The position numbers and the translations under genes were made by a program. From positions 1-35,015 of the forward strand of contig JAGWJT010000005.1 of the NCBI GenBank assembly GCA_028865615.1: a DNA stretch of 35,015 bases, in the 5' to 3' direction. Numbering within the stretch: position 1 is the first letter of the stretch; every line of letters begins with the position of its first letter. Positions 1 to 35,015 of this stretch are shown piece after piece. The notes below the pieces were generated by a model that saw only the letters and a program-made list of their open reading frames with translations, was not told where the DNA came from and ran no database searches. The DNA comes from Patescibacteria group bacterium (GTDB lineage Bacteria; Patescibacteriota; Minisyncoccia; Phycocordibacterales; PALSA-1337).

Positions 1-2
1 AA

Positions 3-767
3 AAGCAGTCGAAAGTTACGCCGCCTAAAACCCCGCGGATTCCAGCAAAATCAGCCTCGGGAAAGACCGGCGGCAAGAAAGACGGCATCAACTGGTGGTT
101 GGTCGGGCTGGCCATCCTGATCGCTGTTGTAGCCATCGGCAGTATTGCCTATTTGTCCTTAAAAGGGCATGGGTCATTTGTTGCGATGCTGAAACATAGC
201 GCAAGCAACATAACCGCCAGCTCACCCGCCGGCAGTGGTGCCGAAAACCAATCGGCAACGGTGCCGACAATCAACGTCTGCTCAAACGTTGTGACTGATC
301 ACAGTGCCATAATCGTGGCACCGACGATCATCAACAACGCACAGACATCTGGTTTGCAGGCGGCGCCAATTCAATATGGCTCGCCGCCGCCGATCCAGAA
401 TCCCAATCCTGGATGCAGCTACAATGATCTAATGAGCATGACTAACGACGTTCCGGATGTTAGTTCGGAAACGCCCCAATACCATGCCCAAGCGACACCG
501 CAGCCTGCACCACCTCCGCAGCAGTCACTGAGCGGACCGGTTGAGCAACGAGATTACTGCTACGCAGAGCCGCCGCTAGTATGGAACCACTATGTGGACT
601 ACCCCGCCCCGGTTGGATTTCAATGGGGCTGGAGTTGGCCAAGCTACGGTGTTGGAGAGTTCGTTGGCGGCTATCATGGCGGGCGCGGTATGCACTATGG
701 TGAACACCGCCATGACAATTACAACCATGGTTCCCGGCATGACGGAGGCCATGGTCACCGTCGCTAA
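3..767 (+). CDS. Hypothetical single-pass membrane protein, 5' end outside the window; Pro/Gln-rich middle and Gly/His-rich C-terminus
   Basis: Frame 3 is open from the left edge (KQSKVTPPKTPRIPAKSASGKTGGKKDGINWWLVGLAILIAVVAIG...), so the listed start at 99 (TTG) is probably internal. One TM segment; tail GGYHGGRGMHYGEHRHDNYNHGSRHDGGHGHRR. Confidence 0.6.
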   Translation, partial: KQSKVTPPKTPRIPAKSASGKTGGKKDGINWWLVGLAILIAVVAIGSIAYLSLKGHGSFVAMLKHSASNITASSPAGSGAENQSATVPTINVCSNVVTDHSAIIVAPTIINNAQTSGLQAAPIQYGSPPPIQNPNPGCSYNDLMSMTNDVPDVSSETPQYHAQATPQPAPPPQQSLSGPVEQRDYCYAEPPLVWNHYVDYPAPVGFQWGWSWPSYGVGEFVGGYHGGRGMHYGEHRHDNYNHGSRHDGGHGHRR

Positions 768-783
768 AGCAAATGTCAAACAC

Positions 784-810
784 CCGCAGGATCGAAATTC
801 GATCCTGCGG
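784..810 (+). terminator. Strong palindromic hairpin downstream of the first CDS, probable terminator
   Basis: CCGCAGGATCGAA-A-TTCGATCCTGCGG is a perfect inverted repeat 17 bp after the stop codon; only a short T run follows. Confidence 0.55.
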
Positions 811-997
811 GCTTTCATATACGGACAAACCATGTTGCGTTTAGCGTGCAAATTCGCCAGCACAAGCTTGACTTTTATATAATAACATGCTATCATTCAG
901 CGCAGTTAAAGTACGCAGTTTGACTGCACGTTGACAACGAGAATTCAACGCAAACCGATTCCTTACTGCTATCTCGGGCAGTGTATTGGAGGTTAAA

Positions 998-1891
998 ATG
1001 AACAAAAAAACAAAAACGGCCTTAAAGACCGTGCTTGCATGCTTCATGCTGACATTGGCTGGATTGGCCGCACTGAACGGATGGTGGAATATTGAGTTGG
1101 CATACGCCGCAGTTATAATCGCTGCTACATACTTGATCTTCTATTACGCCCGCCACAAGGCAACCGCGAATAAAAGAGCACCGAAAAGGGTGGTACCCCT
1201 AAAAAGTAGCCGTTCCATCATGAGCAATCCTATCACGGGCGGCATGGTGGTATTGATAGTAGGTCTCATCATCATCGGTGGTTACGTGACATGGATGGGC
1301 AACTTGTGGGGAGCAATGTTTCTGTTTGTCGGAATAATCATAGTCGGCGCCGGATATGCATCAGGTAGTGACGAGCCGTACAAGTTACGATTGATCAAAA
1401 TCTGGAACAATCCGGTGAAAATCGGCAGCAGGTATGTTTCCGTCGCAGGAAATGTAATACTCGCCGATTACCCGCCTTTCTATCTTGGTTCAACCCAAAT
1501 AGACATGACCTGGTTCGAGCTATCGTTCAAGGATATAGACATTTTGTCGAAAGACAAAGTGCCTGCGACCGTATCGGTCGCCATTATCGGCATTCCCGAT
1601 GATGACAACCTGTTCGACTTCGACAAGGCCGGTCAGTGGAAAGGTATCGAAAAGGATATGGACAAGATCGTCAACAAGGAGACGGAGAGGGTCTGCAAGG
1701 ATGAACCGATCGAGGCTATGGCGGCCTCCAGTTCCGTCGTCTCTGACAAATTGGAGCCCATCATCAGACGATACATCACACGAGCCCGCTTCGGCTTCAA
1801 GGTCCAAATCGTCCGTGCAGACATCAAAATACCGGACGATCTCAAGAAGAAGATGCTTGGTGCCAAAGGAGCAATCTATGAAACCAAGTAA
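998..1891 (+). CDS. Membrane protein with SPFH/band-7-like C-terminal region, ending at an in-frame TAA
   Basis: ATG at 998 preceded by GGAGG; several hydrophobic segments; C-terminal ...AMAASSSVVSDKLEPIIRRYITRARFGFKVQIVRADIKIPDDLKKKM resembles SPFH/stomatin-type sequence. Confidence 0.6.
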   Translation: MNKKTKTALKTVLACFMLTLAGLAALNGWWNIELAYAAVIIAATYLIFYYARHKATANKRAPKRVVPLKSSRSIMSNPITGGMVVLIVGLIIIGGYVTWMGNLWGAMFLFVGIIIVGAGYASGSDEPYKLRLIKIWNNPVKIGSRYVSVAGNVILADYPPFYLGSTQIDMTWFELSFKDIDILSKDKVPATVSVAIIGIPDDDNLFDFDKAGQWKGIEKDMDKIVNKETERVCKDEPIEAMAASSSVVSDKLEPIIRRYITRARFGFKVQIVRADIKIPDDLKKKMLGAKGAIYETK

Positions 1892-1894
1892 CGC

Positions 1895-2146
1895 GTGACT
1901 GCCAACAAGGGCGTAGCGAAGTCTGCCGAAGCATTCATGCGGTTAGCAGGGGCACACGGGGACAGAATGAGTTTTAGCGACGCCCTAAATCAGGTCAACC
2001 AAACAAATCTGCTCGAACAGGAAAATATCCAGCGCGTGCAGATCGAATCAATCGGCAAAAATGCCGGTGCAATCAACGTGGCAAGCGTCCATGTTGGCGG
2101 TTCCGGCAAGAAACAACAATCAAACCAACAGCAAAAAACAAACTGA
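1895..2146 (+). CDS. Same-frame continuation of the SPFH-like ORF after one TAA codon; separate small ORF or 3' part of an interrupted gene
   Basis: 1895 is in the same frame as 998. The only interruption is TAA at 1889-1891. The sequence EAFMRLAGAHGDRMSFSDALNQVNQTNLLEQENIQRVQIESIG looks like a helical tail. Confidence 0.45.
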   Translation: MTANKGVAKSAEAFMRLAGAHGDRMSFSDALNQVNQTNLLEQENIQRVQIESIGKNAGAINVASVHVGGSGKKQQSNQQQKTN

Positions 2147-2157
2147 AAGGATAAATT

Positions 2158-2601
2158 ATGGAAGACAAAGACAAAAAACAAACTCCGTGGTTCAAAGTGG
2201 CAGTAACCGTAGCAATTCTTGCAATGGTGATTGCACACTATCAGAAGTCAACCGGCGAGTCGGTTGGAAATAACATACCAAAACCGACCGTCACCAGCGC
2301 TCAAGCGCCCGCGCCAAATCCTTCAACATTCACCGAGTGGATCGTGGTGACCAATGGGTATGTAACCCACAAGGACATCTACGGATACCGCGTAGTTGCC
2401 GACATGGGCATGGCCCCATTGGACACAAGGACGGACTGTCACCGGGACTGGGTGACACCGGCCGAGATCATCGCCAATCACGGACACGTGGAGCTCGGCG
2501 ATTACTCGCAATGGCAAGAATGGCGGTTCCATCAAGGAGTAACTGGGATGGAAATCGCAAAAGTCAAACTGACTTGTTTCCGCACGCCGTATCATTATTG
2601 A
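2158..2601 (+). CDS. Hypothetical protein with one N-terminal TM segment
   Basis: 147 aa ORF with AGGA upstream; N-terminal hydrophobic stretch VAVTVAILAMVIAHY. Confidence 0.55.
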   Translation: MEDKDKKQTPWFKVAVTVAILAMVIAHYQKSTGESVGNNIPKPTVTSAQAPAPNPSTFTEWIVVTNGYVTHKDIYGYRVVADMGMAPLDTRTDCHRDWVTPAEIIANHGHVELGDYSQWQEWRFHQGVTGMEIAKVKLTCFRTPYHY

Positions 2602-2622
2602 CCACGGCAGGCGAAACCAAAC

Positions 2623-2660
2623 AGACCGCAGGAGAGCAATCTCCGGCGGTCTGAATTTTT
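2623..2660 (+). terminator. Rho-independent terminator
   Basis: AGACCGC-AGGAGA-GCAA-TCTCCG-GCGGTCT stem-loop (one mismatch, GNRA-type loop) followed by GAATTTTT. Confidence 0.75.
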
Positions 2661-2679
2661 GCTCGGATTTACTTTACAA

Positions 2680-2955
2680 TCAAAACTGCCCCACTGTTCC
2701 CGCTATGATATGGATGATGCCCAAGGCGGAGAACATGATGAACATGCCTACGATGCCCCAGAATATGCTGGCCTTGCCCTTGGCATGCGCTTCAGAATCC
2801 GCCGAATTCATGACTACTTGCAACACGCCATAAGCAAAAGCCAGCAATGCTACGGCGAACATGAGCTCTACTATCGGATTGACGACGTTGGTGATGATAG
2901 GGTCGAGCACTTTGCCGAACGTGGCGGCATCTATGGTCGCGGCATTGGCTATCAT
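2680..2955 (-). CDS. Small two-TM pilin-like protein (T4SS pilin/VirB2-like architecture)
   Basis: 91 aa, two hydrophobic segments separated by a short charged loop; part of a tandem set of similar ORFs. Confidence 0.55.
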   Translation of the reverse strand: MIANAATIDAATFGKVLDPIITNVVNPIVELMFAVALLAFAYGVLQVVMNSADSEAHAKGKASIFWGIVGMFIMFSALGIIHIIAGTVGQF

Positions 2956-2961
2956 GTCAGT

Positions 2962-3327
2962 CTAGTTACCGGTAACGAAAGTCTTGACCTGCGGGAATTG
3001 GTTGACCGGAGCAGTGTTCTGGGTGCTGAACGTACCTGTCAGGATAGCTACCAAACCCCATATTGAGAGGATGACGAACAGACCGACGATGCCATATAGC
3101 AATGCCTGGCCTTTTTCTTTGCGCTTATCAGCGTTGTCCGCGGCCATGATGAACTGCACGGCGTTCCATACTATGTATATGACTCCAAGAGCTATAAGAA
3201 TGCTTATAATAGTCGTGCCGATGTTGGTCAGCTTGACAGTAAGAGAATTGAAATCATTGATCTGATTGCTCTGAGCAAAGGCAACGGAAGGAGCCAGAAC
3301 CGCTAACGTAGCTAATATTTTTTTCAT
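2962..3327 (-). CDS. Small two-TM pilin-like protein with signal peptide
   Basis: MKKILATLAVLAPSVAFAQ signal-like start, two TMs, shares (I/L)LSIWG(L/I)V(A/G)ILTGTF with the ORF at 3432-3836. Confidence 0.65.
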   Translation of the reverse strand: MKKILATLAVLAPSVAFAQSNQINDFNSLTVKLTNIGTTIISILIALGVIYIVWNAVQFIMAADNADKRKEKGQALLYGIVGLFVILSIWGLVAILTGTFSTQNTAPVNQFPQVKTFVTGN

Positions 3328-3431
3328 AGGATTATGTTTTTTGATAATTATATGCTTTTATCGCTTGACTAAGCTGATTCTCATTATATCCGACAAAGCC
3401 ATTCGAGAGAAGCCTACCCTGTGGATATTAA

Positions 3432-3836
3432 CTAGTTATGCGGAAACAGGCTTGTGAAATTCTGCCAGGAATTGAATTGGTGATTCTGGTTGCTAAGACC
3501 GAAAGTGCCGGTAAGTATGCCGACTATGCCCCATATGGACAATATGATAAAGAAACCCAAAACGCTCCACATGACATAAGTTCCAGCTTCGGCCCTGTTG
3601 GCGCCGGCTATCATGAAATACTTGATGATGAAGTATACGAATACGACCACGGATGCCGCCATCAGGACTTCCAAGGCTACGTTCAAGTAAAATACTACGA
3701 CGCCGACTACATCTGCCAAAGTCCTTGGGTTTGGATCGCTACTCTGGACCGGGATATAGGCTATCTGCGCCAGGGCCATAAAAGGTATCAGTGTCGTACC
3801 TACTGCCGTCAATGATGCTATGATCTTCTTTTTCAT
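3432..3836 (-). CDS. Small two-TM pilin-like protein, paralogue of the previous ORF
   Basis: Signal-like N-terminus; ILSIWGIVGILTGTF shared with the ORF at 2962-3327. Confidence 0.65.
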   Translation of the reverse strand: MKKKIIASLTAVGTTLIPFMALAQIAYIPVQSSDPNPRTLADVVGVVVFYLNVALEVLMAASVVVFVYFIIKYFMIAGANRAEAGTYVMWSVLGFFIILSIWGIVGILTGTFGLSNQNHQFNSWQNFTSLFPHN

Positions 3837-3855
3837 AATTGAACTATATTAATTA

Positions 3856-4416
3856 TTAATTGCCTTTCAGGGCATTGTTGGCGTTGTTGATCACTCCTGT
3901 ACTGACAGTACCTGTGGCCTGCAAAGTATTGATCACTGTCTGCACTATGATCCTGGCGCCTATGACTATAGCTACGCCTATGACGATATAGTACAGCCAC
4001 TTCTTGAGCTCATTCATGCGTTCCGGTTTGCCTTGAGCCAAGATGAACTGCAGGCCGACCCATACAAGCATGAGCACGGCGAACAAAACGGCCAGATATG
4101 ACAATATCTCCATAAAGCCGTTCACTATGCCGCCCACGGTATTGAATTTGTCGCTCAGAGGGTTTTGGAGATAAAAACTTTTATTGCCTCCGGCTCCGGT
4201 AGTCAACGAACTACCGCCAGATCCGTTTGTCAGAGAACTTCCCCCTGATCCGGTGGTAAGAGAACTGCCTCCGGATCCAGTAGTCTGTGAACTGCTCGGC
4301 GGCGTGACCAAATTGTAATACAAGCTATCAGTCTGAGCATTTGCATGCCTAACACAAAAGACAGACGTGGCAATCACAATCATTATAATCGTCAAATGAA
4401 GTAGACTGTTTTTCAT
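3856..4416 (-). CDS. Two-TM pilin-like protein with Gly/Ser/Thr repeat linker
   Basis: Signal-like N-terminus, repeats (T[T/N]GSGGSSL)n, then two TM segments. Confidence 0.6.
   Translation of the reverse strand: MKNSLLHLTIIMIVIATSVFCVRHANAQTDSLYYNLVTPPSSSQTTGSGGSSLTTGSGGSSLTNGSGGSSLTTGAGGNKSFYLQNPLSDKFNTVGGIVNGFMEILSYLAVLFAVLMLVWVGLQFILAQGKPERMNELKKWLYYIVIGVAIVIGARIIVQTVINTLQATGTVSTGVINNANNALKGN
4186..4284 (-). repeat. In-frame 27-bp tandem repeat encoding TTGSGGSSL-type units
   Basis: Peptide TTGSGGSSL|TTGSGGSSL|TNGSGGSSL|TTGAGG within the pilin-like ORF. Confidence 0.8.
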
Positions 4417-4420
4417 GATT

Positions 4421-4897
4421 TTATGCCCCGCTCAAGAACCCCGCACTGCCTGTCAGCCACGACAGTATCTGATAAACGATGAACCAAGCGGTCAGCATAA
4501 GTATAAAGCCCCAAGCCAATTTTGGGAATATGCTCTTGGCTTTCTTGATATTGTCCTGCGAACCGCTTATGTACAGGAAACCGGCATACGCGGCCCCGCC
4601 TATGGCCGCCACAACGCTCAAGATGATCATGACATTTATCAAGAATTGGATCTGGTCCATGATGCCCTTGAAATTGCACGGCTTGTAACCGGGATGCGAT
4701 GTCAGATACGGGTCTCCGGCGGGCAATTCAGGCCCGTCGCACTGGACAAGGTGGAAACTGGAATCGTTCAGTTGCACTTGCGAAGCGCTTGAATTTTGAG
4801 CGCTTGCGGTATTGGCGGACAATACGGATACCGCCACTATCAGTATGGCTATCGATGTCGTCAACCACGCAGATTTGTCTGGTCCGGCTTTATTCAT
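4421..4897 (-). CDS. Two-TM pilin-like protein with a Cys pair in its extracytosolic N-terminal part
   Basis: Signal-like start; VQCDGPELPAGDPYLTSHPGYKPCNF then two hydrophobic segments. Confidence 0.6.
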   Translation of the reverse strand: MNKAGPDKSAWLTTSIAILIVAVSVLSANTASAQNSSASQVQLNDSSFHLVQCDGPELPAGDPYLTSHPGYKPCNFKGIMDQIQFLINVMIILSVVAAIGGAAYAGFLYISGSQDNIKKAKSIFPKLAWGFILMLTAWFIVYQILSWLTGSAGFLSGA

Positions 4898-4898
4898 G

Positions 4899-6206
4899 TC
4901 ATTTGTTCTGCGCCGCCTGAAGGATTACGTCGTATTGGCTCGAAGCGTCACGAGCCGCCTGGTAAGGAGTCTTCTGGCCGCTGGTCACGGCCTGGATCAT
5001 GGAACCGAATATCTGAGTAGACTGGCTCGGGCCGGCGTCCAGCCAAGCGGACGCTACCAGGGCGGCTTTGTCGAATATGGATATGTACGGATCGCTCGAA
5101 CCGGCCGCTATGCTAGAGCGCAGGACGGATGGCAAGTACATGGTCTTCTCCAGATCGCTCAAGTATTGCGGCGAAGCCAGGGTGGCTGCCACTTGGTAAG
5201 CGGTATTGGTATTGCTAGACGCCTTGACCAGAGAGAATCCGTACATCCTGCCGTATGTGGCGGCCACGCCCCCGGATTTGAGCTGCGGCAGAGTAGTGAC
5301 GTCAAAATCAAGATTGGGATTCTTGGCCCTTATGTCGGAGATCTCCGAAGCAAAGCCGAAATAAGTAGCCAGGTTGCCGGCCAAGAATGCCGTCTTGGAA
5401 TCAGGCCAGCTCTTGTTCCAGGAATAATCCGGGTCGGCCGGGTTGATGAATTTCGTGAAAAATTGTAGAGCCGGGACGGGGCTTTGGGCGGTATTGCGGC
5501 CCGGATCCAAGGCGCTGGAAACCGTCCCGTCGGAACCGATCGCGGTGATCGGATTGCCGCTCTGCATGAATAACGAGCCCAGAAGTTCCCTGGCATTGTC
5601 GACGTTGGAGAAATCACCCATAGCTATGGCGCTTTTGGACACGGTGCCATCCTTGCTCTTGACCGTCATGGCTTTTGTAGCGGCGTCGAAATCCGACCAG
5701 TAGACAGGCGGCCGCGCTATGCCCCCCGCATTGAACATCTCGCGATTCCAGTACATAACCAAAGGATCTATGACAAAAGGTATACCCCACGATCCGTCCG
5801 GCCCTACATATATATCGCCTTCCTGGATATAAGTATCGAGGAATGTCCTCTGGGGCAAGACCGAATAAGGTATGGGGGTCAATTTGTCTTCATTGGGAAG
5901 CAGCTGGTCTGTACCGACCAGTATGGCATCGGGGCCTTGGCCTCTGGCCAGTGCGGCTATGAAATCCTGGGTAAAAGAATCAGCCGGTTCCTGAACATAG
6001 CTGACGCTAAGGCGTACGGCGGCCGTGGAATTGATGTTCGAGACATATTGGTCAAAGACGGATTTCGGGAAAGTCCCCCAGATAGTCACCGTGGGCAGCT
6101 GGTTCAATGTGCCGTTGTTCTTGTACGTAGCGAAGACCGCCACGCCGGCAACGATGAATACCACGAATATACCGAGGATTATGAGTTGGAATTTGGATAT
6201 CTTCAT
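4899..6206 (-). CDS. Extracellular solute-binding protein (ABC sugar-binding, family 1-like)
   Basis: Start reassigned from 6512 to ATG at 6206 (MKISKFQLIILGIFVVFIVAGVAVF). Body has VTIWGTFP, DAILVGTDQLLP, IPFVIDPLVMYWNREMFNAGGIARPPVYWSDF typical of family 1 solute-binding proteins. Confidence 0.8.
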   Translation of the reverse strand: MKISKFQLIILGIFVVFIVAGVAVFATYKNNGTLNQLPTVTIWGTFPKSVFDQYVSNINSTAAVRLSVSYVQEPADSFTQDFIAALARGQGPDAILVGTDQLLPNEDKLTPIPYSVLPQRTFLDTYIQEGDIYVGPDGSWGIPFVIDPLVMYWNREMFNAGGIARPPVYWSDFDAATKAMTVKSKDGTVSKSAIAMGDFSNVDNARELLGSLFMQSGNPITAIGSDGTVSSALDPGRNTAQSPVPALQFFTKFINPADPDYSWNKSWPDSKTAFLAGNLATYFGFASEISDIRAKNPNLDFDVTTLPQLKSGGVAATYGRMYGFSLVKASSNTNTAYQVAATLASPQYLSDLEKTMYLPSVLRSSIAAGSSDPYISIFDKAALVASAWLDAGPSQSTQIFGSMIQAVTSGQKTPYQAARDASSQYDVILQAAQNK

Positions 6207-6727
6207 CTTCGTTGGAATATCATGCCGTAATGATGCTCTCCCGCTCCGAACGACTGGTCTAGCAGGAAGCCGTTGCGCTCGAACATACCCTGGGCCTTCA
6301 CGGAAGGTACGACGGTCTTGGGACCGAGCGGGCTGACTTCGCTCCAGTCTATGAGCATGGCCTTGCCGCCGGGCTTCAGGATCCGTTTCAATTCCAAGAT
6401 GAAATTGTCCTGCAATTGGACCGGTATCTGGAAGAGCACATTGGATGCTACGGCCCTGTCTGCTATGCCTTCGCGCAGTTTCGTACCGCCGATCTTCTCG
6501 GCATTGCCCCATACCACCTCGATGTTGTGCAAGCCCTGGGCTTGAGCCACGGAACGGAGGCGTTCGAGGAGGTCCTTCTGGACGTCTATGGCATATATAT
6601 GGCCGCTAGGCCCGACTCTCCTTGCGGCTTCAAGGCTGTAAAAACCGGAACCGGCCCCTATGTCGGCGACTTTCATGCCGTCAGTCAATCCTAGTCTGGC
6701 TATATTGGTTGCTGGATCCGAGAACAT
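6203..6727 (-). CDS. Class I SAM-dependent methyltransferase
   Basis: VADIGAGSGFYSLEAARRVGPSGHIYAIDV motif I and downstream LKPGGKAMLIDW; stop overlaps the next start (ATGA). Confidence 0.85.
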   Translation of the reverse strand: MFSDPATNIARLGLTDGMKVADIGAGSGFYSLEAARRVGPSGHIYAIDVQKDLLERLRSVAQAQGLHNIEVVWGNAEKIGGTKLREGIADRAVASNVLFQIPVQLQDNFILELKRILKPGGKAMLIDWSEVSPLGPKTVVPSVKAQGMFERNGFLLDQSFGAGEHHYGMIFQRR

Positions 6728-6804
6728 AGTGCATTTATTTTACCATGAATTGAGCGCCCGGTATCCAAACTCGCTGTGGACAAGGGATGACCATTGCGTG
6801 AATT

Positions 6805-7012
6805 GGAACCGAGCCGACAAAGCCTTCCTGACGCGCAACACCGGGCAAACATTCCGCCCAGCTCCAACACAAAGTGCTTTTGTGGTAAGCCAAGCAGGTG
6901 GTACCACGTTGCGTTGTCGCAAGACGGAACGTTTGTCCGGTGTTGCCATATATCGGCCCCACCTGCTGGCGGGGCCTGCGAAGTGTCAGTCAGGCCTTGT
7001 CGGCTCGGTTCC
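6805..7012. repeat. Nested inverted-repeat element (~208 bp), possible MITE-like or structured RNA element
   Basis: Outer arms 6805-6832/6985-7012 (28 nt, 3 mismatches). Inner arms 6835-6856/6925-6946 (22 nt, 2 mismatches). Hairpin GGCCCCACC-TGCT-GGCGGGGCC at 6955-6976. Confidence 0.8.
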
Positions 7013-7028
7013 CTTTCAAGCTCGATCC

Positions 7029-9533
7029 CTAGAGACAGATAAGAGAAGCCAGGGAATCGCCGTCGCGGAGCTTCATGATGCGCACGCCTTGGGTGGCGCG
7101 CGACAGTGTCGGTATCTCAGCCAGAGCCGTGCGGATGACCTGGGATTTCTTGGACATGGCCACTATCTCCTCGTCATCGTCTGTCACTACCTTGGCCGCC
7201 ATGAGAGAACCCGTCTTGCCTGTCACATTCATGGTGAGGATGCCGGAACCTCCACGGCCTTGGATTTTGTATTCTGACAGCTCGGTCTTCTTGCCATAAC
7301 CGTTGGCGCCCATGACAAACAGGTGCGGATTCTTGGCCTCTTTGTTGACCATATCGGCCGATATGACTTCGTCGGTTTTGTCCAGTTTGATGGCCCTGAC
7401 GCCTGCGGCATTCCTGCCCATCTCCCGTATGTCAGACTCCTTGAAGTGGATAGACTGGCCTTCTCTGGTGGCGATCATCACTTCGTCGCCTTTGGTGACG
7501 AACTTGACCGATATGAGCTCGTCGCCCGCATCCAAAGATATAGCTATGAGACCGGATCGGCGCACGTCTTTGAAATTCTCGGCGGAGGTCTTCTTGCCGG
7601 TGCCTTTTTTGGTCACCATCATCAGGGACAATCCGGCAGCCTCTTTCTTGGTCTTCGGCATAGCCAATATGGAGGTCACTCTCTCGCCTTCCGAGAGAGA
7701 AAGGAAATTCATTATGGACTTGCCTTTGGTGGCGCGCTTGCCCTCCGGTATCTCGAACATCTTGATCTGATAGGCTTTGCCTTTGTCGGTGAAGAATAAC
7801 AGGTCGTTGTGAGTGGTGGCAAAGACTAGATGTGATATGAAATCCTCGTCTTTTGTATCCAGATCGACAACTCCCACGCCGCCGCGCTTCTGTTTGCGGT
7901 ATTCCGACGGGTCGGTGCGCTTGACATAGCCGCCCTTGGTGAGGACCAGCACGGATTCCTCGTCTGCGATGAGGTCTTCAGCCTTGAATTCCTTGACGCC
8001 GTGCTTGACGATCTTGGTCCTGCGAAGGTCGCCGTACTTCTGTTTGATCTCGCCTAGCTCTTTGGTTATGAGGCCGCGGACTTTCTTCTCGGAGCCGAGT
8101 ATGGACTTGAGCTCTTCTATGAGCGCTTGGACTTCTTTGAGCTCGTCCAGCACTTTCTTGCGTTCGAGGCCGGCCAGCTTCTGCAGGCGCATGTCCAAGA
8201 TGGCCTGGGCTTGCAAGTCGCTGAACTTGAATTTCTTCATCAGGCCGGATTTGGCTTCGGCAACATCCTTGGAAGCGCGGATGAGGCTGATGATCTCATC
8301 TATATGGTCTAGGGCCTTCTTGAGGCCCAGGAGGATGTGCTCACGCGCTTCGGCGGCATTGAGGTCGAACTGGGTGCGACGGCGGATGACTTCTATGCGA
8401 TGGGCGACGAATTCTTGGAGGATGGATTTCAAGCCAAGGGTCTGCGGTACGCCGTTCACCAAGGCGACCATGTTCACGTGGAAAGCGTCCTCGAGCTGGG
8501 TATGCTTGTACAGCTGATTCAGGATCTTCTCCGGGAATGAGCCCTGCTTCAGGTCTATGACTATGCGCATGTCCTTGTCGGACTCGTCGCGGAGAGCCTT
8601 GACGCCTTCGATGACCTTCTCGCGGACAAGGTCGGCTATCTTCATGATAAGCTCGCTCTTGTTGACACGATAAGGTATGGAAGCGATGACGATCTGATAC
8701 TGGCCTTTCTTGTCCTCTATGATCTCGGCCTCGCCGCGCACTACGATGGGGCCGCGGCCGGTGGTGTAGGCGTGATGGATGTCCTTTTCGCCGTACATGA
8801 TGGCACCTGTCGGGAAGTCGGGGCCCTTGATGAATTGGAGCAGGTCATCGGTCGTGGCATCCTTGTTCTCGATGAGATGAGTCGTGGCGTCGATCACTTC
8901 GGTGAGGTTGTGCGGCGCTATGTTCGTGGCCATGCCGACGGCGATGCCCAGGGTGCCGTTCAAAAGCATATTCGGAACGGCTGTAGGCAATACAGCCGGC
9001 TCTTTTCTGGTCCCGTCATAATTGGGTCTGAAGTCTACAGTGTTCTTGTCTATGTCTCGCAACAATTCAGCGGCTGGCCGCGACATGCGAGCTTCTGTAT
9101 AACGCATTGCAGCAGCCGGATCTCCATCTATATTGCCGAAGTTTCCTTGGCCTTGGACCAGCGGGTAGCGCATGCGGAAATCCTGGGCCATGCCGACTAG
9201 CGTGTCATAAACAGCCGCGTCGCCGTGAGGGTGGTAATTTCCAAGTACATCGCCGACTACAACGGCTGACTTGCGGAATTTTGCGGATGCGGTGAGACCT
9301 TTCTCATTCATGCTATAGAGGATGCGGCGATGCACGGGCTTCAAGCCGTCGCGCACGTCAGGAAGAGCACGCGCCGTGATGACGGACATGGCGTAGTCGA
9401 GATACGACTCGCGCATCTCGGTGGTGATAGAGCGCGGTACGATACCGGTTTCTGCCGGCTTTCCGTCAGCCGGCAATTCGCTATGCTTTTCGGGCCCTTT
9501 TTCAGGCCCTTTGTGGTCAGACTTCTTGGGCAT
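7029..9533 (-). CDS. gyrA: DNA gyrase subunit A
   Basis: [75 protein letters not shown]-terminal beta-pinwheel with QKRGGVG box. Confidence 0.97.
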
Positions 9534-9559
9534 TAGGCTCCTATTATATCAGATATTTC

Positions 9560-9578
9560 ATCAAGGTGCTACCTTGAT
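9560..9578. repeat. Hairpin ATCAAGGT-GCT-ACCTTGAT
   Basis: Perfect 8-bp stem upstream of gyrA; shares AAGGT/ACCTT core with the palindrome at 9636-9665. Confidence 0.6.
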
Positions 9579-9635
9579 TTTATCCGGATTTGATTCTTTT
9601 TTGATTCGGATTTTATCACCACTCTGATACATTGT

Positions 9636-9665
9636 GGTGCAACCTTGATATATCAAGGTTGCACC
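9636..9665. repeat. Perfect 30-bp palindrome GGTGCAACCTTGATATATCAAGGTTGCACC
   Basis: Sequence equals its own reverse complement; lies between gyrA and the upstream minus-strand ORF. Confidence 0.85.
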
Positions 9666-9668
9666 TTG

Positions 9669-9992
9669 CTACTTCACCCCCGGCGTCACCTGCACTTCGG
9701 AGTATGTCACCTTCTTCGGGCCTGTGATCATCGTCCAGATATCGTCGGCCAGCGCGCCGGCTCCGGCAACCATAGAGTCAACCGGCGAGCCGGCCTTGTC
9801 GGCTATCGAAGCTACGGCCGCGCCGCTCTGTATATTGATACCCGTGATGGAACCTATGTAGAAAGCCGCGATGATAGCCGTTATACCAAAAGACCACCAA
9901 AAAGCGGTTTTGCGCCTGACATGATCGGGCCTTGTCTTCAGATTCGCTATGTATGATTGGATAGACATGGCTTCATTATACTCTGCGATCAT
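9669..9992 (-). CDS. Hypothetical single-TM protein
   Basis: 107 aa, central hydrophobic stretch; start overlaps the upstream MBL-fold ORF by 4 bp. Confidence 0.5.
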   Translation of the reverse strand: MIAEYNEAMSIQSYIANLKTRPDHVRRKTAFWWSFGITAIIAAFYIGSITGINIQSGAAVASIADKAGSPVDSMVAGAGALADDIWTMITGPKKVTYSEVQVTPGVK

Positions 9993-10621
9993 TCCTTTGC
10001 CAGTACGACCACATCGGCCTCCTTCCCTTCCAGGTCTTTCTTTTTCAACGTCAGTTTTGGTTCCGGTTTCGGACTTTCGCCGGCTTCTTTGAGGAAAGCC
10101 TTCAAAGCGTCTTTGCCGCCTATATCGCCATAGTGCACGGGTATGATGATCTTCGGACTCATGGATACGGCAAGCTTGTAGGCTTTGGTTGCATCCAGCA
10201 CGCCCTCGCCGCCGATCGGCACGAATAGGATGTCAACGCCGTCTATGGCCTCATCGGCGTCTTTGGGCAACTCGGTTTGATCGATGGCCCCGAGGAAGCA
10301 TATATTCATGCCCTCCAGAGTCACTGTATATATGGTGTTGATGCGCTTCTCTCCTCCGTAGTTGGACTCCGACTGGAAGCCTTTGATGAACACGCCTTTG
10401 ACTTCGTACTCGCCCGGACCTGTCACGGCAAACGGCTTCTTGTCCCCAAATGTCACCTGGTCGACGCCGTTCATGTCCTCATGGTTCAGGGACACCAGAG
10501 CTATATCCGCGCCATATTTGGCCGCAGCAAGCTTGGAATCCTTGGACACGGGATTGAAAGCGAGGATGGTGTCGCCGAACTGAGCTTTGACTGATTCTCC
10601 GCCTAGGTAAGTGATGATCAT
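9989..10621 (-). CDS. MBL-fold metal-dependent hydrolase (UlaG/COG2220-like)
   Basis: MIITYLGGESVKAQFGDTILAFNPVSKDSKLAAAKYGADIALVSLNHEDMNGV...ITGPGEYEVKGV; IIIPVHYGD near the C-terminus. Confidence 0.7.
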   Translation of the reverse strand: MIITYLGGESVKAQFGDTILAFNPVSKDSKLAAAKYGADIALVSLNHEDMNGVDQVTFGDKKPFAVTGPGEYEVKGVFIKGFQSESNYGGEKRINTIYTVTLEGMNICFLGAIDQTELPKDADEAIDGVDILFVPIGGEGVLDATKAYKLAVSMSPKIIIPVHYGDIGGKDALKAFLKEAGESPKPEPKLTLKKKDLEGKEADVVVLAKE

Positions 10622-10688
10622 GATGGTACTTTAGCAATTAACGCGCGGATTTTCAATCAGGCGATGGCGATACAGCTTTATAGACAAA

Positions 10689-10773
10689 ACCGCAACGATG
10701 CGGTAGAGTATCCGGGTTCGACAAATTAATAACCCGCGTCATCCCGTCTTTATTAACATAAGCCGGCAACGGC
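10689..10773 (+). promoter_or_regulatory. Candidate structured 5' leader of the S1 gene
   Basis: Three successive stem-loops: ACCGCA-ACGA-TGCGGT, CGGGTT-N12-AACCCG, GCCG-GCAA-CGGC (GNRA loop), all upstream of the ATG at 10799. Confidence 0.35.
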
Positions 10774-10798
10774 AAACTGGCGGCGCGCGGAAACAGAG

Positions 10799-12031
10799 AT
10801 GTTCAAAAAATTAAAAGATACTCTTACCGGTCCGAAAGACGGTTCGGGCATGAATGCCGGAGATGTGACGAAATCCGAAGATGCGGCCGATCCCTTTGAG
10901 GCGGGGGTCCGGACCGGACAACAAGAAGACAAAAAACCCAAGGAGCCCGAGCTCACGGAAGCCCAGAAGAAGAGCGCTATGGCGCCTTTTGCCGCTGCCA
11001 TGAAGAATCCTCCCTCGATCGGAGACCTTGTCGAGGGTCCGGTCATAGCGGTAGACAAAGCGGCAATATTCGTGGACTTGGCGCCGTTTGGCACAGGCAT
11101 CATCTATGGCCGCGAATTTATCATAGCTAGAGACGTCATCAAGAAGATAAATGTCGGCGATACCATAGCCGCAAAGATAGTGGGTGACGATCACAAGGAA
11201 GGCTATATCGAGCTGTCTTTGAAAGAAGCTCGTCAGGCCCTCATATGGAGCGAGGCCGAATCCGCCATCAAGGAAAAGAAAGTCCTAGACTTGCCCGTCA
11301 AGGAAGCCAACAAGGGCGGCTTGCTCATAGAATGGCAGGGCATCACAGGCTTTTTGCCGGCATCCCAGCTCAAGGCGGATCATTATCCCAAAGTCGGCGA
11401 CGGCAACAAGGACAAGATACTGGACGAGCTCAAGAAGCTGGTCGGTACCCGACTGGAAATATCCATCATCACCGCAGACCCGAAGGAAGGCAAGCTGATA
11501 TTCTCGGAAAAGGGCTCTGAGCACAAGGAAAAGGAGAAGATCGTGAGCAAATACGAGATAGGAGACGAGGTCGAAGGCCTGGTCACGGGCGTTGTGGACT
11601 TCGGCGTTTTCATCAAACTCGAGGAGGGCCTCGAGGGTTTGGTGCACATATCGGAGATCGATTGGGGCCTCGTAGACGACCCGCGCAACTTCGTCAAAGC
11701 CGGACAGAAGATCAGAGCCAAGATCATAGAGATCAAAGACGGCAAGATCTCGCTATCCATAAAGCAGCTGAAGCCGAATCCTTGGATAGAAGCGGCCAAG
11801 AAATACAAGAAGGACATGCCTGTCACCGGCGTGGTCATCAAATTCAACAAGCATGGCGCCCTCGCTTCCATAGAGGAAGGCGTAGCCGGCTTGGTTCACG
11901 TCAGCGAATTCGGCTCCGAGGAGAAGCTCCGTGCCGCTCTCGAGCTCGGCAAGACCTATCCGTTCAAGATCGCCTTGTTCGATCCCAAAGAGCAGAAGAT
12001 GGCGCTGGCATACGCCGGCGAGAAGAAATAG
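10799..12031 (+). CDS. rpsA: S1 RNA-binding domain protein / ribosomal protein bS1
   Basis: Repeated S1 domains, e.g. GDEVEGLVTGVVDFGVFIKLEEGLEGLVHISEIDWGLVDDPRNFVKAGQKIRAKIIEI and DMPVTGVVIKFNKHGALASIEEGVAGLVHVSEF. Confidence 0.9.
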   Translation: MFKKLKDTLTGPKDGSGMNAGDVTKSEDAADPFEAGVRTGQQEDKKPKEPELTEAQKKSAMAPFAAAMKNPPSIGDLVEGPVIAVDKAAIFVDLAPFGTGIIYGREFIIARDVIKKINVGDTIAAKIVGDDHKEGYIELSLKEARQALIWSEAESAIKEKKVLDLPVKEANKGGLLIEWQGITGFLPASQLKADHYPKVGDGNKDKILDELKKLVGTRLEISIITADPKEGKLIFSEKGSEHKEKEKIVSKYEIGDEVEGLVTGVVDFGVFIKLEEGLEGLVHISEIDWGLVDDPRNFVKAGQKIRAKIIEIKDGKISLSIKQLKPNPWIEAAKKYKKDMPVTGVVIKFNKHGALASIEEGVAGLVHVSEFGSEEKLRAALELGKTYPFKIALFDPKEQKMALAYAGEKK

Positions 12032-12034
12032 AAG

Positions 12035-12078
12035 ATACGAATGTTACGAATAGGGACAATACAAATCTACAAATAATC
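12035..12078. repeat. Degenerate TACGAAT-type repeat between convergent rpsA and pth
   Basis: ATACGAATGTTACGAATAGGGACAATACAAATCTACAAATAATC; related to the repeat at 15524-15611. Confidence 0.6.
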
Positions 12079-12703
12079 AAGAGGAATTGGCGACATTGGT
12101 CGCCTTTTCTCTTCCCTCTTTGATCCACAGCGCGACGACTTCGATAGCTTTCTTGGCAACTTTCTTGAGTTCTTTGAGCTCGGCATCCTTGAACTTGCCG
12201 AGAATGAATCTTTCGATCTTGTCGTCGCCGTGCGGCACCTTGGCTATGCCTTTGGCGTCGGCGGCAGCTGTACCGATACGAAGCCTCGGAAAAGCCTCTG
12301 TCTTTACGGCTCTTATCACTGATTCCAAACCATTGTGACCGCCTGATGATTTGTTATATGAGATCTTCATGCGGCCCAGCGGCAATTGGAAATCGTCGTA
12401 TATCACCAATAGATCGTCGGCGATCTTGCCTTTGATGCCGCTCTTCGGCTTGGCGGCCTTGGTCTTGACGATAGACGCTACGGCCTTGCCGGAATTATTC
12501 ATGAATGTCTCGGGCGCCACCAGGAGCACCTTGCCTTTCCCTATCTTGGCCTCTGCAGTAAGGGCGTTGAGCTTGCCGTCGAAAACGAAATCGTCCTTGG
12601 AGCACTCCTTGCGTATGGCTTCCAAGATGATGCGTCCGCTATTGTGGCGCGTTCCCTCGTACTCTTCGCCCGGATTGCCCAAGCCGACGATGATGTATGA
12701 CAT
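12077..12703 (-). CDS. pth: Peptidyl-tRNA hydrolase
   Basis: YIIVGLGNPGEEYEGTRHNSGRIILEAI, LVAPETFMNNSGKAV, LLVIYDDFQLPLGRMKI, SGGHNGLESVI. Confidence 0.96.
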   Translation of the reverse strand: MSYIIVGLGNPGEEYEGTRHNSGRIILEAIRKECSKDDFVFDGKLNALTAEAKIGKGKVLLVAPETFMNNSGKAVASIVKTKAAKPKSGIKGKIADDLLVIYDDFQLPLGRMKISYNKSSGGHNGLESVIRAVKTEAFPRLRIGTAAADAKGIAKVPHGDDKIERFILGKFKDAELKELKKVAKKAIEVVALWIKEGREKATNVANSS

Positions 12704-12723
12704 AACAACAAACAGTATAGCAT

Positions 12724-12917
12724 GAACGGGAACCGAGGATATATCGATAGATCAAGATCGGGAACCAGGCAGACAATGTTCGAGGAACATTTCGCAGGAA
12801 TTTTCCAGCAGGAAAATTCCGAGACATAGGGCGAGCTCTGCAGAGCTCGACCCGTGTTCCGAGGGCATTGTCTGCCTGGTTCCTATTCATGAACAGGAAC
12901 ATTCCTGGTTCTCGTTC
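12724..12917. repeat. Second nested inverted-repeat element
   Basis: Perfect 18-bp arms GGAACCAGGCAGACAATG 12761-12778 / CATTGTCTGCCTGGTTCC 12866-12883. Inside: GGAATTTTCC-AGCA-GGAAAATTCC (12797-12820) and perfect palindrome CGAGCTCTGCAGAGCTCG (12832-12849). A weaker outermost pair is at 12724-12739/12902-12917. Confidence 0.8.
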
Positions 12918-12938
12918 TAGGAAACTTGTGTTCCATCC

Positions 12939-13556
12939 ATGTCCGTATTACAATACGCCATCATGCCGCCGGAATCGAGTCAAAAAGAGCATTCGTTCGG
13001 GCGATCCGTGTGGGAATGGGTCAAAGTCATAGCCATAGCCCTTATCGTAGCCTTGCCGATACGCTTCTTCATCGCCGAACCGTTCGTGGTGAACGGCGCC
13101 AGCATGGACCCGACTTTCGATACGGGCCAATTCCTGATCGTAGACAGATTGACTTACGATTTTGAGAAGCCGCAAAGAGGCGATGTCATAGTCTTCAAAT
13201 ACCCCGGCGACACGAGCATATATTACATAAAGCGCATCATCGGTCTGCCCGGCGAGACTGTGATCGTCAAAGACGGCCAGGTCGGCATAAAGGAGCCCGG
13301 CGCATCCGACACGATCCCTCTAGCACAGCCGTATGTGGATCAAGACCACGCCTCTCACGACAGCGGAGTGTATCCTCTCGGCAAGGGCCAATATTTCGTA
13401 ATGGGAGACAACAGAGCCCAGAGCTCTGATTCCAGAGCGTGGGGCCCGCTCAACGCTGATCTCATCGTCGGCAGGCCGATAGTCAGAATAACGCCTTTCA
13501 ACAAGCTCGGTATATTGCCGGGATCGTTCAATTACAATGAAGCATCCCCACAATAA
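12939..13556 (+). CDS. lepB: Signal peptidase I
   Basis: EPFVVNGASMDPTFDTGQFLIVDRLTYDFEKPQRGDVIVFKYP (Ser box), YYIKRIIGLPGETV (Lys box), YFVMGDNRAQSSDSRAWGPL. Confidence 0.96.
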   Translation: MSVLQYAIMPPESSQKEHSFGRSVWEWVKVIAIALIVALPIRFFIAEPFVVNGASMDPTFDTGQFLIVDRLTYDFEKPQRGDVIVFKYPGDTSIYYIKRIIGLPGETVIVKDGQVGIKEPGASDTIPLAQPYVDQDHASHDSGVYPLGKGQYFVMGDNRAQSSDSRAWGPLNADLIVGRPIVRITPFNKLGILPGSFNYNEASPQ

Positions 13557-14814
13557 GACCAAAACCGGACAGAAGAGCGGCGACGCGGCATCGAGATCGA
13601 TGCCCGTCGAAAACATGGACAAGATCGGAGAAGTGGCGATGTACTACGGCTTCGCCCCGGTCAAGAGCCCGTCTATCACAAAAGCCGACACCGATGCCGC
13701 CAGAAGCCTCAGGGAGGGAGATTTCATAGACGACGAGACGGAGAGCCACGGGCATCTGCCGCTGCATGTGGAAGAAAAGATAGCGATATTGCGCACATAC
13801 CAAGATGAAGGATGGTATTCGATGGCACAACCGGTATATGTATATCTCAAAGACCCGTGCCGAGGATGCGTATCGTCTTCGGGCAAGAAGACCGCATACA
13901 ACCGCTACGCCGACCTGGAGATACTCGGTTCATCCGGTGCCATAGCCGAGGCTACGCTCATACAGGCCGGTAGAGCCATGTTGGCGGAAGAGGGGTACGA
14001 GGATACCCGGGTCGAGATCAATAGCGTCGGAGATAGGGATTCCATGTCGCGTTTCAATCGCGAGCTGACTTCGTACTATAGGAAGAACATCGATACCATG
14101 ACTCCGGAGGGCCGGCAACTTTTCAAGAAAGATCCATACGCTTTGCTGGTCTCGCACGACAAAGAGAACACGGAGATCAACGCCAAGGCGCCCCGCACTA
14201 TCGACTTCCTTTCGGAGAACAGCCGCCGCCACCTCGAGGAGGTCCTCGAATATCTGGAAGCCCTGGGAGTGCCCTATTCCATCAACAACTCCCTGATAGG
14301 CAACAAGTCCTATTGCACCGAAACGATATTCTCTGTCATCGACGCCACAGAAAGCAAAGCGGACAAGGATATGAGAGTGCTAGCCATAGGCATGAGATAC
14401 AACGGTCTGGCCAAGCGCGCCGGCATGAAGAAGGACATACAAGGCGTCGGTTTGTCTCTCCTCATAAAGAATAACGGAAATGACTTGCGTGATCCTCTGA
14501 AGCGGGTCAAGAGGCCCATAGCTTCGTTCGTCCAGTTGGGCGCAGAATCCAAGCTCATGTCCCTGGACATCGTCGAAAGATTGCGCAAGAACAAGATCCC
14601 CCTCTACATATCCTTGGCCAAAGACCGCCTAGGCGCCCAGGTATCCGTGATCGAGAAGCATCATACGCCATACGTCATAGTCATTGGCAAGAAAGAGGCC
14701 GTGGACAAGACCGCCATAGTCCGCCGCGTAGATACCTATTCACAGGAAGTCGTACCAATAGAAGAATTGCCTGAATACATGAAGAAAGTCGAGAAATCTT
14801 ACTGGGGCAAATGA
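13537..14814 (+). CDS. Divergent histidyl-tRNA synthetase-like (class II HisRS/HisZ-like) protein
   Basis: IGEVAMYYGFAPVKSPSI, RYADLEILGSSGAIAEATLIQ...TRVEINSVGDRDSMSRFNRELTSYYRKN (HisRS-like), C-terminal YVIVIGKKEAVDKTAIVRRVDTYSQEVVPIEEL anticodon-binding-like domain. RGLDYY motif not seen. Confidence 0.7.
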   Translation: MKHPHNKTKTGQKSGDAASRSMPVENMDKIGEVAMYYGFAPVKSPSITKADTDAARSLREGDFIDDETESHGHLPLHVEEKIAILRTYQDEGWYSMAQPVYVYLKDPCRGCVSSSGKKTAYNRYADLEILGSSGAIAEATLIQAGRAMLAEEGYEDTRVEINSVGDRDSMSRFNRELTSYYRKNIDTMTPEGRQLFKKDPYALLVSHDKENTEINAKAPRTIDFLSENSRRHLEEVLEYLEALGVPYSINNSLIGNKSYCTETIFSVIDATESKADKDMRVLAIGMRYNGLAKRAGMKKDIQGVGLSLLIKNNGNDLRDPLKRVKRPIASFVQLGAESKLMSLDIVERLRKNKIPLYISLAKDRLGAQVSVIEKHHTPYVIVIGKKEAVDKTAIVRRVDTYSQEVVPIEELPEYMKKVEKSYWGK

Positions 14815-14875
14815 TGGATGCAACGGGGGCCACTTGCGCCACTTCCCTATTCATGCTAATTTAAAGCCTCAACAT

Positions 14876-15133
14876 ATGGCCATAAACGTCGAGATAACAA
14901 GAACCCCCGGTGAGAGCCCGCTCTCTATATTGCGTCGATTTAGCCGTAAAGTGCAATCCGGCGGCATAATACCACGCATGAGGAGCCTCCGCTTCAGCGG
15001 CCGCAAGCAGTCTCATTTCAAGGTCAAGCAGAGGGCTCTCAAGGCGATAGCTCGCCGCAAGACGAACGAAGAGCTGTACAAGCTGGGCAAGATGGATTCC
15101 GCCGACTCCAAGCGCAAGGCCGGCCGCAGATAA
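14876..15133 (+). CDS. rpsU: Ribosomal protein bS21
   Basis: MAINVEITRTPGESPLSILRRFSRKVQSGGIIPRMRSLRFSGRKQSHFKVKQRALKAI; start moved from 14834. Confidence 0.85.
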   Translation: MAINVEITRTPGESPLSILRRFSRKVQSGGIIPRMRSLRFSGRKQSHFKVKQRALKAIARRKTNEELYKLGKMDSADSKRKAGRR

Positions 15134-15519
15134 TGCCAACTGCCCGAGTATCAATCTGCAACGGAACGCGGGCCAGAGCGCCTCGCGCGCCTTTTGGCGC
15201 AATCAAAGATGCCGTGCTCGGCAAGAGATACTCTCTCTGCCTCAATTGGATCGGCCCGGGCGAGATGCGCAAGCTGAACAAGATATACAGAGGCAAAGAC
15301 AAGCCGACGGACATATTGAGCTTTCCCTTATCGAAAACGGAGGGTGAAATATATATCTGCATGTCCGAATCAAGGAAACAGGCGCGGGCATTTGGAAGGG
15401 CTTTTGAGAATTTTGTGGTATTCTTGTTCATCCACGGCTGCGTTCATTTGAAAGGATACGATCATGGCGCTACAATGGAAAAGCTGGAAAGGAGAACTCG
15501 AAGCAAGTTTGGTGTATGA
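15133..15519 (+). CDS. ybeY: Endoribonuclease YbeY / rRNA maturation factor
   Basis: LNKIYRGKDKPTDILSFPL and metal-binding HGCVHLKGYDH; start overlaps the rpsU stop (TAATG). Confidence 0.92.
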   Translation: MPTARVSICNGTRARAPRAPFGAIKDAVLGKRYSLCLNWIGPGEMRKLNKIYRGKDKPTDILSFPLSKTEGEIYICMSESRKQARAFGRAFENFVVFLFIHGCVHLKGYDHGATMEKLERRTRSKFGV

Positions 15520-15523
15520 TATA

Positions 15524-15611
15524 ATACGAATCTACGAATAAACGCACGAATGCTACGAATAGAGAGACGCCGCGTTCTTCGTAGTATTCGCATAAATTCG
15601 TAGATTCGTAT
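15524..15611. repeat. Inverted repeat built from TACGAAT units
   Basis: ATACGAATCTACGAAT (15524-15539) and ATTCGTAGATTCGTAT (15596-15611) are perfect reverse complements; further TACGAAT copies lie inside. Confidence 0.8.
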
Positions 15612-15620
15612 CATCTAACC

Positions 15621-16802
15621 ATGTCAAGAAATATCGTAACCGGGATAGACGTAGGCACAAATCTGGTGAAAGTGGTCATCGCCGATGCCAAAGAAAAGAA
15701 CGAGCGCGGACTGCCGAGAGTCCTGGCTGTAGGCATGGCCGAATCGCGCGGGTTGCGCCACGGATATGTCACCAACGTTAGGGACGTGGCGGAAAGCGTC
15801 CGACGGGCCATATCCCTGGCCGAGGAAAAATCCGGCAAGAAAGTGAAGCGGGCTTTCGTCGGCATGGGAGGCATAGGCTTGGGCAGCATAGCCGTAACCG
15901 GCGCCGTGGTCACTTCAAGGGCTGATGCAGAGATCACTCCTTTGGATATATCCAAGTTGCGCGAACAGTGCGAAAAGGACATTCCTAAGGCCGCTATAGC
16001 AAACCGCAGGATCATATACGATATCCCCCTCTCATACAAGATAGACGGCGAAACTGTATTGGGTGAACCGCTCGGCTTGGCCGGCAACAAGATCGAGCTC
16101 AAAACTCTGTTCGTCACTTGCCTCGACCATCACGTATCCGATCTCATCCAAGCGGTCAATGAAGCGGGCATCGAAGTCGAAGATATCATGGCTTCGCCTA
16201 TAGCGGCCGGCTTGGTGACGCTCACAAAAGCCCAGAAAGTAGCCGGCTGCGTGCTATGCAACATAGGAGCCGAAACCGTTTCCATAGTGGTATTCGAAAA
16301 TAACATTCCTACGTCATTGGAAGTTTTCCCGATAGGCTCTACGGACATAACCAACGACATAGCACTGGGCTTGAAAGTGCCTCTGGAAGAAGCCGAACAG
16401 ATCAAGATAGGCGCTATAACCGGCTCTTCATTCCCGCGCAAGAAGCTGGAGGAGATAGTAGCCGCCAGGCTTTCGGACATATTCGAACTGGTCGAGAATC
16501 ATCTGCACAAGATAGGCAGGAATGGCCTCTTGCCCGCCGGCATAGTCATCACGGGCGGCGGTTCGGGTCTAAATGCCATAGACGCTATGGCGAAAGCGGC
16601 TCTAAAGCTCCCTTCCCGCATCGGCGCTATCGGAACCATAGACGGCAAATCGTCGTTCAAGGACGCTACATGGGCCGTGGCATACGGCCTATGTTTGGCC
16701 GGCCTGCACGCCGACGAGGGACCTGACATAGATCCGGCCTCGATGTTCGTCCGACAATCATTCCGGGCGATGACAAGGTGGTTCAAGCGTTTCTTGCCCT
16801 GA
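15621..16802 (+). CDS. ftsA: Cell division protein FtsA
   Basis: IVTGIDVGTNLVKVVIAD, GLRHGYVTNV, CNIGAETVSIVVFENNIP, PAGIVITGGGSGLNAID. Confidence 0.93.
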   Translation: MSRNIVTGIDVGTNLVKVVIADAKEKNERGLPRVLAVGMAESRGLRHGYVTNVRDVAESVRRAISLAEEKSGKKVKRAFVGMGGIGLGSIAVTGAVVTSRADAEITPLDISKLREQCEKDIPKAAIANRRIIYDIPLSYKIDGETVLGEPLGLAGNKIELKTLFVTCLDHHVSDLIQAVNEAGIEVEDIMASPIAAGLVTLTKAQKVAGCVLCNIGAETVSIVVFENNIPTSLEVFPIGSTDITNDIALGLKVPLEEAEQIKIGAITGSSFPRKKLEEIVAARLSDIFELVENHLHKIGRNGLLPAGIVITGGGSGLNAIDAMAKAALKLPSRIGAIGTIDGKSSFKDATWAVAYGLCLAGLHADEGPDIDPASMFVRQSFRAMTRWFKRFLP

Positions 16803-17374
16803 TACGGCCGTTCCTTATAACCATCATGGTCTTGCCAGGACATCTTGCCGGAGGATATATCGTGACGCGGGCCTTGCTCGCCTGGACGCATGCCGCTTTT
16901 TCATCCGCCCAAAATACCGCTCTTCTAGTCATAGGCACCATAGCCGGCGAATTGCCGGACATCGACTTGGCCTGGTTCTACCTCACGAACGTAGTGAACG
17001 GAGGTAGCGACAAAGATAATCATCGCGATCATGTCACGCACGCGCCACTTTTTTGGCTGACACTGTCGCTCACGATCGTCGTGATCGGATATATCATAAA
17101 AGATATATTCGTCCAATACATAGGCTGGTCTGTCCTCGTCGGTACATGGAGCCATTTCATCCTCGATTCGATAGAATATGGCATCCGCTGGCTGTGGCCA
17201 TTCTCGAACAGGCGGTTCTGCCTGCGTGAAATCTCCGATGTCGGCATAACAGCCACGAGAGGATCGTTGTCATATTACTGGCAATTCGTTACCGGCCATT
17301 ATCCTCGCAGGATCACCTTCTATGCCGAAATACTGGTCGTCTGCATAGCGCTCGCGGTTTTCTTCTACTACTAA
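16778..17374 (+). CDS. Membrane-bound metal-dependent hydrolase (YdjM/DUF457-like)
   Basis: HLAGGYIVTRAL, GELPDIDLAWFYL, DNHRDHVTHAPLFW, GTWSHFILDSIEYGIRWLWPF with several TMs. Confidence 0.75.
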   Translation: MVQAFLALIRPFLITIMVLPGHLAGGYIVTRALLAWTHAAFSSAQNTALLVIGTIAGELPDIDLAWFYLTNVVNGGSDKDNHRDHVTHAPLFWLTLSLTIVVIGYIIKDIFVQYIGWSVLVGTWSHFILDSIEYGIRWLWPFSNRRFCLREISDVGITATRGSLSYYWQFVTGHYPRRITFYAEILVVCIALAVFFYY

Positions 17375-17448
17375 CATATCTCCACTCCCGATAGCTGCGG
17401 TTTATTTTGAATGAATTTTTTTCTCATCTCAAAGCCTAGCATTCGCAC

Positions 17449-17476
17449 TTGTGCATTAGGAAACCTGTGCTAATAT
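17449..17476 (+). promoter_or_regulatory. Candidate sigma70-type promoter for ftsZ
   Basis: TTGTGC - 16 bp - TAATAT, 21 bp upstream of the ATG at 17497. Confidence 0.35.
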
Positions 17477-17496
17477 ACTCCAATACCCAACCATTC

Positions 17497-18729
17497 ATGC
17501 CAAACATCAAACCGGAAATCGAAGCGTTCGCCCGCATCAAAGTCATAGGGGCAGGGGGTTCAGGCAAGAACGCCGTGAACCACATGATCGGCTCCAAAGT
17601 GAGAGGCGTAGACTTTATCGTAGTCAATACGGACGCCCAAGATCTGCACAATTCCCTCGCCAAGAAGAAGATACACATAGGCAAGAATATCACGCGCGGC
17701 CTTGGCACCGGCATGAATCCCGATCTCGGCAGGCGCGCCGCCGAGGAGAACCGTGATGAGATCCAGGAGATCGTAAAAGGTTCAGACATGATATTCGTGA
17801 CCGGCGGCTTGGGCGGCGGCACATTCACAGGCGCAAGCTCCGTCATAGCCCGCACGGCCAAGGAGCTCGGCTGCTTGACCGTAGCCGTGGCCACCAAGCC
17901 TTTCTTCTTCGAAGGCCGTCAGCGTTCCCGCATCGCCGATGCCGGTCTCGAGGATCTTCGCAAGGAAGTCGACGCCATCATCATCATCCCAAATGATCGC
18001 CTGCTTGCCGCAGTCGACAAGGAAACCACGGTCAAGAACGCTTTTGCCATGTGCGACGATATATTGCGCCACGCAGTGGAAGGCATCGCCGACCTCATCA
18101 CTACGCCAGGCCTCATCAACATAGACTTCGCCGATATCCGCACCGTCATGGAGAACGCCGGTTCGGCTCTCATGGGCATCGGCCGAGCCACCGGAGAGAA
18201 CAGGGCCATAGAAGCCGCAAAGGCCGCCATCAACAGCCCGCTTCTCGATGTCTCGATCAACGGCGCCAAGGGCGTGCTATTCTCCGTTGCCGGAGGCGAG
18301 GATCTGACCATGTTCGAGATCCAGGATGCAGCCAAAGCCATCACAGAGTCGGTGGACCCGGAAGCCAAGATCATATTTGGTACCGTACGCGACGACAAGC
18401 TCAAGAAAGACGAGGTCAAAGTCACGGTCATAGCCACAGGCTTTCCGGAAGGTCACCCGGCGGCCATACCTGCCAGAGCTCCTGTCGCCGCTTCCGCTTC
18501 GACTGTGGAATCAGCCGTTTCCGCCATCAATCAAGCCCAGGACAAGCCCGCTCGAGGTCGCATATTCAATTCTTTGGGCATAGGAGGCAAGGACAAGGAC
18601 CGTGAGCCTGTCGCCGCCGCAGTCAAGACCGTGGACATTTCCGCCAAGAAGGACAAAGACGCCGCCAAAGACGAGGATGACGACTGGGGCGCGGTGCCGG
18701 CGTTCTTGCGGAGGAGCAGGTTGAAATAG
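17497..18729 (+). CDS. ftsZ: Cell division protein FtsZ with atypical tubulin signature
   Basis: IKVIGAGGSGKNAVNHMI, FVTGGLGGGTFTGASSVIA, VATKPFFFEGRQRSRIADAGLEDLRKEVDAIIIIPNDRLL, C-terminal VPAFLRRSRLK. Start moved from 17449. Confidence 0.93.
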   Translation: MPNIKPEIEAFARIKVIGAGGSGKNAVNHMIGSKVRGVDFIVVNTDAQDLHNSLAKKKIHIGKNITRGLGTGMNPDLGRRAAEENRDEIQEIVKGSDMIFVTGGLGGGTFTGASSVIARTAKELGCLTVAVATKPFFFEGRQRSRIADAGLEDLRKEVDAIIIIPNDRLLAAVDKETTVKNAFAMCDDILRHAVEGIADLITTPGLINIDFADIRTVMENAGSALMGIGRATGENRAIEAAKAAINSPLLDVSINGAKGVLFSVAGGEDLTMFEIQDAAKAITESVDPEAKIIFGTVRDDKLKKDEVKVTVIATGFPEGHPAAIPARAPVAASASTVESAVSAINQAQDKPARGRIFNSLGIGGKDKDREPVAAAVKTVDISAKKDKDAAKDEDDDWGAVPAFLRRSRLK

Positions 18730-18760
18730 ATTCAGGATTCATGATTCAAGATTCAGGAAG
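18729..18760. repeat. (GATTCAN)4-GAAG left arm flanking the four-helix-bundle ORF
   Basis: GATTCAG GATTCAT GATTCAA GATTCAG GAAG. Confidence 0.85.
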
Positions 18761-19133
18761 AATCAGAGAATTCACAGACCTTTCGGTTTGGAAAGAGGGG
18801 CATAAACTAGTTTTAGAAACGTACAAAATCACTCGCAAATTTCCATAATGGGAATTATTCGGACTTGCCTCACAGATGCAACGAGCGGCCGTATCAATTA
18901 CGTCCAATATTGCCGAGGGATTCGGAAGACAAAGCTATAAAGAAAAGATACAATTCTATTATCTCTCACAGGGGTCACTTACCGAATACAAGAATCAATT
19001 GATTATTTCCAGGGACTTGAATTACATAAACTCAAAAGAATTTGATAGTATATACGAGCAATTAGTGATTACACATAAATTACTTCAGGGTTTAATAAGG
19101 AAATCAAAATCCTTCTTGAATCATGAATCTTGA
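18741..19133 (+). pseudogene. Four helix bundle protein (23S rRNA intervening sequence/S23-like) interrupted by in-frame TAA at 18846-18848
   Basis: MIQDSGRIREFTDLSVWKEGHKLVLETYKITRKFP*WELFGLASQMQRAAVSITSNIAEGFGRQSYKEKIQFYYLSQGSLTEYKNQLIISRDLNYINSKEFDSIYEQLVITHKLLQGLIRKSKSFLNHES; one frame throughout. Confidence 0.8.
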
Positions 19134-19143
19134 ATCATGAATC
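19112..19143. repeat. (GATTCAN)4-GAAG right arm in inverted orientation
   Basis: Reverse complement reads GATTCAT GATTCAA GATTCAT GATTCAA GAAG. Confidence 0.85.
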
Positions 19144-20096
19144 AACACACATACGACTTAGCCATCATAGGAGGCGGGCCCGCTGGAGCGGCGGCGGCGG
19201 TATACGCGGCCAGGAAACAGTTGCGCACCGTGGTCATCGCCAGAGACTGGCTCGGCCAGTCGAACGTATCAGAAAAGATTGAGAACTGGATAGGCACAGT
19301 CGCTATATCCGGCCTAGAATTGTCGCAAGCCCTCGAGAAGCACGCAAAAGCGTATGGCAAGGATATCATGGATTTCAAGGATGGAGAAAGCTGCATGAAG
19401 ATAGAAAGACTCAAGATTCAAGATTCAAGATTCAAGAATTCTGATGCATTCAAAGTCACGACTGACAAGGGTTCATATGAGGCCATGGCGGTGCTCATAA
19501 CTAGCGGCTCAAGCCGACGCAAGATGGACATTCCCGGCGCCGCGGAGTACGAGAACAAGGGTGTCACCTATTGTGCCACTTGCGACGGCCCTCTGTACAA
19601 TGGCCAAGACGTTGTCGTAGTCGGTGGAGGCAATGCCGGCTTTGAGGCGGCGGCCCAGCTCCTTGCCTACTGCAAAAGCGTTACCCTCATAGCTCGCAGT
19701 GAATTCAAGGCCGACCCTGGTACAGTCGAAGCTACACTCAAAAATCCCAAGATGAAAGCCGTGGAGTTCGCCGTGCCAAAAGAGATAAAAGGCGACAAAT
19801 TCGTCACTTCGCTAGTCTACACGGAGACAAAAACAGGCAAAGATACCGAAATTCCGGTGACCGGCATATTCGCCGAGATAGGCTCCATACCGAACAGCGG
19901 TTTTGCCAAGGGCATGGTTGAGACCGACAAGTTCGATCACATAGTCGCTGATCCCAGGAATCAGCGCGCATCTATCGACGGCATCTGGTCTGCGGGTGAT
20001 GTTACAGATGGTCTGTACCATCAAAACAATATAGCTGCCGGGGATGCTGTCAAAGCGATTGAGGATATCTACCTTTGGTTGCACAACAAGAAATAA
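19137..20096 (+). CDS. trxB: Thioredoxin reductase
   Basis: LAIIGGGPAGAAAAVYAAR, GVTYCATCDGPLY (CxxC), VVVVGGGNAGFEAAAQLL, GIWSAGDVTDGLYHQNNIAAGDAVKA. Confidence 0.92.
   Translation: MNQHTYDLAIIGGGPAGAAAAVYAARKQLRTVVIARDWLGQSNVSEKIENWIGTVAISGLELSQALEKHAKAYGKDIMDFKDGESCMKIERLKIQDSRFKNSDAFKVTTDKGSYEAMAVLITSGSSRRKMDIPGAAEYENKGVTYCATCDGPLYNGQDVVVVGGGNAGFEAAAQLLAYCKSVTLIARSEFKADPGTVEATLKNPKMKAVEFAVPKEIKGDKFVTSLVYTETKTGKDTEIPVTGIFAEIGSIPNSGFAKGMVETDKFDHIVADPRNQRASIDGIWSAGDVTDGLYHQNNIAAGDAVKAIEDIYLWLHNKK
19408..19441. repeat. GATTCAA heptamers inside the trxB coding sequence
   Basis: GACTCAA GATTCAA GATTCAA GATTCAA GAATTC, encoding LKIQDSRFKNS. Confidence 0.85.
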
Positions 20097-20156
20097 ACAA
20101 GCGGAAATATGGCGGCGACGCACCATTTGGTTGTCCGAGCTCGTACAGCTAGGACA

Positions 20157-20738
20157 ATGAATAAATTTTTGCTTTCAGCAGGCGTAGTTGCGGCATTCGC
20201 ATTGTATGCGTTCATAGGTCAGGCTCATACAGACGTGAGCGGCATTCAAACTCCTATAGCGACAAACGCAAATTCCGGCACGAGCAACAATCCGAACGCT
20301 TCGCATACCGTATCGAATGCGCCGGTAGATATCGTGTACAACAAAACTCCTACAAAAGCGACTACCCCGATCCCTGCAAAGAGCCGGTATCAAAAAACGC
20401 CGCCCGCGCAGACACCCGCTTCGACTCCCGCACCGGCCCCCGTGGCGGCGGCAAAATTCAAGGACGGTACATACACGGGTCCGGCATCAGACGCCTATTT
20501 TGGCACAGTCCAAGTGCAGGCGGTGGTGTCCGGCGGCAAGCTGAGCGACGTCAATATATTGCAATACCCTAGCGACCGCGGTACATCGAGAGAGATAAGC
20601 GCTTCTTCCCTGCCGACTTTGAAAAGCGAGGCCATCCAATCCCAGAGCGCCAACGTCGATGCCGTTTCCGGCGCCACCCAGACCAGTCAGGCATTTATAC
20701 AATCGCTCGGTTCCGCACTGGCTATGGCTGCAAATTAA
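20157..20738 (+). CDS. Membrane-anchored or secreted FMN-binding domain protein
   Basis: N-terminal hydrophobic signal/anchor, Pro/Ala-rich linker, then FKDGTYTGPASDAYFGTVQVQAVVSGGKLSDVNIL...VDAVSGATQTSQAF (flavinylation-type SGAT motif). Confidence 0.88.
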   Translation: MNKFLLSAGVVAAFALYAFIGQAHTDVSGIQTPIATNANSGTSNNPNASHTVSNAPVDIVYNKTPTKATTPIPAKSRYQKTPPAQTPASTPAPAPVAAAKFKDGTYTGPASDAYFGTVQVQAVVSGGKLSDVNILQYPSDRGTSREISASSLPTLKSEAIQSQSANVDAVSGATQTSQAFIQSLGSALAMAAN

Positions 20739-20753
20739 CCGACAGATCGCAAT

Positions 20754-21515
20754 ATGAAAGAAACCCGCATCATAATGGGTATGCCCATAACTATGAACAT
20801 ACCAGCTGGGGACAGGCCGCTTCGACAGGCTGCAGTCAAAATAGCCGAAAAAGCTTTTGATCATTTCGTCAGCGTGGACAACAGATTCAGTACGTACAAA
20901 TATGACAGCGAGATGAGCCGCATCAACCGCGGCGAGCACGCCGAGGATGAGTGGAGCGACGAGATGAAAGAGATCATAAAGTTATGCGAAAATACCAAAA
21001 AAGACACCGATGGATATTTCGATATCGTCGATCGCCAAGGCAAACTGGATCCGTCAGGCATAGTCAAAGGTTGGGCTATCAGGAATGCGGCCGATATCAT
21101 CCGCAGTGCCGGCTTTGGTAACTTCCTGGTCGATGCCGGCGGCGATATCCAGGCAGTAGGCAAGAATGAGGACGGCCGGCCGTGGACAGTCGGCATCAGG
21201 GATCCATTCAAACAGGACGAAATAGTCAAGAAAGTAGTCCTGGACAATGCCGCTATAGCCACATCCGGCACATATATACGCGGTCAACATATATACGATC
21301 CCAAAGACAAAACCGCCGACATCACGGATATCGTCAGTCTGACCGTGGTCGGCGACGACATCTACGAAGCGGACCGTTTTGCCACCGCCGCTTTTGCCAT
21401 GGGCAAAGCCGGCATCGATCTCATCGAGAGATTGCCGGGCCTGGAAGGATATATGATCGACCGTGAAGGTATAGCCACGATGACAACGGGGTTTTATAAT
21501 TACGAGGCTCCGTGA
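20754..21515 (+). CDS. apbE: FAD:protein FMN transferase (ApbE family)
   Basis: MGMPITMNI, VDNRFSTYKYDSEMSRIN, DPSGIVKGWAIRNAADIIRSAGFGNFLVDAGGDIQAVG, AIATSGTYIRG. Confidence 0.92.
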   Translation: MKETRIIMGMPITMNIPAGDRPLRQAAVKIAEKAFDHFVSVDNRFSTYKYDSEMSRINRGEHAEDEWSDEMKEIIKLCENTKKDTDGYFDIVDRQGKLDPSGIVKGWAIRNAADIIRSAGFGNFLVDAGGDIQAVGKNEDGRPWTVGIRDPFKQDEIVKKVVLDNAAIATSGTYIRGQHIYDPKDKTADITDIVSLTVVGDDIYEADRFATAAFAMGKAGIDLIERLPGLEGYMIDREGIATMTTGFYNYEAP

Positions 21516-21608
21516 GCGAAGCGAGTTCGCGTTCTCGCAAGTTGCCGCATCTTTACACCACATGAGTGCTTCCGTCGCGTTGCGAGAACACGAACTCGCT
21601 TCGCTCAC
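21512..21608. repeat. 29-bp inverted repeat between apbE and the NqrB-like gene
   Basis: GTGAGCGAAGCGAGTTCGCGTTCTCGCAA (21512-21540) vs TTGCGAGAACACGAACTCGCTTCGCTCAC (21580-21608), one mismatch, 39-nt spacer; the left arm contains the apbE stop codon. Confidence 0.88.
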
Positions 21609-21627
21609 TTCGCCAACAAACAAAACA

Positions 21628-23154
21628 ATGAACTTCATAGATAAATTCCTGAATCGCATAACGATGTACAAGCTGGTTCTATATAGCTTGATCGTTTGGC
21701 TTTCCATAGCAGCTATATTCGCAGCTATAGGCTATTTGCCGTTTTCGCCTCTGGCTCTGGCATATTCAACGGCAGTGATCTTGGCTCTATCGTGGCTCAC
21801 CAATAAAGCATTCGCCAAAGTCTTCAGGACCCACGAGAACATCGAATCGATCTACATAACGGCCCTCATTCTTGCTTTGATCATAAGCCCGCCGCACTCA
21901 TCGGCCCAATATATATCCGACTTGCCAATATTGATATGGGCACCCATCCTTGCCATGGCCTCGAAATTCATCCTAGCCATAGGCAAGAAGCACATCTTCA
22001 ACCCGGCGGCCATAGCGGTCGTCCTGACTTCTCTGTTCATCGGCCAATCGGCTTCATGGTGGGTAGGCACATATGCCATGTTGCCGTTCATCGTCATCGG
22101 CGGCTTCCTGATAACCAGGAAAATACAACGGTCTGATCTTGTGCTCTCGTTCATGGCCGTAGCTCTGGTGACGATCCTTGCCACATCCGTTTCCGGCATG
22201 GGATTTTATGGGGCATTGAAAGAGGCCTTGGCCGTGTCGCCATTCTTCTTCTTCGCCACGGTCATGCTCACAGAACCGCTGACTACGCCTCCTACCAGAG
22301 CCAGTCGTATCGCCTACGGCATATTCGTTGGAGCCATATATGCACCGGTAGTGCATATAGGCTGGCTATATTCCACGCCGGAATTGGCTCTATGCGTCGG
22401 CAATATCTTGTCGTTCATATTGAGCCCCAAAGGCAAGTATGTCCTGACCCTGGTCAAAGCCGAAAAGGCGGCTACGAACACCGGCGAATTCATATTCAGA
22501 TCGGATAGGCCGATCGTATTCAGGCCCGGCCAATACATGGAATGGACTTTGGCTCATGCCCGCGCCGACACTAGGGGCAATCGCCGATATTTCACCATAG
22601 CCTCGTCTCCAACGGAGAGAGACGTGCGTTTGGGTGTGAAATTCTATGACAAACCCAGCTCATTCAAAAAGGCTCTGGCCGGATTGGATGACGGCGCCAC
22701 CATCATGGCCGGGAGCTTGGCCGGCGATTTTGTCCTGCCGCGCGATCGATCCAGGAAATTAGCTTTTATCGCCGGCGGCATAGGCATAACGCCGTTCAGA
22801 AGCATGATCAAATACGTCCTCGACTCTGATGACAAGCGGGATATGGTCATGATCTATTCGAACGGCAAGATGTCCGAGATAGCATACGCCGACGTACTGG
22901 AAGAGGCATATGAGAAGCTCGGCATGAAGACCGTCTGCACTCTGACCGACGAAGGACGCCTGCCGCAGGTGTGGAACGGCCGTACCGGCAAGATCGATCC
23001 CAGGATGATAGAGGAAGAGATACCTGATTATATGGATCGCACTTTCTACGTATCCGGCCCGCGTTCGTTCGTCTCGGCTTGCGCCTACGCCCTAGCCCAG
23101 ATGGGCGTGCCTAGCCGCCGTATCAAGACTGATTTCTTCCCGGGTTTTGCATGA
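21628..23154 (+). CDS. NqrB/RnfD-like membrane domain fused to FAD/NAD(P)-binding ferredoxin reductase domain
   Basis: Multi-TM N-terminal half with FFATVMLTEPLTTPPTRASRIAYGIFVGAIY (RnfD/NqrB-like). C-terminal half has FRPGQYMEWTL, RRYFTIASSPTE, FIAGGIGITPFRSMIKY, YVSGPRSFV. Start moved from 21562. Confidence 0.83.
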   Translation: MNFIDKFLNRITMYKLVLYSLIVWLSIAAIFAAIGYLPFSPLALAYSTAVILALSWLTNKAFAKVFRTHENIESIYITALILALIISPPHSSAQYISDLPILIWAPILAMASKFILAIGKKHIFNPAAIAVVLTSLFIGQSASWWVGTYAMLPFIVIGGFLITRKIQRSDLVLSFMAVALVTILATSVSGMGFYGALKEALAVSPFFFFATVMLTEPLTTPPTRASRIAYGIFVGAIYAPVVHIGWLYSTPELALCVGNILSFILSPKGKYVLTLVKAEKAATNTGEFIFRSDRPIVFRPGQYMEWTLAHARADTRGNRRYFTIASSPTERDVRLGVKFYDKPSSFKKALAGLDDGATIMAGSLAGDFVLPRDRSRKLAFIAGGIGITPFRSMIKYVLDSDDKRDMVMIYSNGKMSEIAYADVLEEAYEKLGMKTVCTLTDEGRLPQVWNGRTGKIDPRMIEEEIPDYMDRTFYVSGPRSFVSACAYALAQMGVPSRRIKTDFFPGFA

Positions 23155-23217
23155 ATAGCCGGAAAAGCCGCCAATAAGATGGCGGCTTCCCATGCATGTC
23201 TATAGAGACCGATCGGA

Positions 23218-23718
23218 TCATCTATTGTACATGGATTCGATAGCCTGATATGCGCTAGCGGCATTGCTATTGACTCCGGTGTCTAAGACTGCCAGACCGG
23301 ACCCGGATACGCCTGCGGTGCAAGCTTGATCGGAGACGGCGCAGCCGACCTGTATGAACGTGTCAGAACCGGCGTCGGTCTTGGCCGGCACCCATACGGC
23401 GTTGCCGTTGTCGCTCTTGGAGGCGGCTATGGTGCGGACCGGTTCGTAAACGGCCGGATCATCGCTCACTTTGCGTATGACGCTGACACTGACGGTGCCG
23501 GCGGCATCGTTATCCGATATCCACTTGACGTGCTGGATAGATCCTACATCGACATTGCCGCCGGAAGGAGCGAGCAAGGTTATCGAAGCCGGATAGGCCA
23601 AAGAGGCACTGCCGTTATTGGCCGGGCCGGGCTTGTTTGTGATATAAGCCGTGAATGTGACAGCGGCCAATATGACGGCCACCGCCAAAACGGCTGAGAT
23701 TATGAGCTTTTTATTCAT
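23218..23718 (-). CDS. Hypothetical secreted or anchored protein, possibly Kre9/KNH-like beta domain
   Basis: N-terminal signal anchor; SITLLAPSGGNVDVGSIQHVKWISDNDAAGTVSVSVI. Confidence 0.5.
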   Translation of the reverse strand: MNKKLIISAVLAVAVILAAVTFTAYITNKPGPANNGSASLAYPASITLLAPSGGNVDVGSIQHVKWISDNDAAGTVSVSVIRKVSDDPAVYEPVRTIAASKSDNGNAVWVPAKTDAGSDTFIQVGCAVSDQACTAGVSGSGLAVLDTGVNSNAASAYQAIESMYNR

Positions 23719-23777
23719 GTTATGTATGATATGCGCTTAAACTTGCTAACAGCGCTAGCATACCATACATACACCCA

Positions 23778-23802
23778 ATCTGTCAATAGCGAATTGACAG
23801 AT
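23778..23802. repeat. Hairpin ATCTGTCAAT-AGCGA-ATTGACAGAT
   Basis: Perfect 10-bp stem with 5-nt loop between two minus-strand ORFs; possible terminator or operator. Confidence 0.6.
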
Positions 23803-23810
23803 CAGTACAA

Positions 23811-23969
23811 CTAGTGCGCAAAGGCACTAACTGCCAGACCGATATAGTACGGCCACAATATGATGGCCAATACCCCGCTCCAGAACGACAGGTGCAGGTA
23901 GCCGATGGCGAACAGCCACCCGCCGAACCACAACCCGCCCAACATGCTGTGTTTTTCGACTTTGATCAT
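23811..23969 (-). CDS. Small membrane protein (52 aa) not in the supplied ORF track
   Basis: Manual translation: MIKVEKHSMLGGLWFGGWLFAIGYLHLSFWSGVLAIILWPYYIGLAVSAFAH*; two hydrophobic segments. Confidence 0.55.
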   Translation of the reverse strand: MIKVEKHSMLGGLWFGGWLFAIGYLHLSFWSGVLAIILWPYYIGLAVSAFAH

Positions 23970-23994
23970 GATGTGATTATAGCATGGAAATCAT

Positions 23995-24084
23995 TGGCGG
24001 AGAGGGAGGGATTCGGACCCTCGAGACCCTTGCGAGCCTGCCGCTTTTCGAGAGCGGTGCCTTCGACCACTCAGCCACCTCTCC
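23995..24084 (-). tRNA. tRNA-Ser(CGA), CCA encoded
   Basis: Reverse complement GGAGAGGTGGCTGAGTGGTCGAAGGCACCGCTCTCGAAAAGCGGC...GGGTCCGAATCCCTCCCTCTCCGCCA; long variable arm; loop CTCGAAA gives anticodon CGA. Confidence 0.92.
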
Positions 24085-24175
24085 TAAAATCGGCAGAATC
24101 TATCATCTGCCGAACACTGGCATATTAGCAGATTTTTGCTGAAAACTCAAAAAGATGATATCGTATCCGCACCCG

Positions 24176-24245
24176 GCCCTATCGTCTAATGGTCAGGACA
24201 TAGGCTTTTCAAGCCTAGAATCCGGGTTCGATTCCCGGTAGGGCT
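24176..24245 (+). tRNA. tRNA-Glu(UUC)
   Basis: GCCCTATCGTCTAATGGTCAGGACATAGGCTTTTCAAGCCTAGAATCCGGGTTCGATTCCCGGTAGGGCT; anticodon loop TTTTCAA. Confidence 0.92.
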
Positions 24246-24286
24246 ACAATGGATTTTCCTTTGAGATTCTGGTAAAGTGTTGCCAC

Positions 24287-24359
24287 GCGCGCTTAGCTCA
24301 GTTGGTAGAGCGACCCCTTGACGTGGGGTAGGCCAGGGGTTCGAGTCCCTTAGCGCGCA
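24287..24359 (+). tRNA. tRNA-Val(GAC)
   Basis: GCGCGCTTAGCTCAGTTGGTAGAGCGACCCCTTGACGTGGGGTAGGCCAGGGGTTCGAGTCCCTTAGCGCGCA; loop TTGACGT. Confidence 0.9.
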
Positions 24360-24373
24360 CAGATATCAGCGTT

Positions 24374-26383
24374 CTAAACCAACCTATAGTCTAGCGTCTT
24401 CCTATCGAGATCCGCCGACAGAACCTTGAACCGCACCTTGTCGCCCAAGGTGAACTTCTTGCCAGTGCGTTCGCCGACGATGGAGTAGGTGCGCTCGTCG
24501 AAATTGAAATAGTCCTGACCCAGCTCGCGAATAGGTATCATGCCTTCGCATTTGGTCTCATCTTCCTCTACATATATGCCCCACTTGGTCACGCCCGATA
24601 TAGAACCTGTGAATGTCTGCCCCAGCCTCTCTGACATGTATTCCACTTGCTTCAGTTTGCGTGAAGCCCGCTCCGCCTCGGCCGCGTCTATCTCCCTGTC
24701 CGTGGAGCTCTCGGCCATCTTCTGCAGGGCCGCCGCCTCCCTGTCGCCGAAAGGCTCATTGTGCAGGTGCTTGGCCAGCGTCCTGTGCACCAGAAGGTCG
24801 GGATAGCGCCTGATAGGCGAAGTGAAATGCGTATAGAAGTCGAAGGCCAAACCGAAGTGCCCGACATTCTTGGTCGAATAGACGGCCTTTTGCATAGAGC
24901 GCAATGCCGCGATGCGTATGAGAGATTCGTGAGGGGTGTCTTCTATCTGATCGAACAGACTATTCAAGTCGTGCGCTGTGACCACGCCGTCCTTGGCACG
25001 CAATTCATAGCCCAGAGCCTTGACGAACGATGACAGCTCTTTGATCTTCTCTTTGTCCGGCTTTTCATGGATGCGATATATGGCGCCTGTGTCCTTGCCG
25101 CCTTTCTTCTTCATCTGATCATATATGAACCGCGCTACTTCGCGATTGGCCAGAAGCATGTACTCCTCCACTAGTTTGTGGGCATCTAGCCTCTGTTTGA
25201 CGAATGCTTTTATCGGCTTGCCTTTTTCATCGAGCCTGAACTGCACTTCGTCTTGCTCGAACTCTATAGCGCCTTTGGAAAATTTTTCCTTTTGCAAGAT
25301 TTTGGCCAATGAATTTAGCCTGGTCAGTTGCTCCTTATACTCAATTCCTGCCTCGGCCAATTCAACGCCTTGAATGTCATTTGAATACTTCCTGATGTTC
25401 TCCGGCTTGCCATCGATGACGGCCTGCGCGGCCTCATATGTAAATCTGTGGTCGGAATTGATGACGGTCTTGCCAAACCAGCGCTTCACCACTTTGGCCT
25501 TATCGTCCAGGATGAACACAGCCGAAAATGCCAGCTTGTCGGTATGCGGATTGAGACTGCACACATCGTTCGATAGTGCCTCCGGCAGCATCGGAATAGT
25601 CCTGTCGACAAGGTAGACGGAGCAACCGCGCTTCACAGCTTCTCTGTCCAGTGCAGAGCCCGGCGTCACATAATGCGACACGTCGGCTATATGCACCCCA
25701 ATCTCATATGTCCCATCGCCCATGTCCTTGAATGAAATGGCATCGTCAAAGTCTTTTGCATCATACGGATCGATGGTGAAAGTGAGCGTCCCGCGCATAT
25801 CGCGACGCTTGGCTATCTCTTCTGCCGTAATAGATTTGTTCTCCTCGATAGTTTCAGCATCCTTCTCCACTGCCGCCGGAAAGCCCACCTCGAAGCCTTT
25901 TTCTAGGACTATGGATTCCATTTCGACGTCATTGTCGCCTTTTTTGCCTAGCACTTTGACCACTTCGGCGGCCGGTTTGGTCTCGGGATCATCCCATCGT
26001 ACCAGCTTGACCTGGACTTTGTGGCCATTCTCGAGCTTAAACGTTTGTACGTCTTTGTCATATATAGCCATATTCACATATGCTTTTCTGTCATCCGGTA
26101 TGACGTACCAGCGACCGTTCTCATTCATGACCACGCCCACAAAAAGCGTCTTGGCCCGTGAAATGACCCGCAACACCCGTCCGACATCCTGTGTGACGCC
26201 GCGTATCTTCTTCCTGGAGACTTCCGCTTCGACCGTGTCGCCATTCAAGGCGGTGTTCAAGTCGCCGGCTTCTATGTATACAGATTCCTTCTTTGGGTCC
26301 GGATAGTCTATATATCCGGCGCCTTTGGCTGTCGTCGATATGACGCCTGTTATCGTATTTTTACCGCCTGATTTGCCTGACAT
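24374..26383 (-). CDS. rnr: Ribonuclease R
   Basis: RNB motifs TIDPYDAKDFDDAISF, GVHIADVSHYVTPGSALDREAVKRGCSVYLVDRTIPMLPEALSNDVCSL, HFTSPIRRYPDLLVHR; C-terminal S1-like domain. Confidence 0.95.
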   Translation of the reverse strand: MSGKSGGKNTITGVISTTAKGAGYIDYPDPKKESVYIEAGDLNTALNGDTVEAEVSRKKIRGVTQDVGRVLRVISRAKTLFVGVVMNENGRWYVIPDDRKAYVNMAIYDKDVQTFKLENGHKVQVKLVRWDDPETKPAAEVVKVLGKKGDNDVEMESIVLEKGFEVGFPAAVEKDAETIEENKSITAEEIAKRRDMRGTLTFTIDPYDAKDFDDAISFKDMGDGTYEIGVHIADVSHYVTPGSALDREAVKRGCSVYLVDRTIPMLPEALSNDVCSLNPHTDKLAFSAVFILDDKAKVVKRWFGKTVINSDHRFTYEAAQAVIDGKPENIRKYSNDIQGVELAEAGIEYKEQLTRLNSLAKILQKEKFSKGAIEFEQDEVQFRLDEKGKPIKAFVKQRLDAHKLVEEYMLLANREVARFIYDQMKKKGGKDTGAIYRIHEKPDKEKIKELSSFVKALGYELRAKDGVVTAHDLNSLFDQIEDTPHESLIRIAALRSMQKAVYSTKNVGHFGLAFDFYTHFTSPIRRYPDLLVHRTLAKHLHNEPFGDREAAALQKMAESSTDREIDAAEAERASRKLKQVEYMSERLGQTFTGSISGVTKWGIYVEEDETKCEGMIPIRELGQDYFNFDERTYSIVGERTGKKFTLGDKVRFKVLSADLDRKTLDYRLV

Positions 26384-26426
26384 AGACTAACAACTTACCA
26401 ATATTTCAACAATATAGCCAGCGATA

Positions 26427-26867
26427 TCACACCTGCTCCACAGTCGTATCTTCTATGCCTGTATCGAAGCCAAGGATGACCAGCGCCGCGGGAATGACGT
26501 GCAGGAGCATCAGGACGGCCACTATAGGCCACGTGGCGCCTTGATTGTCCGTATCGGCGGAGAAAGGCATGAGCAGATCCGGGATAAAAGATACTATCAG
26601 GGCCGCGATAGCTACCCAAAAGAAGTCCTTCTTGCGATCGCGTTTCCTGAATACCAGTCCCATGACTATAAATACGGCCGCGGCGGCTATGACTCCGGCT
26701 GCGGTGAGCTCTATGACGGAACTGTAGAAGAACGGGCTAAAAGTGTCAGGCGCGTTGAACATCGGTCTGGCTATGGCGAGCACTATGACGTTCGCGACCA
26801 CAGAAGCGACGACGACCAGGATGACTCTGTCAATAAATTTTTTGGTTATGCGTAATTTTTGTATCAT
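26427..26867 (-). CDS. Hypothetical four-TM membrane protein
   Basis: 146 aa with four hydrophobic segments. Confidence 0.55.
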   Translation of the reverse strand: MIQKLRITKKFIDRVILVVVASVVANVIVLAIARPMFNAPDTFSPFFYSSVIELTAAGVIAAAAVFIVMGLVFRKRDRKKDFFWVAIAALIVSFIPDLLMPFSADTDNQGATWPIVAVLMLLHVIPAALVILGFDTGIEDTTVEQV

Positions 26868-26938
26868 TGCGGCATTTTAGCATAATTTCAGACATGTAAA
26901 AATTTCATGTGCATATTACGTGCACAGACAGATCATTG

Positions 26939-27010
26939 TGACCCTACCGGGAATCGAACCCGGATTTAAGGCTTGAGAAGCCTCCGTCCTAACCGTTAGA
27001 CGATAGGGCC
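26939..27010 (-). tRNA. tRNA-Glu(CUC)
   Basis: Reverse complement GGCCCTATCGTCTAACGGTTAGGACGGAGGCTTCTCAAGCCTTAAATCCGGGTTCGATTCCCGGTAGGGTCA; loop TTCTCAA. Confidence 0.9.
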
Positions 27011-27020
27011 TGTTGGAAAA

Positions 27021-27089
27021 TTACTAATTTCTAATTTACCTAATTAACCTAACCTTAAAAATTAGATCAATTAGATCAATTAGAAATTT
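27021..27089. repeat. A/T-rich 9-bp-period inverted repeat between murF and tRNA-Glu
   Basis: CTAATTTAC|CTAATTAAC|CTAACC on one side and AATTAGATC|AATTAGATC|AATTAGAAA on the other. Confidence 0.7.
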
Positions 27090-27112
27090 GTCACCATATA
27101 CTACATGCAATT

Positions 27113-28399
27113 TTACATTTTGTCCAACCAAACCTTCTCTTGCCTCACCAGAAGCTCCGAGGCTTTGTCCGGCTCCGCCATGAGCGCTTTTACCACCCTC
27201 TCCATACGCACGGACTGAGAGCCTTTGACCAGGATGATGTCGCCGGATTGCGGCACGGCCTTCAGATATTCCGCCGCTTGATTCGCGTCGTCGAACGACT
27301 CGACCGACTCTCGCGGCATGCCGCTCTTCACGGCCTCATCAGCCGTCAGTTTCGATCTCTGGCCTACCGTATAGAGCCTGCCAACTACCCTAGCAGCCAA
27401 AGCGCCTATCTTGCGGTGCTCTTCCGCGGCATATTTGCCGAGCTCCATCATGTCTCCCAGCACGGCCACCTTTGCACCTGAACATTCCATGGCTTTCAGA
27501 GTCTCCAGGGCCGTTTCAGCCGCGTCTGGTGACGAATTGTATGTATCGTCTATAACAGTTGAGCCATTGATGCCTTGAATGAGATTCATCCTGCCTCTTG
27601 GAGCGGAATATGCGGACAATGCACCCGCTATGACATCGATGCCGAGACCCCTGGCTTTGCCGACGGCCGCCGCGGCTAACAATGAGTACACATGACCGGT
27701 GCCTAGAACTCCCTTCACGGCGACAGGCGCACTCTTGCCGTCGAATGCGAGCTCGAATGATAATCCCTCAAGCGAATTCTTGGCATTCGACGCTCTAACG
27801 GCCGCTTTTTCATCCATGCCGTAGGAAACTATCTTGGCTCCTTTGTCTTTGACTATGTCGCCCATAGACATGGTCAGATCATCGTCTCCAAAGACGACGA
27901 GGGTACCGCCAGATTTGACCGCTCCGGCCAGAGCGGCTTTCTCCTCAAAGACCTGCTCCGGCGAATCGAAGAACTCCACGTGTACCGGCGTCCGACTGAC
28001 GCGGGTGATGACGGATATGTCCGGATGGAGCCATCTAGTCACACGCTTGATATCGCCGGGATGATCAGCACCGACTTCTAAGATCAGAATATCAGGATAA
28101 TCACCCTTGAACATTGCCAGCCGCAAGCCGGAGTATATATTCTTGAGCCAGCCGGAAGCGTCGTGCCAGGCATTTGGCACGCCTATGATGGTGAGCGGCA
28201 AACCTATGTCGCTATTTAGATTCTTGTGGCTCTTGCGCACATAGCGGCCTTGATCTTTCAAGACGTCATATATGGCGTCTTTGGTCGAGGTTTTCCCTAC
28301 GGAACCGGTCACGGCTACCATAAACGGCTTGTATTTGCTTATGATAGCCTTCGCCTCGAAGGTGAGGATCCAAATGATAATTTTTTTGATGACGCTCAT
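27113..28399 (-). CDS. murF: UDP-N-acetylmuramoyl-tripeptide--D-alanyl-D-alanine ligase
   Basis: VAVTGSVGKTSTKDAIYDVL, VLEVGADHPGDI, NGSTVIDDTYNSSPDAAETALETL, VAVLGDMMELG. Start placed at MSVIKK after repeat-derived N-terminal sequence. Confidence 0.9.
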   Translation of the reverse strand: MSVIKKIIIWILTFEAKAIISKYKPFMVAVTGSVGKTSTKDAIYDVLKDQGRYVRKSHKNLNSDIGLPLTIIGVPNAWHDASGWLKNIYSGLRLAMFKGDYPDILILEVGADHPGDIKRVTRWLHPDISVITRVSRTPVHVEFFDSPEQVFEEKAALAGAVKSGGTLVVFGDDDLTMSMGDIVKDKGAKIVSYGMDEKAAVRASNAKNSLEGLSFELAFDGKSAPVAVKGVLGTGHVYSLLAAAAVGKARGLGIDVIAGALSAYSAPRGRMNLIQGINGSTVIDDTYNSSPDAAETALETLKAMECSGAKVAVLGDMMELGKYAAEEHRKIGALAARVVGRLYTVGQRSKLTADEAVKSGMPRESVESFDDANQAAEYLKAVPQSGDIILVKGSQSVRMERVVKALMAEPDKASELLVRQEKVWLDKM

Positions 28400-28401
28400 T
28401 T

Positions 28402-28456
28402 GATTCAGGATTCCGGATTCAGGATTCTTAAATCTTGAATCCTGCCTCTTGAATCT
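28402..28456. repeat. GATTCAN-type repeat in both orientations between ftsI and murF
   Basis: GATTCAG GATTCCG GATTCAG GATTC then TTAAATCTTGAATCCTGCCTCTTGAATC (inverted copies). Confidence 0.75.
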
Positions 28457-30173
28457 ATCTATCCGGCGGTATGTCATAGTAGTTTATCAGAAAACTAGCC
28501 AGTTCGGCATATGAGGCGGTGAGAGTTTGGGAAGCGTATTCCGCGCCTTTGGGATAGACTTGATACAAGAAAACTAGGAATTTGGCGTTATATGCCGGAA
28601 AAAAGCCGAAGAACGAGTGCAGATACCTGTCGGAATAATAGCCTCCATGGACTGGGTCCGCGATCTGAGCCGTGCCTGTCTTGGCCCCTTGGGAATAATG
28701 CTGCATGGCTATGGTGCCGGAAGCAAAAGCCTTGTCTACGACAGTGACCAGCATGCTCTGGACTTCCTCGGCCGTTTTCGGATCTACGATCGGCCCTATG
28801 CGCGGAGGATCCACATCCTTGATCGTACCGTCATCATAATCTATCTGTTTGACCAGATGCGGAGTGACCAGATAGCCGCCGCTAGCTATGACAGACAAGG
28901 CCCTAGCCATCTCCACCGGAGTGACCGCTATGCCTTGGCCGAAGGCGGCTGTCGCAATATCTATGTCGCCTCCTATCCTGAGATTCTTGGTTATGGGCGT
29001 AGCCTCGTCAGGCAGGTCTATGCCGCTTTTGTCGGTCAGGCCGAATCTCCGGAAATAATCGTCGAAAGTGGTCGATCCCATATCCATGGCTATGGTCGCG
29101 GCGCCGACGTTCAGCGATTGAGACAGTATGGTTTGCATGGACGTATTTGGGCCTCTGGCCCTGAAGTCGTAGTTGCAGACTTTGTATCCGGCTATCTTCA
29201 AACAGCCGGTATCGTCATATACGCTGTCCGGCCTGACCGTACCGGAATCCAACGCCGCCGTCATGGTCATAGGCTTCATGATCGAACCCATCTCGTATAC
29301 ATTCTCGACCAAAGGATTGGAGAGGATCGCGCTAGATTTCAACGAAGCCAGACTGTTCGGATCGAACGTCGGATGAGAAGCCATGGCCACGATCTCTCCG
29401 TTCTGCGGGTCCATGATGATGCCGCCTATCTCATCCGGGTGCCATTTGGCTTCCGTCTCGGAAAGCACCTTCTCCAAATAAGCCTGGACCGTAGGCTCTA
29501 TGGTGGTGACGATATCCCCTGATTTCCCGTCGTCTCTGCTTCCGCCCGCGCCGGAACCGCCAAATAGCTCGGCGAAAGCGTCGGAAATGGAACCGCCACC
29601 GCTCTTGGCCAGGATGTCGTTGTAATATTTCTCCAGCCCGTATCTCCCGGATATGTCGGTAGACGAGCCGTTCTGTCCGACCACTCCTAGCTCATGCGCA
29701 GCCAACATCCCTCCGGGATAAGCCCTCCAGGCCTCCGGAGCGGTCCTAATGCCGGGCAGACCGAGGTTCTCTATGGCTTCAGCCGTACCGGCGTCGACTT
29801 GATGAGCCAGTTCTTCATATGGATCATGGGGCTTGGCGGCTTTGGCCATGAATGAAGCCTTGTCCAAGGGCAGAAAATTGGACAAGGCTTCATAAGCGGA
29901 CATCGGATCGGTCACCTGCATTGGATTCATATAAACCAGAAAACCGCTCTTGACCGCGGCCGCGGCCGTTTCGGTCCCATCCTTTCCGGAGAAGAATATA
30001 GCGCCTCTGCTCCAGACCATCGAAGCCGGCCTGGAATATTGGGCTTCGGCCTTGGCGGCATATGTCTGACCGTTGATGACATCCGTATCGTAAAGCCTGG
30101 CTATCAGCACGGCCGCCGCTATGGCCACGCAAGCCAGAAGGAGCCTAGTCCGGAATCTCTGCTTAGAGTTCAT
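28455..30173 (-). CDS. ftsI: Penicillin-binding transpeptidase (FtsI/PBP2-type)
   Basis: GSIMKPMTMTAALDSG (SxxK), SQSLNVG (SxN), GAKTGTAQIA (KTG); GGIIMDPQNGEIVAMASHPTFDPN. Confidence 0.9.
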   Translation of the reverse strand: MNSKQRFRTRLLLACVAIAAAVLIARLYDTDVINGQTYAAKAEAQYSRPASMVWSRGAIFFSGKDGTETAAAAVKSGFLVYMNPMQVTDPMSAYEALSNFLPLDKASFMAKAAKPHDPYEELAHQVDAGTAEAIENLGLPGIRTAPEAWRAYPGGMLAAHELGVVGQNGSSTDISGRYGLEKYYNDILAKSGGGSISDAFAELFGGSGAGGSRDDGKSGDIVTTIEPTVQAYLEKVLSETEAKWHPDEIGGIIMDPQNGEIVAMASHPTFDPNSLASLKSSAILSNPLVENVYEMGSIMKPMTMTAALDSGTVRPDSVYDDTGCLKIAGYKVCNYDFRARGPNTSMQTILSQSLNVGAATIAMDMGSTTFDDYFRRFGLTDKSGIDLPDEATPITKNLRIGGDIDIATAAFGQGIAVTPVEMARALSVIASGGYLVTPHLVKQIDYDDGTIKDVDPPRIGPIVDPKTAEEVQSMLVTVVDKAFASGTIAMQHYSQGAKTGTAQIADPVHGGYYSDRYLHSFFGFFPAYNAKFLVFLYQVYPKGAEYASQTLTASYAELASFLINYYDIPPDR

Positions 30174-30507
30174 GGCCGGCTTTTGCCAGATTGCCGAGGG
30201 AGGCCGTGGGCGCGCTGCGATCTATGTAGGCGGCCACATGGCCGGTCTCCAGACCGTACGAAGCCAGTGCGTCGGGCGTCACCGAACCGACTAAGGACAA
30301 ATATTGCGAATCCAGTGCATTGACCGAAGCCGAGCCTGACGAGAGGAGACTGTCGGCTTTTCCGACAGCGATGGTCTTGGATATGACTCCGTACAGATTG
30401 AACATATAAAAGGCGGCCATGAGCACGCAAACGGCCATTATGCCGATGGTTATCTTGGCTCTATTGTCGTTCGCTAACTCGTATGTTTGTGCTATAGCTC
30501 TTGTCAT
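30163..30507 (-). CDS. FtsL-like division protein (by position and topology)
   Basis: 114 aa, one TM, between rsmH and ftsI and overlapping both. Confidence 0.5.
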   Translation of the reverse strand: MTRAIAQTYELANDNRAKITIGIMAVCVLMAAFYMFNLYGVISKTIAVGKADSLLSSGSASVNALDSQYLSLVGSVTPDALASYGLETGHVAAYIDRSAPTASLGNLAKAGHEL

Positions 30508-31484
30508 TTTATGTTTGGTATTTGGTTCTTGGTATTTGGATCTTGGTCCTTGATATTCGATATTTTTGCTTTTGAAATGGTCCGCAACTTGGCGCTTCTG
30601 GACCTCGGATTGGTCGATACCTCTTCCTGTGAAGGTCTGATCGGCTTCTTCGAGATCTCCGCTCCGTCCGTCTTGCTCTTCTGTTTGAAAAAATCTTTGA
30701 CTATTCGGTCTTCAAGGCTGTGGAACGATATGACCGCCATCGTACCGCCTGCACCCAACCGTCCGTATCCTTGTGACAATCCCTCCTTCAAGGCCGCCAG
30801 CTCGTCGTTGACCGTTATGCGCAAAGCTTGGAATGTCTTGGTGGCCGGATGGATCTTGCCTCGCCGATAGACGAATGGCACGGACAATTTGACGAGCTCG
30901 GCCAGTTCCGTCGATGTCTCTATCGGCTTCTTCTGACGATAACCGACGATAGCTTTGGCTATCCTTCTGGCATATCTCTCCTCTCCGTAGGCGAATATGA
31001 CATTGGCTATGTCCTCTTCTTTCCAGCCGTTCACTATGTCTTTGGCCGTAAATGGATACGATGCCGGATCACCCATGGTCATCTCGAGGGGTTCGTCTTT
31101 CATGAATGAAAATCCCCTTCCTGAAGATTCAAGCTCATCCGAGGATATGCCTAGATCAAGCAATATCATGTCGACTTTGTTTATGCCTTGCTTGTCGAGG
31201 ATTTTGTCCATATCCCTGAAGTTGGCGCATTCCAAGATGACATGTTCCGCTTTTCCTTTTAAGGCCGCCTCTGCTCGGTCTATTGCAGTCTGGTCCCTAT
31301 CGAGACCGATAATGCCGAGTCTGCCTTCCAAGGCTTGGGCTATGGCCAGCGCGTGCCCCGCTCCGCCGAGCGTGCCGTCGATATACCACGGTGTTTTGCC
31401 TGATTCATGAATCCTGAATCCTGGATCATGAATCAATGCTTTCACTGCTTCATGTAAAAGAACCGGTTCGTGTACGCTCTGCAT
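30504..31484 (-). CDS. rsmH: 16S rRNA m4C1402 methyltransferase RsmH (MraW)
   Basis: HEPVLLHEAV, YIDGTLGGAGHALAIAQ, DMILLDLGISSDELESSGRGFSFMKDEPLEMTM, AVISFHSLEDRIVKDFF. Confidence 0.95.
   Translation of the reverse strand: MQSVHEPVLLHEAVKALIHDPGFRIHESGKTPWYIDGTLGGAGHALAIAQALEGRLGIIGLDRDQTAIDRAEAALKGKAEHVILECANFRDMDKILDKQGINKVDMILLDLGISSDELESSGRGFSFMKDEPLEMTMGDPASYPFTAKDIVNGWKEEDIANVIFAYGEERYARRIAKAIVGYRQKKPIETSTELAELVKLSVPFVYRRGKIHPATKTFQALRITVNDELAALKEGLSQGYGRLGAGGTMAVISFHSLEDRIVKDFFKQKSKTDGAEISKKPIRPSQEEVSTNPRSRSAKLRTISKAKISNIKDQDPNTKNQIPNIK
30507..30563. repeat. 7-bp-period repeat forming the RsmH C-terminal tail
   Basis: TTTGGTA TTTGGTT CTTGGTA TTTGGAT CTTGGTC CTTGATA, encoding SNIKDQDPNTKNQIPNIK on the minus strand. 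Confidence 0.75.
31402..31434. repeat. (GATTCAN)4-type repeat inside the rsmH coding sequence
   Basis: Minus strand GATTCAT GATCCAG GATTCAG GATTCAT GAATC encodes IHDPGFRIHES, directly before the YIDGTLGGAGH motif. Confidence 0.8.
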
Positions 31485-31496
31485 ATCTGTTACAGC

Positions 31497-31958
31497 CTAC
31501 TCTTGACCCGGCTCGGCTTTGCCTACTCCGGCTCGACCAAGCTTCTCAGCCAGATCGTTGGCTTTGCTCTCTATGCCGCTCCTGTATTCGTTCCAAGAAT
31601 CCTTGTCCCAAAGCTCGACCCTGTCGCCAACGCCTATGAAGACCACTTCAGTCTTCAGATTGGCTCTTTCACGGATCTGCTCGGGAAGGAGCATGCGGCC
31701 CGCGGCATCGACCTCAGCCTCTACGGCTCCTCCCAGAAGGAAACGATTGAGGCCTCGGTTGTCTGCCGACAGTATCGAGGACTCTCCCGCCGACAAGCGG
31801 CCGGCTATCCTTTGCCATTCCTTCACTGTGAAGATAAAAAGGCATCGGTCTAGACCCGGCGTGATCACCACCGTCTTCCCCATCTCCTTGCGGAGTTTGG
31901 CCGGAAGCGACAGGCGATTCTTGTCATCGATAGTATGGCGGTATTCCCCGATGAGCAT
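31497..31958 (-). CDS. mraZ: Transcriptional regulator MraZ
   Basis: MLIGEYRHTIDDKNRLSLPAKLRKEM and second half VEAEVDAAGRMLLPEQIRERANL; start moved from 32006. Confidence 0.93.
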   Translation of the reverse strand: MLIGEYRHTIDDKNRLSLPAKLRKEMGKTVVITPGLDRCLFIFTVKEWQRIAGRLSAGESSILSADNRGLNRFLLGGAVEAEVDAAGRMLLPEQIRERANLKTEVVFIGVGDRVELWDKDSWNEYRSGIESKANDLAEKLGRAGVGKAEPGQE

Positions 31959-32048
31959 GGTGCTGCGAGATGTTATTGATAATCGATATGCGGTGAGATG
32001 ATGCAAAGCATATTGAAAGCGTTTTGACGCATCAAAAGGTTTTCAATC

Positions 32049-32064
32049 TACCACTTCATCCCAC
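32049..32064 (-). promoter_or_regulatory. Candidate MraZ operator boxes upstream of mraZ
   Basis: Minus strand GTGGGATGAAGTGGTA: TGGGA-N5-TGGTA, matching the described MraZ box arrangement (TGGGN with 5-nt spacers). Confidence 0.55.
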
Positions 32065-32086
32065 TTGATGGATATTTTACTCCACC

Positions 32087-32476
32087 ATGCGCAAAAAATG
32101 CAATAATATCAAGGTGGATAAACTGTGGATAACATGGGGCATATGCCCCGATAACATATTGACCAAAAAATCAGACGTATCAAGGATGGGTCCGAGATAT
32201 ATACAATTCTTCGTACTCAAAATCCTATCGAGAATGAGCCAGTCCCCGAAAGAGATAAATGGGAGATTGAATGGCATTGGATTCAAGACGCCAACCGGCA
32301 GCCTCTATCCTCTTATGAGGAAACTAAAGCGAAGTGGTCTTGCCATCACCGGCTATGAGGAATCGGATACCGGCGTTCGGATCAAGACGTATTCACTTAC
32401 CGAAAAAGGCCACAACCGCCTGACCGACTTTCGCGGCGATTGGAGACGCCTGAACGATGTGGTAAATAGTCTATAA
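32087..32476 (+). CDS. PadR-family winged-helix transcriptional regulator
   Basis: FFVLKILSRMSQSPKEINGRL...TPTGSLYPLMRKLKRSGLAITGYEESDTGVRIKTYSLTEKGHNRL. Confidence 0.7.
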   Translation: MRKKCNNIKVDKLWITWGICPDNILTKKSDVSRMGPRYIQFFVLKILSRMSQSPKEINGRLNGIGFKTPTGSLYPLMRKLKRSGLAITGYEESDTGVRIKTYSLTEKGHNRLTDFRGDWRRLNDVVNSL

Positions 32477-33964
32477 CTACCTCTTCGGCCGCATCAATGG
32501 AAAAAATTGCACTTCACGGAGAGGTCGGTTGGCCAGGATAGCGAACAAGCGTTCGCCGTGACCCCAACCGCAGGCCGGAGGCATGCCATGCTCGAGCATT
32601 TCTACAAATTCCCGGTCGGGCATCATGGCTTCATCGTCGCCGGACTTGAGGAGTTTTTCTTGTTCATCAAAACGACGGGCTTGGTCGACGGGATCATTGA
32701 GCTCCGAATAGCCGCGACCCACCTCGGAGCCGGCGATGATCGGCTGGAACATCTGGACTGTGGGCTGAGGCATGCCATCTTTGCCTTTTACTGATTTGGC
32801 CAGAGGCGCCACCAAGACAGGATGATTTGTGAGGAATGCCGGACCGGCTATCGACTTTCTGCAGTGCTTCCAGAGCGTGTCCGTGAGCCGTTCGCGGTTG
32901 GAACCTTTGTATGATACCTTGAGCTCGTCAAGCTTGTCGGCGATCTCTTTGTCCGTGGCCGTGCCGATATCGACTCCCGTCTGCCGCTGTATCTCTGCCG
33001 CATAATCGACGCGCTTCCATTCATCGGCAAGGTCGAACGTCATGTCTCTGTATGTAAATCTGGTCGTGCCAAAGACTTCCTCCGCCACCTTGCGGTAAAG
33101 CTCCGTGACGAGCTTCATACCGTCCTCGTAGTCCGCATAAGCCCAGTAGAACTCCATGTTGGTGAATTCCTGGGCATGTTCCGGGCTGGTGCCTTCGTTC
33201 CTATAGACTCGCCCTATCTCGAATGTCTTTGGAAATCCGGCCGCCATAAGGCGCTTCTGCCACAATTCGCCCACTGATATGCGCATAAATACGTCCAGAT
33301 CGAAGTCGTTGTGGTGAGTCTTGAACGGCCGCGCTTCCGCCCCGCCCGTAGTCACTTCCAGAGTCGGCGTCTCTACTTCCAGGAAGCCGCGATCTTTCAT
33401 AAATGAGCGCGTCACGTCCCAAAACTTGGCCTTTTTGTAGAAAAGGTCGCGCTCTTCCGGCGACATGATGAAATCCAGGTAGCGCTTGCGCAAGCGCTCG
33501 TCCGGATCGACCAAGCCGTGCCATTTTTCCGGCAAAGGCTGCAATGATTTTGCCGCCATCGCCCATGAATGGACGAGCAGGCTCTCCTCGCCTTTTTGAG
33601 TCTTGAATAATGGTCCTGTGACGGAGATCAGATCTCCGACATCCACAGTGTCCGTGAGCAATTTGAAAGATTTTTCGTCTAGCGCGTCTTTCTTGACCAC
33701 CGATTGAAACTTGGCCGTGCCGTCGTCGAGCACCACAAAAAGGATGGCCCCTTGGCCGCGGATAGCCATGACACGACCGGAAAGCGAGACGTTTTTGCCG
33801 TCATGCTTGCCGCCTTTACCTTCTTCATAATCACCAAAAGCGCTTCGAGCATCTCCGAGGCTCATATCGCGAGGCACTCGCGCCGGATATGGATCCATGC
33901 CGGCTTTCCTGATGGCCTCCAATTTGGCCAATCGCGCTTGTCTCAATTCTTCCAGTGATGCCAT
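32477..33964 (-). CDS. lysS: Lysyl-tRNA synthetase (class II)
   Basis: ERLRKRYLDFIMSPEERDLF, FLEVETPTLEVTTGGAEARPFKTHHNDFD, FEIGRVYRNEGTSPEHAQEFTNMEFYWAYADY, YSELNDPVDQARRF, GWGHGERLFAILANRPLREVQFFPLMRP. Confidence 0.92.
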   Translation of the reverse strand: MASLEELRQARLAKLEAIRKAGMDPYPARVPRDMSLGDARSAFGDYEEGKGGKHDGKNVSLSGRVMAIRGQGAILFVVLDDGTAKFQSVVKKDALDEKSFKLLTDTVDVGDLISVTGPLFKTQKGEESLLVHSWAMAAKSLQPLPEKWHGLVDPDERLRKRYLDFIMSPEERDLFYKKAKFWDVTRSFMKDRGFLEVETPTLEVTTGGAEARPFKTHHNDFDLDVFMRISVGELWQKRLMAAGFPKTFEIGRVYRNEGTSPEHAQEFTNMEFYWAYADYEDGMKLVTELYRKVAEEVFGTTRFTYRDMTFDLADEWKRVDYAAEIQRQTGVDIGTATDKEIADKLDELKVSYKGSNRERLTDTLWKHCRKSIAGPAFLTNHPVLVAPLAKSVKGKDGMPQPTVQMFQPIIAGSEVGRGYSELNDPVDQARRFDEQEKLLKSGDDEAMMPDREFVEMLEHGMPPACGWGHGERLFAILANRPLREVQFFPLMRPKR

Positions 33965-33970
33965 GAGGAT

Positions 33971-34438
33971 TTATTTGACGGCCGCGATCTTGTAACGGTT
34001 CATGCCTTTGGGGGTGCTCACGGTCACAACGTCGCCGACTTTGTGGCCCAAAAGGGCCGAGCCGAGAGGCGAAATGTTCGACACCTTGCCGACGGTCGTA
34101 TCGGCTTCTTCAGAACCTACGATGGTCACCAGCACTGATTTGTTGTCGCCGTCTTTCTCGACTCTGACCGTAGATCCTACCGTGACCACGTCCGTGCTCC
34201 CGGGTCCGGCTATGACGGCCGTCTTCAGGAGGTCTTCGAGTTTGCGTATACGGTCTTCGACTTCGGCCTGTTCTTCCCTGGCTTGGTGGTATTCCGCGTT
34301 CTCGGAAAGGTCGCCGAGCTTCTTGGCGTATTCGAGGTGTTCGGCTATCTCTTTGCGGCGTTCCGATCGCAAGTGTTCCAGCTCGCGCTCAAGCTCGGAG
34401 AATTTCTCCTTGGTAAGATATTGGGTGTCTTTTGACAT
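33971..34438 (-). CDS. greA: Transcription elongation factor GreA
   Basis: YLTKEKFSELERELEHLRSERRKEIAEHLEYAKKLGDLSENAEYHQAREEQ; VSNISPLGSALLGHKVGDVVTV. Confidence 0.95.
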   Translation of the reverse strand: MSKDTQYLTKEKFSELERELEHLRSERRKEIAEHLEYAKKLGDLSENAEYHQAREEQAEVEDRIRKLEDLLKTAVIAGPGSTDVVTVGSTVRVEKDGDNKSVLVTIVGSEEADTTVGKVSNISPLGSALLGHKVGDVVTVSTPKGMNRYKIAAVK

Positions 34439-34524
34439 ATGTTTTCTGAATAATTAGAAAAAAGCTCTGCTAAAGGCTCGATGCCATATATTCTAGCACG
34501 GACGGTTTCTTGCACACAAGTGTA

Positions 34525-35015
34525 TCAGTGATTCTCCACGTACGCCCTGGTGATCGATCCAAAGTACCCCGAAGCTGGAGATATACCGACGGATGATTGG
34601 AATTTAGATAGGGCTGATTGAGTAAGAGCGCCGAAGTAGTCGGATTCGTTGCCGGGAGAGCCAGGACCGGTGGAAGATATGGTGAAGCCTTTGGAGTTGA
34701 GGTACTCCTGTAGTGCTTTGACGTCGGAGCCGGTAGAGCCTATGGTGAGGTTGCGAGTGAATGTGCCAGTGAATGTGGTGGGAGTTGAGGTGGAGTTAGA
34801 TTGAGGTTCTGTGGATGGAGTGGGAGCGGATACAGGTTGAGCAGAAGATGTTTGATTGTTCCCCTTAGCGGCGTTGAGTGCAGCTCTCGTCTGTGGGCCT
34901 ACAATACCTAGTGATTCGATACTGTGAGCAGTCTGGAAAGCTTTGACGGCTGATTCTGTGAGGTTGCCGTAGTAGCCGGTGTTGTATTGGGATTCTAGGT
35001 AACCCAGCGATATGA
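34525..35015 (-). CDS. Peptidoglycan-binding domain repeat protein, 5' end outside the window; not in the ORF track
   Basis: Manual minus-strand translation: ...GYYGNLTESAVKAFQTAHSIESLGIVGPQTRAALNAAKGN...NLTIGSTGSDVKALQEYLNSKGF...SDYFGALTQSALSKFQSSVGISPASGYFGSITRAYVENH*. Confidence 0.85.
   Translation of the reverse strand, partial: ISLGYLESQYNTGYYGNLTESAVKAFQTAHSIESLGIVGPQTRAALNAAKGNNQTSSAQPVSAPTPSTEPQSNSTSTPTTFTGTFTRNLTIGSTGSDVKALQEYLNSKGFTISSTGPGSPGNESDYFGALTQSALSKFQSSVGISPASGYFGSITRAYVENH

Follow-up and report, generated by a model that had tools for sequence, protein, structure and literature searches.

The genes pth (minus strand) and lepB (plus strand) diverge from one another in the 35,015-nt stretch of contig JAGWJT010000005.1 analysed here, referred to as the window, which belongs to a Patescibacteria genome of 710,699 bp in 55 contigs (G000, with the window on C7). 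Among named genomes, the closest relatives of this lepB are found in Nomurabacteria/Taylorbacteria-type Patescibacteria. Between the two genes lies a nested hairpin, and a 123-bp unit of it is repeated genome-wide (Table 1). The unit consists, in order, of a 21-nt arm, GA, GGAACAT, TTCGCA, hairpin 1, GAGACATA, hairpin 2, GTGTTCC, GA and a second 21-nt arm. The region 12700-12945 has a folding energy of -113.6 kcal/mol as RNA, compared with -63.5 ± 4.6 kcal/mol for 200 dinucleotide shuffles (z -10.8), none of which equalled it, and the element has a fold z of -9.5 as DNA. A covariance model of the family scores this copy at 128.8 bits on the plus strand and 43.9 bits on the minus strand, and five of its six reading frames are free of stops. 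With up to one mismatch allowed, GGAACCNNNNNGACAA occurs four times in the window against 0.54 expected, a number reached by none of 100 shuffles. The first-pass annotation had described 18-bp arms, inner GGAACA/TGTTCC arms, a 10-bp hairpin and an 18-bp palindrome at this place, and all are present. It had the element span 12724-12917, which roughly equals the extra DNA that this locus has relative to its relatives, but the unit repeated in the genome is shorter, and matches to other copies extend over 12760-12891 at most.

Table 1. Features of the pth/lepB hairpin and its surroundings, and of the gyrA-side member, in window coordinates.
Feature	Position	Strand	Basis or remark
Repeated element, 123 bp	12761-12883	+	Genome-wide homologues, covariance model, fold; plus strand folds with G.T wobbles and GA/GA pairs
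5' arm, GGAACCAGGCAGACAATGTTC	12761-12781	+	Distally copy-specific
3' arm	12863-12883	+	Complementary to 5' arm; two G.T wobbles beside head
Perfect 18-bp arms, GGAACCAGGCAGACAATG	12761-12778 and 12866-12883		
GA of tandem GA/GA mismatch	12782-12783	+	Partner 12861-12862; GA/GA in 71 of 95 copies
GA of tandem GA/GA mismatch	12861-12862	+	Partner 12782-12783; GA/GA in 71 of 95 copies
Inner helix strand GGAACAT and junction TTCGCA	12784-12796	+	Conserved in alignments
Inner arms GGAACA/TGTTCC	12784-12789 and 12855-12860		
Hairpin 1, GGAATTTTCC-AGCA-GGAAAATTCC	12797-12820	+	10 bp, AGCA loop
Junction GAGACATA	12821-12828	+	GAGA.NTAG conserved across copies
Hairpin 2	12829-12853	+	10 bp, bulged A, TGCA loop; includes 18-bp palindrome
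Perfect 18-bp palindrome, CGAGCTCTGCAGAGCTCG	12832-12849		Within hairpin 2
Inner helix strand GTGTTCC	12854-12860	+	
Left outer flank, imperfect arm GAACGGGAACCGAGG	12724-12760	+	This locus only; genome matches, fold
Right outer flank, imperfect arm CCTGGTTCTCGTTC	12884-12917	+	This locus only; genome matches, fold
-10-like TATACT before pth	12714-12719	-	Putative; sequence and position compared with relatives
Promoter-like TTGTGT-N17-TACAAT before lepB	12926-12954	+	Putative; similar strings in relatives
gyrA-side family member, hairpin 2 replaced by ~110-nt hairpin	6805-7012	-	Fold z -11.7; head motifs at 6939-6989 and 6828-6834

Most of the genus shares the divergent pth/lepB arrangement. 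The gap between the two genes is 235 bp in this genome and 18-124 bp in 16 of the 17 relatives read, the remaining one having 922 bp; gaps were compared by length rather than base by base because the relatives are just 56-76% identical in lepB or pth. Among 30 loci of the genus, this genome is the only one with a copy in the gap, and a copy in another genome (G010) lies on the far side of pth. Promoter-like strings flank the insert, one on either side. Judged by these comparisons, the pth/lepB copy is a lineage-specific insertion between two putative promoters: it would have entered a short gap between divergent promoters in this lineage only, and may affect expression of pth and lepB. The listed lepB ORF, starting from ATG 12939, overlaps the promoter-like TACAAT (window 12939-12965). 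By its conservation with a relative (ATGCCGCC), ATG 12963 is probably the lepB start.

A BLAST search of the genome with the pth/lepB region finds about 20 places, the best other copy with an E-value of 5e-46. Combining BLAST and covariance-model searches gives at least 23 full-length copies in 0.71 Mb: 22 found by a first covariance model (R1, built from 13 copies) and the gyrA-side member, which the model misses because its hairpin 2 is replaced by the longer hairpin. Some contigs end within copies (L120 2451-2530, at the end of C19; L025 1-36 and L019 1-49, at the starts of C22 and C31), so the repeat breaks the assembly and copy number is underestimated. Within the genus R1 detects the element in 27 of 34 genomes, and among relatives in 33 of 147. 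When 384 genomes from across the class were sampled with a second model (R2, built from 71 copies), 60 of them, from 46 genera, gave matches at E ≤ 1e-4; copy numbers here are lower bounds, since few candidates were scored per genome. Copy number among relatives ranges from 0 to more than 20. Taylorbacteria (L036, L037), Lloydbacteria (L060) and Parcubacteria LiPW_30 (L067) are among the named genomes that a model matches.

In the full copies read, a head of ~80 nt is conserved, and the arms of ~18-25 nt vary, yet are complementary within each copy. The signature of the family is this three-way-junction head, with TTCGCA, AGCA/TGCA loops, GAGA..TAG and the tandem GA/GA mismatch; distant matches retain it as TCGCAG or TCGGAG, CGAG, AGCA-type loops and the bulged A. 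The gyrA-side element carries the head on the minus strand, as CTGACACTTCGCAGG..CCAGCAGG..GGCCGATATATG, which bears out the earlier proposal that it and the pth/lepB element belong to one family conserved in architecture more than in sequence; the reported match of their outer arms at 14 of 18 positions is also correct. The GGAACC(N5)GACAA ends that were taken as diagnostic fared differently: among the loci fetched, exact pairs are confined to the window's two copies and a single internally deleted hairpin on C25, and ~20 other copies bear different arms. The diagnostic part is the head, which had been treated as internal decoration.

Several variants of the standard copy were seen in passing. 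A short hairpin with GGAACCGAGCCGACAATG arms (L009 1431-1488, G000:C25:2634-2691) adjoins a full copy and looks like an internal deletion derivative, and solo arms occur on C31 and C35. In distant genomes (L353, L354, L355, L358, L369), copies often form inverted pairs 40-930 bp apart, sometimes bracketing one gene. Two such pairs (L369, L358) were considered as ends of autonomous elements and set aside, as the enclosed genes look ordinary by eye (DprA-like, nuclease-like). Several copies, such as L150 and L151 in two species of one genus, may be long-standing and vertically inherited.

No Rfam family matches the element at its gathering score, and relaxed E-values give chance-level matches only. 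Phage and plasmid records hold no match; a pattern match in a viral contig (L370) is a chance match within a long ORF and has no model match. A literature search covering few subscription papers and no preprints found no account of such elements in Patescibacteria, and because of this partial coverage we regard the family only provisionally as undescribed, as it appears to be.

The arms are where the copies differ, and how they differ is informative. Over the outer 15 pairs of the 13-copy alignment there are 72 double changes, no single-sided changes and four mismatches; 98% of cells are paired, and none of 500 shuffles did as well. Among 95 copies, positions 1-13 hold 48 mismatches and 29 G-U pairs in about 1200 cells, defects that look like the unselected single-mutation decay of perfect stems, for which we reason that a G-U share of one third to one half is expected. 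The positions beside the head behave in another manner. At positions 15-18, wobbles are polarised, with 49 T.G against 7 G.T in the 95 copies, and these wobbles and the tandem GA/GA mismatch look like retained features of the plus strand. Perfect pairs have replaced GA/GA in about nine copies; L116 (GA/TC) was converted from the 5' side, L117 (TT/AA) from the 3' side. Distal arms of different copies are identical at 6.2 of 13 positions, against 3.8 of 13 for shuffled arms, and the same distal arm is found with different heads and vice versa, so arms and heads reassort. Template switching in replication, when it acts within quasi-palindromes, produces conversions such as those of GA/GA, and perfect stems are known to arise and be mended in this way (PMC8794818). 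Double changes almost without G-U intermediates, together with neutral-looking defects, point to template-switch homogenisation as the likely source of arm complementarity, rather than selection for pairing.

Mapping places 67 of 93 copies outside long ORFs. Near these copies are 83 close gene ends, and 67 of those are 3' ends (p 1e-8); many copies sit 0-30 bp past stop codons. No strong orientation bias relative to neighbouring genes was found (40 against 27, p 0.14). About 21 copies are in frame within genes, which we named by eye from translations rather than by domain search: ligA, mnmA, comFC, folD, dnaE, infB, secA, recG and others. In MnmA, LigA and ComFC the same loops have been invaded in several species, and in MnmA in both orientations. 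Since ligA, mnmA, folD and comFC have one match each in this genome, the insert-bearing versions are apparently the working genes. The ligA product of this genome reads IARIGNPGA-(34 codons)-FPSTQ, compared with IARLGSGIA-FPPTQ in G026, which has no insert; ligA of G026 and the pth/lepB gap are two orthologous sites with presence and absence of the element between species. The ligA comparison, made across related species, showed no target-site duplication. In further species the invaded loops of mnmA, ligA and comFC hold other long inserts (L244, L251, L259, L265, L283, L329), some of them strongly foldable (e.g. L259, L283) and perhaps decayed copies or other hairpin families.

We favour, with a probability of about 0.7, the explanation that this is a family of non-autonomous, REP/RPE-like mobile palindromic elements whose arms are kept matching by template switching. 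Its observed basis is the dispersed family, the conserved head, the matching variable arms, the shorter element-free gaps in relatives and the in-frame copies. The transmissible conserved part would be the branched three-way-junction head, which would fold as single-stranded DNA or RNA on the plus strand and would probably be recognised by an enzyme acting in trans. Insertions would survive chiefly just past stop codons and in permissive protein loops. During or after insertion, template switching within the quasi-palindrome would make the arms complementary and keep them so, a change in one arm being copied into the other; arms could then vary freely between copies yet match within a copy.

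Against this stands the strong 3'-end bias, which could also mean that the hairpins function at the 3' ends of genes. The copies would then be structured RNAs, terminators or mRNA stabilisers under selection, with arms that covary as the stem is needed, and the very strong covariation would also fit. We think this unlikely: copy number differs widely among close relatives, many copies lie inside genes, the window copy is upstream of both its neighbours, outer-arm mismatches are as frequent as neutral decay predicts and orientation bias is weak, while selection against harmful insertions would equally leave copies behind genes. The proximity to stop codons, where terminators lie, and the T runs that end some arms in AT-rich relatives (e.g. 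L138) would also suit a head that inserts into the loops of hairpins already in place, terminators for instance, and takes their stems as its arms. That origin is very unlikely, as the arms in the coding sequences of ligA, mnmA and folD are not terminators, the G026 ligA site has no ready-made long stem and the same distal arms appear at unrelated loci. Somewhat less doubtful than either is that the head inserts beside resident DNA, of which an inverted copy is made, leaving one arm old and one new. The ligA gain relative to G026, 34 codons or 102 nt for a 122-bp hairpin, is suggestive of one resident arm, and the arm on the 5' side of the gene aligns with resident sequence (IGNPGA / LGSGIA), with TTCCCG common to both on the 3' side; a similar picture is seen in ligA of G033, and the perfect arms without G-U intermediates also fit. 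Against it, comFC of G022 gains near the full hairpin length relative to typical homologues, distal arms recur at different loci above chance and the compared loops differ in length. We rate it as unlikely, and target copying of arms may act together with the template-switch mobile element that we prefer.

What would move such an element is a separate matter. Short palindromes behind and inside genes are typical of REPs (PMC3733652), and the genome has one Y1 transposase gene, which would suit a REP element mobilised by a RAYT. This gene is bounded by ends of its own, CCCCGCC..GGCGGGG, with no copy of the element adjoining, and Y1 transposases are absent from the copy-rich genomes G026 (99% complete, 9 copies), G024 (7 copies) and G010 (13 copies). 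Nor does the element have a short stem with a constant GTAG or CGTC foot; the junction holds an internal ATAG/GTAG/CGAG string that is not constant. A RAYT mobiliser was rejected on these grounds and is highly improbable, being already largely refuted. A reverse transcriptase as a necessary mobiliser is likewise not supported, as none is present in G026, G010, G013 or G019; among these four, G026 alone is nearly complete. The matching transposase that the first-pass annotation suggested looking for did not emerge, and the search, which covered Y1 transposases and reverse transcriptases, identified no mobilising enzyme. A recurring neighbour gene of ~490 aa was dismissed as a partner, because its recurrence is an artefact of the 1.5-kb locus edges and the genes differ. 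The Y1 transposase is of the IS200 type, with 145 aa (L031 1416-1960, on C16) and CCCCGCCCTTACAGGCGGGG hairpins on its flanks.

A close parallel is with the Rickettsia palindromic elements (RPEs), mobile-looking palindromic repeats of ~100-150 bp that occur, in small genomes, between genes and in frame within unrelated housekeeping genes, and for which coding of a conserved peptide has been described (PMC10969869). Compared by description rather than with RPE sequences, the element here differs in that in-gene copies use both orientations and several frames, so the encoded peptides differ, and in that the inner branched head is conserved while the arms vary; the phylum is also different. REP/BIME palindromes of the GTAG and CGTC superfamilies are, like it, mostly downstream of coding regions with some within genes, but they are 20-40 bp long, with stems of 5-13 bp and a tagged foot, and are mobilised in trans or, for the CGTC type, without a known enzyme (PMC3733652). 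The element here is ~120 bp with a three-way junction and long arms, and the Y1 transposase does not track it. It resembles MITEs in being short, non-autonomous and dispersed, with inverted ends, but a MITE has terminal repeats in common with its parent transposon and duplicates its target (PMC10969869), whereas here the ends are the variable part, no parent was found in the search for Y1 transposases and reverse transcriptases, and the cross-species ligA comparison showed no duplication. In hairpins generated by template switching, one arm is copied into the other and double changes arise without G-U intermediates (PMC8794818), as here; those cases concern RNA genes at fixed loci, and in this family switching would act on dispersed mobile copies, so the likeness is one of mechanism and not of family. 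Going by its sequence features, the element would work like RPEs or REPs while falling outside the tested definitions of both, with arms that appear to evolve in concert.

These copies appear to make up an undescribed mobile hairpin family, which extends over a large part of one class of ultra-small bacteria, whose genomes are very reduced. With roughly 100 copies, the family lets one follow how template switching makes and repairs perfect stems, and it cautions that covariation alone, very strong here, need not mean selection for RNA structure. Apparently single-copy housekeeping enzymes are lengthened by tens of residues where copies lie in frame in ligA, mnmA and folD. In some yeast mitochondria, in-gene copies of mobile bypass elements are removed or bypassed. 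A bolder and unlikely proposal is that the Patescibacteria family is class-wide, with a folded single-stranded head processed by an enzyme, arms built from or homogenised with local DNA, and in-gene copies removed or bypassed before or during translation; if true, such removal or bypass would explain how single-copy essential genes tolerate them.

The window holds two further repeats. A 29-bp inverted repeat that is 97% complementary (GTGAGCGAAGCGAG.., 21512-21608) lies in an ORF start region and is outside the hairpin family, and TTCTTGAATCATGAATC-like units form direct and inverted runs within 19108-19450, around 19113-19143 and 19408-19450.
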